NCBI RefSeq assembly: GCF_900107455.1
Contig: NZ_FNQB01000005.1
Coordinates: forward strand, 496,001-560,000
DNA length: 64,000 bases
Origin: Asanoa ishikariensis
GTDB taxonomy: Bacteria > Actinomycetota > Actinomycetes > Mycobacteriales > Micromonosporaceae
Direction: 5' to 3'
Shown: one piece after another, positions 1 to 64,000 of the stretch
Layout: every line of letters starts with the position of its first letter
How positions within the stretch are numbered: position 1 is the first letter of the stretch
Notes under the pieces: model-generated
Database searches by the model: none
The model's input: only the letters and a program-made list of their open reading frames with translations
What the model was told of the DNA's origin: nothing
Program-made: the position numbers and the translations under genes

Positions 1-2
1 GG

Positions 3-680
3 CACGTCGCCGAGACCAAGCTGGCCGGCCGGGACAACGTGATCTTCGCTCCTGAGTCCCATCCCGATCTCGTGCGGCTCGCAACTGGCGAGGAGAACGA
101 GGTGTCAGCGAGGATCCCCGCGGCACTGAACCTGCTCATGCATCACGCCCGTTCGCCGGAGCGACCCGAGGAGCAGATCCAGCGGTGGAGCACACTCGCG
201 CGGAGTCTCGTCGAGTCTGCTCCCTCGTCGTCGTTGAGCCCTATCCTCCTCAGTGCCTACTGGCGTGGCCTCAGCTTCATCTCCTTTCGGGGCGGCGCGC
301 ATGCGGAGACCGCTGCCATGCTCGACGAGGCGGAATGGGCAGCGGACCGGGCCGTCGAGGAGGCGGATCCCGACCGGCGTCTGCTCGCCTGTGAGAACAG
401 GTACCTAGTCGTGCTCACACGTGCCCGCGCCGCCGCGGCGGCGGGAATGTTCGATGCCGCGGAGCGGTTCCACCGATCCCTGGTACGGCAGGACCCGCTC
501 AGTGCGCAGGCGCATGTACTGCTCGGCGAGTTCCTAATGGTCCGGGAGAGGTTCCACGAGGCGGTGCCTGCCTTCGCCACTGCGGCCCGCCTTGGCGCTC
601 CATATAGCGGCTACGCCCGCAACCAGGCCATTCGTTGTGCCGCCTTGCTGAAGACACATCGCAAGCCGGCCGCGTCGTGA
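3..680 (+). CDS. TPR-like helical protein, C-terminal part (gene starts outside window)
   Basis: The frame is open from the first complete codon of the window, so only the last 225 residues are visible and the true start lies upstream. The protein is strongly helical with the small/aromatic spacing of tetratricopeptide repeats, clearest in the last third (GMFDAAERFHRSLVR followed by RERFHEAVPAFATAA). TPRs are protein-docking modules, so a scaffold or regulatory role is likely, but no enzymatic domain is visible here. The gene ends 55 nt before a methyltransferase on the same strand, which may be co-transcribed. The identity of the full protein cannot be judged from this end. Confidence 0.6.
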   Translation, partial: HVAETKLAGRDNVIFAPESHPDLVRLATGEENEVSARIPAALNLLMHHARSPERPEEQIQRWSTLARSLVESAPSSSLSPILLSAYWRGLSFISFRGGAHAETAAMLDEAEWAADRAVEEADPDRRLLACENRYLVVLTRARAAAAAGMFDAAERFHRSLVRQDPLSAQAHVLLGEFLMVRERFHEAVPAFATAARLGAPYSGYARNQAIRCAALLKTHRKPAAS

Positions 681-735
681 TCAGCTCCCCCGCAACCCTG
701 CGCCCGCTTCGCTGGATCTCCCCGGAACAACGAGG

Positions 736-1524
736 ATGCCTGCGGTGACCGGCGCCGATCGCGCAGTCGAGCAGTACTACACGGCGCTCGCCGCGACCTA
801 CTGGCGCCGTCCGCCGTACGCGCCACGTGCTGTGGACCGCATCGTCCAGGCTTCCGGCCGGCGTCCCCCGGTTCTGGTCGCGGACGTCGGCGCGGGTACC
901 GGCCATCTCACCTTCGACCTGCTCACCCGAGGCTGTTTGGTTCACGCCGTCGAACCGAACGACGCGATGCGGGCCGTCGGGATGGCTCGCATCGGGCCGA
1001 GCGACAGCGTCACCTGGTCTGCCGGCACCGGGGAGAGGACCGGTCTGACCTCCGGGCACTACGATCTCGTGACGTACGGGTCGTCGCTCGACGACACCGA
1101 CCGGCCGCGGGCAATTCGAGAAGCCGCCCGCATCCTCAAGCCCGACGGTTGGCTTGCGTGTGCCTGGAACCGGCGGGTGCTAAACGACCCGTTGCAGGCA
1201 GAGGTCGAAGCGTTGATCCGGTCCCGGGCCCCGGAGTATGGGCACCGGCGGCGGAGCCGGGACCACGCCCGGATCATCGGGGAAAGTGGTTTCTTCCATC
1301 CGCCGAGAAGGCTGCAGGAGCGGCTGTGGCATACGGTCGCCATCTGCGACTGGATCACGGCGTGGCGTTCACATGTTCCGTTGCAACGGCGGGCTGGCGC
1401 CGCCTTCGACGCCATTGTGGATGAGATCGAGCGGCTAGTGCGTGACCGCGTGTCGGGCGACGAGCTCGCCGTGCCGTACGCGACCGTGGGATGGCTGGCG
1501 CCGGTGCGCGACCTGGCCCGCTAA
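736..1524 (+). CDS. Class I SAM-dependent methyltransferase
   Basis: 262 residues. The glycine-rich SAM-binding motif I (DVGAGTG, residues 50-56) is followed by an acidic residue at the end of beta-2 (AVEPNDAM) and a motif IV region (YDLVTYGSSLDD), the Rossmann-like order of UbiE/methyltransf_11 enzymes. The length is typical. It should transfer a methyl group from SAM to an unknown small molecule or peptide in the cytoplasm. The ATG is preceded directly by a purine run (GGAACAACGAGG). It follows the TPR gene on the same strand. The substrate cannot be inferred. Confidence 0.8.
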   Translation: MPAVTGADRAVEQYYTALAATYWRRPPYAPRAVDRIVQASGRRPPVLVADVGAGTGHLTFDLLTRGCLVHAVEPNDAMRAVGMARIGPSDSVTWSAGTGERTGLTSGHYDLVTYGSSLDDTDRPRAIREAARILKPDGWLACAWNRRVLNDPLQAEVEALIRSRAPEYGHRRRSRDHARIIGESGFFHPPRRLQERLWHTVAICDWITAWRSHVPLQRRAGAAFDAIVDEIERLVRDRVSGDELAVPYATVGWLAPVRDLAR

Positions 1525-1768
1525 ATGCGGACGCGGCAATCCCCACGTAACACTTACTGCGCGCTGCCGCACAACAGTGGTCCAGCCGCCGCAGCGCTGG
1601 CGGTGACGTGGCCCCAAGGCCTGCGGCGGGCGCGGCATGTTTCCGCCATTTCGACGGCCCCGAATCTGACCCATGTGGTAATGAACGGCCAGGCGTTGAA
1701 ACAGGACCTCACGTGCCAGTCTCCGAAATCAGGTTGCGCATGTGCGAACGCCGAATGATGATCTCTGA

Positions 1769-2278
1769 GTGGGAATCGACCTGGAGCTGGCCGACGTCGC
1801 CGCAGCTCGGAATCAGTTCTTTTCTTGCCGGAAATCCGGGCGGAGCTGTGCTCATGACCCGGAGTGTGAGGAGCATTTCCACCATCTCCTCAGCCGCGGA
1901 CCCTCGGAGTTCCCGTACCGCCGGTTTTGGGATATCAACGAGAACATGCAGCTGACCGGGATGGGCTACGAGGCCGACCCTGAACATTGGGCGATCCCGG
2001 TCGGCGATCCTGACGATGAGCAGGCGCAACAGGACCGGCAGGCGGCCGACCTCAACTGGCGGTCACAGACGGTACCGGGAAAGACTGGCATTCCCGCGTT
2101 CAAGCTCCGGTCGAACGATCGATGGCTGGTGACCACGCGCGAGATCGATGAGGCACTGTCGGCGTACGCAAGAGTGCCACCAGAGCAAAGAGCTTCCCTG
2201 GAATCCGATCCGAAGTGGGTCAGTTGGCTGCAGTGGCTCGCCCTCGCCCGAGAACACGGTGGTTTCGAGGCTGAGTGA
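1769..2278 (+). CDS. Hypothetical protein
   Basis: 169 residues from a GTG that comes right after an in-frame TGA, so it is the earliest possible start; no Shine-Dalgarno sequence is evident. The protein is acidic, with a Cys/His-containing N-terminal part (CAHDPECEEHFHH) that could bind metal and a Trp-rich helical C-terminus (WVSWLQWLALAREHGG). Codon use and composition look coding from about residue 40 onward, so the N-terminus may be truncated. I do not recognise the family. The 244 nt upstream hold no convincing gene. Confidence 0.5.
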   Translation: MGIDLELADVAAARNQFFSCRKSGRSCAHDPECEEHFHHLLSRGPSEFPYRRFWDINENMQLTGMGYEADPEHWAIPVGDPDDEQAQQDRQAADLNWRSQTVPGKTGIPAFKLRSNDRWLVTTREIDEALSAYARVPPEQRASLESDPKWVSWLQWLALAREHGGFEAE

Positions 2279-2639
2279 CGGGCCTGCGCTCTGCGCCGAC
2301 GATGTCGCTTATCCACCGCTGAAACCACCCGCCGGACCGGAGAGCACGCGCCCGCTCATCGGCAGATGAGCGCGTCGGGGCTGCGGATCACCCACGGGAA
2401 CCCGAGTAGTCGCACGCGTGTCCTAATCGCGTGCCGGCTGTGCGAAGACGAGGAAGGTCCCACAGCGTCCTATTGCCCGGCGAGCAAGGCGGTGGTCACA
2501 CCTGACGCCTTGGCACGGTATGGGCGCGGCCGCGGCGCGCTCGCGTTGGAGTGAACGGCGCCCCAGTTCAACGGTCGTCAGCATCGTGTGGATCAATTCC
2601 GAGCATCGAAAGCAACCCGGCGACGGGGACGACGTAGCG
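2279..2639. other. Gap without a recognisable gene
   Basis: About 360 bp between the hypothetical protein and the CYTH remnant. Short open frames exist on both strands but none has a start with a ribosome-binding site or recognisable similarity. It may be the decayed 5' half of the CYTH gene that follows. Confidence 0.4.
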
Positions 2640-2885
2640 ATGGGGTTCCGTCCCACGGTGCGCATAGTGAAGACGCGCCGGACCGCGCAACGCAATGGTT
2701 TAGTGGTTTGCCTTGACCGGGTCAGGGGTCTGGGCACGTTCCTGGAGGTTGAGCGGATGGTCGGATCTGGGGATGAGACGGCGGTGGTTCAAGGTGAGCT
2801 AGCGTCCTTCGTGGAGTCGCTCGGTGTCGAAGCCCGTCGAACGCCCGAGACCTACGATGCGCTGATTCATGCCGCCGCCGGGTGA
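2640..2885 (+). pseudogene. Class IV (CYTH-type) adenylate cyclase remnant, C-terminal half
   Basis: The frame ending at 2885 reads through the second half of a CYTH/CyaB domain: the basic strand VRIVKTRRTA, the strand VVCLDRVRGLGTFLEVE with the conserved Glu residues, and the closing helix LASFVESLGVEARRTPETY. CYTH proteins bind triphosphate substrates in a beta tunnel; members include adenylate cyclase 2 and thiamine triphosphatase. The first half (ExExK motif and the first four strands) is missing upstream, where the frame turns non-homologous around 2635. It is therefore a fragment and unlikely to be active. It converges on a kinase-like remnant and overlaps it by 19 bp. Confidence 0.55.
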
Positions 2886-3163
2886 CGTGGCAGCTTCAGG
2901 TAGTGGTGGATGATTTTGTCCGCGACTTGGTGGGCCGGCTTTAGGCCTGCTTCGATGAGGGCTACGGGAAATCTGCGCGCACTGAGTGCTTCCGCCACCT
3001 CGAGGTAGCGCTCACGTTCGCTTGCTCCAGCCGCCGTCTCGCCGTGGTGGTATCGGCTGTAAGTGCCTCGTGCTTGGGCACGCTGCCGTGATCGTTCGGG
3101 ATCACCGATGACGATAACGGTGAGGTCGGGCGTGAGCACCCGCTGGTTCATATGCCAGATCAT
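2867..3163 (-). pseudogene. Thymidylate-kinase-like protein, C-terminal fragment
   Basis: 98 residues resembling the last third of a nucleoside-monophosphate-kinase-like P-loop protein: the strand LTVIVIGDPERSRQRAQARG (specificity and lid-arginine region), a Ser/Glu-rich linker, and a final helix. No Walker A motif or substrate-binding half is present, and sequence beyond 3163 on this strand is unrelated. This is probably the surviving 3' end of a gene that once neighboured the CYTH gene; such kinases and CYTH proteins can occur together. Family assignment is tentative. Confidence 0.4.
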
Positions 3164-3289
3164 TTCCTCTGGTATGCCGTCGCTGGTTTGCAGGACAAGG
3201 CTCGATGGAAGGTAGCGGTCTCACACGACGGTTGTTCCATACGCGAGTCTCGGCTGGATTACCCGCGTCAGGTGGTCGTAGCCGTCGGC

Positions 3290-3319
3290 GGATCCTGGGC
3301 CGCGAGCGCCCCCGCAAGC
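3290..3319 (+). repeat. 30-bp copy of the end of the GT2 gene at 57.2 kb
   Basis: This stretch matches 57231-57260 at 29 of 30 positions (starting GGATCCTGGGCCGCGAGCGC). In the other copy it encodes the C-terminus of a glycosyltransferase. Here it lies 3 nt before the start of the second homologous block (3323 onward, matching 57855 onward), whereas in the other locus about 590 bp carrying a GNAT gene separate the two blocks. Confidence 0.8.
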
Positions 3320-3322
3320 GCT

Positions 3323-3808
3323 GTCCTGTGGCGAGCTCATGATTTTCGGTGACATGTGTGAGATTGGCGCCGTTACGTTCGGCGGATGCGAATCAGGGCG
3401 GTCTTCACCGTGCTCCTTGTGGCGGCGATTCTTGTCATCGCGTTCACGTTGCCGGGTCGGGTCGAACATTGCGATGAGCGCGGACAGGTCCTCGCTGGCC
3501 TGTCGATCTTGCGTCAAGCACCCGAGGGACTGGTGTTCTCTGACGCGTACGTCGGCTGCTACCGCATGGTTGCCTACGCGGGTGGACGGCTGAACGGCGT
3601 GGCGGCGAAGGACGCGGTGGTCGCCTATTACCGGCGGGCATTGGAGCATGACGGATGGCGCATCGCGGTGGATGCGCCATCGCCGAGTGTCGCCATCCTC
3701 TGGGCCCGCAAGGAGATTCTTGGTGTCACCGCTTACCTGCGCCTCTCCGAGACGACCGCGAGCACCTACGACATGCACATCACGGACGGATTTCATGGCA
3801 GGTCATGA
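3323..3808 (+). repeat. Diverged duplicate of 57855-58347
   Basis: From GTCCTGTGGCGAGCTCATGA onward the sequence is clearly homologous to 57855-58347, covering a short leader and a complete small membrane-protein gene. Identity is high but with scattered substitutions and one 6-nt length difference in the gene, so the duplication is not recent. Confidence 0.85.
3386..3808 (+). CDS. Small membrane-anchored or secreted protein, copy 1
   Basis: 140 residues. A short basic N-terminus (MRIR) is followed by one hydrophobic segment (VLLVAAILVIAFTL, residues 9-22) and an exported-looking domain with conserved Cys, aromatic and Gly residues (GDGW-type HDGWRIAVD, DMHITDGF). I do not recognise the family. 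About 80% of residues match the protein at 57919-58347. The start is fixed by comparison: the other copy could begin upstream at 57871, but here an in-frame TGA interrupts that leader, so the shared ATG at 3386 is the best start. Likely a single-pass protein or uncleaved lipoprotein-like secreted protein with its domain outside the membrane. Confidence 0.65.
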   Translation: MRIRAVFTVLLVAAILVIAFTLPGRVEHCDERGQVLAGLSILRQAPEGLVFSDAYVGCYRMVAYAGGRLNGVAAKDAVVAYYRRALEHDGWRIAVDAPSPSVAILWARKEILGVTAYLRLSETTASTYDMHITDGFHGRS

Positions 3809-3975
3809 GGTGCTTGCCGGCACCGCCGTCCAGTGCGGGATGCGGGTAATCCGGCGCGTCGGGGTTGGCGACGGCGGCGGCGAGCAACCGTCGGCGCCGC
3901 GGTGTCGGCAGCGCGGTCCGGCTTCATGATCGCGGGCACACCGGCCTGCGGCGCGGCCACGGCATACTGACCGCC

Positions 3976-5310
3976 GTGGATGATGAGTGGCGGCTTGGCG
4001 AGACCGGGTTCGGGGCGGATTGGTCGCATGAGATGGTCTTCGCCGACGAGGTCGCCTGGAAGCGCGAGGACCTCGTGACCGGGATGGTCGAGTTCCTCCG
4101 GACACTGCCGGGCGTGACCGCGGTGGAGCACGTCGACCGGGAGGCCGTTGTGATCTCGGCTGCGGCCGTGCCGACCGGGCGGCTGTCCGCGGCGGTGCGG
4201 CGCCGGTGGGAGGAGGCCAAGCAGGAGCGGCCGCCGTGGATGGCCGCGATGGACCGGGCTGCCCGGACGGTGGAGGGGCTCACCGGTTTCCAGCGGGACG
4301 GCTGGCAGCTGACCCGTGTCGTCGACAGCCAGTTGAGCCACGTCATTAACCTCGACCACTGGAACGGCCGGGAACCGGGCGAGCATTTGATCGTGGTCGA
4401 GGCGTATGTCCGGCTGGAGCTGCCGGACGTCCACCCCCACAGCGTCCTGCGGTACAGCGGTGACCTCGACGACGCCGTGCTGCTCGGTGAGGTGATTACC
4501 GGTCGGCTGCGGCCCGCCCTCGAACCGTTGACGTCGGTGGACGCGATGCTGGAGCGGTGGCACGGCCACGAGTCGATCGAGGAGGCCGGGCGGTACCGGC
4601 TTCCCGAGATCCGGCTGCACGCTCGGGTCCTGGTATCGCGTGGCCGGCTCGCCGAGGCCCGTGACCTGTACCAGATCGACTTCGAGCGGACCCAGCCGTC
4701 GCACCGGCCGTACTTGCTGCAACGCCTCGCCGAGCTCGGCGTGCCGGCGCTGACCACGGGAAGCGACCCGCAGCTTAGCGTCACCGAGGAGGCGACCCTG
4801 ACCGCGTGGCACACGAGCACCTTGCCGCTCACCGACCGGTTGCGCGACCTCACCGGCATGCGCCTGGACGGGGCACGCAAGTCACTCGACGAGCTCTGGG
4901 CGTGGCTGCGAGATTCGCGGGACCGTCTCCAGCGGGAGTTCGCCGAGGTGGCGCCGACGCTCGCGATGTCGTACTACGGCGTGCTCGCCGGCGGCACCGA
5001 CGCCGGCCACGCGCCGCGCGATCCGTGGTACCGGGTCACAGCGGAGCTTCTCACCGCGTACGTCGGTGAGGTAGTGATCGCCCAGGCGCCGGGGACGGTG
5101 TGGGGTATCGGCGTAAACGGCGAACTGGCGTTGATCCGCCGTAGCGGGACCGGACTGCTGTGGCGGGTGCTGGCCATCGTCCATGGCGCTTTCGGCGCGC
5201 CGATCGAGGAGTTCGATCCGCACCAGCTACGCCGGCTCTCCGACGACATGCTCCGGTGGGTGAACGCGGACCCGACGAGCCAGGTCTGGATCACCCGTAC
5301 CAGCGCTTAG
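3976..5310 (+). CDS. Hypothetical cytosolic protein, 444 aa
   Basis: The frame is open from 3865 (TTG), but the GTG at 3976 is the better start: it is where the compositional coding signal begins (DDEWRLGETGFG) and a possible -10 element (CATACT, 3963-3968) lies 7 nt before it, suggesting a leaderless message. There is no signal peptide or membrane segment. The protein is rich in Trp, Glu and Arg, with an acidic N-terminal domain (about 1-170), a helical middle with TPR-like spacing (RLAEARDLYQIDFERTQP, about 230-250) and a C-terminal alpha/beta region (GTVWGIGVNGELALIRRSG). No known motif is recognised. The gene is intact and long, so a function is likely even though none can be named. Confidence 0.65.
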   Translation: MDDEWRLGETGFGADWSHEMVFADEVAWKREDLVTGMVEFLRTLPGVTAVEHVDREAVVISAAAVPTGRLSAAVRRRWEEAKQERPPWMAAMDRAARTVEGLTGFQRDGWQLTRVVDSQLSHVINLDHWNGREPGEHLIVVEAYVRLELPDVHPHSVLRYSGDLDDAVLLGEVITGRLRPALEPLTSVDAMLERWHGHESIEEAGRYRLPEIRLHARVLVSRGRLAEARDLYQIDFERTQPSHRPYLLQRLAELGVPALTTGSDPQLSVTEEATLTAWHTSTLPLTDRLRDLTGMRLDGARKSLDELWAWLRDSRDRLQREFAEVAPTLAMSYYGVLAGGTDAGHAPRDPWYRVTAELLTAYVGEVVIAQAPGTVWGIGVNGELALIRRSGTGLLWRVLAIVHGAFGAPIEEFDPHQLRRLSDDMLRWVNADPTSQVWITRTSA

Positions 5311-5773
5311 AACGGGCAGAGCCCGGCCGATTCGTGCGGAACGGCCACGGCTCCGCGTGGTGCGCAATCAGACGAAGTCGAAGCGATCGAGTCCCATGAC
5401 CTTCGTGCCCCACGCACGCACATCGGCTTGCGCCAGTCGACACGTCGACGCCAAGCCGCGGCCCGACAACCGGGCCTGCGTCACAGTCCAACTACGCCAA
5501 ACCGGACCTGTGCGAACCAACCCAAGCGCGGCCTGGTCAGGCACTTTACCGCGTTCGCAAGCCGCGTCTGGGTACGCGTTTCAGGGTGGACCCAATGTGG
5601 CACAATCTTAACCGCATTACAGCAGATCAGGGCCAGTCTGCGACCATTGCGCCTCTCCGGTTCCGACGCTTGTAACCGATAAATTGACGCTCGCAACAAA
5701 TCCTCTATCAGGTCCAGTTGGCATCGGTCAGATCCGACGGGTAAACCGACGCAATCGCGCCACGAGACGTGTT
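5311..5773. other. Intergenic region, 463 bp
   Basis: The only open frames are short and of unnatural composition. The region separates two convergent genes. I saw no clear terminator hairpin or RNA gene. GC content falls towards 5600-5780 compared with the gene before it. Confidence 0.4.
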
Positions 5774-6448
5774 TCACCGATCAAATCGGCCACTGTCCCG
5801 AGCCGTGCGCAGTAGGAGCACCCCAATGCCTCCAAGCCAGAAGAGAAAAGTGAACACGGCGATGCGCTCCATGCCGCCCTTACCAATACCGAGCCATGGT
5901 CCGGCGAAATGCAAATACGATGCGATGAAGGCGGCGGCTCCGAGAGCGCGAGAGGTCCATCGCGCTTTCCACATAGCCGAATCGCGGCGCACGAATCCAC
6001 TGGCCAGCAACCCAATATTCGCAATCGGCATGACAAGCAGAGCAGCCAGCAGGTGCATGCCGAGATTTACATCCGCCGGGAAGACTCCCACCAACACGTA
6101 ACCGACAGCGGCCAGCAGAACACAGCTGCGGGCAAGGGTTGCTCGTCTGCCTCGGCCCCACGCGCTGCGCGCCAGCACCGCACCTGCTCCGACTAGACAC
6201 CCGAGCACTATCATGCCGATATTGAATATGAGGTGCATGGGAGAGCAAATTTCGCGTCCGTCAAAGAAGCCACAGCCGACATTACCAAGGTCGCTGATAT
6301 TATTGCTCGCCCAGCTATAATCGACGGGCCACGCAGTCTCAGGAAGGAGGTTTATCATTAGCAATACCGGCGGCACCATGGCAAGGGAAATCGCACCGAC
6401 ATAAACGGGGTTGAGTTTCCCGGAAACAATTGTCTGGGTGTTGATCAT
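5774..6448 (-). CDS. DUF998 family integral membrane protein
   Basis: 224 residues with six predicted hydrophobic helices. The signature region after helix 1 (SWASNNISDLGNVGCG, about residues 46-61) is typical of DUF998 proteins (NxISDLG), followed by HLIFNIGMIVLG and FPADVNLGMHLLAALL. These proteins sit in the cytoplasmic membrane and have no established biochemical role; some are annotated as lipid- or stress-related. The ATG at 6448 gives the usual length. The gene is less GC-rich than its neighbours, a sign of different origin. The opposite-strand frames are shadows. Confidence 0.8.
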   Translation of the reverse strand: MINTQTIVSGKLNPVYVGAISLAMVPPVLLMINLLPETAWPVDYSWASNNISDLGNVGCGFFDGREICSPMHLIFNIGMIVLGCLVGAGAVLARSAWGRGRRATLARSCVLLAAVGYVLVGVFPADVNLGMHLLAALLVMPIANIGLLASGFVRRDSAMWKARWTSRALGAAAFIASYLHFAGPWLGIGKGGMERIAVFTFLFWLGGIGVLLLRTARDSGRFDR

Positions 6449-6542
6449 CGAGGCTCCGTTGTTGTTTAGAGGTATCAGGACCTTCTCATGGTCATTCGGC
6501 TATGCACCAGCACTCTGGCAATACCATCCAGGTAGTCCTAGC

Positions 6543-6670
6543 CCTACCTGCGGGCGGATAGAGAAACCGTCGACGTACACGTTGCCGTACGTCGTGCTGG
6601 GCGCAGATTCCCAGGTTGCGCCGGCCGAGAGGTCGAGCGGTCGCGTTCATGTCCACGCTTGGCGTCGGAA
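6543..6670 (-). pseudogene. Possible remnant of a secreted protein C-terminus
   Basis: On the minus strand one frame reads, without an available start codon, through about 48 residues that look coding (GATWESAPSTTYGNVYVDGF, then a Gly/Tyr/Cys-rich end) and stops at about 6523-6543. An in-frame TGA lies just upstream. It sits directly downstream of the RHS toxin gene on the same strand, where an immunity gene would be expected, but it does not look like a complete immunity protein. Family unknown. Confidence 0.25.
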
Positions 6671-6884
6671 ACCAATTTTGGCTTAGCGGCCGATGAACCT
6701 GGCGCCGCGCGCCGACGGGCATGGCACGTAGCTGTGGCCGAAATCGTCGACGCCACGGAGTTCCTACTACGCACTGCCATGGCTCACAGCGCGCCGGTCG
6801 CAGCCGGCTGGTATGCCGGCTGCGACCGATGCGCGTGACCGTCCTTAGCCGCTTGAGGGGAAGGCGGGACGCGATTCCCTTCGG

Positions 6885-9800
6885 CTATCCTCCGAATTCC
6901 TCAGCTTGTAGGCCGATGAAGACGTAGGGGTTGACACCTTTCGGGCCGATAAGGACTATCCAGTCGCCCGCGCTAAAGCCAAGAAATTGGCGTCCTCCCC
7001 CTAGTCCCGCTTCCCATTCGGCGGTGGGTTTCAGCTTGCCGCCACCGGAGAACCATAATTGCTTGGTGCCACCAAACTTGGCGATATGGGCGGCACTGGA
7101 AAGGCCCGCAGTGCCAACCGTCAAAGCAAGGTCCAACTGAATATCAGCCTTGTTCGCCTCCCAGCCACCCTCGTCTGCGATTGTTTGCTGGGTGCGCACC
7201 CCGAAAGCGGCGGCTTGGAACACCGTGCACAATGCCCAACCAACCCCAGGAATTAGGCATCCCGCGGTAGCAGCTATGGTGGCGATCATGCCGCGATGTT
7301 CCGCCGTGAAGGCCCTTACCTGTTTTTCAGTTTCACTAGTCCGGGGCTGACATGGGACACCGAAAGCGGTAGCACAACCTTCCGAATTCTTCTTGTTGCG
7401 CTTTTCGTTATCCTTCTTTTCCTTTTCTTTGTTGTTGTAGGCGTCCATCGCTGCTTGACATTTGAGGTCGCAATACCCGTCGTTAACCTCCTTATTGTGG
7501 CGTCCGCTGGGGTCGGAGAAGGTGTTCGGGTTGTTGTTGCCGTAGGAGTAGCCGTTGAGACTCTGCGGCTCATCCGCATGGAACTCAGGATCCGCACTGA
7601 TGAATCGGCCGGTGTTTGGGTCGTAGTTTCGGGCGCCGATGTTGGTGAGGCCGGTGTTGGTGTTGGCGGGTTTGTTGAGGAATTGCCGGTTGTCGATCCA
7701 CGGTGTGGTGGTGCCTCGTGGTGCTCCGTAGAGAGTGAATTGGCGCCAGGTGGGGTTTTGTGCGGTGTTGTCCAGTGCGAGGTTGGAGGTTCCGTGGGGG
7801 TCGGTGAAGGTGAATTTGTAGTTGGTGCCGGTTCCGCTGCGTGCGGCGATGCCGCCCCCTGGTAGGGGGTAGTAGCGGACGGCGGTGGTGGTTTTGGTGG
7901 TGGTGTTGAGAGTGACTTGTTGTCCGGGTAGGTAGAGGGTTGTCGCGCCGGGGTCCTTTTGGAGTAGGAGGTTGCCGTCGGCGTCGTAGATGAAGTCGCT
8001 GGCGCCGGTGTTGCTGGTGGTGCGGGTGAGTCGTCCGGCGTCGTCCCAGGTGAGGGTCTGGTTGCCCTGGCTTGCGTTGCGGTTGGTCATGTTCCCGGCG
8101 GTGTCGTAGCGGTAGGTGCTGGTGCCGCCGGTGGTGTCGGTGGTTGAGGTCAGGGTGTGGGGTTGGCTGGCGCTGTTGCCGTTGTAGGTGTAGGTGGTGG
8201 TGTTGTCGGCGCCGGTGCTGGTGGTTTTGTGTTGGATTTGTTTGGTGCGGTTTCCGAGGTCGTCGAGGGTCCAGGTGGTCCAGTAGGCGCTGGCTGGTCC
8301 GAGGTTGTCGCCGACCATGCTGTTGTTGGCGGGGGTGGGGCTGGTCGCGCAGTTGTCGGTGGCTGTCCATGCTTCGGTGAGGCGTACGAGGGTGTCGTAG
8401 GTGAAGCACTGGGTTTCGGAGGTCGCTGCTGTGCCGTTTCGGGTGGAGACCTGTCGGGTGATGTTGCCGACCTGGTCGCGGGTGTAGTCCTGCTGGTCAT
8501 AGGTGGTGGTGCCGCGGAAGATGTGGCGGCTTTTGAGTCGGCCAGTGTGGTCGTCGTATCCGTACCTGACGTCGGTGAAGTTCGGGGAGGCGCCGACGCT
8601 TTGCTGGTACGTGCGTCCCCATGCGTCGTAGGTGGTGCCCGCCGAGTAGCCGGCGGAACCGCCGAGTGTGTCGGGTAGGTCGAGGACTCCGGTGTATCTG
8701 TGGTTGACGGTCTCTTGCGGTAGTCCCCACTTGAGTGGGTATTTGTCCTCTTGGAGGAGGCCGATGTTGGGTGTGTAGGTATGGGCGCGGGTGTAGGTCG
8801 TAGCGAGCGCGCTGTCCTCGGCCGATGGGATGGTCACGGTTGTTCCCAGCGGGTTGCCGAAGACGTCGAAGCCTTTCTCCTGCACGGTGTAGGGCGCGCC
8901 GTTCCAGTAAGCGGTGGAACTGGTCCGGCGGCCGTACGGGTTGGTCACTCCGGCGACGTTCTCCGAGTTGTCATACACCCATTTGGCGAGCCGGTTCGCG
9001 GTCGTCTGAGCGTTGACGGCAGCCGCGTACTGGCCTGTTTTGCGGTTGAGGGCGTCGTAGGTGTAGGAGATCTTCTTGTTGCGGGAATCGGTGGCCTCGA
9101 CCGGGTTGCCGTTGCCGTCGTAGGTGATGGCGGTGGTCGTGCCGGCGTCGGGGTCGGTCTTGCTGGTGGCCTGGCCGAGTAGGTTGTAGGTGGTCGTCCA
9201 GGAGGCCTGGCTCGGGTCGGTGACGGTGCTGCGCTGTCCGTGCCCGTCGTATCCGTAGGTCGTCGGGATCTTGGTTCCGCCAGTGATGGTGAAGATGCCG
9301 GTGAAGGTGTTACCGGGCAGGTTCACGGCCGGCAAGGCCGTGTACTGCTCGACCTTCATGGTGCGGCCGAGTGGGTCGGTGGTCGTGGTCTGCGGCGCGC
9401 CGCCGAATGGGGGCAGGATGGTGGTGCGGTCTCCGTTATGGATGGTCCGTGTCGTGGATTGGGTCACGCCGTTGTGGACGCGGGCGTCGTAGACGACCCG
9501 GCCCAGTCCGTCGTAGGTGTAGGAGGTCTGGTTCGGGACCTGCCGGCCGAGGTTCTCCGCACCGACCAGGGTGGTGTTCGGCAGGGTGGCCGAGTCCCAC
9601 CAGCCGTTGTATGTCGCTCGGGTCCAGCCTCGGGAGTCGTAGAAGGTGTCGGTGACCATCCGCCCGGACTGGGGGGTCATCGACTGGGTCTGACGCCTGC
9701 GCAGCAGGGCGTCATAAATAGCCGTGGTGGTCTGGTAGCCGCGTGCCTCGTTCATCTTCTGGGTCGTCACGGACGTGACCGCGGTGTTGGAGACCGTGTA

Positions 9801-12800
9801 GGTGAAGGTGTAGTTCGCGGGTGTGCTGGTCGGTCGGGACGCGATCCAGGTTTTCGTGACCCTGCCCAGGGTGTCGTACTGCCGGGTGGTCGTCACACCG
9901 TTGGCGTCGGTTTCGGTGAGCACGGCGCCGGTGCGCGGGTCCAGGGTCGTCGAGCTCGGCGGGGTCAGCGGGCGGGTGACGGACACTGCCGTCGTGAGCC
10001 CGGCACTGTCCATCGTGTAGCGGGTGGCGGTTTTGTTCCCGTTGCCGTCGTGGGCGTCGGCTACCCGCCCGTAGTTGTCGTAGGTGGACCGGGCGGTGGT
10101 CTGGAAGGTGTAGGCCCCGCTGACGTAGTCGAGGGCCTTGCGGGTCATGGTGACATCACCCTTGGTCGGCGCCGCCGTCTGCGGGAAGGTCGTGGAGAAG
10201 CCGGCGTCGTCGTAGAAGGTCCGCTCGGCGGAGATCACCTGGGCGGGCCGGTTCGGCGCCGGCGCGGTCAGGGTGTTGAACCCGTTCGGGACGGACGCGG
10301 GCGTGCCCTGGGTGAAGCCGCCGCATTTGACGCTGACCTTCTCGACCTCAGCGACCAGCCCGACCAGGTTCTTCGTGACGTTGGCCGGTGCGTAGGTGTT
10401 CGTCACACACTGGTCGTACTTCGGGTCGGCGGGGACGGTGTGGGTGTAGGCGCGCTGCATCAGCCCGAACGTCGGGCTGGTGACGGACGCGTCGTAGGTG
10501 TGGTCGGTCTCGGTGACCCGCCACGTGGTCGTGCCCGTGCCCGTCAGCGCCTGCCGGGTGAACGTTTCCGCCGGTGCGACCCAGCGAGCGGTCAACGCCA
10601 CCAGCCCGACGCGGTCGCGGGTCGCGGTCGACGCCGACACCCAGTACGACGTGATCGTGGAATGGTCGACTGGGCCGCCGTCGCCGAGATACGACGTGGA
10701 CTCCAGCTCCCGCCCGGCCAGCTCGTTGAGGTCCTCGTGCGCCCCGCCTTGCGAGTCCACCACGTTCGCCACCGTGGTGTTGTTGTTCTTGGACATTCCT
10801 CGGTAGTAGGTGGTCTCCGACAGCGTCTGCGGGTCGTTGGTGCCATCACCGGTCAACGTCTGGACCTTGCCGTAACCGCGGAACTGGCCGTAGCTGCGGT
10901 GTTTGGCCTTGACCACCTCGTTGTCGTCGAAGTGCCATGCCGCTCCACCGACGTACCGGTAGTTGGTCACCACTGCGGGGGCGCCACCGGTCGGGTCGGT
11001 CGCGGTGACCTTGGCGACCGTGTACTTGTGGAACCACTGGATGATCGGATCGTCGTAGCCGGTCGGTGTCCACCGCACCGGATAACACGACTTCGTGTTC
11101 GTCGACGGGGTCACGCTCACCGGTGCCGTGCACGGGTCTGGCCGGCTATAGGAAACCTCGACCGTCGACCCGGTCTCGGTGGTGATCTTCGCGATCCGGT
11201 TCTTGTCGAACGCCGGCAAACCGTCGGACGCGGCGTCGACCCGGTTCGGCAGCTTCACCGGGTCGAACCGCACCGGCGGCAACGCGATCACCCCACCGGA
11301 ACCGCTCTCACACAACGCCACCGTGGCCACACCGGCACATCCGGTGCGCCGTACCGACGACAGCCACAGCGTCGGCGCCGTCCCGTCACCAGAGGCCGGG
11401 ATCGAGTGCGTCAATGCGTACAGGTCCACGGGCACGTACGCCGACGCGGCGACCGAATACTGCTTCGTCAAGACCGAGGTCAGACGCACGGTCGAGAAGA
11501 ACGACGGACTCCACGCCTCACACGCCGCCCCGGAACCGCACACCAGGTCGAAGGGCACATCCGGCCAGTTCGCCTTGTTCGCACCGGTCAACGGCTGACA
11601 GGTCCCCACCAGGCACCGGTCACCCACCCTGAACTCGACCCTGTTCGGCACCGTCCCGTACGCGCCGCCATCGGCGAACCCGTAGTCAACCCGCTCGAGG
11701 TAACTGTCGCGAACGTACGGCACATCGTCGGCGCCCTTGTTCTGCCCGTAATAGTTGACGTTCTGCTTGTAGTAGTACGCCATGGCGTTGCCACGCACAT
11801 CCTTGACATAGTCAAGGCTCCACCGGTAAGCCATCGTGCACACCGAGCTCGAAAACCCGGCACTGCTGTAGCACGGATCCCCCGAATGCGCCGAGAACAC
11901 CGGCACCGAATCAACCGAGTTCGTCGCCGGCTTACCCGTCGACCAACCCGGCAACCGGTTACGACCAAATGAGAACTCCGTCCCGGCCCGGTCCGTCACG
12001 GTCCAATAATCGGTGTCCCGTGTTCCCGAACCGTTGTTAGAACCCGTGACACGCTTGATCACCGCGCCCGACTCGTTCTGGGCCTTCCACACCGACTTAG
12101 CCGAATCCCACACCAATGACGTCGACGATCCATTCAACGACAACGTCAAGACCGGCCCGCTATAGCAAAGGTCATAGGTGGACACCGGCGACGGTGAACC
12201 TCCCGGACTGTCCGAACACGACGAGAACGTCTGTTCGATATACGACCGCGGACTCGACCAACCCTCACCGACCCACGATGCCTGCGCCTGCGTCGAGGCA
12301 GTCCGCCCGTCCACACCGCTGGAATCGTAGAAAAGGTCAGCATCCGGAACCAGCGACGACGACGCCGGCGGCACAGCCACAGGATACGAATGAGTGAACG
12401 CCCCCGAGCTCCCACCACCGGCCCACGATCCCGACGGACTCAGCTCAGTAGCGGCATACGTACCACCACTACTACCGCCGCTACCCGGATCAGCCTGCGT
12501 CGCGAGCACCACCGCCTCGCCACTGGCCAATCCCGAAAGCGTCACCTGCGCCGACACGCTCCCAGCCGCCACATCGTTGACCGACACCAACGGCGTCACA
12601 TCGCGGCAGGCGGCGACATCAGGAGTGGTCACGGCACAAGCGGGCAACCGCACCAACCGCAGGCGAGAACCGTAGTTGCCGCCATACGCATCGGCGAACC
12701 CGCGGTAGTCCACACCGACGCGAGCCGCCCCGACACCACTGGTCCCCGCCGCAACCGTCAGCAGGACACCCTTAACACCCGCCGCGGCAGTGGCCGCCCG

Positions 12801-13214
12801 GTCAAGCGTCCGCACCTTCACCACAGACGAACCCCCGGAGGCGCCACCCGAAAGCGACTGGGCCTGAACCCACACCCCAGTGGCCTTCCCGAAAGCCTTA
12901 CCCCCCGGCTTCCCCCCAGCCAACGGGGCAGCCACCGTCAACGACTCCGCAGCCACCGCCGGCCACGACACCGCCTTCGGAACAAAATTGCTCGGCCCGG
13001 CACTAGAGCTACGCTGCGGGAAACGACTCGCAAGCGCATGAACACCCTTCACTGCCGGGCCGCTGGGTGCCGTGGATGCCGGCGCTATTCGAGAAGAACC
13101 CCACCGATGCATCGCATTCGCAGGCGTACTCGAAGCCACCAACGTAGCGACGACACCCACCGCCACTAAAGCTGAACATTGTCGGCGTCGCACGACACCC
13201 CATTGTCTGAACAT
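6885..13214 (-). CDS. Secreted RHS/YD-repeat polymorphic toxin-type protein
   Basis: 2109 residues when started at the ATG at 13214, which has GGGG about 6 nt upstream and gives a proper Sec signal peptide (basic MFRQWGVVRRRQ, hydrophobic core, ANA cleavage site near residue 34); longer forms starting up to 13352 put non-signal sequence in front. The first ~850 residues carry an SpvB/TcaC-like secreted region (WVGEGWS). About residues 1040-1870 hold many YD repeats (YDxxGRV, YDGNGNP, YTYDALNRKTG). The RHS core motif GARNYDPNTGRFISADP is near residue 1865. After DPSGRHN a different 205-residue C-terminus follows, with a Lys-rich low-GC linker, a hydrophobic helix (CLIPGVGWALCTVFQAAAF) and a short Trp/Gly-rich tail. 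RHS shells encapsulate such C-terminal effectors. It is divergent from the LamG gene at 13485. Confidence 0.9.
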   Translation of the reverse strand: MFRQWGVVRRRQCSALVAVGVVATLVASSTPANAMHRWGSSRIAPASTAPSGPAVKGVHALASRFPQRSSSAGPSNFVPKAVSWPAVAAESLTVAAPLAGGKPGGKAFGKATGVWVQAQSLSGGASGGSSVVKVRTLDRAATAAAGVKGVLLTVAAGTSGVGAARVGVDYRGFADAYGGNYGSRLRLVRLPACAVTTPDVAACRDVTPLVSVNDVAAGSVSAQVTLSGLASGEAVVLATQADPGSGGSSGGTYAATELSPSGSWAGGGSSGAFTHSYPVAVPPASSSLVPDADLFYDSSGVDGRTASTQAQASWVGEGWSSPRSYIEQTFSSCSDSPGGSPSPVSTYDLCYSGPVLTLSLNGSSTSLVWDSAKSVWKAQNESGAVIKRVTGSNNGSGTRDTDYWTVTDRAGTEFSFGRNRLPGWSTGKPATNSVDSVPVFSAHSGDPCYSSAGFSSSVCTMAYRWSLDYVKDVRGNAMAYYYKQNVNYYGQNKGADDVPYVRDSYLERVDYGFADGGAYGTVPNRVEFRVGDRCLVGTCQPLTGANKANWPDVPFDLVCGSGAACEAWSPSFFSTVRLTSVLTKQYSVAASAYVPVDLYALTHSIPASGDGTAPTLWLSSVRRTGCAGVATVALCESGSGGVIALPPVRFDPVKLPNRVDAASDGLPAFDKNRIAKITTETGSTVEVSYSRPDPCTAPVSVTPSTNTKSCYPVRWTPTGYDDPIIQWFHKYTVAKVTATDPTGGAPAVVTNYRYVGGAAWHFDDNEVVKAKHRSYGQFRGYGKVQTLTGDGTNDPQTLSETTYYRGMSKNNNTTVANVVDSQGGAHEDLNELAGRELESTSYLGDGGPVDHSTITSYWVSASTATRDRVGLVALTARWVAPAETFTRQALTGTGTTTWRVTETDHTYDASVTSPTFGLMQRAYTHTVPADPKYDQCVTNTYAPANVTKNLVGLVAEVEKVSVKCGGFTQGTPASVPNGFNTLTAPAPNRPAQVISAERTFYDDAGFSTTFPQTAAPTKGDVTMTRKALDYVSGAYTFQTTARSTYDNYGRVADAHDGNGNKTATRYTMDSAGLTTAVSVTRPLTPPSSTTLDPRTGAVLTETDANGVTTTRQYDTLGRVTKTWIASRPTSTPANYTFTYTVSNTAVTSVTTQKMNEARGYQTTTAIYDALLRRRQTQSMTPQSGRMVTDTFYDSRGWTRATYNGWWDSATLPNTTLVGAENLGRQVPNQTSYTYDGLGRVVYDARVHNGVTQSTTRTIHNGDRTTILPPFGGAPQTTTTDPLGRTMKVEQYTALPAVNLPGNTFTGIFTITGGTKIPTTYGYDGHGQRSTVTDPSQASWTTTYNLLGQATSKTDPDAGTTTAITYDGNGNPVEATDSRNKKISYTYDALNRKTGQYAAAVNAQTTANRLAKWVYDNSENVAGVTNPYGRRTSSTAYWNGAPYTVQEKGFDVFGNPLGTTVTIPSAEDSALATTYTRAHTYTPNIGLLQEDKYPLKWGLPQETVNHRYTGVLDLPDTLGGSAGYSAGTTYDAWGRTYQQSVGASPNFTDVRYGYDDHTGRLKSRHIFRGTTTYDQQDYTRDQVGNITRQVSTRNGTAATSETQCFTYDTLVRLTEAWTATDNCATSPTPANNSMVGDNLGPASAYWTTWTLDDLGNRTKQIQHKTTSTGADNTTTYTYNGNSASQPHTLTSTTDTTGGTSTYRYDTAGNMTNRNASQGNQTLTWDDAGRLTRTTSNTGASDFIYDADGNLLLQKDPGATTLYLPGQQVTLNTTTKTTTAVRYYPLPGGGIAARSGTGTNYKFTFTDPHGTSNLALDNTAQNPTWRQFTLYGAPRGTTTPWIDNRQFLNKPANTNTGLTNIGARNYDPNTGRFISADPEFHADEPQSLNGYSYGNNNPNTFSDPSGRHNKEVNDGYCDLKCQAAMDAYNNKEKEKKDNEKRNKKNSEGCATAFGVPCQPRTSETEKQVRAFTAEHRGMIATIAATAGCLIPGVGWALCTVFQAAAFGVRTQQTIADEGGWEANKADIQLDLALTVGTAGLSSAAHIAKFGGTKQLWFSGGGKLKPTAEWEAGLGGGRQFLGFSAGDWIVLIGPKGVNPYVFIGLQAEEFGG

Positions 13215-13484
13215 CAACATCCCCAAACTTCGCGGCGGCGAGTCGACTCCATCGCCGCACTGAACTGGTTGAACTGTGCAGATCTGGAAGACGTTCGCAT
13301 GATCAACCACGCGATGATCATCGTTGGATAACAAGCCGCTCATAAATGCCACGTCCGGACCGCCCGATCGGGCACGAAACAGACTTCGTATGACTCACGT
13401 CATAGCCGAACGCGCCAATCAAAATGGTTAGCTACGCGCCATCTCCTGATGTGCGGGCACCCCCAACTGTGGAAGGTGGCTTGA
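13215..13484. promoter_or_regulatory. Shared divergent promoter region of the RHS and LamG genes
   Basis: The 270-bp stretch is the only non-coding DNA between the two giant divergent genes, so both promoters must lie here. A perfect 12-bp palindrome (CGATGATCATCG, 13312-13323) near the middle is a candidate operator. A purine-rich GGAAGGTGG lies about 7-13 nt before the ATG at 13485. I could not assign firm -35/-10 boxes. Confidence 0.5.
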
Positions 13485-16400
13485 ATGCGTTCGCTGTTAC
13501 ACCAATTGACCTTGTTCACGGCGATATCCACCGGATTGGCGACGGTCGGCTTCTCGACGGCCGCAGTGGCTGACGTCGCAGCACCTCCATCACCATCGAT
13601 TCGGGCCGCGGTGGCAGGTGGGCTGACCGACGATGAGGCAATCGCGCAGGCCAGGCGCACGGGCAAGGCCGTGGAGGTGACCGGGCGCACGTCGCCTACG
13701 GACCGGGTCGTAGCCAACGCCAACGGGTCGCTCACCCAGACGAGGCATGCTGTTCCGGTCCGCAAGCGCGTCAACGGAACATGGAAAGACCTCGACGCCA
13801 CCCTGCGCATGAATACGGATGGCGCTGTCGCCCCGTTTGCCACCAGTAGCGATTTGATCCTGTCCGGTGGTGGCGCCGGTCCGCTCGCCACGATGCGTAC
13901 GGCTGGCCGGTCGCTGGCGTTCGCGCTGCCAGTCACGCTGCCGAAGCCTGTGCTGTCGGGGTCGACCGCCACCTACGAAGGGGTCCTACCCGGTGTGGAC
14001 CTGTGGGTAGCAGCCGATCGGCAGGGCGGCTTCTCGCATGTGCTGATCGTCCACAGTGCGGCCGCCGCGGCTCACCCGGCGGTGAGGACCCTGACGCTGA
14101 CGACCTCTGGCAACGGCATGAAAGTCTCGGCCGACGCCGCGGCAAACCTTGTCGCCAAAGACAGTTTGGGTCACGCGGTGTTCGCCGCATCCGCACCCGT
14201 CACGTGGGATTCCAAGGTTGCGTCGTCCCGTGATCCCGTGGCTGATGAGGCCGGCAACCCACAACCGTCAAGCGCCGCTGGGCCTGGGCGCGCTGCGAAG
14301 AAGGCACCTGTCGCAGTGAAGCTCACAAGCAACTCGATTGCCCTTGCACCGCCAACGTCCATGCTCGCCGGTCCCGACACGGTTTATCCGCTCTACATCG
14401 ACTCGTCGTGGACGCCCGTCATGCCCACTGCTGGCGCCGCGCGCGGCGGCTACGCCAGCGTCGCCGAACAGCTGCCCTCATCGAACAAGTGGATGGGGAC
14501 CGCAGACCCGAACCCCGACAACATGCAGGTAGGCGACAGTGGGACTTGGCGTGGCCGCACCATGATCAACTTCGGTATCGACACGACGAAGTTGACGGGA
14601 GCGGCCATCACCGAGGCGCACATTGACCTCACGGACGTTTATTCCTATTCGTGCACCCCGTCCAAGACCCGGGTGTTCGCTCCATCTACGACACTGAGTA
14701 GGACCAACGCGACATGGGACTACTGGAGCGGCGTCGCGCTGGGCGGCGAGATCTCAAACCGAGCGGCTTTCGCCTACGGTTACAGCTCCGCCTGCCCTGC
14801 CCGCGCCGTCGCGTTTCCGGTGCTCGCAAGCGTAAAGGCGGCCGTCGCCGCTGGTAAGAAGACCCAAACGTTTGTGTTCACCGGTGATACCAACGAGACC
14901 ACGGATCGCAACAGCTACAAAGAGTTCTCCATCGCCAGCGCCGCGATGACAATCACCTACAACCACACGCCGACGCCACCAACAAATCTGACCACCAGCC
15001 CCGCCACACCCTGCACGGGAACTGTTGGCGCCGTGGGCGATGGCAACGTGATGTTGTACGCCCCCGTCTCCGATCCGGATGGTGGGACCCTCGGGGTCCG
15101 TTACAACGTTTGGCGGAGCGACACCCCTGGAAACCTGATCGCCTCGTCCGATCCCGCATCGTTTTCTCTCGGCTCGGGCGGCACGGCGGTCCTGGTCGTT
15201 GGCCAGCCAATCCTCAAAGCTCAGGCTCGTGGGGCAGTCACTGAGTTTTCGTGGAAAGTGCAGGTATGGGACGGATTTGCCACTAGTGGATGGTCCGATA
15301 CCTGCAAGTTCAACTTCGATCCCAATCGGTCTGGCGCGCCAGGCGTAACCCCGCCGGCCGACGGCACGACCCACATCGGCGAGCCCGTCACTATTGCGGT
15401 GAGCAAGCCCATGGGCTCGTCAAGCCTTCCGGCTCGATACCTCTACCAACTCAACGCCGGCCCGCATGCCAGCGTACCTGCCGATAGCAGCGGTAATGGT
15501 TCCATCACGATCACGCCGACCCGACGCACCAACACGCTGACCGTCAGCAGCGTGTCCGCCGGTGGCAACATCGGTGTCGACGCTGCCACGGTCACCTTCA
15601 CCACGGCCCCATTCGCCACCTTCGCCGCCGACGCCGACCTGACCGGCGACAACTTCGCCGATCTCGTTACCGTCGGCAACACCAAGGATCTACCGTCCGG
15701 CGTGTGGCTTGCGCCTGGCAAGAACACCGCGCAAGTCACGACCAGCGCCGGCAATATCGGGATCAACGGTAACGGCGTCGTCGGTGACAACCGTCCGGCC
15801 AACTTCGACGGAGCTCAGGTCGTCACCGGCATTTTCACCGGTGAAGGCCCGCAGGACGTCCTTGTCTATTACCCCACCGACACCGCAACGGCCGGGAAGG
15901 GCAGCGGCGTGGTCATTACCGGCAACGGGGACGGATCGGCGTTGCAAGCGCAACTCAGCGGCACTGGCCACACCATCCCGGCCAATGAACTGCTCGAGCG
16001 TGACGAGCTGGACGAACGTATCCCCAACACCGAGCCGATTCAGGTCGCCAACGCTGGTGACAGCATCGGCAACGACGACAACTCCGCCGACCTCATCGCG
16101 ATTGGCGGCCTGAGTGGCAACTACCACCTGAACTATTACTTCTATGCAAGCGTCCAAAACCTGCAAGGCGTCTTCCCGATCACCGCGAAGACACCTGCCG
16201 GTGACATGAACTGGAATCAGTGGCGAATCGCCACGGCCCAGACCCCAAGCGGGGTCACGAGCACAACCAGCATGTTCCTATGGCATCGCACCACTGGAGC
16301 ACTCCACCTGTGGCGTGACCTCGACATGAGCACCGGCGACCTGAGGTTCAAGTCCTATCGGCTCGCTGCGGCCGGCTGGAACACCAACGCTGACGTAACA

Positions 16401-18338
16401 CTGCAAGCTGCCGACGTCAACAGCGACTCCCTACCCGACTTGTGGGCCGTGGGCGCTGGCCAGACTGTCACCGCGCATGTGACCAGCAACCTTGTGCCCG
16501 GCAGCGGCGGTAGCAACGGTTCTGGCACGATCAGCGCACAGGCACCACAGAAGCTGACCAGTGCCCAACACAACTGGAATCTCAACGACATCGGAAGCGC
16601 TTCCTCCGGCGACACCATCACCACCGCCGCCGATAACGCGCCGACCGGCACCATTGCGCTCCCACTATCTGGCAGCAGCGGTGCGAAGTGGAAGACCGGT
16701 GACCTGTTCAGCCCGACCGCAGAGCTCGACGGCGTCAACGGCGTCCTCCACACCGCCGGCCCGGCAGTGCGAACCAATGCCGACTTCTCTGTCTCGGCGT
16801 GGGTCAAACCGTCGGTAGCAGCAGGAACCGTCCTGTCCCAGGACGGCGGTAACACCTCTGGGTTCAAGCTGTGGATCGACAGTGCCACCCGCTCGTGGCG
16901 CTTCGCGCTGTCTCGCTCGGACAGCGCCAGTGCTACCTGGGACACCGCAGCGGCACCCGACGACAGTGTCCAGGTTGGGGTATGGACCCACCTGACCGCG
17001 ACATACCGACAGAACGGTGGCACTCTCACCCTCTACGTCAACGGCGCCCATATGAAAGCCGCCACGCACACCGCCACCTGGAACGCCGCCGGCGAGTTCC
17101 GAATCGGTGACCAACGCCTCTCGGGCGCCGGTAATGGCGCCTATCTCATGGGCCAGGTTGCCGGTGTGCAGACGTGGAATCAGGTGATTGACCCGGCACA
17201 GGCCCAATCACCGGCGAGCTACTACCAGCGCATCGCTCCGACTCGATTCCTCAACACGATGAACGGCGACGGAGGATCTACCGGACCCATTGCCAGCGGA
17301 AGCACGGTCCCGCTGAAGATCGCTGGCACAGCCACGATACCCACGGCCAACGTAACAGCGGTCGCGGTGAATATCACCGTCGTCTCACCCACGACCAGCG
17401 GTTACCTGACTGCCTACCCCAGCCTGACCATTCGGCCAGGAACGAGCAACGTGAACTACAAGGGCGGGATCACCATCGCCAACTACGCCATCGTCCCAGT
17501 CGGCGCCGATGGTTACATCAACTTGTACCTAGCCACCGGCAGCGCACACCTTCTCGTCGACGTCTCCGGCTATTTCACCGCCGATGCCGCCGCCGCGGGT
17601 AACGCCACCTATGCCGCGGTCAACCCCGCCCGCGTTGTCGATAGCCGTTCGGGCCTTGGCCTCGGCTCGGCTGGCAAGATCCCGGCCGGCGCCACCCGAG
17701 ACATCACCGTGACCGGAGGCCCGGCGAACATACCTGCCGGAGCAACCGCGATCGCCGTCAACGTGACCGCCACAGGCACCACCGCAGGTGGTTACTTCGT
17801 CACCTGGGAGCAAGGCAAACCACGGCCAGCCACCTCTGGCGTCCAGTACCGTGCTGGTGGACTCACACATAGCACAATGGACATCGTCCCGGTCAACACC
17901 AGCAACGGAAAGATCTCCCTCTATACCCTACGTGAGGCCCACGCGATCATCGATGTCATGGGCTACTTCACGAACGGCACCGATGGGCAGAAATATCACA
18001 CGCTCAATGCTGCCCGCCTCATCGACACACGCTACGGCAGTTCACCGATGACAGCCACTGAGACCAGGCATGTCGCACCAGGCAACACCGTCATTGCCGA
18101 TGATCCGACGCTCGTCCTTGGGCTGACGGTGACCGAGCCGACGACCGCGGGCTTTATAACTACCCACCCGAGCGGCATCAGTCGCCCGGGGACGCCCAAC
18201 GTCAACTTCAGCGCCGGAGAAACCCTGGCTGGCACTGCGTTGGTCAACACCGGAGCGGGCGGCGGCATCGCCACTTACAACAACTCAGGCACGACTCACC
18301 TTTTGATCGACTGCACCGGCTACTTCTCCAACAACTAA
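13485..18338 (+). CDS. Secreted DNRLRE/FG-GAP/LamG protein with three C-terminal repeats
   Basis: 1617 residues. A Sec signal peptide (to about residue 29) is followed by a DNRLRE-type beta domain (about 300-500, with YASVAEQLPSSNKWMG and RTMINFGIDT), Ig/Fn3-like segments, FG-GAP/VCBS-like stretches (DLTGDNFADLVTVG and DVNSDSLPDLWAVG), and a LamG/concanavalin-like domain (about 1030-1240, FSVSAWVKPS, WTHLTATYRQNGGTLTLYVNG). The last 370 residues are three repeats of about 120 residues, each opening with R(F/V/L)(L/V/I)(N/D)(T/S) and closing with (V/D)xxGYF. All parts suggest an exported carbohydrate- or wall-binding protein. It is paired divergently with the RHS toxin gene, an arrangement suggesting a shared surface role. 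No sortase motif or membrane anchor is seen at the C-terminus. Confidence 0.85.
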   Translation: MRSLLHQLTLFTAISTGLATVGFSTAAVADVAAPPSPSIRAAVAGGLTDDEAIAQARRTGKAVEVTGRTSPTDRVVANANGSLTQTRHAVPVRKRVNGTWKDLDATLRMNTDGAVAPFATSSDLILSGGGAGPLATMRTAGRSLAFALPVTLPKPVLSGSTATYEGVLPGVDLWVAADRQGGFSHVLIVHSAAAAAHPAVRTLTLTTSGNGMKVSADAAANLVAKDSLGHAVFAASAPVTWDSKVASSRDPVADEAGNPQPSSAAGPGRAAKKAPVAVKLTSNSIALAPPTSMLAGPDTVYPLYIDSSWTPVMPTAGAARGGYASVAEQLPSSNKWMGTADPNPDNMQVGDSGTWRGRTMINFGIDTTKLTGAAITEAHIDLTDVYSYSCTPSKTRVFAPSTTLSRTNATWDYWSGVALGGEISNRAAFAYGYSSACPARAVAFPVLASVKAAVAAGKKTQTFVFTGDTNETTDRNSYKEFSIASAAMTITYNHTPTPPTNLTTSPATPCTGTVGAVGDGNVMLYAPVSDPDGGTLGVRYNVWRSDTPGNLIASSDPASFSLGSGGTAVLVVGQPILKAQARGAVTEFSWKVQVWDGFATSGWSDTCKFNFDPNRSGAPGVTPPADGTTHIGEPVTIAVSKPMGSSSLPARYLYQLNAGPHASVPADSSGNGSITITPTRRTNTLTVSSVSAGGNIGVDAATVTFTTAPFATFAADADLTGDNFADLVTVGNTKDLPSGVWLAPGKNTAQVTTSAGNIGINGNGVVGDNRPANFDGAQVVTGIFTGEGPQDVLVYYPTDTATAGKGSGVVITGNGDGSALQAQLSGTGHTIPANELLERDELDERIPNTEPIQVANAGDSIGNDDNSADLIAIGGLSGNYHLNYYFYASVQNLQGVFPITAKTPAGDMNWNQWRIATAQTPSGVTSTTSMFLWHRTTGALHLWRDLDMSTGDLRFKSYRLAAAGWNTNADVTLQAADVNSDSLPDLWAVGAGQTVTAHVTSNLVPGSGGSNGSGTISAQAPQKLTSAQHNWNLNDIGSASSGDTITTAADNAPTGTIALPLSGSSGAKWKTGDLFSPTAELDGVNGVLHTAGPAVRTNADFSVSAWVKPSVAAGTVLSQDGGNTSGFKLWIDSATRSWRFALSRSDSASATWDTAAAPDDSVQVGVWTHLTATYRQNGGTLTLYVNGAHMKAATHTATWNAAGEFRIGDQRLSGAGNGAYLMGQVAGVQTWNQVIDPAQAQSPASYYQRIAPTRFLNTMNGDGGSTGPIASGSTVPLKIAGTATIPTANVTAVAVNITVVSPTTSGYLTAYPSLTIRPGTSNVNYKGGITIANYAIVPVGADGYINLYLATGSAHLLVDVSGYFTADAAAAGNATYAAVNPARVVDSRSGLGLGSAGKIPAGATRDITVTGGPANIPAGATAIAVNVTATGTTAGGYFVTWEQGKPRPATSGVQYRAGGLTHSTMDIVPVNTSNGKISLYTLREAHAIIDVMGYFTNGTDGQKYHTLNAARLIDTRYGSSPMTATETRHVAPGNTVIADDPTLVLGLTVTEPTTAGFITTHPSGISRPGTPNVNFSAGETLAGTALVNTGAGGGIATYNNSGTTHLLIDCTGYFSNN

Positions 18339-18358
18339 TGGGTATCGCCCGCTAAGAC

Positions 18359-18390
18359 CTCGCCGGACGCCAACGGGGGCGTCCGGCGAG
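18359..18390 (+). terminator. Strong hairpin terminator after the LamG gene
   Basis: A perfect 13-bp stem (CTCGCCGGACGCC / GGCGTCCGGCGAG) with a 6-nt loop lies 20 nt after the stop codon. There is no U-tract, as is common for actinobacterial terminators. Confidence 0.8.
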
Positions 18391-18436
18391 CAGCGGTGTC
18401 CGTCGAGGGCAAACGCCGTCGCCTCGTAGGGATCGG

Positions 18437-19341
18437 ATGAAGCAGGCTCGTCTCGTCGGCCTCGGCGGAACATTGGCCATCCTGGGTCCCGCGTTCGCTG
18501 TGATCGCGTATGTGGCCGCGCTGCCGAGTCTGATCAGCGAGTTACGCCTGGCCGGGCGCCGCATGAACTTGCTCGAGGTTTTGAGCCAGCCTGAACGGCG
18601 ACGAGCGTTCTACGGCGAGCTCATGTCCGACCCGCGGGCCGTCAAGGAGACCAGGCTGTTCGGCTCCGGGGCTACCTGCTCGGCGGGATGACCCATGAGT
18701 ACCGTGATTTCGCGGCCTGGGAACGGGCCATGGAATACCGGGACTGGCGGTCCACGGCGCGCTGCTGGCCCCGTCGATCGGCCTCATCGCGCTCGCCGTC
18801 CTGATGTGCATCAACGGCGCGCGCGACCGGACTGCTTACGGCCGGCGATGTGTCGGTGGTGCTGGCCGGTCTCATGGCGGTCCAAGCGGTGCGGATTACC
18901 GCGACCTCGATCTGGAGTCACTGCAGCGCCGCATCGGAACCGTGTTCCAGGACTTCATGGAGTACGACCTCAGTGCAGCTGACAACACCGCCGTCGCTGA
19001 CACCGTGTAGGACCTGCCGCGGGTCAGGGCCGCTGCCAACGCGGCGGGCGTCGATTGCTCTTCCTCGACATGCCGTCGGGGTACTCGACGATCATCACCA
19101 GGAGGTTCATGCAATGTCCACCGAGGTGCAGTCGGTCGGCGACGCCACCCTACTCTCCGGTGGACAGTGGCAACGGGTGGCCATCGCCAGGGCCAGCCTG
19201 TGGACCGACTCCGACCTGCTGATCCTCGACGAACCAAGCGCGGCGCTGGATCCAGAGACGGAGGCAGCGATCCGCGAAAGACTCGCCGACATCAGGCATG
19301 AGAGAACATCGATTCTCAAGATCTGGATTAGTGCATCTTGA
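18437..19341 (+). pseudogene. ABC transporter (permease-ATPase fusion), degraded
   Basis: Pieces of one ABC exporter half-molecule appear in order in different frames. A TM helix and the cytoplasmic loop RRAFYGELMSDPRAVKETRLFG are in the first frame; a further piece follows (TSS near 18690, MTHEYRDFAAWERAMEYRDW spread over a frame change). The ATPase then reads [20 protein letters not shown] with the Q-loop, a TAG in place of a codon after DTV, and finally the signature [15 protein letters not shown] and Walker [15 protein letters not shown]. Walker A is missing and the end after the D-loop is replaced. Several indels and a stop mean no functional product. This is known architecture for lantibiotic/multidrug exporters; the fragment lies just downstream of the LamG terminator. 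Confidence 0.8.
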
Positions 19342-19365
19342 CCCTTTGTAGAGTTTCTATATAGT
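19338..19365 (+). promoter_or_regulatory. Promoter of the PadR operon (leaderless)
   Basis: TTGACC (19338-19343), a 16-bp spacer and TATAGT (19360-19365) form a near-consensus promoter. The expected transcription start, 6-7 nt after the -10 box, coincides with the ATG at 19372, so the message is predicted to be leaderless. The AT-rich stretch stands out from the surrounding GC-rich DNA. Confidence 0.7.
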
Positions 19366-19371
19366 GCTGTC

Positions 19372-19704
19372 ATGCGGATGACGATTCCGGTGGCACGGGT
19401 GCTGGCCGCGTTGCTGAGCGAGCCCGATGTCGATCGGTACGGCCTCGACCTGATGAGAATGACCGATCTGGCCAGCGGCACGCTCTACCCGGTGCTGCAC
19501 CGGCTTCAAGCGGCCGGCTGGCTCGCGGCCGATTGGGAGTCGGTTGATCCGGCTTCAGTGGGCCGGCCTGCGAGGCGGTACTACCGACTGACTGCGGAGG
19601 GAGTCACCGCGGCGCGACGCGCGCTCGCGGAACTGCGAAGCTTGGCTCCCGACAGTGGCCGTGTGCTTGGCGGTGCTGATCCGGCCGGGGCGCCGGCATG
19701 GTGA
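19372..19704 (+). CDS. PadR family transcriptional regulator
   Basis: 110 residues. The winged-helix DNA-binding domain of PadR proteins is complete: VARVLAALLS, YGLDLMRMTDLASGTLYPVLHRL (recognition region) and the wing GRPARRYYRLTAEG. It has a short C-terminus like PadR-s1 members. Its stop overlaps the start of the following membrane-protein gene, an operon arrangement in which the PadR protein commonly represses its own operon and responds to membrane or drug stress. The ATG directly follows a strong promoter and no ribosome-binding site is present. Confidence 0.85.
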   Translation: MRMTIPVARVLAALLSEPDVDRYGLDLMRMTDLASGTLYPVLHRLQAAGWLAADWESVDPASVGRPARRYYRLTAEGVTAARRALAELRSLAPDSGRVLGGADPAGAPAW

Positions 19705-20684
19705 CCCGCGGGATTGCGCGGATGCTGATCAGGGTCGCGGAGCACCGCTGGCCGGTGGAGCTGCGTTCTGGCCTCCGCCGGGAGTGGGAAGCGGAGTTGC
19801 ACGTGCTCGGCGAAGGTGGGCGGCGGGCAGCGATGCTTCGCTTCGCCGCCAGCCTTGCCGCGAGGCGTTCGGGTGTAGCGGGCGACCGGGCACCGTTCGG
19901 GAGTCATTTGCTCAGGTCTGCCCTGCCTTTGCTGGTCGCCCCGCTGGTCTGTATCGGAGTCATAGTCGCCGGTCTGAATGCGATGGGTGCGCTGGTCGAC
20001 TGGGTGCTCGTGCCGTACGGCGGCGCCTGGGCGTTCGATCTGCAATTGCCGATCCTCACCATGCTCGTGGCCGCCTCGGCGGTGGGGCTGGCGGTCATCG
20101 CGGATCGGCTCGCCCGAGGCGTCCGAACCAATGGTTGGCGCGCCGTCGTCGGAATCACGGCTCCAATCCCTCTCGCCGTCGCGATCGACGCGTACGCCAC
20201 CGGACTAGACCGACAGGAACTCGATTCGCTGGCCCTCGATGTCCCCGCGCTGGCGCTATGGATATCCGGACTGATGCTGGTGCTCCGTGGTGCGTCAGTC
20301 ATGGCCAGTCGCGGCCGAGTCCGCGCAGCGTGGTTGCTAGGCGCGGCCGGCGCTCTCGTCATCGCCGACCTTGCAATCGTGCTCGCCGTGTTCAGCCACG
20401 GCCTCGTCGGGGCAGAGACCGTCATCAACGGGATACCGCAGGGCGATGGCCTAGATCCGATCTCTGCGCCACTGTGGCTATTCGTCTCCTACACCGGCTC
20501 AGCGTTAGGACTGCCCCGACCTACAGATGGAGAGATCTTCATCATCACCGACGATGTCTTCATGCAGCCGCTGCTTTTCCTGGCTTGCACCCCATACGCG
20601 TTGGCCTGGGCCATCCGCGTCGTACAGTCCCCTTCGCCAGCGCGCCCCCTCGCGGCGCCCACGCTCGCAACGACCATTGACTAA
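19698..20684 (+). CDS. Integral membrane protein co-transcribed with PadR
   Basis: 328 residues. The ATG overlaps the end of the PadR gene by 7 nt. After an amphipathic N-terminal part ([27 protein letters not shown] is split by Arg/Glu residues, typical of PadR-partner permease-like proteins) there are about seven hydrophobic segments ([49 protein letters not shown] and others). No transporter motif is recognised. It probably sits in the cytoplasmic membrane and is regulated by PadR. The plus-strand ORF in another frame (19655-20680) is a shadow. Confidence 0.7.
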
Positions 20685-20698
20685 TCTGAGAATGAGGA

Positions 20699-21500
20699 GG
20701 GCGGTCAGGTCCAGCTGAAAGTACGCCGGGCTTTTTCGTCGAGTAGGCGTGCCACGGGTTACACGGCGGGCCATCCCGGCGATCGCGGCCCAGCGGATAA
20801 TGGCTTCGGAGACCTCTGGGTGGCGTTCGTAGTCGAGGGCCGGCCGCCGGTGCGCGGTCAGCCAGGCGAGGGTCCGCTCGACGGCCCAGCGGCGTGGATC
20901 GACGGCGAACCCACTCTGCGCGGCGGGTTTCGCGCAATCTCGATAGTGGCCACGGTGTCGCAAGTCCAGTCAACGAGCCGGCCAACAATCCGGAGTCGGC
21001 GAACAGGTGCCGCATCGACGTCGCCGCGAGGCTCGCGGCGACCGAGAGCGCGCTTTGCGCCATTGCGGTCCTGCCACGACACGGCCAGGACCCAGACCGT
21101 GACAAGTGGGCCGAGGGTGTCGGTGGCGATGAATCGCTTACGACCGTTGAGCTTCTCCAGGCGTTGTAGACACGCGTCTCTAAGCCGACGGTGTCGGCCC
21201 GCTTCACCGGCTGGGAGTCGATGACGCCCACAGGCGGTTCCGACCCTCGACCATGGGCGGCTCCGGCCCTAATCCGCAACGTCACCAGCAGCCGCTCGGT
21301 CACGCCGGACTGTTCCCACCTGGTGTATTTGGGGTCGGGCCCATGGCCTGCTCGGGGACCGCGGTCGGCGGGCGTTCCCCTGAGGCGAACCCTCGCCGTT
21401 CGGGTTGGGACGGTCGTTGGGCAGGGTGTCGCTGTGGCCCGCGGCCACCGCACGATCGCCGAATGGTTCACGAACCATCGCGGATCATGCGGTGGCCGCT
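20699..21500 (-). pseudogene. IS5-family transposase, degraded
   Basis: Read on the minus strand, pieces of one DDE transposase occur in order in three frames. These are an N-terminal part (KYTRWEQSGVTERLLVTLRI), the DDE first Asp block VGVIDSQPVKRADTVG, a middle piece ([19 protein letters not shown]) and the conserved C-terminal block [20 protein letters not shown] with [11 protein letters not shown]. At least two frameshifts separate them, so the element cannot move on its own. The C-terminal end runs up to the stop of the PadR-operon membrane protein at 20684. Terminal inverted repeats could not be identified by eye. Confidence 0.8.
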
Positions 21501-21590
21501 CTCGTGCCCCACGCCAGGCACTGACTCGAAGGCAGAACAACGATGCGGTGTTCATCACGAGCTAGCGGTGCCGGCGCAGTCCGTTCTCGG

Positions 21591-22073
21591 TTACTTCGTC
21601 TCCAGCGGTTGCACGAGGTCGGTGCGCCACTCAGTCGGTGCGGGCCAGGCGGCCGGATCGGGCGCAACGGTGAGGTCAATCCAGTGGTAGACCTCCCAAG
21701 CAGGACCGGCTGCTTCCCGGCCGGCGTCGTTGACACCCGACCGCAGCCGCTCGTACGCCTCGCCGAGTCCTTCGTGCGATCCGAAGTGGACAATAAATGC
21801 GACCGAACCCCCGGGTAGTTCGCCTCCGCTGACCTGCCCCGCCCCCTCGGTCGCGGTGCTGACCGGGACGCCTACCTCGACATCGGCCTTGGTGTCGTTG
21901 AAGGTGTGGTAACGAACGTAGGGCGGCCCGGCGGGTACGGCCGCCTGGCTGCTAAGGAACGCGTGCAGGGCGCCGAGTGCGTGCCCTTGGGCACTCATGA
22001 GGTCGCTCGTTGGCACGGTGGTCCGGACGTAGATCGTGGGCTGCGCCGCCCAGGACTCGATGGTGGGGGACAT
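21591..22073 (-). CDS. GyrI-like effector-binding domain protein
   Basis: 160 residues without a DNA-binding domain. The fold signature of the GyrI/BmrR effector-binding domain is visible: ALHAFLSSQAAVPAGPPYVRYHTF, then DVEVGVPV and the acidic strand ending AWEVYHWIDLTV. Such stand-alone domains bind hydrophobic cations or drugs. It is divergent from a TetR gene with an 86-bp region of palindromes between them, so TetR probably controls both. The start at 22073 (ATG) has a purine-rich GGGACAT-type context (GTCCCATG side) and full length. Confidence 0.7.
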   Translation of the reverse strand: MSPTIESWAAQPTIYVRTTVPTSDLMSAQGHALGALHAFLSSQAAVPAGPPYVRYHTFNDTKADVEVGVPVSTATEGAGQVSGGELPGGSVAFIVHFGSHEGLGEAYERLRSGVNDAGREAAGPAWEVYHWIDLTVAPDPAAWPAPTEWRTDLVQPLETK

Positions 22074-22093
22074 GGGACCTCCTACTGTCGGTT

Positions 22094-22153
22094 AACTGAA
22101 CTGGACTGTACAGATCAGTTGAAGTGAACTCAAGCGTTCAGTTGTGCTAGCCT
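22094..22153. promoter_or_regulatory. TetR operator/promoter region
   Basis: The intergenic DNA contains several AACTGA/TCAGTT half-sites (22094-22099 and 22115-22120), a perfect CTGTACAG (22106-22113) and TGAAC-N6-GTTCA (22125-22140). For the TetR gene a -10 box TAGCCT (22148-22153) lies 6 nt before the GTG at 22160, with TGAACT (22125-22130) as -35 at 17 bp, so this transcript appears leaderless and the last palindrome overlaps its -35. Confidence 0.5.
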
Positions 22154-22159
22154 CTCGGC

Positions 22160-22849
22160 GTGAACCCAGCTGTCCATGTCCCGACTGGTCAGCGTGCTGA
22201 CCGCAAGCGACGTGCCATCGTGGCCGCAGCGCGCGCTGCCTTCCTCCGAGAGGGTTACAACGTCGGCATGGAGGCAATCGCCCGCTCCGCCGGTGTGTCG
22301 AAGGTGACTATTTACAACCACTTCGGCAACAAGGAGGCGCTGTTCATCGCGGTCGTGGGAGACGCGCTGGATGAGGCGCTCGATAGCACGCTTGCCGCGG
22401 TTGAGGCAGGGCTGTCAAGCACGGGCGATGTGCGGGTGGCATTGCTCAACGCCGTGCGTGCCTGCGTGGAGGGCGTCACTCAGCCGGCCGTTCTGGAGCT
22501 GCTGTACGTGGTCGCCGCCGAGATGCGCATCTTCCCGGAACTCGTACAGGCTTGGCGGGAGCGTGGCCCCGGTCGGTTTTACCCCACGATGGAGAGCGCG
22601 CTTCGGAAGCTCGTTGCGAACCGGGCACTGGAAATCCCTGACGTCGAGGTCGCGGTGCTGCAGCTGTACGCGCTGACGCTCTATCCGCACCTCGTTGCTG
22701 GTCTTTATGGCGACAAGCTGCGCCCAGCGCTTGGTGAACGGCTATCAGTCCAAGGCGTCGACCTGTTCCTGGCGTACTACACACCCAGGGGCGAAGACTC
22801 AAAAACCAGGCCCGGCCCGCGAAGCAGCAATACAGCGCAGCCGGCCTAG
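22160..22849 (+). CDS. TetR family transcriptional regulator
   Basis: 229 residues from a GTG with no ribosome-binding site. The N-terminal TetR helix-turn-helix is standard (AAFLREGYNVGMEAIARSAGVSKVTIYNHFGNKEALF, about 25-62), followed by a helical ligand-binding domain of the TetR_C AefR-like type (RACVEGVTQPAVLELLYVVAAE, FPELVQAWRERGP). It likely represses itself and the divergent GyrI-like gene. The C-terminal tail is Arg/Ser-rich and overlaps a terminator hairpin. Confidence 0.9.
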   Translation: MNPAVHVPTGQRADRKRRAIVAAARAAFLREGYNVGMEAIARSAGVSKVTIYNHFGNKEALFIAVVGDALDEALDSTLAAVEAGLSSTGDVRVALLNAVRACVEGVTQPAVLELLYVVAAEMRIFPELVQAWRERGPGRFYPTMESALRKLVANRALEIPDVEVAVLQLYALTLYPHLVAGLYGDKLRPALGERLSVQGVDLFLAYYTPRGEDSKTRPGPRSSNTAQPA

Positions 22850-22875
22850 AGGAAGGGGGGCCTCTCTAGGCCGGC
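22840..22875 (+). terminator. Terminator overlapping the TetR stop codon
   Basis: GCCGGCCTAGAG (22840-22851) pairs perfectly with CTCTAGGCCGGC (22864-22875), leaving a G-rich 12-nt loop. The TAG stop (22847-22849) lies within the left arm. Confidence 0.75.
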
Positions 22876-23307
22876 GGCTACCCTGTATCCGGTGCACCCG
22901 GGCAATCAAAGGCTAGGCCGCGACTCCAACAGGGTGGTCACGGGTTGGCCATCGCCGCAGGCTGGGCGCGAGAACTGAACAGCCCGGCGCCTTTGCTCCG
23001 CCCGCCTCGAACACAAGGTTGTCGGCGAGGACCCATAGCGTCGACGGCGGTGGGACGAAAAAGGTGGCCACACCTCGCGTGTGGCTACCTGACCCGCACT
23101 CCGCCACCGTCACGTCTGCTCGCCGAGCGGGCCTATGGCGAACCGGTGAGGTTCTGGGGGTACGCGCCGTCATGCTTGCGAAGCAGGTATGCCCAGCACG
23201 CGAGGACTCATCGCCTCCGTGAAGGTGATCTCTCGTGTTGCTCATCGCCGTTCGAGGTCGCCGCCGGGCTTCCCGCGCTTCGCGCTCAGGTCAAGTTGGG
23301 AGCAGGG
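22876..23307. other. Gap without a recognisable gene
   Basis: About 430 bp after the TetR terminator. A plus-strand frame is open across it, but its composition before 23300 is that of non-coding high-GC DNA (Pro/Arg/Thr-rich). Nothing recognisable was found on the other strand. Confidence 0.35.
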
Positions 23308-23739
23308 TTGGACGTCATTGAAATTCATTGCGAATGTTGCCTGCTCAGGCGTCGTATAAAGGATCGCGATGGCGCAAGCCCCACGAGGTGCGATCGCTGC
23401 GAGCAGCATATGGGCAGCCTCCCGGACCGTCGGTTGAAGCGCGCCGAGGACCACGAAGCGATGGTGCGCCAACTACTTGCTGCGTGCCGCATCCGCGAGG
23501 CGAAGGCGCGCCTCGATGCGCAGAAGGCGGAGGAGCGAGAGTTTGAGGCGATGGCTGGCCGTGGCAACTTGGCCGCCAGCCTGTACGCCGCAGCCCAATC
23601 CCCGGGCCATGACTGCCCGCTCGTTCAAATTGCCCGTCGAGCGTACGTCGCGGAGTGGGCCGGACAGAACGAAAAAATTCGAAGCGGCGATTGGAACGAC
23701 GATCAAGGCCAATCCACCTCGCGCCAGCACCACTTCTAA
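23308..23739 (+). CDS. Small zinc-finger/coiled-coil hypothetical protein
   Basis: The frame is open from 22945, but only the last ~143 residues look coding, so I place the start at the TTG at 23308, which has GGGAG upstream. The predicted protein opens with a CxCC...CxxC pattern (HCECC, RCDRC) resembling a zinc ribbon, followed by a long charged helix (RLKRAEDHEAMVRQLL, REAKARLDAQKAEERE) likely forming a coiled coil. It could be a small accessory or phage-type regulatory protein. The final ~20 residues may run into the edge of the neighbouring IS remnant. Confidence 0.4.
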   Translation: MDVIEIHCECCLLRRRIKDRDGASPTRCDRCEQHMGSLPDRRLKRAEDHEAMVRQLLAACRIREAKARLDAQKAEEREFEAMAGRGNLAASLYAAAQSPGHDCPLVQIARRAYVAEWAGQNEKIRSGDWNDDQGQSTSRQHHF

Positions 23740-23744
23740 GAAGG

Positions 23745-24300
23745 CCCGATCGCGGGCAAGCCCACGACCAGCCGCAGCGTTGCTCAATGTCATCGTCGCC
23801 CAGAACGGTACGCCCGCGGTGGGCGGTCCCGCCTGGTTCGCGCGGATCTTGCGGACGCAAACCGGGCGGCCCTGCCGCGGGCGAACGGCGCAGCGCGTCG
23901 CCTTAGGGGCGGCGCCGTGTTGTCCGACTCGGTGCGTGGCGTCGTGCGCGTAGCCCTTGTCGGCGATTAGCACCTCGGGCTGCTTGCGGGGCTGAGCTCG
24001 TTGACGCGGATGGCGTCGATCCGGGCCCGGCGCAACGTTCGCGTTCACACGTCCGACCCGGTGTCCGACGAGCGGCTGACGCGGAACGCAGAGGCTGGCC
24101 GGCGGGCGCCTTGGGCGTCCAACCGGCAGTATTGGGACTTCGTCATCGTGGCCGACCGCCAGCAGTTGGCCGAGACCGCCACCGTCTGGCACGCCGCGGG
24201 CCACAGCGCCGGCGCGGCGGCGGGGGCCATCTGCTCGGGGTCGGCCACCCCGCCGACCGGCCGCTGCGGCCCGTCAGCGACCACCGCCGCCGTAATTCAC
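23745..24300 (-). pseudogene. Second IS5-type transposase remnant
   Basis: On the minus strand the block PEVLIADKGYAHDATHR (about 23930-23980) is the conserved second-Asp region of IS5-group DDE transposases, where a processed element normally continues with an RRP(P)AF-type stretch and the catalytic Glu helix. Those parts are present only as out-of-frame traces on either side. There is no full-length frame. This is distinct in sequence from the remnant at 20.7-21.5 kb, so two different insertion sequences have decayed within 4 kb. Confidence 0.6.
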
Positions 24301-24321
24301 GGACCAAGGGTGGCTTGGCGG

Positions 24322-24750
24322 TTACACGTCTCGTGTGTTGGAGACCTCGAAACCCTCAGCGTCGGCTCGCTGGTCGTCGTCCAGCATCGGCACGTCCGCT
24401 GGTTCGAGTACCCGGCGAACCTCAACCACGGCTTCGTCAGTACGCGACATACTCGTGTCGACAGGACACCGCCGGGCCCATTCGATGGCTTCCTCCCTTG
24501 AGCTCACATCAATCAACCAGAACCCTCCAACGAGCTCCTTGGACTCGGTGAATGGCCCGTCGACCACGCGGCGTGTTCCGTCCGAATGAATCACTCGCGC
24601 GCCTGTCGAACTGTCGCGGAGTCCTTCTGCCGCCAGGAGCACTCCTGACTTGGCCAAGTCCGCAGCATAGTTGTTCATGGCCGTGACCTGCTCTGGTGGC
24701 GGCATTACTCCGGGCGCAGAGTCTCCCTTTACTAGAAGCATGTAGCGCAT
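24322..24750 (-). CDS. YCII/DGPF-domain protein
   Basis: 142 residues from the ATG at 24750, which has a strong ribosome-binding site (GGGAGGAAGCC before the ATG); the longer frame upstream is non-coding. The YCII domain starts at once (MRYMLLVKGD) and carries the DGPF signature (VVDGPFTESKELVGGFWLID) and the helix EAIEWARRCP. Such proteins form dimeric alpha/beta ferredoxin-like folds and are often encoded near ECF sigma factors; no enzymatic role is established. It stands alone here between IS debris and a GGDEF gene. Confidence 0.85.
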   Translation of the reverse strand: MRYMLLVKGDSAPGVMPPPEQVTAMNNYAADLAKSGVLLAAEGLRDSSTGARVIHSDGTRRVVDGPFTESKELVGGFWLIDVSSREEAIEWARRCPVDTSMSRTDEAVVEVRRVLEPADVPMLDDDQRADAEGFEVSNTRDV

Positions 24751-24927
24751 GGCTTCCTCCCGTCCCTTCGACCGGTTGTACCACGTGACGGCTGACTGCG
24801 TTCGGGTATCGCCCGGTTCGATGAAGTGAAATGTGTTGGTTAACTGCCTGTTGGGTTCGTTGACAGGTCCTGTGGTGCCTGATTCAAGGCCTCGAGCGAA
24901 CATCAATGTCCATATGAGGTGGCGGTG

Positions 24928-25581
24928 CTAGCGCCGGCATGCTCGTGGTCCTCGGCGGACCCCTTCTTGGGGCGGCATCATCATGCCGGGTTCGAAGAAC
25001 GCGAGCTCGCCGCGGCCAAGTCGCTTGGCGTGGTACATGGCGACGTCGGCACGGCGGAGTGCGTCGTTCAGCGGTTGCGTCGGGCTTGCCGACGTGGCGC
25101 CGACGCTGGCCGAGGCTTCGACGATGTGGCCATCAGATGTGCGCAGCGCGACTGGTTCGTTCAGCATCATCGTGAGTGTCGCCGCGACGTGGTCGCCGCG
25201 CGTATCGGCCGGGACGATGGCGACGAACTCGTCCCCGGAGAGGTGAGCGGCTACGCCGCCGAGCAGGGCTGCGACGTGCTTGATTCGCTCGGCTACGGCG
25301 AGGAGGAGTTCGTCTCCGGTTTGGTGACCGAACGTGTCGTTGACAGCCTTGAAGTTGTCGAGGTCGATGAGGGCGACGACGGTGTACCTGTCGGCGAGTT
25401 CGTCGGCGTAGGTGGCGGCGAGGCCTTCGCGGTTGAGCAGGCCGGTAACCGAGTCGTGGGAGAGAAGCCATCCGGTGTTGTTGAGGTGACGGCGTAGGCG
25501 TCGGATAGTGACGTGCGCGCTCAGTCTTCCTAGCAGGAAGCACGCCAGGAGAATGGCGATGAGCGTGGTTACGTCGAGCAC
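24928..25581 (-). CDS. Membrane-anchored GGDEF protein (putative diguanylate cyclase)
   Basis: 217 residues from a GTG with GGGAGG upstream. One N-terminal TM helix (TTLIAILLACFLLGRLSA) is followed by a GGDEF domain: DSVTGLLNREG, ALIDLDNFKAVNDTFGHQTGDELL and LSGDEFVAIVPADT. The active-site loop is SGDEF rather than GGDEF; SGDEF variants are known among active diguanylate cyclases. No clear RxxD inhibitory site is seen. It would synthesise cyclic di-GMP from two GTP at the membrane. A second GGDEF domain lies in the giant protein at 49.8-55.1 kb. Confidence 0.85.
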   Translation of the reverse strand: MLDVTTLIAILLACFLLGRLSAHVTIRRLRRHLNNTGWLLSHDSVTGLLNREGLAATYADELADRYTVVALIDLDNFKAVNDTFGHQTGDELLLAVAERIKHVAALLGGVAAHLSGDEFVAIVPADTRGDHVAATLTMMLNEPVALRTSDGHIVEASASVGATSASPTQPLNDALRRADVAMYHAKRLGRGELAFFEPGMMMPPQEGVRRGPRACRR

Positions 25582-26293
25582 GGTGGGCCTCCCATCGAGT
25601 CTCGGCCTGGGCGGCGATCCACGTGGCTGTGTCAGCTGCCCGAGCGCTTCTTTTTGGTTCTGTGTACGCGTCGATCGGGGGCGACCCGGATCGACAGAAC
25701 CGACGAAGTTTTCTGGGCAGAAACGCGTGTGACCACCGGGGCTCCGTGACCCCTATGGGTTGCCGTCGATTCGGACGTCCCTAAATCACGTGCTCAATTC
25801 GGCAACCCGTGCTGGTCTGCCTGACCGAAACAGCAACGACGCAGTCGCCGGGCCGGCGCGAGGCAGGCAAACGGGCCTCTTGATCTCGCAGCTCTCGACC
25901 AGCAGCTGGCTCGACGTCTACGTTTCGCCCTGGGCCTCGTGCTGCCTGTGGACACGTCCCGAGTACCGCAGGCCCGGGAATGACACAGCGCGGCATCGTC
26001 GCGAGTCGGAGTTCGAACCAGGAGCGGCTCAGCTGCGCTGACGTTCCCCAGCGTGCCGCCCAGAACCCAGCCGTCTGATCGGACTACGCCGGTCGCGTTG
26101 CTGATGACTGGTGGGGCGGGCCGCCATGGAGCTATGACAGGCCACTGGCCCGTGGCGATGGCGCGCCGCTTGGAGTTGATCACCCCGGCCGTGGGCGGAG
26201 GCGCCTGCAGAGTCCCTTGATGCCGTGGCGGCTGAGGTGTTGAGCGTTCAACCGGTGGCTCGGCTCGGTGGCAGGGACCTGCTGGACCCGACG
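25582..26293. other. Region without a recognisable gene
   Basis: About 710 bp. Open frames on both strands are Arg/Pro-rich shadows of high-GC DNA. Given the fragment that follows, part of this may be the eroded surroundings of the multicopper oxidase gene. No RNA gene or terminator was recognised. Confidence 0.35.
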
Positions 26294-26700
26294 CTAGCTG
26301 ATACGGAAGGTGGCCATCATCGCCATGTCCTCGTGTCCAAGTTTGTGGCAGTGCAGCAGGTAGCGGCCGGGGTAGTCCGTAACCGCACGGCGACGTCGAC
26401 CGACCCGCTGGGCGAGAGGTCCACGGTGCCCTTCCAGCCAGCGTCGTGCGGGCCGAGGCCGCTGCCGTGGCGGGCGAGCACCTGAACGGGTCGAGGTGCA
26501 GATGCACGGGGTGGTGCAGATCCGAGGTGAACCGCCAGATCTTGATTTCGCGAGCCACACGCCTGCGTCGATCCGACTGGGGTCGAAGGCGCGGCCGTTG
26601 AGCAGCCAGCCCGGGTTGTCGCCAGTGTGTGCACGGCGGAAGCTCCAGGTGCGGGTGCCTACCGCCTGGTCTAGCCGGAGCGACTCGCTCCGGGCTCGGC
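26294..26700 (-). pseudogene. Multicopper oxidase, C-terminal cupredoxin fragment
   Basis: Three minus-strand frames together give the last domain of a CueO/bilirubin-oxidase-like enzyme: WSFRRAHTGDNPGWLLNGRA, FDPSRIDAG, then WRFTSDLHHPVHLHLDPFRV with the first trinuclear-centre His pair, a lid region (LARHGSGLGPHDAGWKGTVD), and the type-1/2/3 copper ligands in YLLHCHKLGHEDMAMMATF. At least two frameshifts separate these blocks and the first two domains are absent. The enzyme would have oxidised metals or phenols outside the cell; this fragment cannot. Confidence 0.75.
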
Positions 26701-26774
26701 GACCGCGGCAAGCAGGACCGCGACGAGGTCCGGTGTCATCAGAATCAGCCGTTCGGTGTCTACTTTGGATGGCG

Positions 26775-27002
26775 TTACGTGCAGGAGCGGGGACGACGGT
26801 TCCGGGCGACGGTGGGGCGTAGTGCCACAGCGAAAACTGCGTCTGTTCGAGGACCTCCTCGATGCGACATCCGGTCGGTCGTATTGTCTCGATCAATGCC
26901 CAGGACCAAAAGAACGTCGGTGCGGAACAGCTTCCGCACCTTCGCCACGTCGACCGGTGCCCGCAGTCCTTCCAACCGCTGCACGAACCGTTCGGCATCC
27001 AC
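26775..27002 (-). pseudogene. Short helical protein fragment, possibly DNA-alkylation-repair-like
   Basis: The minus-strand frame from 27002 begins MDAERFVQRLEGLRAPVDVA, which has the length and spacing of the first helices of the DNA alkylation repair (HEAT-like) family, then loses similarity after about 35 residues. There is no continuation in any frame. Weak call: it may simply be a chance helical frame. Confidence 0.2.
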
Positions 27003-27020
27003 CGTGTGGTCACGATGCCC

Positions 27021-27596
27021 TTACATGGTCGGTAGTCCAGCAGTCGGCGAGTAGATCACGCGGATCACACCTGACGAGAACACCTCTGTGGCCGCCACTC
27101 GCAGGTGGTACAGCACGTCGCCGTCATCGAACAGCCTGCGTCCCTTGCGCGCCGCCACCGGATGAATCAAGAGCCGTAACTCGTCGACCAGCCCAGCGGC
27201 GAGCAACTGCTGGACAATGGAGATCGACCCGGGGATGAGGATGTCTCTGATATCCGCCGTGGCCTTGAGTGAGGTGACGGCATCGAGAAGGCCGCCCTCG
27301 ATCAGCTCGGAGTTGCGCCAAGCCAGCTCCAAGGGGCGGCGGGACGCCACCACCTTGCGCATGTCCCCGAGTTGTTTGGCGAACGGTGCGTCGTCCCCTG
27401 CCGCGTCCTCGCGGTCGGGCCAGATTCCAGCGAAGCTGTCGTAGGTCTCGCGGCCAATGAGCAACACGTCAGCGGCGTCGTAGTCCTCGGCGACGGCGCG
27501 TCCCATGTCCTCGTCGAAGTACGGGAAATGCCATTCGGGGTCGAACTCGGCCACACCATCGGCCGTGATGTAGAGGGTGGAAATCACCTTTGGCAT
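27021..27596 (-). CDS. RibD C-terminal / dihydrofolate-reductase-like protein
   Basis: 191 residues from the ATG at 27596 (GAAGGG upstream); the frame upstream of it is not coding. The protein has the DHFR-like fold of the RibD_C family: MPKVISTLYITADGVAE, the nucleotide-site pattern DVLLIGRETYDSFAGIWP, a conserved central helix (TADIRDILIPGSISIVQQLL) and the terminal strand HPVAARKGRRLFDDGD. Such stand-alone proteins probably reduce small molecules with NADPH in the cytosol; the substrate is unknown. Flanked by debris on one side and the DHA2 pump on the other. Confidence 0.9.
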   Translation of the reverse strand: MPKVISTLYITADGVAEFDPEWHFPYFDEDMGRAVAEDYDAADVLLIGRETYDSFAGIWPDREDAAGDDAPFAKQLGDMRKVVASRRPLELAWRNSELIEGGLLDAVTSLKATADIRDILIPGSISIVQQLLAAGLVDELRLLIHPVAARKGRRLFDDGDVLYHLRVAATEVFSSGVIRVIYSPTAGLPTM

Positions 27597-27831
27597 GAGA
27601 AATCCCTTCGAGTTATATGTTGCCGCTACGGTAGAAGTACGCATCGTCCCAAAGTCATCGGGCAGCCATAGGTCGATTGTGACAATGGGTTCGGATCAGA
27701 CGGCAGCGGAGCTCAAGGCGGAGGGGCGGTATGACACCGCTCTGCTACCAGTGAGCTCCGGCTGCCTCCCAGCGCGATCCCCCTTCAGTCGTCCGAGACC
27801 ACCGTTGGGGACCGGCTCACGTCGTCTGGGC

Positions 27832-29400
27832 TCAGCCGGCTTCGCTGAGCGCCGGCTCGGCCTCGACGGGCGGCGGTGCGGCCTGCTGGCCGAAGGGCGG
27901 CACGGCCCTGAGCTTGACAATCAACAGCAGGCCGCCCACGACGTACAGCACGGCTCCGACGATGGCTGTCACCTGCACACCGTTGACGAAGGCCGCATTG
28001 GCGGAGTCCAGCAGCGCATCAGCTGGGGTGGCGGGCAGTTGCGACGCGGTCACGGCCGCTCCGGCGAGGCTGTCACCAGCTACGGCGGCCTGGTCAGCCG
28101 AGATGCCAGTAGGGACGTCGACCGCGCCGCGGTACACGGTGACGGCAACGGTCCCCAGCAGCGCGAGGCCGAGCGTGCCGCCGAACTCGTTGCCCAGCTG
28201 GACAAGTGAGCCCGCAGAGCCCATCTTCTCCGGCGGCGCGTTGCCGATCACCAGCCCCGTGCCCAACGCGACGGACGCGGTGCCAAAGAAGGAGGCCAAC
28301 ACGAAGCCGACGCACAGGAGCCAAGTGCCGTTCGAAACGGACACTTGCGTCAAAACGATGTATACCAGGGCAGCAAGAATCACACCGCCGCCCATGACGT
28401 TGCCGGGTCTGAACCTCGTGGCGAGCCGCGGCGCCAGGTTCATGCCCGCCGCACCGGCGAGCATGCCCGGCACCATCAGCAGGGCCGCGTCCAGTGTGCT
28501 GAAGTCCTCGACGAGCTGGAAGTACAGGAGCATCTGGAGCATCAGTCCAGCTCCGACGGCGCTGAACATCAGCGCGTTGGCCAGGATCGCGCTGATGACA
28601 CCGTTCTTGAACAGCTTCAGGTCCAGCAGCGGCACGGCGAGCCGGTTCTGTCTGCGGACGAACAGTCCGCCGAACGTCAGGCCGACGATCAGCGCCAACA
28701 GCGGCACAGGGTCCCATCCGGCGCGGGCCAACTCTTTGATGCCGTAGATGATCGGGAGCAGGGCCAGCAATGACAGGCCGACGCTCGCGTAGTCGACCTT
28801 GCCTGCGGCCGGGTTGCTCTGCTCGGGCAGGTACTTCGGCCCCAGTACCAACATCACCACGAGTAGGGGGATGGCGATCAGGAAGACCGATCCCCACCAG
28901 AACGACTCGAGCAGCAGACCGCCTAGCACCGGCCCGGCGACCGCGCCGAGGGTGTAGACACCGCCCCAGACCCCGTACGCGGTAGCCCGCTGCTTCGGGT
29001 CCTGGAACAGGCCGCCGATGAGCGCGATGGTCGAAGGCATCAGGGTGGCGCCGGCGATGCCCAGGGCCGCCCGGGCCAGAAGTAGCAGCTCGATGGTCGG
29101 AGCAAAAGCCGTCAGCAGCGACCCCACGGTGAACAACGCCCCACCGATCATCAGGAGCTTTCGCCGGCCGACACGGTCACCTAGCGTCCCCATGGACACC
29201 AAGAAACCGGCCAGCAGGAACCCGTAGATGTCGGACGCCCACAGCTGTTGGACGCTGTTGGCGCCCAGGTCGGCTGCCAGCGCTGGAAGCGCTAGGAGCA
29301 GCACGAACAGGTCGACCGCTACGACGAACGTGGGTAGGGCGAGCACAGCCAGCCCGATCCACGCCGCCTTACCGGCTTTCGTTGGAGTTTCCACAGTCAC
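27832..29400 (-). CDS. DHA2-type (14-TM) MFS drug exporter
   Basis: 522 residues from a GTG at 29400 that has AAAGGA about 7 nt upstream; the frame before it lies inside the SARP gene in another frame. Fourteen hydrophobic helices are evident. Motif A is GDRVGRRKLLMIGG after TM2, and motif C with its Gly/Pro pattern is GAVAGPVLGGLLLE (TM5), both typical of EmrB/QacA-type proton-driven multidrug exporters. It is 32 nt overlapped by the SARP regulator upstream on the same strand, so it is probably translated from the same mRNA. The substrate may be an antibiotic or toxic metabolite. Intact. Confidence 0.9.
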   Translation of the reverse strand: MTVETPTKAGKAAWIGLAVLALPTFVVAVDLFVLLLALPALAADLGANSVQQLWASDIYGFLLAGFLVSMGTLGDRVGRRKLLMIGGALFTVGSLLTAFAPTIELLLLARAALGIAGATLMPSTIALIGGLFQDPKQRATAYGVWGGVYTLGAVAGPVLGGLLLESFWWGSVFLIAIPLLVVMLVLGPKYLPEQSNPAAGKVDYASVGLSLLALLPIIYGIKELARAGWDPVPLLALIVGLTFGGLFVRRQNRLAVPLLDLKLFKNGVISAILANALMFSAVGAGLMLQMLLYFQLVEDFSTLDAALLMVPGMLAGAAGMNLAPRLATRFRPGNVMGGGVILAALVYIVLTQVSVSNGTWLLCVGFVLASFFGTASVALGTGLVIGNAPPEKMGSAGSLVQLGNEFGGTLGLALLGTVAVTVYRGAVDVPTGISADQAAVAGDSLAGAAVTASQLPATPADALLDSANAAFVNGVQVTAIVGAVLYVVGGLLLIVKLRAVPPFGQQAAPPPVEAEPALSEAG

Positions 29401-31279
29401 TGCCTGGTCCTTTCGTGCTTTCGGTGTATTGATGGCGCTGACCGGTGGCCCTTTCGGCCTCGGTGCTCGAGCGTTTTCTGGCGTACTGGCGGAGCAGGTC
29501 ATGGAAGGAGAACTGGTGGGGGCTGCGCTCCTCGATGAGGTGCGCTGCCGCCAGCCGATCGAGCAGCTTCTCGGTCTGGGCTGGTGTGGTGCCCATGAGC
29601 GCCGCGGCCGCCTCGGGGGTGAAGTCAGGGCCGTGAACGTGTCCCAACATCCGGAAGAGTCCCTGCGCGTCCGTTGGGACGGCCCTGTATGAATGGTCGA
29701 GCGCGATCTGCACCGACGTCTCCTCATCGCCGTCGATGGCCAGCGCCCCGAGCCCGTCTGCCCAAACGAGCTCCTTCACGTGGGTCGCGATGCTCTGATG
29801 TGGACGGTTGGTCAGGTTGGCCGCGGCGATGCGCAGCGCCAGCGGCAGGTAAGCGCACACGTGCGCCAGGTCGGCGAGGGCGTCGGGTTCGGCGCGTGCC
29901 CGGCCATCGCCGAGTACGTGCCTCAGCAAGTCCCGAGCCTCGCCGGCCGAGAGCACGTCCAGGGTGAGGCGGCGAGCGCCCTCGCGGGCCACGAGCCCGC
30001 CGATCCGGTCGCGGCTGGTGATCAGGACCAGGCAGCCAGGACCGCCGGGCAGCAGCGGACGGACCTGCTCGGCGGAACGCGCGTTGTCCAGGAGCACAAG
30101 CACGCTCCGTCCAGCCAGCAGCGACCGGTACATGGCAGCGGCTTCCCCGGCGTCAGCCGGCACTCGGTCCGGGCGCACGCCCAGCGCGCGCAGCAGCGCG
30201 CCGAGGGCCTCGATGGGAGGTACGGGCGCATCAGCGCCGTAGCCCCGCAGGTTGACGTACAGCTGCCCGTCGGGGAACCGGTGCGCTACGCGGTGCGCCC
30301 AGTGCACCGCCAAGGCGGTCTTGCCCACCCCGGCCGTGCCGGATATCGCCGAGATGACCACGGGCACCGCGGCGTTCGCCGCGTCCGGCAGCATGCCGTC
30401 AAGCGCGGTGAGCGCTTCGGCGCGTCCGGCGAAGCCGGTGATGTCAGCGGGCAGCTCCCTGGGGACGGGTGCGGTTCCCTCGTTGACCTGCGGTGTCAGC
30501 GCAGCCGGCCGAGCCGCGCGAATGAGCGCCTCGTCACCTCGGAGCACCGCTTCGTGTAGGCGCTGGAGGTCCGGGCCAGGCTCGACACCGAGCTGTTCGG
30601 AGAGCAGTAGACGGGCGCGGCGAAAGGCCTCCAGCGCCTCGGCCTGGCGCCCCGCCCGGTAGAGCGCCAGCATGAGCCGACCGTGCAAACCTTCGCGGTA
30701 CGGATGTGCGGACGCCAGCCCGGTCAACTCGGGCACCAGTTCCCCGTGGCGACCCAAGTCGAGCTCAATCTGGATGCGTTTCTCCACAGCGGCGAGACGC
30801 CGTTCCTCGATGCGCTCCGCTGCCGCCTGCAAATGAGGTGTCGCAAGCCCGTCGAGTGCTGGCCCTCGCCATAGCGCCAACCCGTCGTTGATCGCAACGG
30901 CCGCCTCCGCGACCTGGCCCGAGGCCGCCAGCGCATCGGCTCGGACGAGCTCGTTGTCGAACCGATGCAGGTCGAGTTGCCCTTCTCTGATCTCGATGAG
31001 GTAGCCAGATCCCCTCCTGACGATTACGTCGGCACCCAGATTCGCCTCGCGAAAGACTCGCCGCAGAGCCGACAATCGGTTCTGCACTTGCGTTCGCGCG
31101 CCTTGCGGTGGTCCCTCGCCCCAGGCCGCAGCGACCAGCCGTCGCATCGAAACCACTCGATTGGCATCCAGGAGCAGAGCCGCCAAGATGCATTGGCTAC
31201 GCGCGCCACCCAGGGCCACGGTGTCCACGTCCGCGTACACCTCGAGAGGGCCGAGTAGCGAAAATCTTGCAGATTGCAA
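29369..31279 (-). CDS. SARP (AfsR/DnrI-type) regulator with NB-ARC domain, C-terminus shortened
   Basis: 636 residues from a TTG at 31279 with GGGAGG 5 nt upstream; a TTG 12 nt earlier lacks that spacing. Domains in order: OmpR-like DNA-binding fold (FSLLGPLEVYAD, to about 95), the BTAD helical domain (LHRFDNELVRADALAASG, to about 250), and an NB-ARC/AAA ATPase with P-loop GTAGVGKTAL (about 313) and Walker B VLVLLDNARSAEQ. AfsR-type proteins normally continue with several TPRs after the winged-helix HDLLRQYA block; here the protein ends about 40 residues later with an Arg/Ser/Thr-rich tail overlapping the exporter gene. It likely activates the exporter. The C-terminal loss may be a deletion. 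Confidence 0.85.
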   Translation of the reverse strand: MQSARFSLLGPLEVYADVDTVALGGARSQCILAALLLDANRVVSMRRLVAAAWGEGPPQGARTQVQNRLSALRRVFREANLGADVIVRRGSGYLIEIREGQLDLHRFDNELVRADALAASGQVAEAAVAINDGLALWRGPALDGLATPHLQAAAERIEERRLAAVEKRIQIELDLGRHGELVPELTGLASAHPYREGLHGRLMLALYRAGRQAEALEAFRRARLLLSEQLGVEPGPDLQRLHEAVLRGDEALIRAARPAALTPQVNEGTAPVPRELPADITGFAGRAEALTALDGMLPDAANAAVPVVISAISGTAGVGKTALAVHWAHRVAHRFPDGQLYVNLRGYGADAPVPPIEALGALLRALGVRPDRVPADAGEAAAMYRSLLAGRSVLVLLDNARSAEQVRPLLPGGPGCLVLITSRDRIGGLVAREGARRLTLDVLSAGEARDLLRHVLGDGRARAEPDALADLAHVCAYLPLALRIAAANLTNRPHQSIATHVKELVWADGLGALAIDGDEETSVQIALDHSYRAVPTDAQGLFRMLGHVHGPDFTPEAAAALMGTTPAQTEKLLDRLAAAHLIEERSPHQFSFHDLLRQYARKRSSTEAERATGQRHQYTESTKGPGSDCGNSNESR

Positions 31280-31389
31280 CGCACCTCCCAAGGAAGGTCA
31301 CCGCGCATGGTCTCCGCGCGGTTCGGGGACAAGGTTCGGGGCGAACTGTGCTCGGCGAGGCGCGCAGCTTGCACGGCTGACGCGCAGGG

Positions 31390-32148
31390 TCAGCTGATGG
31401 GTAGCTCGTTCAACCAGCTCTGCCAGGCCTGCTCGGCCTGGGCCCGATCCTGGTCGGCGGCGAACAGGTGGTGACTTAGAAGCAGGACGTGGCCGCGCTC
31501 GGCGCCAGAGAGAACGAACCGCAAGAGCGCGTCGTCGGTGTGGACGCCGACGTAGGTCGGGAGCCGGGAGAGGTCGACGACACCCTCGATCGGCGGCACA
31601 CCGTCGAGGTTGATCCGGGCCTTCGCCCCGTCGGTGACGGGGCCGGAGATTTCCAAGGCACCTGCGACCGCAGCCCAGACCTGGTCCGCAGTGCCGACGT
31701 CGGCTCGGTACGCCTCGACCGGGACGCCGCTCTGGCCCGGGAAGTGCTGGAGATACGCGGCCAGCGTGTCCAGGAACATGTCCCAGCCGACCGTCATCGC
31801 GTCGTACTCGGTCTCCCAGTCGTCGCCGAGAACCCCGCTCTGCACCATCCGCAGCACGGTGGAGCCCTGGTCGCGGCCCTCGATGAGGTACTCGATAGCC
31901 ATGAAGCCGCCGTCCGGGCCGGTTTCGGTGCGCGTCGCGAACCGCCTGCCGGGCTCCCAAGCGGTGACCGTCGCCTCGCTGGTGTTGCCGGCCATGGTGA
32001 GGCTGGATCGGCCGCCCTCGCGCGGCTCCACCTCGTTGCGCCCCATGAACCAGGAGTCCACACCAGGACCGGTGGCGATCGCCTCCCACACCTGACCGGG
32101 CGTGGCGGCTAGCTCGATTTCCTTGGACAGCTCGTATGGGTGTCCCAT
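31390..32148 (-). CDS. SRPBCC/AHSA1-family protein
   Basis: 252 residues. A helix-grip fold is visible: YELSKEIELAATPGQVWEAIATGPGVDSWFMG, later GRRFATRTETGPDGGFMAIEYLIEG and the C-terminal helix WDMFLDTLAAYLQHF. The C-terminal third (about 150-250) is an added unknown domain with RINLDGVPPIEGVVDLS. AHSA1 proteins act as stress or hydrophobic-ligand-binding proteins and often sit under an ArsR-type regulator. Its ATG follows the ArsR stop with a 2-nt gap, so the two genes form an operon. Confidence 0.85.
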   Translation of the reverse strand: MGHPYELSKEIELAATPGQVWEAIATGPGVDSWFMGRNEVEPREGGRSSLTMAGNTSEATVTAWEPGRRFATRTETGPDGGFMAIEYLIEGRDQGSTVLRMVQSGVLGDDWETEYDAMTVGWDMFLDTLAAYLQHFPGQSGVPVEAYRADVGTADQVWAAVAGALEISGPVTDGAKARINLDGVPPIEGVVDLSRLPTYVGVHTDDALLRFVLSGAERGHVLLLSHHLFAADQDRAQAEQAWQSWLNELPIS

Positions 32149-32150
32149 GG

Positions 32151-32753
32151 TCAGGGCCTTTCCGTGTCGGTGCGATGGTTGACAGTGGGGTGCAGCGCGA
32201 CCACGACGCGATGTTCGCGGCCGCCTGGGGCGGCCTCGTCGTGGTACTTGGCAACGAGGCCGTTGATGGCGGTTATCAGCTCTTCGGCGAACGCGACCCG
32301 ATCACCCGCCGTGGCGAACCGGACGGTGGCGTCAGCGGCGAATGTGGCGACCCGCTTGTTGGCGCGGTCCGCACCGGTGATCAGCGCGCCGACGTCCCGC
32401 ACGAGACGGGCGGCCAGCGCGAGCAGCCATCGGGCGGAGAGCCGGTCCGGCGCATCGGCTGAGTCGGACGGCACCGCGGCCAGGGCGGCCGGTGAGATCA
32501 CGTAAGACGCGGCAGTGGCCCGCATGACCCGCTCGGTGACGTTGCCCTTGCGACGCTCGGCGACCAGCTCTATGAGCCCGTGCTGCTCGAGGGTCCGCAG
32601 GTGGTAGTTGACCTTCTGCCGCGGCAGACCGACCCGCGCGGCCAGCATTGTCGCGGACGCCGGCTCGGTCAATGCGGCCAGCAGCCGGGCCCTCATCGGG
32701 TCCAGCGACGCCTCGGCCGCCGCCCGGTCCTCGATCACTGCGATGTCGAACAT
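32151..32753 (-). CDS. ArsR-family transcriptional regulator
   Basis: 200 residues from the ATG at 32753; the frame upstream is non-coding. The winged-helix domain lies near the N-terminus (LDPMRARLLAALTEPASATMLAARVGLPRQKVNYHLRTLEQHGLIE, then RRKGNVTERVMRAT), followed by a helical C-terminal region (LAALAARLVRDVGALITG, FAEELITAINGLVAKYH) that may sense a ligand or protein. It is co-transcribed with the AHSA1 gene directly downstream. A large dyad in front suggests autorepression. Confidence 0.85.
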   Translation of the reverse strand: MFDIAVIEDRAAAEASLDPMRARLLAALTEPASATMLAARVGLPRQKVNYHLRTLEQHGLIELVAERRKGNVTERVMRATAASYVISPAALAAVPSDSADAPDRLSARWLLALAARLVRDVGALITGADRANKRVATFAADATVRFATAGDRVAFAEELITAINGLVAKYHDEAAPGGREHRVVVALHPTVNHRTDTERP

Positions 32754-32767
32754 GACACAACCGTTGC

Positions 32768-32807
32768 ACCGACAATTAGATTTGTCAAGACTAACAAAGT
32801 TGTCGGT
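32768..32807. promoter_or_regulatory. Dyad operator upstream of the ArsR/AHSA1 operon
   Basis: ACCGACAA (32768-32775) and TTGTCGGT (32800-32807) are perfect inverted arms; inside them TTTGT (32781-32785) and ACAAA (32794-32798) form a second inverted pair. On the transcribed (minus) strand a possible -10 box TCTAAT lies inside the dyad, so a bound repressor would cover the promoter. The AT-rich core contrasts with the GC-rich surroundings. Confidence 0.6.
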
Positions 32808-32953
32808 GTGCGCCGAGGTTGATCGGCTCGACGCCGTTGCCCGGGTGCGTGTCGACGACGCCCCGTGTGCCTCGCGCGAATCGACCGATGCCGTGCTGTC
32901 CCGGACGATCTGCGCGGTGAGCTCCGCGCCGCTGTGGGAGAGCGCCCCTCTGA

Positions 32954-33318
32954 TCACCGCGAGGTCGGTGCCGTGCACGACCTCGTTGTGAGCTGCCAAA
33001 TACGCCTATCGAGCTCGGCGCCGACTTCGAGGGACTCGTGCCGCAGCCACGGGCCGAGTTGTTCGATGGCTGCCATGCGATGTGCCACGGCAAGAATGCT
33101 GGCACCGTAATGGTCCGGTTCCAGGGCCATTGGGCGCGAGAAACAGAGGACCAATTCTGGCGCCCACCGGGAGCACCAGGCGGCCCACCGAAGCGGCCGA
33201 CCACATGCGGACGGTTGGCCGCCGAAACCGCTGGCAAACCGGTGCTGGCGTTGGGGAAGCTACGTGCAGTCAGGAGCGCACGAGCCGCGGAGATCGGGCC
33301 CGAGCGTGTTGTTGACAT
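32954..33318 (-). other. Unassigned region with coding-like fragments
   Basis: On the minus strand, a frame from the ATG at 33318 (within the MarR operators) and a second frame (RPMALEPDHYGASILAVAHR, helical) look partly natural but do not join and match no family I know. Possibly the wreck of a gene once divergently controlled by the MarR protein at 33375. Confidence 0.25.
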
Positions 33319-33353
33319 GTCACTAACCTAGAGCCACCTTCGTGACATGTCAA
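33312..33353. promoter_or_regulatory. Paired 12-bp palindromic operators of the MarR gene
   Basis: TTGACATGTCAC (33312-33323) and GTGACATGTCAA (33342-33353) are near-perfect copies of the palindrome TTGACATGTCAA, 30 bp apart centre to centre (about three helical turns), each containing the 8-bp perfect palindrome GACATGTC. A -10 box TAGTCT (33362-33367) lies 7 nt before the ATG at 33375, so a regulator on the second site would block a leaderless promoter. Confidence 0.75.
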
Positions 33354-33374
33354 CGACCTTGTAGTCTGGTCGGC

Positions 33375-33830
33375 ATGGCTAAACCCCGGTGGCTCACTGA
33401 ACATGAGGAGGCGGCGTGGGTCGGTTATCGCCGCATGCGGGTTCTCCTCGACCTGCGGATCAATCGGGACCTCGTGAGCCAGAGCGGCCTTTCCGAGCAG
33501 GACTACGACGTGCTGTCGAACCTGTCCGAGGCAGTGGGTCAGCGGATGCGCCTGGGTGATCTTGCGGCGCACATGTGTTGGTCGAAAAGTCGGCTCTCCC
33601 ACCACATAACTCGCATGCAAGATCGCGGCTTGGTGCAGCGGGAGGAGTGCGCGGACGACGGTCGCGGCTCCATGCTCACCCTCACGCGCAAAGGTCATGA
33701 CGCGATCATCGCGGCTGCGCCTGGCCACGTTGCGTCTGTCCGCCAGCACCTCATCGACGTCCTCACGCCGGAGGAGATCGATACGCTAGCCGCACTGACG
33801 CACCGCGTCGTCGCTCGTCTGCAGGACTGA
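33375..33830 (+). CDS. MarR family transcriptional regulator
   Basis: 151 residues from the ATG at 33375; the longer frame from 33342 lies in the operator. The MarR winged helix is complete: LSEQDYDVLSNLSEAVGQRMRLGDLAAHMCWSKSRLSHHITRMQDRGLV with the wing ADDGRGSMLTLTRKG, and dimerisation helices at both ends. MarR proteins repress and are released by phenolic or oxidising ligands. It probably controls itself; the divergent partner, if there was one, is degraded. No ribosome-binding site (leaderless). Confidence 0.9.
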   Translation: MAKPRWLTEHEEAAWVGYRRMRVLLDLRINRDLVSQSGLSEQDYDVLSNLSEAVGQRMRLGDLAAHMCWSKSRLSHHITRMQDRGLVQREECADDGRGSMLTLTRKGHDAIIAAAPGHVASVRQHLIDVLTPEEIDTLAALTHRVVARLQD

Positions 33831-33909
33831 CCAGGCCGTCGCGTCCAATGAATACGTGGCGCTCAGGTCTAGGCAAAGGGCAAGGAGGTCCGGGAGGCGG
33901 TGTGCGCGG

Positions 33910-34348
33910 TTAACGTCCTCGAACGGCCATCAGTTTGATCCAGCGTCGAGGTGCTGGCCGAGCCAGCAATTCTCGCGCAGCGGCGACCTTTTCGGCCTCG
34001 ATGTGCTCGGTATCCTCTGGTAGACGATCCAATAAGGACATCGAGCCCACAAAGGCCGCCAAGTCCCCGTTGTCGCGAACCTTCAGATAAGCCGTCCAGA
34101 GCTTCTCAGCGCCATGTGCGGGCCTGATTCGTCCGTCCACAATGTCGCCCGCGGTGCGGCGCCACTGTGCGCTGTCGGCATCGGAAAGTTCGACGCCACG
34201 TTGTCGAGAGCAGTGCGGAAGAGCTCCGCCGAGTCTCGGACGTCGTTCCGCGACTGCCCGGCGAGAATACGAAGAGCGGGGCTGTCGACCCCCGGACAAG
34301 CGCCCCGATGTCGGGCAGATCTTCTGATGCCAGGTTTCCGGCCGCCAT
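33910..34348 (-). pseudogene. Frameshifted hypothetical gene
   Basis: Three minus-strand frames in order give one continuous helical protein: MAAGNLASEDLPDIGALVRG at 34348, then LRILAGQSRNDVRDSAELF in a second frame, then the long frame VELSDADSAQWRRTAGDIVDG, DRLPEDTEHIEAEKVAAARE, ending at 33910. Two indels break it. I do not know the family; it has a small soluble cytosolic look (about 140 residues). The ATG in the first frame seems to be the original start. Confidence 0.5.
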
Positions 34349-34976
34349 CCGGCTACCTCCAGCGGTCTGCCTCGGTCACGGGCCCAGCCTAGGTACGTTT
34401 ACTTGTTGACGCGATTCGTTTGCGGCTCCGTGCTTCGAACCCCACCTCGGCTTCTCGAAACGCGTCCTTAGGCGCACCGGTGGTGGCCAAGAGCCTGCAA
34501 TGGGCGCCCTCGGCTCCTATCTTGGCAGGCGCGTCTTCGGCGGTGGGCACGCGCAAGACCTCGGCGGTGCCCGCCCCGACCGCGGTGGCCTGGCCTGAGG
34601 CGTCGCGCTGCCGCAGGGCGACGGTCAGGCTCCGCGTCATCACTGACCTTCACCACGACGGCGGTGAGACTGGCCAGCCGGCGGCCGTCATTGCGCTGCG
34701 GTTGCCATGGGCCGGGAGGCTGCGATCCCCGACACGAGATCGCTTGGCGCCTCAAGGCAGCGGCGGAGTACCGATGTGGTGGGTGGATGGGCCGAAGGGG
34801 GTCCATCAGCGCAGCCGGGTTGAGCAGCCACGGCGGCTGGAAGCTGCCTATCGCCCAGTGCTCCGCAGGTGGTTGGCAACCTTGGACTGGACCGAGTCGA
34901 CCAGTGCCATTTGCAACCAACGTTAGACAGCTGCTGTATGGCGATGTGCGTCTTGGATTCTCAGCTCCGGCGCCTG
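34349..34976. other. Region without a confident gene
   Basis: About 630 bp. A minus-strand frame at 34389-34643 (TVALRQRDASGQATAVGAG and following) is borderline coding but has no recognisable family or ribosome-binding site and loses its frame upstream. The rest is high-GC DNA with overlapping shadow frames. Confidence 0.3.
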
Positions 34977-35543
34977 CTACATCCCCTGGCGACCTGGAGG
35001 CGTCGCATCTTGGCTGAGAGTTACCGGCCGGGCTTGTAGACCGGGGTGGCGCAGGAACCGGTCAACTAGCGCTGTCGGTCCACCTATGCACATCCAGTCG
35101 TCATCCCACAGAGTCGACACCGGCCAAGAGCGGTCCGCCGGAAACATCAAGCTCGGCAGGGGACCTTTCCAAAACGACCACTCTCCGCTCAGACGCCAGG
35201 TGGCGGCCTGCTCGAGCCCGGCCTCGACCAGGACGTAGGACCACCCCGCGTACAAGGTCACTTTGGGCGCGTCGGGGAAGACGATGTCATCGGCACCAGT
35301 GTCGAGAAAGCCCAGCCACCACGGCTGGCCCCCAGACTGCGCGGCCAGCAACGCAAGTACGGCTTCGTCATGGGCTTCCTGACCGTGGCCACCGGCAGGC
35401 AGTTCGACCGTGGCGTAGGCATCGAAGACCGGCGGGATGGCGGCAGCGATGGTCAACCCAGCGAAGGTGTTATCGGCGATCCAGGCGACTTCGGCGCTCG
35501 TCCCGATGCGCCAGGTTTTGCCGTCCTTGGCCTTCGTGATCAT
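34977..35543 (-). CDS. Hypothetical protein
   Basis: 188 residues, acidic, with many Trp residues. It opens MITKAKDGKTWRIGTSAEVAW and has a conserved-looking centre (WWLGFLDTGADDIVFPDAP, VTLYAGWSYVLVEAGLEQA) and C-terminus (FPADRSWPVSTLWDDDWMC, PTALVDRFLRHP). The alternating pattern suggests a compact alpha/beta protein in the cytosol. I recognise this as a type of uncharacterised actinobacterial protein but know no function. ATG start at full length. Confidence 0.7.
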   Translation of the reverse strand: MITKAKDGKTWRIGTSAEVAWIADNTFAGLTIAAAIPPVFDAYATVELPAGGHGQEAHDEAVLALLAAQSGGQPWWLGFLDTGADDIVFPDAPKVTLYAGWSYVLVEAGLEQAATWRLSGEWSFWKGPLPSLMFPADRSWPVSTLWDDDWMCIGGPTALVDRFLRHPGLQARPVTLSQDATPPGRQGM

Positions 35544-35801
35544 TTTGCCATAGTAGGTCTGAAAGCCAGGGACGGATACTCACAACTTCAGGCCGACCGT
35601 ACGCGGCAGTATGACCTCACCGGCGACACCATTTACCTATCGACACGGCGCGGTTCAGGATTTCCGCCCGTGCCAATGATCGTGGGGCCGGGCTTTGGTG
35701 CTTGTGCGCGGCGCACTCTTCTGCCTCCAATCGTGCGCGACCGACGCCGCAGGAATCGCGTTGTGTGAATGTGACGGCCGCAATCGGGTCGTTGAGCTGA
35801 C

Positions 35802-36020
35802 GTGCGACTCACCACGGCGTTCAACCGCATCCTGCAGCTGCCCGCAGCTTCGGCGCACACGGTGGCGTTCACCGATCAAGGCATCGTCGTCGGATTGCGT
35901 CGAGGTCGCCGCCGGCTGCACTGCCGGTGCGGGGCAAGTACCGCCGCGCGTTACGACTCTTCCCGGCGCCGGTGGCGGCACCTGGACTTCGGCGCCTGCT
36001 GGGTTTGGGTGGAAGCCAGC
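35802..36020 (+). pseudogene. ISL3-family transposase, N-terminal zinc-finger fragment
   Basis: The plus-strand frame opens MRLTTAFNRILQLPAASAHT and continues with basic sequence and CRC plus RRRWRHLDFGACWVWVE, which is the start of ISL3-group transposases (N-terminal zinc-binding domain followed by the strand RHLDLG). The zinc-site Cys pairs are incomplete (only CRC) and the catalytic domain is missing; the frame runs straight into a different gene at 36060. A short relic of an insertion. Confidence 0.7.
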
Positions 36021-36059
36021 TGGCCGACAATGACAACACCAATTTTGCGAGGGCACACC

Positions 36060-36712
36060 ATGACCGATGACGACCAATTCGGCCGGCGACTGGGCACCCT
36101 GCTACGCAACGAACTGTCCGACGTCCACTCCGCTCCAGGCATGACCGGCCGGCTGCGCGGCCGTGCCAGGCGCAGGCGGGTGATGGTGGGAACCGCCGCC
36201 GCAGCCCTGGTCGCGATCACCGGAGCGGTGAGCCTCGTGGTCGCGCCAGGCTCTGACGGCGTGCGCACCGGTCGGGAGCTGGTCGACGTCGCCCACGTCC
36301 GCATCCAGGTGACGGATGCGCTCGCCAGGAGCACGGACTACGTCGTACTGGCCCGTTCGGATCTCGCCGGCAACAGCCGCAGCGACGAGTGGACCGATGC
36401 CGCTACCGGCCGTATGCGAGAAGACGTCTACGTGAGCGGGAAGAAGCTGTCCTGGTCTACGTCCAGGGCAGATTGAGCGCGACCACCCGACGGGACAACT
36501 TTGACGTCTCGCTGCGCGCTCTGGAAGCCATCGCCGGCACAGTCAAGTCCAGCCGGGACGCGCCGCTGGACCGCATCGGCCCTCACTCGTGGGCACTCGT
36601 TGAGATGACACAGACCCCAGAGAAGATTGGCATCGAGCAACGAACCCTGCCTCTTCGCCGCACATCCGCTCATGCCGATGAGCGGACATCGTCGCTGCGG
36701 CTTCGGCAGTGA
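36060..36712 (+). pseudogene. Membrane protein of anti-sigma-like build, frameshifted
   Basis: From the ATG at 36060: a cytosolic N-terminus (DDDQFGRRLGTLLRNELSDV, RLRGRARRRRVMVG), one TM helix (TAAAALVAITGAVSLVVA) and an outside domain (VAHVRIQVTDALARSTDYVV, ATGRMREDVYVSGKKL). The frame then ends at 36476, while a second frame continues with VYVQGRLSATTRRDNFDVSL and further helix-like sequence to 36712. The joint suggests a single indel near 36455. Topology resembles anti-sigma factors or similar single-pass sensors, but no partner sigma factor is adjacent. Its first residues are fused upstream to an ISL3 relic in the same frame. Confidence 0.55.
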
Positions 36713-36727
36713 TCGGTGTCGTCTGTC

Positions 36728-37126
36728 TCAGGGGCGTGCGTCGAACTGAACCCGGGCTTCGAAGACACGATCCATGTGCGTCTCCGCCCAGTTCTTGATC
36801 GCGATCATGACCGGGAACAGTTCATGGCCGAGCGGCGTGAGCTCGTAGTCGACGCGGACCGGCACTGAGGCGGTGACCGTGCGGGTGACCAGGCCGTCGC
36901 GCTCCAGCGTGCGCAGGGTCTGGGTGAGCATCTTCTGGCTGACACCTGCGATGCGGTGGCCGAGCTCGCTGTGCCGCTGCGGGCCGTCGGCAAGCGCGGG
37001 GATCACCAGGGCGACCCACTTGTCGGTGAGTCTGCTCAGCAGCTCACGGGTGGGGCAAGCCGCGAGGAACGCGTCGTAGTCACGTCTGGCCTGTTCGCGG
37101 CGTTGCGCAGCGGTGGTCGTCGCCAT
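36728..37126 (-). CDS. HxlR-family transcriptional regulator (intact copy)
   Basis: 132 residues. Typical HxlR winged helix: CPTRELLSRLTDKWVALVIP, LADGPQRHSELGHRIAGVSQKMLTQTLRTLERDGLVTR and YELTPLGHELFPV. An AGAAGAGGGAAG sequence precedes the ATG. It is divergent from a quinone-reductase-like gene, a common partner. HxlR proteins sense aldehydes or other reactive electrophiles, often through an N-terminal Cys; the Cys before PTREL is present. A close but broken paralogue lies at 48.3 kb. Confidence 0.9.
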   Translation of the reverse strand: MATTTAAQRREQARRDYDAFLAACPTRELLSRLTDKWVALVIPALADGPQRHSELGHRIAGVSQKMLTQTLRTLERDGLVTRTVTASVPVRVDYELTPLGHELFPVMIAIKNWAETHMDRVFEARVQFDARP

Positions 37127-37154
37127 CTTCCCTCTTCTGGTGCCCTAGGCACTT

Positions 37155-37183
37155 CACGGTACCTACTTACTCACAGTACCTAC
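37155..37183. promoter_or_regulatory. Direct-repeat operator between HxlR and oxidoreductase genes
   Basis: TCACGGTACCTAC and TCACAGTACCTAC (ending at 37166 and 37183) are direct repeats 17 bp apart, each with a GTACCTAC core; GGTACC is also palindromic. They sit in the centre of the divergent promoter region, where HxlR operators are usually found, and could bind an HxlR dimer to control both genes. Confidence 0.55.
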
Positions 37184-37229
37184 GATTCGTACGGTCGTGG
37201 CGATCACGAGGTCCACGAAGGAGACGGAA

Positions 37230-38138
37230 ATGCGCGCAGTCAGGTATGCACAGTTCGGAGACCCGGACGTCCTGCACGTGGCCGACGTGCCCACGCCCGA
37301 GCCCGGACCGGGCCAGGTGCGGGTGCGGGTCGCGGCGTCAGTTGTCCATCCGGTCGATCTGATGGTCCGGGCCGGTCGGTTCCCGGCCCCGTTGCCGACC
37401 GGTCTGCCGTACACGCCCGGCTGGGATGTTGTCGGCAGCGTCGACGCGGTCGGCCCATCGGTCGAGGAGTTCACGGTCGGCGACGAGGTCATCGGCTTCT
37501 CGCCGTGGCTGCAGACCACGGTCGGTGCCCACGCGGAGTACGTGGTGCTCTACGCTGCCTGGCTGACGACCGCGCCCGGCGGCGTCCCCGCGACCGAGGC
37601 CGCGACTCTGCCGACCAATGGCCTGGCCGCCGCGCTGGCCCTCGATCTGCTAGCACTCGCGGAGGGTTCGACCGTGCTCGTCACCGGCGCCGCCGGGCAG
37701 GTCGGTGGGTTCGTGCTGGCGCTGGCGCTGGCGCGAGCGGCCGGCCTGCACGCCACGGGATTTGCCCGGGCCGACGACCGTGAGTTCGTCGAGTCGCTGG
37801 GCGCGGCGTTCCTGTCGCGCTCCGGCGATCCGACCGGTACGTACGACGCGGTCATCGACCTGGCGGTGATCGGTTCCTCGCTGCTTGACCTCATCCGGGA
37901 CGGCGGGGGCTACGTGGCCGCGTCACCCCCGCTTCGCCCGGAGCCGGTGCGAGGCATCCGGACCTTCGCGCTGGAGGTACTACCGGACGGACGACGTCTG
38001 GGCGAACTCGTCAGACTCGTCACCGGCGGCGACATCCCGCTGCGGGTCGCTGACGTGTACCCCTTCGCCGACGCGGCGGCCGCACACAAGCGGCTGGCCC
38101 AAGGCGGCGTGCGCGGCGGAGTCGTGATCGTCCCCTGA
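37230..38138 (+). CDS. Quinone-reductase-like (zeta-crystallin-type) NADP-dependent oxidoreductase
   Basis: 302 residues from the ATG at 37230 (AAGGAGA upstream). It is a medium-chain dehydrogenase without zinc ligands: N-terminal GroES-like fold with MRAVRYAQFGDPDVL and VAASVVHPVDLMVRAG, then the NADP motif VLVTGAAGQVGGFVLALA (about 163-180). The overall size is a little short of the usual 320-330 residues but all parts are there. It probably reduces quinones or other electrophiles in the cytosol, controlled by the divergent HxlR regulator. It is followed by a terminator-like hairpin. Confidence 0.9.
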   Translation: MRAVRYAQFGDPDVLHVADVPTPEPGPGQVRVRVAASVVHPVDLMVRAGRFPAPLPTGLPYTPGWDVVGSVDAVGPSVEEFTVGDEVIGFSPWLQTTVGAHAEYVVLYAAWLTTAPGGVPATEAATLPTNGLAAALALDLLALAEGSTVLVTGAAGQVGGFVLALALARAAGLHATGFARADDREFVESLGAAFLSRSGDPTGTYDAVIDLAVIGSSLLDLIRDGGGYVAASPPLRPEPVRGIRTFALEVLPDGRRLGELVRLVTGGDIPLRVADVYPFADAAAAHKRLAQGGVRGGVVIVP

Positions 38139-38169
38139 TCCGCAACGGAAGCTCGGCCACGACGCGTCT

Positions 38170-38210
38170 GCCGTTCGCGCCACGCTCACTACCCGGCGTG
38201 GCGCGACGGC
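38170..38210. terminator. Bidirectional terminator between convergent genes
   Basis: GCCGTTCGCGCCACG (38170-38184) and CGTGGCGCGACGGC (38197-38210) can pair with a single bulged base and a 12-nt loop. The hairpin lies between the stop of the quinone-reductase gene (38138) and that of the convergent gene (38260). Confidence 0.7.
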
Positions 38211-38259
38211 GTCCACTCATGCTGCGACCCGTTCGGCCGAGTGTGCGGCGATGACGTCG

Positions 38260-38793
38260 TCATGGTGTCGGACGACCTTCGGGGGCCAGCGCATTTCGCG
38301 CCGCTATCCACTGGTCGTGGAACGCGCGGGCGTTGATCGGCGTCAGATGTGGCTCGGCCTCCGGACCATAGGCCACTTCGGGCACGACGCCGTACACCAG
38401 TTCGTAGCCGCTGACCGCCTTGGTGCCGCCGGCGTCCCTCGCGTTGGTCACCGCAGAGGACTCGGCCGCGGCCGTGTAGCGTCCGTCTGGCCCCATCTCG
38501 ACGTGCCGACTGCACCAGCCGTCCGGTCCGATCTCGTCCCATGCGCTCACGCCTTCGAACTGCCACGACACGTACCGGTACGCCGCACCGATCAACACCT
38601 GCCAATCGTCGGCGATGGGCTCGGCGTCCCAGCGGGCGATACTGGTGTAGTCCTCGGCCCAGGCGACGCCGGTACCCCAGCGTTCGATGTCGGCCAACGT
38701 GTCGTCCTGTTGTTCGACGTCCTGATCGATCAGCCGCTCGTCGTTGAACAGCTGCAACACGTTCGGCTCATGCCGCTCAATCCGGTACACCAC
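38260..38793 (-). CDS. Hypothetical protein
   Basis: 177 residues from a GTG. The protein is acidic and rich in Trp and Tyr, with an N-terminal pattern MVYRIERHEPNVLQLFNDER and a middle AAYRYVSWQFEGVSAWDEIG. The C-terminal half contains HLTPINARAFHDQWIAAR, a likely helix. It does not match a family I can name; it looks cytosolic and intact. The downstream opposite-strand frames are shadows. Confidence 0.6.
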   Translation of the reverse strand: MVYRIERHEPNVLQLFNDERLIDQDVEQQDDTLADIERWGTGVAWAEDYTSIARWDAEPIADDWQVLIGAAYRYVSWQFEGVSAWDEIGPDGWCSRHVEMGPDGRYTAAAESSAVTNARDAGGTKAVSGYELVYGVVPEVAYGPEAEPHLTPINARAFHDQWIAARNALAPEGRPTP

Positions 38794-39000
38794 CGTCGGA
38801 TGCTAAACGGTTCAGTGGCCAGCCTCTTCGAACGCACTCACATGCCGCGATCCGCGTGTCACGGTCCGTGATCGCGGGGATCGTCAGGGCCGTAGCCGAA
38901 TGCTGAGGCGAGTGCGTTGGAGCCCATGGGCGGTTGACTCCAGCGATTGGCCGCCCAGCACGGCGGTGGCATGAGGTGACCGGCCGCGGAGCATCCGTCA

Positions 39001-39480
39001 ATGCGCACCGTCTGGACAACCGACCTGGGACCCGATCCAGCGTTGCGGCAGACATTCGCCGCCGACCAGCCGTCTGCCGTCGCGCCGGCGGTGGTTGGCG
39101 GCGCCGACGTCCTGGTCACGCTCGCAGAGGAGCACGAGGACTTCGACTGTCACCTCGGCGTCCTACATCACGAGCGTTGCCCCGAGCCCGGCATGCGTAT
39201 CTGGGACCGCGCCACCGGCACCCTGATCCGCGCCGTGCCCGACGTGTGCGACAACGGCACGGGATACCCGGCGGTGCTCGTCACCGTCGTGGTCGACGGT
39301 CGGCCGCTCGCCGTGGTCCGTGATTGGGCGCGGCCGCGCCCAGGGGACACGTCCTCATCCCCGTGCCGTTCGATCCCGACACCATCTGGGGTGGCAAACC
39401 GCGACACCTCGTCCACGGCACAGTCAACGGCATGGGAGTCCGCGGCGTCGTGGAACGTGTTGGCGACGGGCATGGCTTAA
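39001..39480 (+). CDS. Hypothetical protein, C-terminus suspect
   Basis: 159 residues from an ATG. The first ~113 residues look natural: WTTDLGPDPALRQTFAADQ, VGGADVLVTLAEEHEDFDCH, HERCPEPGMRIWDRATG and VTVVVDGRPLAVVRDWARP. After about 39340 the composition becomes Ser/Pro/Thr-rich and the DNA is better explained by the YdeI-like gene in another frame, so a frameshift probably removed the true end of this gene. Family unknown. Confidence 0.4.
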   Translation: MRTVWTTDLGPDPALRQTFAADQPSAVAPAVVGGADVLVTLAEEHEDFDCHLGVLHHERCPEPGMRIWDRATGTLIRAVPDVCDNGTGYPAVLVTVVVDGRPLAVVRDWARPRPGDTSSSPCRSIPTPSGVANRDTSSTAQSTAWESAASWNVLATGMA

Positions 39481-39773
39481 CTCTCGGCCCCGCGTGGTTA
39501 CGTGGCTGCGGCCTCGCCGCCGGCGACAGCGTCACCCTCAGCATCCCGCCGTAGGGGCCTCAACGGGACGACCGCGCCGACGACATCGCTGCCGCGCTTG
39601 ACGCCGACCCGCAAGCCGCCGATTTCTTCGACGCGCTCGCTCAGTTCTACCGGCGCGCGTACCTGCGTTGGATCGACGGCACTAAACGCCGGCCGGAGCA
39701 ACGCGCTCAGCGCATCGCCGAGATGATCCGCCTCCTTGAAGCCGGCCAGAAAGAGCGCACCAAGGGCGGCTGA
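39324..39773 (+). pseudogene. YdeI/OmpD-associated (DUF1905-type) protein, interrupted by TAG
   Basis: One frame encodes the two parts of the bacteriocin-protection/OmdA-like family. The DUF1905 beta barrel is LIPVPFDPDTIWGGKPRHLV, GTVNGMGVRGVV, LGPAWLRGCGLAAGD; after it comes the OmdA helical end FFDALAQFYRRAYLRWIDG, KRRPEQRAQRIAEMIRLLEAG. A TAG at 39552-39554 sits exactly where family members have a charged residue before GPQRDD, while the frame continues without shift on both sides. So the gene is cut by a nonsense mutation, most simply GAG to TAG. The start is uncertain (TTG 39324 or GTG 39363). Confidence 0.75.
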
Positions 39774-39880
39774 GACGAGGCCTGAGACGAACTCGTAAGA
39801 CTCGCCAGTTGACTACCAGGACGAATGCCGACGGGGCGTGGCATGCTGATGCGCGTACGGGTGTTCGAACAGGGGCGGGC

Positions 39881-40258
39881 ATGGACGACGCGAGAGCGAC
39901 CTGCTGCGGCACCGGTGGCTCGTGGGCATCGGCTGGGAAACCGCTGGTCAACGCCTGTCAACTCTGCCCTGACTCGCCGACGTACTGGCGGCGTGGCCGG
40001 TCTGAGCCCTATGTCGTGGCTTCCTTGCACAACGGCATCGACCGTGTCGCCCTGGCGCGTCGTCTGGCCGCCATCGCGGCCGACGTGGCGTGGCCCGAGA
40101 TGCTCCGTGATGAAGCTGCGCGCGGCTTGGACGAGGACCTCGACGCTGATGACCTGAGCGACCCGGCGATCATCACCGCCCTCAACCGTCGCAGCATCGC
40201 CCGGGCAGAAGGCCCAACTACTGGTCCCGCCACAAACGTCGACGTCAACAGACCATGA
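39881..40258 (+). CDS. Small Cys-rich protein (putative zinc ribbon), first of a pair
   Basis: 125 residues from the ATG at 39881 (the frame is open further upstream but non-coding). The N-terminus has CC and CQLC motifs with PDSPTYWRRG between helices, likely a zinc site; the rest is a helical acidic region (RVALARRLAAIAADVAWPEM, LDADDLSDPAIITALNRRS). Its stop overlaps the next ATG by 4 nt (ATGA), so the two small genes are translationally coupled. Such small zinc-ribbon proteins are common on actinobacterial plasmids and integrative elements. Confidence 0.5.
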   Translation: MDDARATCCGTGGSWASAGKPLVNACQLCPDSPTYWRRGRSEPYVVASLHNGIDRVALARRLAAIAADVAWPEMLRDEAARGLDEDLDADDLSDPAIITALNRRSIARAEGPTTGPATNVDVNRP

Positions 40259-40491
40259 ATGAGCCGACCGCCTCGGAGATCGTGGCGTTACTCGGCATCG
40301 AGACGTCTGCGCTTCCGCTCGTCTCAGGAGGAAATCTCGACGTCGCGTCCCGCGGCGCCGGCCCACGCCACTGCGTGGCATGTGGCGGCAACGCAGACGT
40401 CGTGCTCATTGCTCTGAGCCCGCTGGGCAATCGGTGGGTCGACCTGTGCGCGACGTGCTTCGCCTACGGGCGGTCCCGAGGCCGCAAGTGA
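40255..40491 (+). CDS. Small Cys-rich protein (putative zinc ribbon), second of a pair
   Basis: 78 residues. The motif pair CVACGGN and CATCFAYG form a four-Cys zinc ribbon; the N-terminal half is a helix (PTASEIVALLGIETSALP). The ATG overlaps the stop of the gene before it. Possible roles are nucleic-acid binding or an anti-defence/regulatory function, but there is no direct evidence. Both genes look intact. Confidence 0.6.
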   Translation: MNEPTASEIVALLGIETSALPLVSGGNLDVASRGAGPRHCVACGGNADVVLIALSPLGNRWVDLCATCFAYGRSRGRK

Positions 40492-40500
40492 GTCGATGAG

Positions 40501-41420
40501 CTATTCGTCAACGCCAAAGAGGGCCACGTCGTAGATCGACATGTCGCGGCGGGCTCGGACGTGCTGGACCGGGTGGCGGTAGCGCCCTCGCTCAATCGCG
40601 GTGTCCACAAGCAGTTCGGCAACCACATCGGGTTCCACCTGCACGTACCGGAGTGGTTCCGGGCGCTGCCAGGACCCGGACCACGCGGCCGGCAGCGGTT
40701 GCGGCCACGGATGCTGGACCGGCATTCCACGGCGTTGAGCGACCGGCCGGGACAACAGCGGCGCGAGCTCGCCACGTTGCTCGTCTGTCAGCGGGGTTGA
40801 CCGGCCCATGTATCGCAGGCGTCCGGTGGAGTCGAGTCGGCCGATCAGGACGGTCTGTGGTGCGTTGGGCCAGCCGGTGACACCGCCGATGATGGCCTCC
40901 GCGGTCGTCCTGACGCGCAGTTTGCGCCAGCCGCTGCGCCCGGCCTGGTATCGCTGATCGAGCCGCTTCGCGACCACGCCCTCGATCCCGGTCTCGATCC
41001 ACGTGTCGATCCACTCTCGTGCGACCGCGGGGTTGCTGCTGTGCGGGCACAGGACGAGTTGGTTCGGGACGTCGGCAAGCAGTTGCTCGAGCAGTTGCCG
41101 CCGTTCGGCGAACGGCGCCGGAAGCAGCGACTGGTCACCGGCGGCGAGCAGATCGAAGACGACGTAGTGCGCGGGAAACTGGCGTGCAAGCTGGAGTGCC
41201 CGCTTCCCGGCCGCGGCACGGCGCTGTAACAGCGAGAAGCTGGACCGTTGACGTCCTTCGTCCCAGACGATCAGCTCGCCGTCCAGAACGACCCTGGCCG
41301 GTAGCGGGCGAAGAGCACGGGTGATGTCAGGAAACTGAAGCCCGATCGGATGGCCGTTACGGGTCTGGAGCTGGACCCGGTTCTCGCGAACCCACGCCAG
41401 TTGCCGCCACCCGTCCTTCT
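40501..41420 (-). pseudogene. ATP-dependent DNA ligase, damaged N-terminus
   Basis: The minus frame is open for over 300 codons without an ATG/GTG/TTG upstream of 40977, but it encodes a continuous ligase. Nucleotidyltransferase motif III appears as ARVVLDGELIVWDEG, HYVVFDLLA follows, motif IV is EGVVAKRLDQRYQAG, and the OB-fold part IGGVTGWPN and GRLRYMGRS comes after. At the N-terminal end, the nucleotidylated-lysine motif KxDG reads EKDGWRQLAW, with the residue between Lys and Asp missing; family members have KWDG or KLDG. Together with the missing start this suggests an inactive, truncated LigC-type repair ligase. Confidence 0.65.
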
Positions 41421-41459
41421 CCAGACTCCCCGGTGTCTCATGAGACAGCCCTCGTTGGC

Positions 41460-41650
41460 CACAGTGTTCGGGGCGCTACCTACGCTCGCGCTGTTGAACG
41501 GTGTTGAAGCGGAACGACGAGGGTCGAGGTTTTCAGAGAGCTTGCCTGCGTAGCGTCGTGTTTTCCGCTGCGAGAGCGGTGATGACGGTGGCAGCGGCAT
41601 CGACCTGATCTTGAAGTTGGCGGCACTGGGCCGCGCGTGCGCAGGTCGAG
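41460..41650 (-). pseudogene. Transposon-associated coiled-coil protein remnant
   Basis: On the minus strand, CRQLQDQVDAAATVITALAA then ENTTLRRQAL is a leucine-zipper-like helix typical of small helper proteins encoded with actinobacterial site-specific recombinases/transposons (DUF6262-like); after an indel a second frame gives LVVPLQHRSTARA and stop. It separates the ligase remnant from the DUF4279-like gene and may mark an old insertion. Family assignment tentative. Confidence 0.35.
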
Positions 41651-41930
41651 CGGCTGGTACGTCGACGTGCCGCAGCGGGATGAGTACGACACTGAGCTGC
41701 TTCTCAGGGAGGTGCTCGATGTCATCGAGCCTCACTCCGAAGGGCTGGCGCACGCACAGCAGGTGCTGGGACTCCGGGCGGGGATCAACGTCGTGATCGA
41801 GATGCGCTCCGTACGAGACGGAGCCGGCGACATCCTGGTGACAACTCCCGCTTTCCACCTCACCGCGGCGACGATGCGGCGACTGGCTGCTCTCAACCTG
41901 TGGCTCGACTGCGATCAGTACGTCTACTGA
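41637..41930 (+). CDS. DUF4279-like protein, possibly N-terminally truncated
   Basis: 97 residues. VLDVIEPHSEGLAHAQQVLG, GINVVIEMRSV and the C-terminal FHLTAATMRRLAALNLWLDC resemble the second half of DUF4279 proteins (a small alpha/beta domain found near toxins/immunity and in stand-alone form). The usual N-terminal half would lie where the transposon-like remnant is, so the gene may be cut. Function unknown. Confidence 0.45.
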   Translation: MRRSSGWYVDVPQRDEYDTELLLREVLDVIEPHSEGLAHAQQVLGLRAGINVVIEMRSVRDGAGDILVTTPAFHLTAATMRRLAALNLWLDCDQYVY

Positions 41931-42249
41931 CAGGCGACGCCCGTCATGCCCACTGTCATCGAAGCCGACGACAGTCGGCCGTACCTCCGAACCTTCAACG
42001 CGGCAAATCAGTGCGTTGACTCGTGCTGAGGCGCGCCACCGGTCGTGGCGGTCGACGAATCGAGCACATCGCGGACCGAGGGCGGATTGGCTGCGGGCTC
42101 GTAGAGCTGTGTGAACAGCGACATACTATGATGCGGGGGGCAACGATCCCTGCCCGTACGGCTCACATGGCGGTTTCGCCGGTGCTGTGGCGCCAAGGCC
42201 GGTTCGACGACACCAACCGTCGCTACTAGGCAACTGACGAACCATTCTG

Positions 42250-42663
42250 ATGGACATGCTGATCGGTTGCCGCCTGGCCGCGGTCACGCGGCTGGCCTGG
42301 CACTGGCCCGGTGACCCGGTCGATCTCACCACAGGGCCGGTCCACCTCGTCGTGGACGACGGCCGTGGCCTGCTGTTCGACGGGCGCAGCGACTGGTCCC
42401 TGACGATCGTGCCGACGGATCCGGGTGACGAGGGCTGGCGGTCGGCCTACGACTACGGCTACGACGGTGGCCGCTGGGTCGGGCGGGACGCCTCCGGCGA
42501 GGAGCCCTTCGCCTCGGTGATCGCGGGAGTGCTGAGCGGTTGGAACCCGGAGCACGACGAGGTCGGCCAGCTGGTTGGCGGCACCCTGCACGTCGGCGAC
42601 CGTGCAGTGCGGCTGGGACTGTGGGAGGGCGAGGTGATCTCATACGCGGCCGGGCGTGGGTGA
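42250..42663 (+). CDS. Hypothetical protein
   Basis: 137 residues from an ATG. The protein is beta-rich and acidic: MDMLIGCRLAAVTRLAWHWP, PVHLVVDDGRGLLFDGRSDW, and a Tyr/Gly stretch AYDYGYDGGRWVG; it ends with the strand AVRLGLWEGEVISYAAG. I recognise no family. Coding character is good over the whole length. A short frameshifted relic follows directly. Confidence 0.55.
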   Translation: MDMLIGCRLAAVTRLAWHWPGDPVDLTTGPVHLVVDDGRGLLFDGRSDWSLTIVPTDPGDEGWRSAYDYGYDGGRWVGRDASGEEPFASVIAGVLSGWNPEHDEVGQLVGGTLHVGDRAVRLGLWEGEVISYAAGRG

Positions 42664-42676
42664 CTTCCTAAAGACG

Positions 42677-42778
42677 ATGCTGGCCCGGGTTCCGGACGGA
42701 TTCGACCTGCCGGATCCTCATTCTCGAGGACCAGCTCGAAGGGGCGCTGCGCCAGGACCGCGACCGCGAGGACGACTG
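42677..42778 (+). pseudogene. Short frameshifted remnant
   Basis: Two frames of about 15-20 residues read MLARVPDGFDLPDPH then LILEDQLEGALRQDRDRED and stop. They probably form one small helical protein of the same operon as the gene before, broken by a 1-nt indel near 42715. Weak. Confidence 0.25.
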
Positions 42779-43083
42779 ACCGCTCCAGTTCCGGGCAGGT
42801 GAACCCTACGCCGAGGTCAGCATGGAGATGAGGCTTAGGTCGAACACCACGGCGGACGTCTTTGAGCGACCGTTTTGGGGGCAGCCTCACCGGAGCCGAG
42901 GAAAGCCGCCCGGGCCATGTCTATCCGCCGTTGGCGCCCCGCAGAGACGGCCGTGCTGGTACGACCCCTCCCGGCGTCGGGTCCCCGCGCTGACCATGGC
43001 CCGTGCTCGATCAGTAGGCGGTGGGAGGAACTGCGCATCGCAGTGGGCCGAGGGCCGTTCATGGACGCGACTGAGGTGCGACG
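42779..43083. other. Gap without a recognisable gene
   Basis: About 305 bp before the STAS gene. Minus- and plus-strand frames run across it but none has a family match, and the composition of each is unnatural (Arg/Pro/Ser-rich). Confidence 0.3.
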
Positions 43084-43470
43084 GTGCCGACCGCTGTAGC
43101 TGGGCCTTTGGTGACGGGGCACATGGTGATCTTGCGGCACGACTTCGAGTTCGGCGCCCCCTGCTTGGTCATCGACGGCGTCGAGGCGTTCGTGCGACTG
43201 GATGGTGATATCGACGGCGACTGCGTCGACGCCATGGACGATGTCGTGGGGCTGCTTCGCCGCAGCGCACCGCGCCGGATCTTCACCGATCTCGGCGGTG
43301 TCGTATTCGCCGGCGCCGCCTTGGCCAATTTCTTGGTCCGGGTCGTCGATGCGCTGCCAACCAGCTCGACCACCAGGTTCGCTGTCTGCTATCTCACGGC
43401 GGGAGCGGTCCTGCGTGTCGCGGAGTTGCGGCTCTTGGCAGCGGCCGTGACGGGCCAGCTCAGACGCTGA
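43084..43470 (+). CDS. STAS-domain protein (anti-sigma-factor-antagonist-like)
   Basis: 128 residues from a GTG with GAGG upstream. The STAS fold is visible: LVIDGVEAFVRLDGDIDGDC, then a helix VDAMDDVVGLLRRSAPRR, the strand IFTDLGGVVFAGAALANFLV where the phosphorylatable Ser of SpoIIAA-type proteins would lie, and a C-terminal helix. At that site the residue is not the usual DSSG Ser but GGVVFAG, so phosphorylation-dependent switching is doubtful. It stands alone; no RsbW-like kinase or sigma factor is adjacent. Confidence 0.7.
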   Translation: MPTAVAGPLVTGHMVILRHDFEFGAPCLVIDGVEAFVRLDGDIDGDCVDAMDDVVGLLRRSAPRRIFTDLGGVVFAGAALANFLVRVVDALPTSSTTRFAVCYLTAGAVLRVAELRLLAAAVTGQLRR

Positions 43471-43487
43471 ACCCACGGAAGCGGTCG

Positions 43488-43521
43488 CGCCGGGCGGGAA
43501 ACGGGGGGATCCCGCCCGGCG
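43488..43521 (+). terminator. Terminator after the STAS gene
   Basis: CGCCGGGCGGGA (43488-43499) pairs perfectly with TCCCGCCCGGCG (43510-43521); the loop is A/G-rich and TCCTTT follows. Confidence 0.8.
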
Positions 43522-43741
43522 TCCTTTATGGGACCGTGCCGGTCTGGCCGATACAACCTGCACGACGACCACTGTTGAGTATGGACATCCGCGTCATCAG
43601 CGCATCCTTAGTGGACCATAGTTAGACCTGCGGCCCGCTTGGTGGTTGGCTCATGACATTTCCGTGATGACGTCGTGGATCGGTGCGGTTGCGTTTCGCC
43701 TTCGACGCGCTCGCGTTAGACGCCAGTTGGCGCCAGTCGTC

Positions 43742-44323
43742 TCAAGGCTGGCGGATGGCCTCGCCTTCGATCTCGATTTTGATCCTCTTGCCAACAAGCA
43801 CGCCACCGGTCTCGAGGGCAACATTCCAGGTGAGTCCGAAGTCCTCGCGGTCGATCTCTGTGGAGGCGATGAACCCGAAGATGTCCTTGCCGGACGGGCT
43901 GCGGCCGACGCCCTCGAACTCAACTTTCAGGTCGACCGGCCGAGTGACGCCCTTAATAGTCAGCTCGCCCGACATCACGAACTCGTTGCCGCTGCGCGAC
44001 TTGACGCCCGTGCTGCGAAACTCGAGCGTCGGATACTGGTCGACATCGAGAAAGTCGCCACTGCGCAGGTGCTCATCGCGGCCGGCCTGTGCAGTCGCGA
44101 TGCTTGCCGCCTCGATGGTGGCGGTGACGGACGTCGCCAAGGGGTCTTCGCCTACTGCGATCGTGGCGGCCGCCTCGTCGAATGTGCCGTGGACCCTGCT
44201 CACCACCATGTGGCTGACGGCGAAGCTGACGCGCTTGTGCGCCTGGTCAAGGACATAGGTGCCCGCAGTCGGAATGGTTAGACCTTCCCAGCTGCGGGTG
44301 TGCGATTCGGTGCTTGTGGTCAT
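43742..44323 (-). CDS. YceI family polyisoprenoid-binding-like protein
   Basis: 193 residues from the ATG at 44323; the frame upstream is non-coding. The lipocalin-like YceI domain is clear: IPTAGTYVLDQAHKRVSFAV, HMVVSRVHGTFDEAAATIAV, HLRSGDFLDVDQYPTLEFRS and LTIKGVTRPVDLKVEFEGVG with the usual spacing. There is no signal peptide, as in many actinobacterial YceI proteins. It may bind a hydrophobic isoprenoid or fatty amide. GGGGGCGC lies about 10 nt before the start. The plus-strand frame across it is a shadow. Confidence 0.9.
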   Translation of the reverse strand: MTTSTESHTRSWEGLTIPTAGTYVLDQAHKRVSFAVSHMVVSRVHGTFDEAAATIAVGEDPLATSVTATIEAASIATAQAGRDEHLRSGDFLDVDQYPTLEFRSTGVKSRSGNEFVMSGELTIKGVTRPVDLKVEFEGVGRSPSGKDIFGFIASTEIDREDFGLTWNVALETGGVLVGKRIKIEIEGEAIRQP

Positions 44324-44467
44324 GACGATGCGCCCCCAAGGAGGAGTTTGGTTGACGTAACAACTACCCCGGCACCGTACGCTGCTGGCGCGCCAACCGA
44401 CAAGAGTTTCCGTGCAAGGGTGTTGCAATTCGCATGGACACTGGTTGCGCCATTAACTCGCCATCAG

Positions 44468-44496
44468 TTGATCACCATTCGACAATCGTTTGATCA
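44468..44496. promoter_or_regulatory. Direct TTGATCA repeats upstream of YceI
   Basis: TTGATCA occurs at 44468-44474 and 44490-44496, 22 bp apart; each contains the palindrome TGATCA. The region is AT-rich compared with its surroundings and lies about 150 bp upstream of the YceI start, so it could be an operator for that gene. Confidence 0.3.
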
Positions 44497-44509
44497 TAGA
44501 TTTGCCTGA

Positions 44510-45033
44510 GCTCCGGGGTGTCTCACGTGTGCGAGCCCTGCCAATGATAAAACGGTGGCATAAGTGTGACAGCTCGGTGATGGTGACGACCGGCGAAATT
44601 CGGCCGATCAGGCACGACGCAGTCGGCGGGGAGTAGTCGAACGATTCTGCCAGCGGCGCCTGGGATAGGTTGCGGCGCAGGTAGAGCAGGGGTTAGCCCG
44701 ACGCTACGAGCGTCTGGCGTGGCGACGGGGTGGGTCCACGGTGCTGCGGTTTTAGAGGCGTGAGAACGAACCGGCCGACTTGATCAAACGCCCAGGCTCG
44801 TCGTATTGTCTGTCGCGACGGCATGTCCGCGAAGTCTGTTTGAGTTACTTCAAGTCTGTTGACCTGCCCGCGACCGTTGCGCCCAATTCCAGCACTCCAC
44901 GGGCTGATCAAGCCTGTCGAAGCAAACCAGTCGACACTTGTCGAATGAATAGCGTTGTAAATCAGGCAAGGCTGCTCCAGTTATCGCTGGTCTGCTGCCC
45001 CTAGGGAGGCAGGCGGCATCGTCCACTAAACCG
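44510..45033. other. Gap without a recognisable gene
   Basis: More than 500 bp between YceI and the beta-helix protein. A minus-strand frame at 44693-44911 (TIRRAWAFDQVGRFV) is weakly coding-like but unassigned. No RNA gene was seen. GC content drops towards 44800-45030, preceding the low-GC gene. Confidence 0.3.
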
Positions 45034-46197
45034 ATGCGGAGACAAATGTTCACAAGTCGCGGATCAACCATTCGACTTGATCGCCGTACTTTGCTGAGAG
45101 GATCTGCAAGCCTTGCAGTTGGCGTTGTTGGCGCGCAGCTAATTGCGTCCAGCGAGGTGAACGCCGCGCTGCCGAACTACATCAGCGGTTCCGTGATCCA
45201 GGCTAGGCTTAATGATGCACGTAACGGTATTGGCGCCCGCGATTCACTCGGCCGATACATTGCAAAGCCAGGCGCCGGGACTTACCTGCTAACCACGCCA
45301 CTTGTCATCTATGCCAACACTCATCTTGATGTGACTGGTGTTAGGATCGTATCGAGATTTCCCACTTCGGGCGTCAAGCATACGATGCTGATCAACTACG
45401 TACCGTCTGGCGCGACCGGCTATACCGGAGCGGGCAACATTGCTATTACTGGCGGCAGCTGGGATCCAGTTTGGGACTTCGCCCAGCGTGGCGTCTTGGG
45501 CAGCGCGCCTGCCATGAACGTGCTGACGCTTACGCACTGCAGCGACGTTGTGATCGATGCCGCGACGATCTGGAATGTTAAATGGTGGCACGCGGTCGAG
45601 TTCAACGGTGTTCGGCGCGGTACTGTAAAGAACTCCAATTTGAAGGGCTGGATTGCAGATCCGAATAACGGCCTGTGGCATGGTGAAGCCGTACAGCTCG
45701 ACCTCCCTACTTCCATCAACACGTGGTCCGGGGCCAGTGATTCCACGCCGTGCCGCGATATCCTGATTTCTGGTACGCTCTGTGATACGTCAGGTTCACA
45801 ACCTGGCTGGGGTCAGCTGACGGGATCGCACACGTTTGACGCTGCGCATCCCCATGTTGGTGTGCGAATCGAAGGTAATACCGTACGCAACGCGCGCTGG
45901 GATGCAATTGCGACAGCGAACGCACAATCGGTCCATATCGCGAATAACGTGGTGGAGAATTGTGTTGGCGGTGTGTATGTTAAGTCGGTTCCGAATGCGC
46001 CTCTCCAGACGGTCGAGATAATCGGCAATCAGGTTAATGGCATCAATGGACGTGACGCTCTCGCGGTCCGAGCCGATCCGGCAGGCGGTCCAATCAGCGA
46101 CGTTCTGATCAGTGGCAATGTCGTGGACTGCGCCAAGGTGAATTACTATGGCGCCGTTTCCTTCCGGCAAGGACATGTAGCGGATTGCGCCGTATGA
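45034..46197 (+). CDS. Tat-exported right-handed beta-helix protein
   Basis: 387 residues. A twin-arginine signal (DRRTLLRGSASLAVGVVG, about residues 16-33, ANA-type cleavage near 44) precedes a parallel beta-helix with the recurrent coil pattern of pectate-lyase-3/right-handed beta-helix proteins: VDVTGVRIVSRF-type turns, NIAITGGSWDPVWDF, GTVKNSNLKGW and HVGVRIEGNTVRNARWDAIA, ending with VLISGNVVDCAKVNYYG. These proteins bind or cleave polysaccharides outside the cell. Catalytic residues cannot be picked out. The gene is much lower in GC than its neighbours and is flanked by gaps, suggesting acquisition by transfer. The start could also be the ATG at 45046. Confidence 0.8.
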   Translation: MRRQMFTSRGSTIRLDRRTLLRGSASLAVGVVGAQLIASSEVNAALPNYISGSVIQARLNDARNGIGARDSLGRYIAKPGAGTYLLTTPLVIYANTHLDVTGVRIVSRFPTSGVKHTMLINYVPSGATGYTGAGNIAITGGSWDPVWDFAQRGVLGSAPAMNVLTLTHCSDVVIDAATIWNVKWWHAVEFNGVRRGTVKNSNLKGWIADPNNGLWHGEAVQLDLPTSINTWSGASDSTPCRDILISGTLCDTSGSQPGWGQLTGSHTFDAAHPHVGVRIEGNTVRNARWDAIATANAQSVHIANNVVENCVGGVYVKSVPNAPLQTVEIIGNQVNGINGRDALAVRADPAGGPISDVLISGNVVDCAKVNYYGAVSFRQGHVADCAV

Positions 46198-46636
46198 CTG
46201 ATTGTGTATCCCTTCTATTGATGGAATCGTGAACGCGGCAAATTTTGGTCGAGGTTGACCCCAGAAAGGCTCCTAGTCAATGTCTGCGCGTTGACCGACG
46301 CATGGAGTCTTTCTGGCTGCTGCCCTCCGCTGGCTGAAGGGCCGGGGCCGTGAAAATCGCCGCACCGGCCCACGTCGAGTCGCGACGAGCCGGCGACGAT
46401 CGACCACCGAAATTGCGCCCGTCGGTGTGATCGATTCGGGACGTCCGGGTGCTGGCTGGAGGCCGGGGTCGCCGTCAAGTAATAGGGGCGTCCGAGCGAT
46501 ATCCTTTCGCGGTCAACTACAAGATCCGCTAGCTGGATTACCTTCATGACTGGGTGACGGAGCTTCAGAGGTACGACTGATCAGGTTTGTCGCCCTGATT
46601 AGCGGGTCATTCACGCCCAGCAGCCCTGAGCTCAGG
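46198..46636. other. Gap without a recognisable gene
   Basis: About 440 bp, convergent to the flavin oxidoreductase. The minus-strand frame at 46215-46547 is a shadow-like frame without a family. No terminator hairpin stands out. Confidence 0.3.
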
Positions 46637-47731
46637 TTAGTAGTACAGCTCCTCGTGTGATTTGCGGTAGTCGGCGATCGCCTCCAGGCGGCCCGCAGCC
46701 GCGTGGGTTGCCCAGCCTGGGTTGGCGAGCAGGATACGGCCCAGCGCGACCAGGTCGAACTCGCCGCCTGTCAGCCGCTCCACCAAACCCGACACCGTCT
46801 CGGGTCCACCTACGCGCAGGAAGTCGCGCGTCAGACCGACCGACCCCACCGTGATCGACGGCAGGCCGGTGAGACGCTTGGCCCAACCGGCCAGATTCAG
46901 CGGTGATCCGGCGAAGGCCGGCTCCCAGAAGCGACGCTGCGACGCGTGCAGGGCGCTTGCGCCAGCGTCCGCAAACGCGGTCAAGATTTCGGCGAGTTCG
47001 GCCGGGGTATCCGCGATGCGAGCGTCGAACGCGCGCTCCTTGAACTGCGAAAACCGCACGATTACCGGGTAGTCCGCAGGAAGCTGTGACCGCACCGCCC
47101 GCACGACCGCGGCCGGGAACCCCGCCCGCCGCGCCGGGGAGCCGCCGAAGGCGTCGGCTCGGCGGTTTGTGTATGGCCATAGGAACTCGTCCAGCAGATA
47201 CCCGTGCGCGGCGTGAATTTCCACGGCGTCGAATCCGGCCCGCGCCGCCACGCGAGCGGCTTCCGCGTACGCCTCCAGCAGCTCATCAATGTCTGCCACC
47301 GTCATTGCGTGCCCCGCCGGCCGTCTCGGCTCGTGCACGCCCGACGGCGTCCAGGCTGGCAGGCCGTCGACCGGCTCGCGCAAGCTACCCAGATGCCATA
47401 GCTGGGCGGCGATCCGGCCACCCGCATCGTGGACCCCGTCGATCACGCGCCGCCAGCTCACCTCAGCGGGGCCGGCGGTCATCCGCGGCACGGTGTCCTC
47501 GTGGCTCGCGCTGAGATGGCCGACCAGGACACCCTCTGTGATGATGAGCCCGATGCCATTTTCGGCGCGCCGCCGGTAGTAGTTAGCTACTGCTGGTGCT
47601 GGCACGCCGCCGGGCGCGTGGTTCCGAGTCATCGGCGCCATGACGATCCGGGAAACGAGCGGCATCCCGGCGAACGTAACGGGCTCCAGGAGAGGTGCCA
47701 TGGGCGGGTCGGTGGCGAGGGTCGCGGTCAC
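46637..47731 (-). CDS. Old-yellow-enzyme-type NADH:flavin oxidoreductase
   Basis: 364 residues from a GTG at 47731. The TIM barrel and FMN site of the OYE family are clear: LVSRIVMAPMTRNHAPGGVP, GRIAAQLWHLGSLREP, FDAVEIHAAHGYLLDEFLWP (substrate His pair), and the phosphate-binding end ITVGSVGLTRDFL with LVALGRILLANPGW. It probably reduces activated C=C bonds of enones or nitroesters with NAD(P)H. It is directly downstream of a MerR gene and its own promoter has the MerR geometry, so it is likely the target of that regulator, transcribed without a leader. Confidence 0.9.
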   Translation of the reverse strand: MTATLATDPPMAPLLEPVTFAGMPLVSRIVMAPMTRNHAPGGVPAPAVANYYRRRAENGIGLIITEGVLVGHLSASHEDTVPRMTAGPAEVSWRRVIDGVHDAGGRIAAQLWHLGSLREPVDGLPAWTPSGVHEPRRPAGHAMTVADIDELLEAYAEAARVAARAGFDAVEIHAAHGYLLDEFLWPYTNRRADAFGGSPARRAGFPAAVVRAVRSQLPADYPVIVRFSQFKERAFDARIADTPAELAEILTAFADAGASALHASQRRFWEPAFAGSPLNLAGWAKRLTGLPSITVGSVGLTRDFLRVGGPETVSGLVERLTGGEFDLVALGRILLANPGWATHAAAGRLEAIADYRKSHEELYY

Positions 47732-47737
47732 CGGCTC

Positions 47738-47769
47738 ACGGTAGGAGGTGACACCGGTGTCAAGGGCAA
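47738..47769 (-). promoter_or_regulatory. MerR-type promoter of the OYE gene
   Basis: Read on the minus strand: -35 TTGCCC (47769-47764), a 20-bp spacer containing the perfect palindrome TGACACCGGTGTCA (47762-47749), and -10 TACCGT (47743-47738). An over-long 19-20 bp spacer with a dyad in it is the hallmark of MerR-activated promoters. The expected transcription start coincides with the GTG at 47731. Confidence 0.75.
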
Positions 47770-47775
47770 GCCGCG

Positions 47776-48144
47776 TTAGGCCGCAGACGGCTGGGCTTTG
47801 TCCCCGAGGGTCATGTCCTCGATGATTTGGTCGAGCGCCGACACGGCATGGGCGAGTTGCGCCAACTGGACAACCATCCGTTCCCGCTCATCGCGCAGCC
47901 GGTCGGTGAGCCAAGCTGTGCGGATGTCGGGGTTCGTCATGCAGGGCAGCAGTTCGTACATCCGCTTGCTGTTCAATCCAGCGTCGAAGAGTCGCTGGAT
48001 GAGGCGTATCCGCTCGACGGCCGCCTCTGGGAACACCCGCTGCCCGCTGGACGTGCGCACGGCCGTGAGCAGGCCTTGCTGCTCGTAGTACCGGATCGAC
48101 CGTGCGCTTGCCCCGGTACGTGCCGACAGCTCCCCGATCCGCAT
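47776..48144 (-). CDS. MerR family transcriptional regulator
   Basis: 122 residues from the ATG at 48144, preceded by GGAGGAGCA; the longer frame to 48288 is not coding. The HTH is MRIGELSARTGASARSIRYYEQQGLL, the wing GQRVFPEAAVERIRLIQRL and the dimerisation helix RDERERMVVQLAQLAHAVSAL are all typical. Cys-based metal sites of metal sensors are absent, so it more likely senses an organic or oxidative signal, in line with an OYE target. The OYE gene follows by 44 bp with a MerR-type promoter in between. Confidence 0.9.
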   Translation of the reverse strand: MRIGELSARTGASARSIRYYEQQGLLTAVRTSSGQRVFPEAAVERIRLIQRLFDAGLNSKRMYELLPCMTNPDIRTAWLTDRLRDERERMVVQLAQLAHAVSALDQIIEDMTLGDKAQPSAA

Positions 48145-48320
48145 TGCTCCTCCACGTCCACGTGTCCTGCTCGTGCCTTCAAAATCACCTGAACTCTGAG
48201 CCGTCGTCGGCTGCGTCCGCATCTGCCGAGTTGATTGCGGCTTATGGACCGTGGGCGCCTCTGGGGGATGATTCGCTAAACCGGTCACGAGGGCGGGAGG
48301 TCAGCGTCGACCGGACTTCA

Positions 48321-48680
48321 CTACCGTGCGTCGAACTGGGCGCGGGCGCGAAAGACGCGGTCCATGTGTGTCTCTGCCCAGGTCTTGATCGCGACCATCA
48401 TTGGGAACAGGTCGTGGCCGAGCGGAGTAAGCGCATAGTCGACGCGGGCCGGCACCGACGCGGTCACGGTGCGAGTGAGCAGGCCATCGCGTTCCAGTGT
48501 GCGCAGGGTCTGGCTGAGCATCTTCTGGCTGACACCGGCGATGCGGCGGACGAGCTCGCTGTGCCGTTGCGGGCCGCCAGCGAGCGCCGCGATCACCAGT
48601 GCTGCCCATTTGTTTGTCGGTGAGCGTGATCGATGTAGCAAGCAACGAGCTTGTGGGCCTGCAACTATTTGAACATGGTT
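48321..48680 (-). pseudogene. HxlR-family regulator, second copy, frameshifted
   Basis: The C-terminal 100 residues (AALVIAALAGGPQRHSELVRR, SQKMLSQTLRTLERDGLLTR, YALTPLGHDLFPMMVAIK) closely match the intact HxlR protein at 36728-37126. At the boundary after TLTDK, a tandem duplication of CAAA (GACAAACAAATGGGC where the partner has GACAAGTGGG) moves the frame, and the N-terminal part (RPTSSLLATSITLTDK) lies in another frame without a usable start. The result is a broken gene. Target and ligand unknown. Confidence 0.8.
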
Positions 48681-48852
48681 TGCGATCGCGGAGCGCTCCT
48701 GACCTTCGACTGGAGCGTTCCAGCTAGATCCTTCACACCTCGCTATCACTCTTAGCCGCCGTGCACACACCAACGGTGCTAATGTTAAGCCGCTATGTTG
48801 ATAGTAGTGCGCCACGTCACAGGTGGATCACCAGTCCACAATCGAGTAAAAA

Positions 48853-49146
48853 TCAGCCATGGACTCCGACACAGCTGGATCGTGCACAACAATCTCGCCG
48901 ACGCAGCCGTTCACCCACCCACAGTTCCGGATCACGGTCCTGGTTCTCGTACAATTTCCTCAACATTCGTCCCGAACTGCTCCAGCGCCTCGCTCGGCCG
49001 CATGAGGGCCTGCGCTGGATGCGGTAGCGGCGACCGGTCACGCGTCCGGTGACGGTGGTTGCGCAGATGTGCCGGTACGGCTCGTGGATCGGCACGGGCC
49101 GCCCGGTGACGTAGCTCGCGCCGATCCACACGCCGTTGCCGGTCAT
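48853..49146 (-). pseudogene. Hypothetical protein downstream of SSB, frameshifted
   Basis: From the ATG at 49146 one frame reads MTGNGVWIGASYVTGRPVPI, HEPYRHICATTVTGRVTGRR and RIQRRPS; a second frame then continues with LMRPSEALEQFGTNVEEIVR and stops. The joint near 49000 implies a single indel. The genes around (SSB remnant on the same strand, overlapping by stop-start) suggest a small replication or plasmid-type cassette. Family unknown. Confidence 0.4.
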
Positions 49147-49148
49147 GG

Positions 49149-49757
49149 CTAGAACGGCGGCTCGTCATCGAATTCCGCATGTCCGGAGCTCGCGGGCGCG
49201 GCGACCGACCACGGGTCGTCGTCGGCCGTGCGGCCCGAACCGGGCGAGGCGGCCACGGCGGTGCGACCCGCGGTGCGGTCCATCTTGCGAAGGGTCGCGG
49301 TGGCATATCGCAGGGACGGGCCGATCTCGTCGGCTTCCATCTCGATGACGGTGCGCTTGTCGCCCTCGCGGGTCTCGTACGTGCGCTGCCGTAGCCGCCC
49401 GGTCACGATGACCCGCGCCCCGCGGGACAGCGGCTCGCCGTCGCGCCACTCGTTGCTCTGCCGGGCGAGGTGCCGGGGTGGCGACGCGATCCGGAAGCGG
49501 GCGACCGCGGCGCCGGATGGGGTGAACCTGAGTTCGGGGAGGCCGGTCAGTAGATCATTCGCCAGATAGGCCGTCCGATCACACAGGCGGGCTCGCCGCG
49601 CCCCTCCAGCGTGGGGTTCCGGTGCGCCTCGGGTTCTCGATGGAGGCGGGCAATTCGCAGTCGCCTTCCAGGACACATTGGGCAGACCGCGGGTCGGGAT
49701 ACTTCGCTGGTTGTCAGGCTGCCGCACCGAACGACGCCGAATGGGCGGTGATATCAC
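49149..49757 (-). pseudogene. ssb: Single-stranded-DNA-binding protein, internally deleted
   Basis: The SSB OB fold is recognisable: [32 protein letters not shown], then [40 protein letters not shown], and the acidic C-terminal tip FDDEPPF that binds partner proteins. Between DGEPL and SRGARV about 18-20 residues of the usual sequence (the strand and helix with FLRCxxW...AENVAESL) are missing in frame, and the first ~50 residues of the frame are non-homologous (usual opening ...VVGNLTxDPELRF is only partly kept). The GTG at 49757 overlaps the stop of the giant kinase gene. The protein is probably a poor or inactive DNA binder. Confidence 0.7.
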
Positions 49758-52700
49758 CGCTGTGCGCAGTGGGCGCGGTCACGACCGGCCTGCTTGGCGT
49801 CGTAAAGAGCGTTGTCGGCAACGGCGAGAAGTGTGGGCAGGTCGTCATCGAACCGGCAGGCTGCAACGCCGATGCTGATCGTTGCCGGAATCAAGCCGGA
49901 CCGCGTGTTGGTCGGCCGGTCGCCGGCTGCGGCCAGCAGCCACTCGGCCACCTGCATGCCGGCGTCGAGCTCGGTGTTTGGCAGGAGCACGGCGAACTCG
50001 TCGCCGCCATACCGCGCAAGGATGTCAGTGGCGCGGATGCTGGTGGCTAGGCGGTCGGCAACTGCTCGAATGACGTCGTCGCCGGTGGGGTGCCCGTAGC
50101 GATCATTGATGCGTTTGAAATTGTCGATGTCGATCATCATGGCGGTTGCGGGCTGGCCGATGCCGCGCGCGGCGGCGAGCGTTCGCTCGGCCGCGTCGAA
50201 GAAGCGCCGGCGGTTAGGTACTCCGGTCAACTCGTCGACGGCGGCCAGTGTCTGCACCTTGGCGAACAGCGTGGCGTCCTCGTACGCTGCGGCGCCCTGA
50301 CCAACGAGGGCGGTGGCGACTTTGATCTCGGCTTCCGTGTACGCGTGCTCGTCTGGCGTCGCGAGTAACAGCGTACCGAGGCGGGCACTGCGCGTCGCCA
50401 GCGGCAGGACGATGGCCGATGCCACCGGCTCGAGGTAGGCCCTGATGGAGGCGGGCAGCTCCGCAGGGGTCAGCGCGACAGGCTGTTCCGCCTCGAGAAG
50501 CCGTCGCAGCGCTGGGTCGTCGGGCAAAGTGAGGGTGCGCGGTGGTGCGCCGTCCCGTGCGGCGACAAGCGCGCGTAGTCCCTCGTTGGCCGAAGTTAGC
50601 AGGCAGGTGTCCTGCGGCGAAGTCACTTTGGCGAGGTGACCGAGCAGGCGGTGGAGTACCTCGTCCGGCTCGAGCGTGGCGGACATATCCCGCAGGGTCT
50701 CGTGCAGCATTTCCGCGAGGTCGCGTTGCCGTCGAGTCATCTGCATCGACGCTTCGAGCTGGGCGGCACGGGCGGTTTCCATGGAGGCACCGATATGGTC
50801 GGTGATGGCCGTGAGCGTCTCAAGATCCTCGGCGGTGAAGACACCTTTGGCAATTTGGCTGTCGAGGTAAAACACTCCGCGCATCTGGCCATCAAGCCGC
50901 AGTGGAGCAACCAGAATACTGCGCAGGCCGTGGATGACTGCGCTCTGCGAGCCCAGCGCAGCGCCCTCCTCGGTTCCAGTTACCACGATCGGTTCGCCAG
51001 TGGCCGCCACCTGGTCGACCAGCGTCGTGCTGTACTGAACAAACGTTTGGACGTCCTGGCCGTTAGCGTCCCGGCCTAGGTAGGGCGAGAGGGCGCCGGG
51101 GTCGCCATCGCCACCCGTGCTTGTCTCGAATAGAAATAGCAGAGCGCGGTCGGCCATAAGGATCCGGATCGTCTCGTCCAGTGCGATGCGGACCAGCGAG
51201 TCGTGATCCACTGCCTGCGCTGCGGCCCGGCTCACCGCAAGCACCGCCTGCAGTCGCATGTGCTCGATGGTGCCGGAGGACGCTCGACCGACCACTCTGG
51301 AACCGTCGAACCCCCCTTGAACGTCGAATTCGGCCCGGATTCGCCGGATACGATGCGGCCATCCCTCCTCGACCGCGATCGCCTCGGCATATTTCGCCTG
51401 GCGCGTCGCCTCGACATTGTGCCCTAAGGCGGCCATCGCCCGAGCCCGAGTTTGTGCCGTCTCAAACGCGAGGAGCGGTGCGTCTGGTTCAAGCGGGCGG
51501 ATCCGGGCGAGCGTATTTAGGCACCGCCGTGGCCGTCCCTCGATGAGGTGGAGCTGGGCCCGAGCCAGCCGGGCGGCGCCCCGTAGCAGCGCCGTGTTAG
51601 CCACTAAACGTAGTTGCCGGACGGCTCGATGGGCTGCTGCACGCCGCTCGGCCTTCTGCTTCTTCGATGCCGCCCCGTACTGCGCGACCCGGCCGAGCGC
51701 TTGGTGCATCCAGAACACCCGGTACTGCCGGAACGCAAGCAATGGTTTGATTCGGAGACTCTGGAACTCGGCAACAGTCTGGTCGAACGGTTCGCCAATT
51801 TCCCCCTGTTCATGCCAGGCGACCATCTCGGCGCAGAGCAGGTTGACCCTGTGACCGACGCTTCCGTGCCGGTCGACCAGTTTCCGGGCCCGGCGCAGCT
51901 CTGCGCCGGCTTCGGCCGCGCGGCCTACTGCCGAGAGGGTAAAGGCCGCGACAGCGATCATCGAAGTAGGGCTGACCTGGTCAGCGACGTTGGCGTCGTT
52001 CGACCGCTGTTGCAGCGCGTGCGCGTACCAGGAGCGTGCAAACCGTGTTCGCCCCTCCACAACGGCCTCCCAACAGATGCTGGCGACCCCGTCGTCGACC
52101 AGGCCAGGATCGAGCCAGCGCTGATTGTCGTCCAGTGACCGAATTAAGGCGGCTCCCCCGTCCCGATCGCCCATGTAGTAGGCCGCCGCCTGGAAGTGTT
52201 GACCGAACGCGAGCACACGTGGATCGTTCAGATTGGCTGCCGTGACCTGGAACCGGCGGAACAGCCAGTCCGACAGTGGCCACAGCCGCATCACGGCGGC
52301 GGCAAATCCAGCCAATACCAGCGTCCTGGCGTATTCCGCGCTGAGCCCAAGTCGGCTCCCCGCGGACAGTCCCCTCATCGCGTGGACGGCGAACAGTCCG
52401 GGTCGCAGGCCAGTAAAACCCGCGTATGCGCACACATAGTGGAGCGATGAGATGAGCGCGTGCCGCTCACGTCGTCGGGCACGGGACGTGCCGAAGCCGA
52501 TCCCCGTAGCAACCACGAACAGGCCCTTGGCGCTGGCCCCAAGCATCAAGCCGAGCGCCAGCAGCGGATTACGCGGGACCCAGACACCTAGTTCGGCGAG
52601 TGCCTGATTCGCTGCCGTAAATGCCTCGCTGTCGTGCCATGTAGCCCGATGCACGTCGGCTAGCTGAGCCAGAATCGCGGCGCGATCCAGCGCACTGGCT

Positions 52701-55123
52701 TCGACGCTGAGCGCTTGTTCCAGCCGCTCCTGTGCTTGGTCGTACCTACCGTCGCGCTGCAGCGCGGTTGCGAGCAACCGCAAGAAGGCGCCATCCAGGG
52801 GATTGCCGGTCTCGGCGGCATGTTCAAGAAAGGGGATCGCTGCGGCCGGCGCGTGCTCGGCGATGGCAAGCCGGCCGGCGTCGACGCAGGCGGCGAAGAC
52901 CTGCGGGATCACGTCGGCCTGATCGCTGTTCATCTGATCGCTGTTCATATAGTGGTGGGCCACCGCGTAGACATCCGAGGGTTCAGCTGCAGAGGCTCCG
53001 GCCACTGTGGGTGCGAGGACGTCAGCGATTCGTCGGTGCAAAGCCCGCCGTGCCGGGGAGGCGAGATCGTCGATTAGTGCCTCGCGGACACGGTCGTGGA
53101 CGAAGACGTAGCGGCCACCAGGGAACCAAGTGACGAGGTGACGGCTGGCGGCCTCCTCTAGGGCGGCGAGCGAAACGCCGAGGTCGGTTCCGCACACTGT
53201 CGCGAGGAGATCCGGCCGGAACTGATCCCCGATCAACGCCGCGCTCATGAGTAGCCGCCGGCTCTCCGCGGTGAGCGTGTCCACCCGCGCCAGCACCAAA
53301 CTCAGCGCATCCCCTGGCAGCTCCAGCGCGCCAAGCTTCTCCTGATCGAGCATCCACGTGCCCCATGCGGGCCACAGCAGCCCGGCGTCAATGACAGAGC
53401 GCAAATATTCCAGGCTCACAAACGGGTTGCCACCTGTCCGGGTGGCAAGTTGTCTGATCAAATCCGCCGCCGGGTCGATGCCCGGGAAATGCCCGACCAC
53501 CAGGTCTGCAACCCCCCGCTCATCGAGTGGGGGCAGTGTGAGCTCGAGGCTGATGGTGTCGCCGAGAGCCATGCGGAAGTCGTCGGTGGCCGCGCCGCTT
53601 GCTGGGTCGTCTCGGCCGGTGCACACGATCAGCAGCGGTACTTCGTTCGCCACCGCGGCGAGCCTGGCAATGATTTCGCGAGTACCACAGTCGAGCCACT
53701 GCACGTCATCGAGGTGCAAGATCATGCCGCCGGTGGTTGCGCGGGCCAGTTCAACCACAAACTTAACGACTGCATCAGCGAACTGATCCGTGCGTTGGGC
53801 TGCGTCGTCGGGGTTGTCGGGTTCGCTGCCCAACAGGTCACCAAGTGCCGGGGAGAGATCGCTCAACAAAGACCCTGCGCTGCCTGCGGCCGCGCGGAGG
53901 CCTGCATTCCAGACAACTCGAGTCTCGTCTGCCACGGTGGCCAACGCCCGCACCGCATCGTCAACGGCGCGACGGAGTGCCGCCAGCGGCCGAGAGTCGT
54001 CGATGGCGCTCTTGCCCGAGAGCACAAACGCCCCATCCGCACGTGCTGCCGCGACCAGCTCTGCGACTAGTCGGCTCTTGCCCGACCCACTCTCCCCCCG
54101 CACAACGCACACGCCGCCGTTGCCGCCGCGGGCCTCCATCCAGCACGCCGCTAGGCGTGCTAGCTCGCCATCCCGGCCGGCGAGCGGGCCACGAGCGTCC
54201 GGGCCGGGACTCCGGCGGCGGCCAGGCTCGAACACCGCCTTGGGGTCGGCGGCGAGCTGGCGTAGGTCTGCGACCAGGTCGTCGTCGTTGGCGTACCGGT
54301 CGTCGGGGTCCTTCGCGAGCAGCTTGTTGACAATGGCCGCGATCGTCGGACACGCTCGCAGCAACTCTGGCGGAAGCTCGGGTGGGGTCACAGCCGCATG
54401 CATACGTAGCAATGCCACCGGATCCTCCGCAATAAACGGCGGTTCTCCAGTGACGCATTCATACAGCACAACCCCGAGAGCGTAAAGGTCCGAACGGAGG
54501 TCGACGGGCCGCGTTAGCATTCCTGACTGCTCCGGCGCCGTATAGGCGAGCGTTCCGACCCTGGCTTGATCGCGGGATGCGAGTTGGATGGCAAGCCCGA
54601 AGTCAATCAGCTTGGCCCCGCCGTCACCGACGACCATGATGTTGTGAGGAGTGATGTCGCGGTGCACCAGCCCCGTCCGGTGCATAGCGGCCAGCACCTC
54701 GCCGATGTCCATCACCAAGCGGATCGCCTGGACAGGCCGTAACGGACCGTCGACCAACACATCAGACAGTGGACGACCCTCTACGAGATCCAGGATTAGA
54801 TACGGTCTATCACCGAGTTGTCCGACTTCATAAATGCGAGGTAGCCCGGGATGGCCGACGGCGGCCATCAGCGCCGCCTCCCGGCGCAGAATCGTCAACT
54901 CTTGCGTCGGCGGGGTCGTCACCATGCCCGCCTGCGTGTTGATCTCGTCGGCACGTCCGGGGTGCAGCAACTTCAATGCCATGATCGCACCCTTGCGCCG
55001 AACTCGGTAAACAACGGCATTCCCTCCGCGACCCAGCTCTCCCAAAACCTCCACATCTGGGGACAACATGCCCAGACCAGGCCGCTTAGCTGGGTGCTCC
55101 GGAGTGACGTTCGGTGTCCACAT
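49754..55123 (-). CDS. Ser/Thr kinase-ATPase-TPR-GAF-GAF-GGDEF signalling protein
   Basis: 1789 residues. Domain order: Ser/Thr protein kinase (about 20-290; Gly loop GRGGNAV, Lys51, HRD at 154-156, Asn161, DFG at 174-176); AAA-type ATPase (about 315-720; P-loop GESGSGKS near 346, Walker [12 protein letters not shown] near 470); a long helical TPR-like region (about 740-1230); two GAF domains (about 1300-1450 and 1490-1610); and a diguanylate cyclase domain with an intact RYGGDEF loop near 1708. The catalytic loop reads HRDITPHN, with Thr replacing the usual Lys two residues after the Asp. The fusion would link phosphorylation, ATP-driven assembly, small-ligand sensing and cyclic-di-GMP synthesis in one polypeptide. 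Intact over 5.4 kb. Confidence 0.9.
52920..52949. repeat. 15-bp in-frame tandem duplication inside the giant kinase gene
   Basis: TGATCGCTGTTCATC is followed immediately by TGATCGCTGTTCATA, giving the repeated peptide [10 protein letters not shown] in the helical region. It is a fresh-looking replication-slippage duplication that keeps the frame. Confidence 0.8.
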
Positions 55124-55458
55124 GGTCGAAATCCGTCGCGTTCATATCACCCTTATCGGCACCCAGGCGCAGCGGTGTAACGAAGGCCTGAGCGCCAACC
55201 GTCCACCGACCATAGTTCGTACGAACGCTCGGCTGGGCAGAACGGTTAAGAATCAGCGAACCATTACGCACGGCAGCAATGCCTGTCCATTTAAGGTCCG
55301 CAGTATCCTGGGCTTGCCAAATGGACGATAAAACCCACGCTTGGGGGAGACGGTGTTACTCGAGTGTTGTCTACCGTGTACGCGCCTCAGTGGTGAGAGC
55401 GGCTATTCGGCCTGCTTTGCACCACCTGTCGGCTAGTGGACCGACCGTCCCGTAGTCG
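55124..55458. other. Intergenic region, about 335 bp
   Basis: It must contain the promoter of the giant kinase gene (minus strand) near 55130-55200. An AT-rich, asymmetric region at 55190-55330 stands out, but no firm -35/-10 boxes could be chosen. No other gene was seen. Confidence 0.35.
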
Positions 55459-55680
55459 TGGCACGGCCTGCTGCTGCCAATGACCCTCGCCCCAGGCTGG
55501 CTGAACGCGGCATCCCGCGTCGTCCCGTTTCGATACACGGTCGATGCCGTACGCCAGGCATTCCTCAGGCATTACGCGAACGGCACCGTCGCGATCGGTG
55601 CCGCCGTCACCCTCACCCTCACCCTTGCGGCTGTCTGCATACTCGCGGGCACCCACCTCGTCCAGCGCGCAAGGATCTGA
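55459..55680 (+). pseudogene. ABC-2-type permease, C-terminal fragment
   Basis: The frame reads WHGLLLPMTLAPGWLNAASR, VVPFRYTVDAVRQAFLRHY and the last TM helix AAVTLTLTLAAVCILAG, ending at a stop. This is the conserved C-terminal end of daunorubicin-type ABC-2 permeases. The first five TM helices are missing upstream, so it is a truncated relic. Confidence 0.7.
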
Positions 55681-55814
55681 CGCCGAAGCACATCCCCAGA
55701 CGGGCGCGACTGGAAGGTGAGGCGTACGACCGCGGCCGACCTCGATTTGGGGCGCAGCTCGGTCACAATAGAGCGGCCGGGCCAGCTTGCGCTGTCCGGA
55801 TGCTCACCAGGTCG

Positions 55815-56040
55815 TTACGCCGGCTCGATGGGCAGCCGAAGCTGACAGGTCGCGGTGCTGAAGTCGTCCGTACGCTCGAGCACCGCAACGATCTCCGGAC
55901 CTGGTCGCAGACGCCACGGGTTGGAGGAGAACCACTCGGTTGCGGTCGCGGCACAGCGCACCCTGTGAGCCGTACGACGTCGACCGCCCCGCACCGCTGG
56001 GCCACCGCGTCGTGCCCGCCAAAACAGCCGCCGGCGCCCT
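55815..56040 (-). pseudogene. Possible GyrI-like-domain remnant
   Basis: On the minus strand ATEWFSSNPWRLRPGPEIVA and VLERTDDFSTATCQLRLPIE then stop look like the end of a small effector-binding domain protein; the earlier part (AVAQRCGAVDVVRLTGCAVP) lies in another frame. Two frames, no start: a relic. Confidence 0.35.
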
Positions 56041-56049
56041 AGCCCGATC

Positions 56050-56301
56050 TCATGGTTTATCCAGCGGATAACTGACGTCCGCCACGATCTCGATGGGCAG
56101 GATCTCCGCATGGACCTCGGCGTGAGCGTGTGCGTCGGCGAAGGCGGCTTCCTGGGCGCCCGGTTCATCCGGCCGCTTCTCGCCGGACCAGCCGCATTGG
56201 CACGCCGTCCAGAAGAAGGGCGGGTATTTGTCCTTGTCCTTGACGTACATGACGTGAACGCGCTCGAACGTCTCCCGCTTCCGCTTTCGCCACCATGTCA
56301 C
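56050..56301 (-). CDS. Small hypothetical protein
   Basis: 83 residues from a GTG. RETFERVHVMYVKDKDKYPP, FFWTACQCGWSGEKRPDEPG and a long acidic C-terminus (FADAHAHAEVHAEILPIEIV) look coding, with CxCGW giving a possible metal site. No family is recognised and the gene is flanked by relics, so it may itself be a fragment. Confidence 0.45.
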   Translation of the reverse strand: MTWWRKRKRETFERVHVMYVKDKDKYPPFFWTACQCGWSGEKRPDEPGAQEAAFADAHAHAEVHAEILPIEIVADVSYPLDKP

Positions 56302-56332
56302 CGCAAACTCCGATCAGAACCGTTGATGGAAC

Positions 56333-57000
56333 ATGATCAGAAATGCTCCCGCACCAAAACCCCACGGAAATCAGCCACACGGCCTACGTCAGCCGACGGA
56401 CAACCAACAGGAGCTCGACAAACTTGAGACGAAGGACTACCGCGCGAGGACTGCGACCGTCGGAACGTGGTGTTTCCGGGGTGACGGGAGCCGTCTTGGT
56501 TCGTTCCCTCACCCATTGCCGGACCACCCGTACGGCTTCGGGACCTGGCTGTTGTACGGATACCACGAGGACGAAGAACTCGACGAGGTGCTCGGCTCCG
56601 CGACGCCAGCACGGGCCGCGTTCGACCTGATCTGTGTGGCCGGACGCCGGTACTTGGCGGCCCGCACCGCGGCCCACCTTCGGCGGGTGCGGGCGGCGGT
56701 TCCAGGGATCGAGGTCGACGTGATCCGCAACCCCCAGGCCGCCGCCGAAGCGTTCCGCGACGTTGGACGGAACCCTCGACGCGCTGCATGCGCTGGGCCG
56801 CGTTGGCCCCGTCCGGGCCACCGCCCATGCCGTCGGCGGCGGCTGACGCCGCGTTGGCCGAGGTGCTCGACCGCCTGATGACACCGCGGCCCGGGTGCGG
56901 TGGGCGGCGCTGGCCGGCGGCCCGCAGACTGTGCTTGGCGCCAAGCAGGTCGCGCTCCGCGAATGGCATCGCCGCAGACTGGACCAAAGCGGTCTGTGGC
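56333..57000 (+). pseudogene. Frameshifted hypothetical gene
   Basis: Three plus-strand frames follow one another as parts of a single helical protein: LLYGYHEDEELDEVLGSATP and VAGRRYLAARTAAHLRRVRA, then AADAALAEVLDRL, then DTAARVRWAALAGGPQTVL and ALREWHRRRLDQSGLWRW. At least two indels break it. The repeated amphipathic helices suggest a HEAT-like or scaffold protein. It joins a glycosyltransferase fragment at about 57003 without a gap, so a recombination joint lies there. Confidence 0.45.
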
Positions 57001-57002
57001 GA

Positions 57003-57265
57003 TGGGAATCAACTCGTACATCGGTGATCTGGAGACCTGCTTCAAGCTGTTGCCGGTCTCGTTGTACCGGTCGTTGGAGATCAAGTCGCGGGGCTTCGGT
57101 ATGGAGGCGGAGGTGACCGGGAAGCTGTTGCGTCGCAAGATCCGGCCGTATGAGGTGCCGATCAGCTACCGGGCTCGTGGTCGTGAAGAGGGCAAGAAGG
57201 TCACCTGGAAAGACGGCGTCGAAGCACTGTGGATCCTGGGCCGCGAGCGCGCCCGCAAGCCCTGA
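57003..57265 (+). pseudogene. GT2 glycosyltransferase, C-terminal fragment
   Basis: INSYIGDLETCFKLLPVSLY, EIKSRGFGMEAEVTGKLLRR, VPISYRARGREEGKKVTWKD and the end WILGRERARKP are the typical C-terminus of dolichyl-phosphate-mannosyltransferase-like GT2 enzymes (D/E-TC-K motif after the catalytic part). The nucleotide-sugar-binding half is missing; the fragment is fused at its 5' side to an unrelated relic. The last 30 bp are also found at 3290-3319. Confidence 0.75.
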
Positions 57266-57302
57266 CCACCGACACATTTCAAGATGAGGGCAGGGGAGGT
57301 CA

Positions 57303-57824
57303 ATGACCGCGGAGGATACGAAGCTGACGATCCGCGCCGCACGCCAGACGGATGTCGACGGATCGCCGGTCTGTTCGATGAAGCCGTTGCTCGGTTGTTA
57401 CGGAGCGGCCGGGTTGGTCAGTTGGGCACGGTGCCGTGGTCGCAACTGCCGCGGCGGTGGCTGCCATCCGTGACTGGTGCGGCGGACCCGGAGGGTAGGC
57501 CCCGAGACATCAGAGAATCGAATGGCCGGGGGTATCGTGCTCGGCAACGCGCCGAACCACGTCCCACCGGCCACGGTCGACGAGGTTTACGTATGCGCCT
57601 TGGTCGCCTCCCGTCACGCGAGCTCGCGTGGGACCGGCCGGAAACTCCTGCGTTTCGCCGAGGAACAGACGCGAGCAGCCGGGATACGCCGGCTACGGGT
57701 CGATTGTTGGGCCTGCGGGAACGGAAAACTGGTGCGCTACTACGAGTCCGTGGGTTTCCGGGCCACGGACCGTTTCGCGGTTGAGGCCTGGCAGGGCCAG
57801 GTTCTACAAATGGATCTCCTGTGA
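57303..57824 (+). pseudogene. GNAT acetyltransferase, frameshifted
   Basis: A complete GNAT enzyme can be read only by changing frame three times. The pieces are LTIRAARQTDVD in the first frame, RIAGLFDEAVARLLRSGRVG in the second, AAIRDWCGGPGG in the third, and AGGIVLGNAPNHVPPATVDE, LVASRHASSRGTGRKLLRFA (the acetyl-CoA loop RGTGRKLL) and VRYYESVGFRATDRF back in the first. Three indels mean no product. The ATG at 57303 with AGGGGAGG upstream was the original start. Confidence 0.8.
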
Positions 57825-57854
57825 CGTTTGCTCCGGCCTCGAGGCGGGCGTGGC

Positions 57855-58347
57855 GTCCTGTGGCGAGCTCATGATGTTTCAGCGACGTGTGCGGGGTTGG
57901 CGCCGTTACGTTCGGCGGATGCGAATCAGGGCGGCCGCCACCGTGCTCCTTGTGGCGGCGATTCTCGTCATCGCGGTCACGTTGCCGGGTCGGGTCGAAC
58001 AGTGCGATGAGCGTGGACGGGTCCTCGCGGGCCTGTCGATCTTGCGGCAAGCGCCCGACGGGCTGGTGCTCTCCGACGCGTATGCCGGCTGCGCCGTTGA
58101 TCGCATGGTCGCCTACGCAGGTCGACAGCTCAACGGCGCGGCGTCGAAGGACGCGGTGGTCGCCTATTACCGGCGGACGTTGGAGCACGACGGATGGCAC
58201 ATCGCGGTGGATGTGCCGTCGCCGAGTCCCGCCATCCTCTGGGGCCGCAAGGAGATTCTTGGCGTCACGGCCTACTTGCGCCTCTCGGAGGCGAACGAGG
58301 ACACCTACGACCTTCACATCACGGACGGGTTTCCTGGCGGGTCATGA
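57855..58347 (+). repeat. Partner of the 3323-3808 duplicate
   Basis: This block, starting GTCCTGTGGCGAGCTCATGA, corresponds to 3323-3808. The two loci share the membrane-protein gene and its leader but differ in what lies immediately before: a GNAT gene here, a GT2-tail there. Confidence 0.85.
57919..58347 (+). CDS. Small membrane-anchored or secreted protein, copy 2
   Basis: 142 residues, about 80% identical to the protein at 3386-3808. MRIR is followed by VLLVAAILVIAVTL and an outside domain with one additional Cys (AGCAVDRMV; here two residues longer than copy 1). In this copy an upstream in-frame start (57871, MFQRRVRGWRRYVRR) would add a strongly basic N-terminus, but the other copy cannot use it. 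The gene overlaps the convergent SGNH hydrolase by 6 bp. The preservation of two similar copies suggests a real function. Confidence 0.65.
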   Translation: MRIRAAATVLLVAAILVIAVTLPGRVEQCDERGRVLAGLSILRQAPDGLVLSDAYAGCAVDRMVAYAGRQLNGAASKDAVVAYYRRTLEHDGWHIAVDVPSPSPAILWGRKEILGVTAYLRLSEANEDTYDLHITDGFPGGS

Positions 58348-59457
58348 AAGGGAGTTCAGGTCGACGGTGTTGGCCATCTCCCGCGCGCCGTCGTCGTTGA
58401 GGTGCATGCCGTCGCCGCTGTCCAGTGCGGGGTGCAGGAAGTCCGGAGCGTTGGGGTTGGCGACCGCGGCGGCGACATCGAAGACTCCGTCGAAGGTGTC
58501 GGTGGTCCGGATCCAGTCGTTGACCATCCGTCGAGTGGCGAGTGCTTCGGGGGTGCTGATCCCGGGATAGATGGCGCCGCCGAACGGGCCGATGGTGGCC
58601 ACGAGGATCTTCAGCTCGGCGGCGTGGGCCCGCGCGGCGAGTTCGGTGAAGCCCGCGACAAGCGCGTCCGCTGCGGCGGGCGGCTCGCCGAACATGCCGG
58701 GCAAACCCAGGTCGTTGATCCCGAAGTGGACCAGGACGTGGGTGGTGCCGGGCACCGAGAGCACGTCCCGGTCGAATCTCCTCAGCGCGTGTTGGCCGAC
58801 CTCGTCCGTCAACAGGCGGTTGCCAGCGATACCTTGGTTGACGACCCAGCCTTTGTCGAGGCGGCGGTTGAGGAAGTCGACGGAGCGGTTGTTCGCGCCG
58901 ACCGTCGATCCGACGCCCTCGAACCACGAGTCACCGAATGCCACGGCGATCGAGTTGCCGACCGAGCTGAGCACGTCGATGCCCGAGACGTAGAACCTGG
59001 CCTCGACCTGCTCGGAATCGTTCAGCCGCGGCGACGTCACCTGTTCGCCTGGCACGACGTGTGCGAGCTGGGCCGGTTTGTGGGAGTAGGTCGCGAGGCC
59101 GGTCTCCTCCGGAAAGTAAAGGCTCAACACAAGGCCGTCGCCAGCCTCGACCGGAAGAGTGATCGGATCGCCGACAACCTCTTGCCCCGGCGGGATGGAG
59201 CCCGTCTCGGCGCCATCGAAGGTAAGCACCGCTTGACCGCCTTCGGTGGTGACGCTGCCGGCCCCGATGGTCAGGGCGGTGTGGCCGAAGCGGTTCGTGA
59301 GGCGCACGCGGAACTGTTGCCCGCCGCCGGCGAGGTGGAGCACCTGCCGCACGGTCTGGTCGGCGAAGCCGCGCGGTTCACTGAGTTTGACCTGCTCGTA
59401 TGGGCTGATTACGGCGCTGCGGAAGCCTGCTGTCCAGATCATGTTCGCTCCGTTCAT
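58342..59457 (-). CDS. SGNH/GDSL hydrolase
   Basis: 371 residues. After an N-terminal jelly-roll-like domain (to about 170, with RVRLTNRFGHTALTIGAG) the catalytic domain begins at AVAFGDSWFEGVGS (block I Ser), with NQGIAGNRLL (block II Gly), VHFGINDLGLPG (block III Asn) and HLNDDG near the C-terminus (block V Asp/His in DGMHLND). No signal peptide is apparent. This build is common in actinobacterial lipases/esterases and carbohydrate esterases. It is oriented toward the small membrane-protein gene and away from the oxidoreductase, with a short spacer. Confidence 0.9.
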   Translation of the reverse strand: MNGANMIWTAGFRSAVISPYEQVKLSEPRGFADQTVRQVLHLAGGGQQFRVRLTNRFGHTALTIGAGSVTTEGGQAVLTFDGAETGSIPPGQEVVGDPITLPVEAGDGLVLSLYFPEETGLATYSHKPAQLAHVVPGEQVTSPRLNDSEQVEARFYVSGIDVLSSVGNSIAVAFGDSWFEGVGSTVGANNRSVDFLNRRLDKGWVVNQGIAGNRLLTDEVGQHALRRFDRDVLSVPGTTHVLVHFGINDLGLPGMFGEPPAAADALVAGFTELAARAHAAELKILVATIGPFGGAIYPGISTPEALATRRMVNDWIRTTDTFDGVFDVAAAVANPNAPDFLHPALDSGDGMHLNDDGAREMANTVDLNSLS

Positions 59458-59475
59458 CGTTGTCTGCGGTGTGGG

Positions 59476-60216
59476 TCAGGCGGGGGTGAGGATGGTTTTG
59501 CCGGCCAACCGTCCAGCGGCGGCGTCTTCGCGCACGGCGACCAACGCGGTCAGCGGAAGCCGCTGGGCCACCTCGATCCGCAGCTCGCCGTCGTCGACGA
59601 GCGCGACCAGGAACGGATTGTTCGTGTAGTCGACGATGCGGTCGGCGCCATACGCGCGAACACGCTCCTGGCTTCGTTGGCTGGCGGTGGCCGTCACGAC
59701 GGCACCAGCGCGCGTGGCGAGCTGCACGGCGTAGCCGCCGGCCGCCCCGCCCGCGCCGTTGATCTGCACGTGTTGCCGAGCCGTCAACCCGGCGTGCTCG
59801 AACAGCGACTGCCACGCGGTGAGCGCCGCCGACGGCAGGGCCGCGGCGTCGGCGGGATCGCCGCCGCGCGGCGCCGCAGCCAGCGCCTCGGCGGGTGCGG
59901 TTACGTACTCGGCGGCCGCTCCGGGACCGGTCATCGACAGGAATCCCACCACCGCGTCGCCGACGTTCCAGGCGGTGACGCCCTCGCCGACCTCGGCGAT
60001 GACGCCGGAGAGGTCGAAGTTCGGGACATGTGGCAACTCCACTGGGAAGACGTCGCGCAGGAACCCGGCGCGGATCGCGACGTCGACCGGGTTGAACGAG
60101 GTGCCGGCGACCTGGACCACCACCTGGCCCGAAGCCGCCTCCGGACGCCGTACCTCCTCGTGGGTCAGAACATCGCTGGCGCCGTACGAGTGGAAGCGCA
60201 TGGCCTTCATGATCAC
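59476..60216 (-). CDS. Zinc-free MDR oxidoreductase, shortened
   Basis: 246 residues. The N-terminal part MKAMRFHSYGASDVLTHEEV and FNPVDVAIRAG, and the NADP motif VQINGAGGAAGGYAVQLAT are normal for quinone-reductase-like enzymes. After DRIVDYTNNPFLV the sequence jumps to LVDDGELRIEVAQRLPLTAL; family members have some 55-60 more residues between these points (the strand-helix-strand holding the second half of the Rossmann sheet). The deletion is in frame, so the protein may be made but is probably inactive or altered. It is divergent from a MarR gene, with three operator palindromes between. Confidence 0.75.
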   Translation of the reverse strand: MIMKAMRFHSYGASDVLTHEEVRRPEAASGQVVVQVAGTSFNPVDVAIRAGFLRDVFPVELPHVPNFDLSGVIAEVGEGVTAWNVGDAVVGFLSMTGPGAAAEYVTAPAEALAAAPRGGDPADAAALPSAALTAWQSLFEHAGLTARQHVQINGAGGAAGGYAVQLATRAGAVVTATASQRSQERVRAYGADRIVDYTNNPFLVALVDDGELRIEVAQRLPLTALVAVREDAAAGRLAGKTILTPA

Positions 60217-60224
60217 CTCCTATT

Positions 60225-60320
60225 TTGCTTCGACTTCGAAGCAAAGTACTCGCATCTTGCTTCGAAGTCGAAGCATCTGTGGCGGTAGTGACCATCGACA
60301 CAGTGCTTCGACTTCGAAGC
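60225..60320. promoter_or_regulatory. Three MarR operators between oxidoreductase and marR
   Basis: TTGCTTCGACTTCGAAGCAA (60225-60244), TTGCTTCGAAGTCGAAGCAT (60257-60276) and the core GCTTCGACTTCGAAGC (60305-60320) are almost perfect palindromes with the arms GCTTCGA-N2-TCGAAGC. The first two are 32 bp apart. A -10 box TACGGT (60323-60328) lies 8 nt before the ATG at 60337, with the third operator between it and a likely -35 region, so the regulator would repress itself. Confidence 0.85.
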
Positions 60321-60333
60321 GGTACGGTGTTCA

Positions 60334-60861
60334 GTGATGACCGGCTCCTCACCCGACAGCAGCGCCAGCGACGGGCTCGACCCGCAGCAACTGGACGCCT
60401 ATTTCGCGCTCATGGAGGCCGTCGGGCTTCTGGAGCATCAGGTCGAGCAGCACCTTCGTGCTGATGGCGGCATCAGCTACGTGCAGTTCCAACTGCTGGC
60501 CCGACTTGCCGGGGCCAACGGCCAACTGACGATGACCCAACTCGCCGACGGCGTCGTCTACAGCCGAAGCGGATTGACGTACCAGGCGGGGCTGCTGGAG
60601 AAGGCCGGCCTCATCACGCGTGGCACGAGCGCCGACGACGAGCGCAGCACGGTGGTCACCATCACCGACGCCGGCCTGGCGCTCTTCGGTCAGGTCCTCC
60701 CGGGACACGTCCAGGTCGTCCGCCGCCTCCTGCTGGCCCCACTGTCCGCCGACGACCTGCGGAACCTCGGCGACATCATGACCCGCGTACGCGACCACAT
60801 GCGCAACGAGCCACCGCGCTCCGCGGCCCCGCGCAAGCGCCGGGTGAATCCCGCCGGCTAG
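60334..60861 (+). CDS. MarR family transcriptional regulator
   Basis: 175 residues (GTG 60334 or ATG 60337). The winged helix is complete: GGISYVQFQLLARLAGANGQ, LTMTQLADGVVYSRSGLTYQ, LLEKAGLITRGTSADDERST with the wing Arg, and dimer helices at both ends. Three matching palindromes in front make it a strong case for autorepression and for control of the divergent oxidoreductase. Leaderless message predicted. It is followed by a terminator. Confidence 0.9.
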   Translation: MMTGSSPDSSASDGLDPQQLDAYFALMEAVGLLEHQVEQHLRADGGISYVQFQLLARLAGANGQLTMTQLADGVVYSRSGLTYQAGLLEKAGLITRGTSADDERSTVVTITDAGLALFGQVLPGHVQVVRRLLLAPLSADDLRNLGDIMTRVRDHMRNEPPRSAAPRKRRVNPAG

Positions 60862-60883
60862 CCGGCTCCTCGGCGGAGCCGGC
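60861..60883 (+). terminator. Terminator after marR
   Basis: GCCGGCTCC (60861-60869) pairs perfectly with GGAGCCGGC (60875-60883) around a 5-nt loop, starting at the stop codon. Confidence 0.75.
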
Positions 60884-61067
60884 GCCTGGGATGTGTCGGT
60901 GACGGTTTGAGGGCAGGACCGTGACGATCGCGGTCAGGCTTAGGAGCGTCGTCATGCCGCACGGCCGGCATGGTCCTCTTGGGGACGCCGGGCGGGCGAA
61001 CGCCCTCCTGCCCCGCCCGGTACGTCGTTGTGGTGCCTTCCGGATGCGTTCGTACGACGGAGACCCC

Positions 61068-62378
61068 GTGACCAACAGAGACGACCTCGACCTGACCGAG
61101 CCACCAGGTCCCGCCACCATAGGCCCGGAGCCGACAAGTCTGTGGCGCAACGGCGACTTCCTCAGGTTCTGGACGGGCGAGAGCCTGTCGCTGCTCGGGA
61201 CCCAGGTCACGAACCTCGCCTTGCCCTTGACCGCGATCTATGCCTTCGGTGCCAGCGACGAGCAGATCGGCCTCCTGCGATTCCTGCAGCTGGCGCCGTA
61301 CCTGGGGCTCGCGCTGCTCTTCGGTGTCTGGGTCGATCGCTCGCGCCGCAAGCCGATTATGCTGGCCGCGAACCTCACCCGGATGGTCCTTCTCCTGCTG
61401 ATCCCGTTGCTCTACTGGCGTGACGCGCTGAGCATGACACCGCTCCTGGTCATCGCCTGCCTCATCGGCTGCGCGTCGGTGCTGTTCGACGTGAGCTGGA
61501 TGTCGTACGTGCCGACGCTCGTCAAAGAGCCGACGATGTACGTCGAGGCCAACGCGAAGATGGGCATCAGCACCTCGACAGCGGAGGTTGCCGGACCCGG
61601 CCTCGCCGTCCTACTAGTCGCGGCACTCACGGCGCCGATAGTGCTGATCTCCCAGGTCCTCACCTACCTGGTCTCGGTGGTGACGCTGCTGCTCATCCGG
61701 ACCCGGGAATCGCCTCCCCCCCCGCCCGGGCGGGCCAGACACCTCGGCCGCGAACTGCGCGACGGCCTCACGTGGGTCCTCCGGAACCCGATCCTGCGGT
61801 GGCTCACCTTCGTCGGATTCTGTTGCAACTTCTCGATGATCACCGTTTGGACCATGTTCCTGCTCTACGGCACACGCGATCTGCAGCTCGCCTCCACGAC
61901 CCTTGGAGCCATCACCACCGCATCGCTCGGCGGGCTGGCCGGGGCAGTGATCTCGCGGAAAGTCATCGAAAGGTTCCGGATCGGCCACGTCTACCTCGTG
62001 TCCCAATCGGCGCTCCTGCTCGGTCCGGCCCTGATCGCCGCCGCGGCCGGTCCACGTCCGCTGATGGTCGGCATGTTCATCCTCTCCTTCTTCACCACCC
62101 ATCTCGGCCTCGGCGTCGCTGGCGTCGTCGTCGTCAGTCTCCAGCAGACCTCCACTCCACAGTGGATGATGGGCCGGATGACAGCGGTGTTTCGCACGCT
62201 GCTGTTCGGTGGAGGCGCCCTGGGCGGGCTCTTCGCCGGGATGCTCTCCGGCGCGATCGGCGCTCACAACGCCCTAACCGTGGCAGCCGTCGGTTCGGCT
62301 GCGGTCGTCGTCGCGCTCGTCCTCTCGCCGGTGAGCCGGCTCCGCGCACTTCCAGCACCAGTGAGGACCACGCCATGA
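61068..62378 (+). CDS. MFS exporter (MFS_3/EntS-like)
   Basis: 436 residues from the GTG at 61068, which has GGAG about 7 nt upstream; the ORF is open from 60921 but the earlier part is not coding. Twelve hydrophobic helices; the loop after TM2 reads VWVDRSRRKPIMLAANLTRM (motif A-like), with GLLRFLQLAPYLGLALLFG before it. The family (EntS/macrolide efflux) exports siderophores or antibiotics. Its stop overlaps the next gene's ATG by 4 bp (ATGA), so the two were once an operon. Intact. Confidence 0.9.
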   Translation: MTNRDDLDLTEPPGPATIGPEPTSLWRNGDFLRFWTGESLSLLGTQVTNLALPLTAIYAFGASDEQIGLLRFLQLAPYLGLALLFGVWVDRSRRKPIMLAANLTRMVLLLLIPLLYWRDALSMTPLLVIACLIGCASVLFDVSWMSYVPTLVKEPTMYVEANAKMGISTSTAEVAGPGLAVLLVAALTAPIVLISQVLTYLVSVVTLLLIRTRESPPPPPGRARHLGRELRDGLTWVLRNPILRWLTFVGFCCNFSMITVWTMFLLYGTRDLQLASTTLGAITTASLGGLAGAVISRKVIERFRIGHVYLVSQSALLLGPALIAAAAGPRPLMVGMFILSFFTTHLGLGVAGVVVVSLQQTSTPQWMMGRMTAVFRTLLFGGGALGGLFAGMLSGAIGAHNALTVAAVGSAAVVVALVLSPVSRLRALPAPVRTTP

Positions 62379-62815
62379 ATGCCGACCTGCCCAAGGTCGA
62401 GTTGCACATCCACTTTGACCAGACCGCTAGCTATGGCCGTCGCCGCACTCGCCCCCGAAATCACTCTGGCCGAGTACCGCCAAGACTTCGTGGGACCCGC
62501 GCGATGCGCGGACCTGGCCGACTTCCTCACCAGGCCGCCGAGATTCGTTTCCCTCCTTCAAGGCGAGCGCGGCCTACGAATGTTCGTCGAGGACCTGTTC
62601 GACCAACTGATACGCGACAGCGTCATCTACGTCGAGATCCGCTTCGCCCCATTGCTGCACACCGAACGGTCCCTCACACCCGAGACGGCTGTCGCGATCG
62701 TCCCGCAAGCCACCGCCGAGGCCATCGCCGCGCCGGTGTCGAGGCGCGCCTCATCCTGTGTTCCCTCCGCCACTTCAGCCCCGAGCAGAGTGCCCATACC
62801 GTACGTCTCGTAACG
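62375..62815 (+). pseudogene. Adenosine-deaminase-like protein, frameshifted and truncated
   Basis: From the ATG at 62375: MNADLPKVELHIHFD holds the metal-binding HxH motif of adenosine deaminases, but the frame is lost about 15 residues later. A second frame continues with AALAPEITLAEYRQDFVGPA, DFLTRPPRFVSLLQGERGLR and YVEIRFAPLLHTERSLTPET; a third frame gives EARLILCSLRHFSPEQSAHT. The catalytic Glu/His/Asp motifs of the second half are absent. So the gene is a truncated relic of a purine/adenosine deaminase coupled to the MFS exporter. Confidence 0.75.
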
Positions 62816-63178
62816 GAGCGGCGCTCGAGGCCGGCGATCGCATGGACGAGGCACGGTCGGGCAGCGACGCTCGCGGGTCTTAGACCCCACCTCGGCCACA
62901 GGTTTGGAGATGGCGTAACAACGCGGCCGCGGGACATCCCTTCCGCTGCCGAGGTGACTGGGGGCGGCGCGGCCGGTCTGCCCAGCCAGTTCTTTCTCGT
63001 CTGGAGCGGGCTAGCGTTGTCCGCCGCCGACGATCGCCTCTTCCTCGCGGCCGTTGACTGGTTCGCGACGGCGGAGTTCGGGCCCGTAGTGGGCACGGTC
63101 GGCGTCGTGATCGGATCGTTCGCCGTTGGCGTGGCCGTGTGCAGGGCGCAAGCTAATCAGGTGTAGTGGAGGAATTTG
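62816..63178. other. Region without a confident gene
   Basis: One plus frame ends at 63166 with a hydrophobic stretch (AADDRLFLAAVDWFATAEFG, PVVGTVGVVIGSFAVGVAV) that resembles the end of a small membrane protein, but its upstream part is the shadow of other genes and no start can be supported. Confidence 0.3.
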
Positions 63179-63670
63179 GTGTCGTCTGCCTCAGGATCGA
63201 TTCGACGAGCGCGTCCCCCCGATCTGCCGAGGTTGGTGGAACTGGCCGCCGAGCATGCCGTGTAGTAACGCGCCGCCGCGCCAGCCGACGACCTTGCGGA
63301 TCGACTTCAAGAGGTGCTTTCCGCCGCACCCGTGCCGCGGTTGCACTGCCTGGTCGCGGAAGTCCGTGGGGAGGTGGTCGGATACGCCACCTGCGCCCTC
63401 GAGATGTCGACCTGGGCCGGGCGCGAGTACCTGCACATGGATTGCCTATTCCTTCGCGACGGCTACCGCGGCGCCGGGTTGGGCGCCCAACTCGTTGACG
63501 CCGTCTTGGCGGTGGCACGGCATTTTGGCGTGGCCGCGGCGGAATGGCAGACGCCTCCATGGAACGCCGGCGCCGTACGCTTCTACGAGCGACTCGGCGG
63601 CCGAGCGCGGCCCAAGGTCCGCTTCACCTTGACCACGTCCGACGCGACGCCCCCGGTACGCGACGAATAG
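63179..63670 (+). pseudogene. GNAT acetyltransferase interrupted by TAG TAA
   Basis: In one frame, from the GTG at 63179: SSASGSIRRARPPDLPRLVE and LAAEHAV, then two consecutive stop codons (TAG TAA, 63263-63268), then RAAAPADDLADRLQEVL and the full remaining GNAT core: LVAEVRGEVVGYATCALEMS, LFLRDGYRGAGLGAQLVDAV (acetyl-CoA site), WNAGAVRFYERLGG. The frame is the same before and after the stops, so the interruption is by substitution or a multiple-of-three change. A start at the GTG at 63314 would give a 118-residue protein without the first strand and helices. Confidence 0.75.
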
Positions 63671-63684
63671 CTTCCACGCTGTCC

Positions 63685-64000
63685 TTACTGCTGGGCTGAG
63701 AAGGTCGGCATCCGCTGTTGAATGCGTTGATCTTGCGCCCGACGATCTGGCTCACCTCCAAGAGTGGGTAGCGGACGACGGGGCTGCGTCCTAATTTCGT
63801 GATGAAGGCTCTGCGGCATAACGCGTTGGGTCGGAACGAACGACACCGCCGGATGGATCACCCCATCCAGATCGGTGCACTCTTTCCACTGACTTGACCG
63901 GGCTGGGTCGACGCTGGCCGGCAACTCCTAGCCGGGCTCGAACTGGCAGTCGGCGATGTCAACCATGCCGGTGGGGTCGGCGGACGGCCGATCGAGCTAC
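63685..64000 (-). pseudogene. Hypothetical protein running off the window, interrupted by TAG
   Basis: On the minus strand one frame runs in from the window edge (SADPTGMVDIADCQFEPG), meets a TAG at about 63928-63930, and continues in the same frame with ELPASVDPARSSQWKECTDL, DGVIHPAVSFVPTQRVMPQS to 63685. Either it is a nonsense-mutated gene or the part after the TAG is a separate ORF. Family unknown. Confidence 0.3.

What the first reader, a model, noticed from the sequence alone, without database searches (positions are those of the whole stretch)
6885..18338. Divergent giant secreted pair: RHS polymorphic toxin and LamG/DNRLRE repeat protein
Two uninterrupted secreted genes of 2109 and 1617 residues face away from a shared 270-bp promoter region. 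One is an RHS shell with a variable C-terminus; the other is a multi-domain wall- or glycan-binding protein with three C-terminal repeats. They are intact in a region where most other genes are broken. The divergent sharing suggests coordinated expression and possibly a joint cell-surface delivery or recognition system, with the LamG protein as a docking or targeting partner. I am not aware of this pairing having been described as one system.
Basis: partly seen in the sequence, partly recalled or inferred. Interest (0 to 1): 0.75.

Follow-up and report, generated by a model that had tools for sequence, protein, structure and literature searches.

The report
Two-gene RHS toxin and lectin pair
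Two giant secreted proteins encoded back to back, a toxin-carrying shell and a sugar-binding partner, are inherited together across many soil actinobacteria and look like the two halves of one bacterial weapon that is usually filed as two unrelated genes.

Summary
In detail: two intact giant secreted ORFs (RHS 2109/2155 aa, minus; LamG/DNRLRE 1617 aa, plus) share a 270-bp gap. The pairing is real and widespread. Of 78 testable RHS relatives in named actinobacteria, 75 have the partner beside them (45 tandem, 29 divergent, 1 convergent). In a less biased survey of 31 related genomes, 57 of 63 long partner-type regions are near an RHS gene (41) or fused to one in a single protein (16); from the RHS side, 37 of 53 genes of this subtype have it. 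Partner and RHS-shell trees mirror each other (r=0.77; within-genus re-pairing at most 0.55). Both proteins have exchangeable ends: toxin tails on RHS, lectin- or propeller-type tips on the partner. I read it as a split, WapA-like polymorphic toxin whose glycan-binding half is made in trans. Divergent orientation is not essential. This copy's toxin tail has no close relative and no recognised immunity gene, so it may be inert. RHS toxins, SpvB-type RHS and N-terminal laminin-G domains are known; I found no description of this two-gene unit. Function is inferred; structure prediction failed.

The parts
6885..13352 (-). RHS shell protein, 2155 aa from GTG 13352 or 2109 aa from ATG 13214 (preferred, signal-peptide-like start)
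10503..13007 (-). N-terminal region shared by the RHS proteins that have the partner (SpvB-like in relatives: SpvB matched 19 of 30 aligned members at E <= 0.01, not the window copy itself)
7503..7730 (-). RHS repeat-associated core domain (residues 1875-1950 of 2155)
6885..7466 (-). C-terminal tail after the RHS core, in the place of the toxin; no Pfam match at E <= 1, no close relative found
13215..13484 (.). shared intergenic region between the ATG start of the RHS gene and the LamG gene
13485..18338 (+). partner protein, 1617 aa, secreted by appearance
13626..14984 (+). conserved N-terminal region of the partner (profile A5), the candidate docking part; found in trans beside RHS genes or fused to RHS in one protein
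14517..14936 (+). DNRLRE-like domain, below the curated cut-off
16743..17201 (+). LamG (concanavalin A-like lectin) domain, residues 1087-1239
17220..18326 (+). three C-terminal repeats of about 120 aa, an exchangeable tip; no Pfam match at E <= 1 and no solved relative

Best explanation
The two genes encode one two-protein polymorphic toxin. Both proteins look Sec-exported. The RHS protein makes a YD-repeat cage (relatives: SpvB-type N-terminus, RHS repeats, RHS core) that ends in an exchangeable toxin tail. The partner carries a conserved N-terminal part with a DNRLRE-like domain, then LamG, then an exchangeable lectin- or propeller-type tip. In other RHS proteins of the same genomes the same N-terminal part is fused to the RHS protein in one chain, as in WapA; here it works in trans. 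I think the partner docks on the RHS shell and holds it at a surface glycan, more likely on the competing cell, otherwise on the producer's wall. Shown: the architecture, the recurrent adjacency, the fusions, the matched trees, the exchangeable ends. Inferred: physical docking, glycan binding, toxicity, target. For this copy the effector activity is doubtful.
For: Adjacency: 75 of 78 testable RHS relatives (80 loci, 2 with the upstream side cut off by the contig); 31 of 38 loci found by similarity to the LamG protein, and 3 more fused, 3 cut off by contig ends, 1 other. Less biased: 57 of 63 long partner-type regions in 31 genomes near (41) or fused with (16) an RHS core; 37 of 53 RHS genes of this subtype have it within 6.5 kb. 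Matched trees: r=0.77 over 105 pairs against a maximum of 0.545 in 500 within-genus re-pairings; Streptomyces n=21 r=0.90 and Nonomuraea n=16 r=0.95, 0 of 2000 shuffles as high; Microbispora n=6 r=0.93, 5 of 2000. The pair survives changes of orientation and of surroundings: the next most recurrent neighbour family is in 13 of 118 loci (proteins over 900 aa left out). No region-A5-bearing fused ORF also holds the SpvB-like region, so cis and trans forms alternate. N-terminal hydrophobic stretch in 96 of 105 RHS and 98 of 105 partner proteins, 1 and 2 of 105 in internal control segments. Exchangeable tips: of 10 partner tails scanned, 5 FG-GAP, 4 ricin-B, 1 with neither. Published single-chain analogue: S. 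suis WapA with an N-terminal DNRLRE + LysM wall-binding part (PMC12704120, passages).
Against: 55 of 111 RHS-core hits in the 31 genomes have no partner-type region near or fused, and 16 of 53 of this very subtype have none, among them one of the four of this subtype in the window's own genome. Some of the 16 are broken or at contig ends, not all. The RHS profile used was built mostly from RHS genes found beside the partner, and one search kept only the best 80 of 579, which favours finding pairs. The tail of this copy has no close relative and no recognised immunity gene. The DNRLRE match is sub-threshold. My signal-peptide rule misses the window's partner. Nothing here shows binding or secretion.
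Confidence: 0.65

Rival explanations
1. The partner is an anchor to the producing cell's own wall, not a targeting part: a WapA wall-binding region supplied in trans, keeping the RHS cage on the hyphal surface until contact.
For: Zhang et al. 2012 state that laminin-G domains usually sit at N-termini of such toxins and likely anchor them to the producing cell (PMC3482391, passages); the S. suis WapA N-terminal part with DNRLRE and LysM is wall-associated (PMC12704120, passages). The window's tip is shared with other secreted proteins of the same genome, which suits a common surface module.
Against: The tip is exchanged between close relatives, which suits recognition of varying targets better than one fixed wall; no sortase motif or transmembrane end was noticed by eye.
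Confidence: 0.3
2. The partner is an immunity or neutralising protein for the RHS toxin.
For: Adjacency alone.
Against: Its tree follows the RHS shell while it stays collinear over about residues 45-1240 in relatives whose toxin tails are unrelated to the window's; small genes directly after the RHS gene exist in annotated cases, one named Imm1 family immunity protein.
Confidence: 0.03
3. The window's copy is a relic: the pair is real in the family, but this copy has an eroded or orphan tail and lies in a decaying region.
For: No relative of the tail and no recognised immunity gene; low coding density around it and visibly split neighbours; GC3 of 0.80 and 0.76 against 0.83-0.89 in the own-genome RHS paralogues.
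Against: Two uninterrupted ORFs of 2155 and 1617 codons, full-length collinear with relatives at about 50% identity, are hard to keep by chance; new toxin tails often lack relatives.
Confidence: 0.35
4. Chance or hitch-hiking neighbours without functional link.
For: 16 of 53 RHS genes of the subtype lack the partner.
Against: Fusions, matched trees, orientation changes without separation, absence of other recurrent neighbours.
Confidence: 0.02

Closest known systems
WapA (B. subtilis, S. suis): Sec-dependent wall-associated RHS polymorphic toxins
   Same: Sec-type export, RHS cage with variable C-terminal toxin, DNRLRE-type module in the N-terminal surface part (PMC12704120, passages; the DNRLRE and RHS-core families ring in the B. 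subtilis control genome)
   Different: In WapA the surface part and the cage are one chain; here they are two genes, tandem or divergent, with LamG and exchangeable tips instead of LysM
TcdB/TcaC-type SpvB-RHS polymorphic toxins (Zhang et al. 2012) and the Tc toxin BC cage
   Same: SpvB-like N-terminal region in 19 of 30 aligned relatives; RHS part resembles TcdB2-TccC3 and other RHS structures by sequence
   Different: Window copy itself has no SpvB match; no further recurrent gene such as a TcA-like subunit in the neighbourhoods; the partner gene is not part of that description in the passages seen
Streptomyces umbrella toxins (Umb)
   Same: Multi-protein secreted weapon of actinomycetes with a polymorphic toxin on one protein and variable lectins on another (PMC11062931, passages)
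   Different: Umb uses ALF repeats and separate UmbA/UmbB proteins; here the scaffold is an RHS cage and the lectin protein is DNRLRE/LamG-based
Laminin-G domains at N-termini of secreted polymorphic toxins (Zhang et al. 2012)
   Same: LamG associated with RHS toxins
   Different: There in cis, here on a separate co-inherited protein

Membership tests
RHS polymorphic toxin | RHS/YD repeats and RHS-associated core | tested here: met
RHS polymorphic toxin | variable C-terminal toxin after a conserved core | tested here: met
   met for the family: tails after the core differ widely and plasmid copies are annotated as HINT or restriction-endonuclease-fold toxins; the window's own tail is unclassified
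RHS polymorphic toxin | immunity gene directly downstream | tested here: inconclusive
   none recognised in the window; a DUF998 membrane protein at 5774-6448 lies further on; small ORFs in between were not tested against immunity families; other loci have candidates, one annotated Imm1
RHS polymorphic toxin | toxic activity | not testable with these tools
   needs an assay
WapA | surface-binding part and RHS cage in one chain | tested here: not met
   two ORFs on opposite strands; single-chain forms exist as separate genes in related genomes
WapA | DNRLRE domain | tested here: inconclusive
   30.6 bits, cut-off 34, E 1.5e-6; 9 of 33 aligned partners match at E <= 0.001
TcdB/TcaC (SpvB) class | SpvB domain behind a signal peptide | tested here: inconclusive
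   19 of 30 aligned members match SpvB at E <= 0.01, the window copy does not
TcdB/TcaC (SpvB) class | integrin-like beta-propeller after SpvB | tested here: inconclusive
   no propeller family reported for the window protein or for the A8 region; structure prediction failed
Umbrella toxin | ALF repeats on the toxin protein | tested here: not met
   Pfam reports only RHS_repeat on it at E <= 0.01

The most novel reading that the evidence does not exclude
A widespread, undescribed two-gene class of actinobacterial weapon: an SpvB-type RHS cage with an exchangeable toxin plus a dedicated DNRLRE/LamG partner with an exchangeable glycan-binding tip, so that payload and address vary independently on two co-inherited proteins.
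Probability: 0.45. Interest if true: 0.8.

Novelty: new variant of a known kind. Interest (0 to 1): 0.6.

Why it matters
Most RHS toxins of actinobacteria are named as lone genes without a delivery route, and their LamG neighbours as unrelated lectins. If the two are one device, hundreds of annotated genes gain a partner and a testable mechanism, and a question open for WapA (how a cage of this size is held and aimed at a surface) can be studied with the holding part on a separate protein that can be removed cleanly.

Tried and rejected
Rejected: the divergent promoter as the defining trait; the triple repeat as a marker of the pair; an immunity role for the partner; a conserved third gene: D-glucuronyl C5-epimerase follows the partner in two plasmid records and in L088 only, not in the window; other recurrent neighbours. 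Looked for and not found: relatives of the RHS tail (in one search the tail could not be cut out by motif in at least 6 of the loci, so those were not compared; two weak hits at E 4.9e-4 and 9.2e-4 in 588- and 524-aa ORFs were not followed); solved relatives of the partner's N-terminal region (one search gave two weak hits, a splicing factor at E 0.0039 and an alginate lyase at E 0.075, not believed), of the RHS N-terminal region and of the triple repeat; RNA families and tRNAs in the window.

Rows dropped before counts: one search left out partner hits under 200 bits or more than 2.2 kb from the RHS ORF, and L064 (short, broken), leaving 105 pairs; one search left out proteins over 900 aa; one search used 36 of the 105 pairs (some chosen, 25 drawn at random), 16 fused rows and 4 rows (L180-L183) that I labelled trans without checking each; 3 of those 4 and L148 fall outside the main trans clade.

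Full report
What is there. The window (bases 496001-560000 of contig C6 of a 9.09-Mb genome in 11 contigs) holds two long uninterrupted ORFs that face apart: an RHS protein at 6885-13352 (-) and a LamG protein at 13485-18338 (+). In 200 Markov shuffles of the same stretch the longest stop-free run was 492 codons, so ORFs of 2155 and 1617 codons are not chance. The RHS protein has five RHS_repeat stretches and an RHS core near residue 1910. The partner has a LamG domain at 1087-1239, a DNRLRE-like domain below the curated cut-off at about 345-484, and three repeats of about 120 residues at the C-terminus.

The pair in other genomes. A search of 31 genomes (own plus 30 relatives) with the LamG protein gave hits of two kinds: the N-terminal part, and the C-terminal repeats alone on many other proteins. 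I fetched 38 neighbourhoods of the first kind. In 31 of 38 an RHS gene of the window's subtype lies beside it; in 3 (L068, L069, L072) the region is fused to RHS in one ORF; 3 are cut off by contig ends (L040, L048, L075); L039 faces an RHS-type ORF of another kind. A scan of 84,980 species' genomes with the RHS N-terminal profile found at least 579 relatives, of which the best 80 were kept. Of these 80 loci, 45 have the partner in tandem, 29 divergent, 1 convergent downstream, and 5 have none, two of these because the contig ends there. The window's own subfamily (22 loci at 54-67% identity: Micromonospora, Catellatospora, Paractinoplanes, Actinomadura, Streptomyces, Kitasatospora and others) is 18 divergent, 1 tandem, 3 without. 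The four plasmid neighbourhoods I opened, of 105 plasmid records with a match, each show a large protein annotated LamG-like or FG-GAP-like next to the RHS gene, three divergent and one tandem; I did not check those four partners against the profile.

How biased is this? The RHS profile was built mostly from RHS genes found beside the partner, and the best 80 were kept. So I counted again in the same 31 genomes with three independent lists: RHS core (111 hits), partner N-terminal region (71 hits) and RHS N-terminal region (55 hits, 53 loci). Of 63 partner-type regions longer than 900 bases, 35 are near an RHS core on the same strand, 6 near one on the other strand, 16 in one ORF with it, and 6 have none, four of these on short contigs of one draft genome. 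From the RHS side, 40 of 111 cores are near such a region, 16 fused, 55 neither; of the 53 loci with the RHS N-terminal region, 37 have the partner within 6.5 kb and 16 do not. None of the fused ORFs carries that RHS N-terminal region. So the partner-type module is nearly dedicated to RHS proteins; half of the RHS proteins use it, either in one chain or as a second gene; and it is the second-gene form that goes with the SpvB-like RHS N-terminus (SpvB matched 19 of 30 aligned members at E <= 0.01, though not the window copy). That leaves RHS genes of the same subtype without a partner, one of them in this genome (C3:1235438-1241038), which the reading must allow.

Co-inheritance. In 105 pairs, distances on the RHS tree and on the partner tree correlate at r=0.77; re-pairing within genera gives a mean of 0.43 and a maximum of 0.545 in 500 draws; within Streptomyces (21) r=0.90 and within Nonomuraea (16) r=0.95, never reached in 2000 shuffles; Microbispora (6) r=0.93, reached by 5 of 2000. 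The trees are FastTree trees and no species tree was used. On them the orientation changed at least 6 (RHS) or 8 (partner) times without parting the genes. Nearest relatives of both window proteins lie in the same loci (L095, L077, L080, L082, L096, L038). In a tree of 56 partner-type regions, 36 of the 40 separate ones form one clade (SH-aLRT 100), beside fused ones, which suggests one main separation of the module followed by long joint descent. No other family recurs: the next is in 13 of 118 loci.

Two exchangeable ends. RHS tails after the core differ from locus to locus; plasmid copies are annotated as HINT-containing or nuclease-fold toxins, and one is followed by an Imm1-type gene. The partners of the window's subfamily are collinear over about residues 45-1240 and then differ: the triple repeat in the window, L095 and L091; nothing further in L038; among ten tails scanned, FG-GAP repeats in five, ricin-type trefoils in four (one with LamG copies) and neither in one. 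So payload and tip vary separately.

How it most likely works. Both proteins look exported (96 and 98 of 105 pass a crude N-terminal rule, 1 and 2 of 105 controls; the window's partner is missed by that rule). By analogy with S. suis WapA, where an N-terminal part with DNRLRE and LysM domains belongs to the same chain (PMC12704120, passages), I infer that the partner's N-terminal part binds the RHS shell and its distal part binds a surface glycan. Zhang et al. 2012 read N-terminal laminin-G as an anchor to the producer (PMC3482391, passages); the umbrella toxins of Streptomyces use variable lectins for targets (PMC11062931, passages). The exchanged tips make me prefer targeting, at modest odds. 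No structure could be obtained.

This copy. Its tail has no Pfam match at E <= 1 and no close relative in the sets searched, and I recognised no immunity gene after it. The surroundings score low for coding, with the caveat that the score misses the LamG gene itself. The shell and partner are intact, but the effector may be new, worn or inert.

Print. Searches for such a pair found nothing describing it: in open PubMed Central papers only. The Rickettsia paper that holds RHS, LamG and polymorphic toxin (PMC9111745, passages) lists LamG among domains annotated. Of PMC9990079 I saw passages, of PMC13274773 the start of the abstract in a listing. Verdict: new variant of a known kind.

Noticed in passing
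G000 contig C2, L017 (515001-533000) and L018 (640001-655000): Arrays of ORFs of about 850-950 aa with right-handed beta-helix matches, ending in the same triple repeat as the window's partner protein.
   Followed up: partly
window 18437-19400: Pieces that read like an ABC transporter in different frames, then a PadR-like stretch, directly downstream of the LamG gene (by eye).
   Followed up: no
window 5774-6448 (-): DUF998 membrane protein downstream of the RHS gene; a link to the toxin was not tested.
   Followed up: no
L016 (G000 C3:1228001-1247000): An RHS paralogue of the same subtype without a partner gene, also in a stretch of low coding density.
   Followed up: partly
L156, L157, L088: D-glucuronyl C5-epimerase family gene directly after the partner gene in two Streptomyces plasmids and one genome, a possible sugar-modifying companion.
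   Followed up: partly
L089 and L090 (Kitasatospora paracochleata): Two copies of the pair with identical RHS tails, each near the end of a contig, perhaps terminal repeats of a linear chromosome.
   Followed up: no
plasmid collection: 105 of 72,556 plasmid records carry the RHS N-terminal region, 97 of them Streptomyces: the system travels on plasmids.
   Followed up: partly
L081, L083 and L038: RHS tails that end in a glycine-rich hydrophobic stretch, like a pore former (by eye); L081 and L083 are two of the loci without a LamG partner.
   Followed up: no
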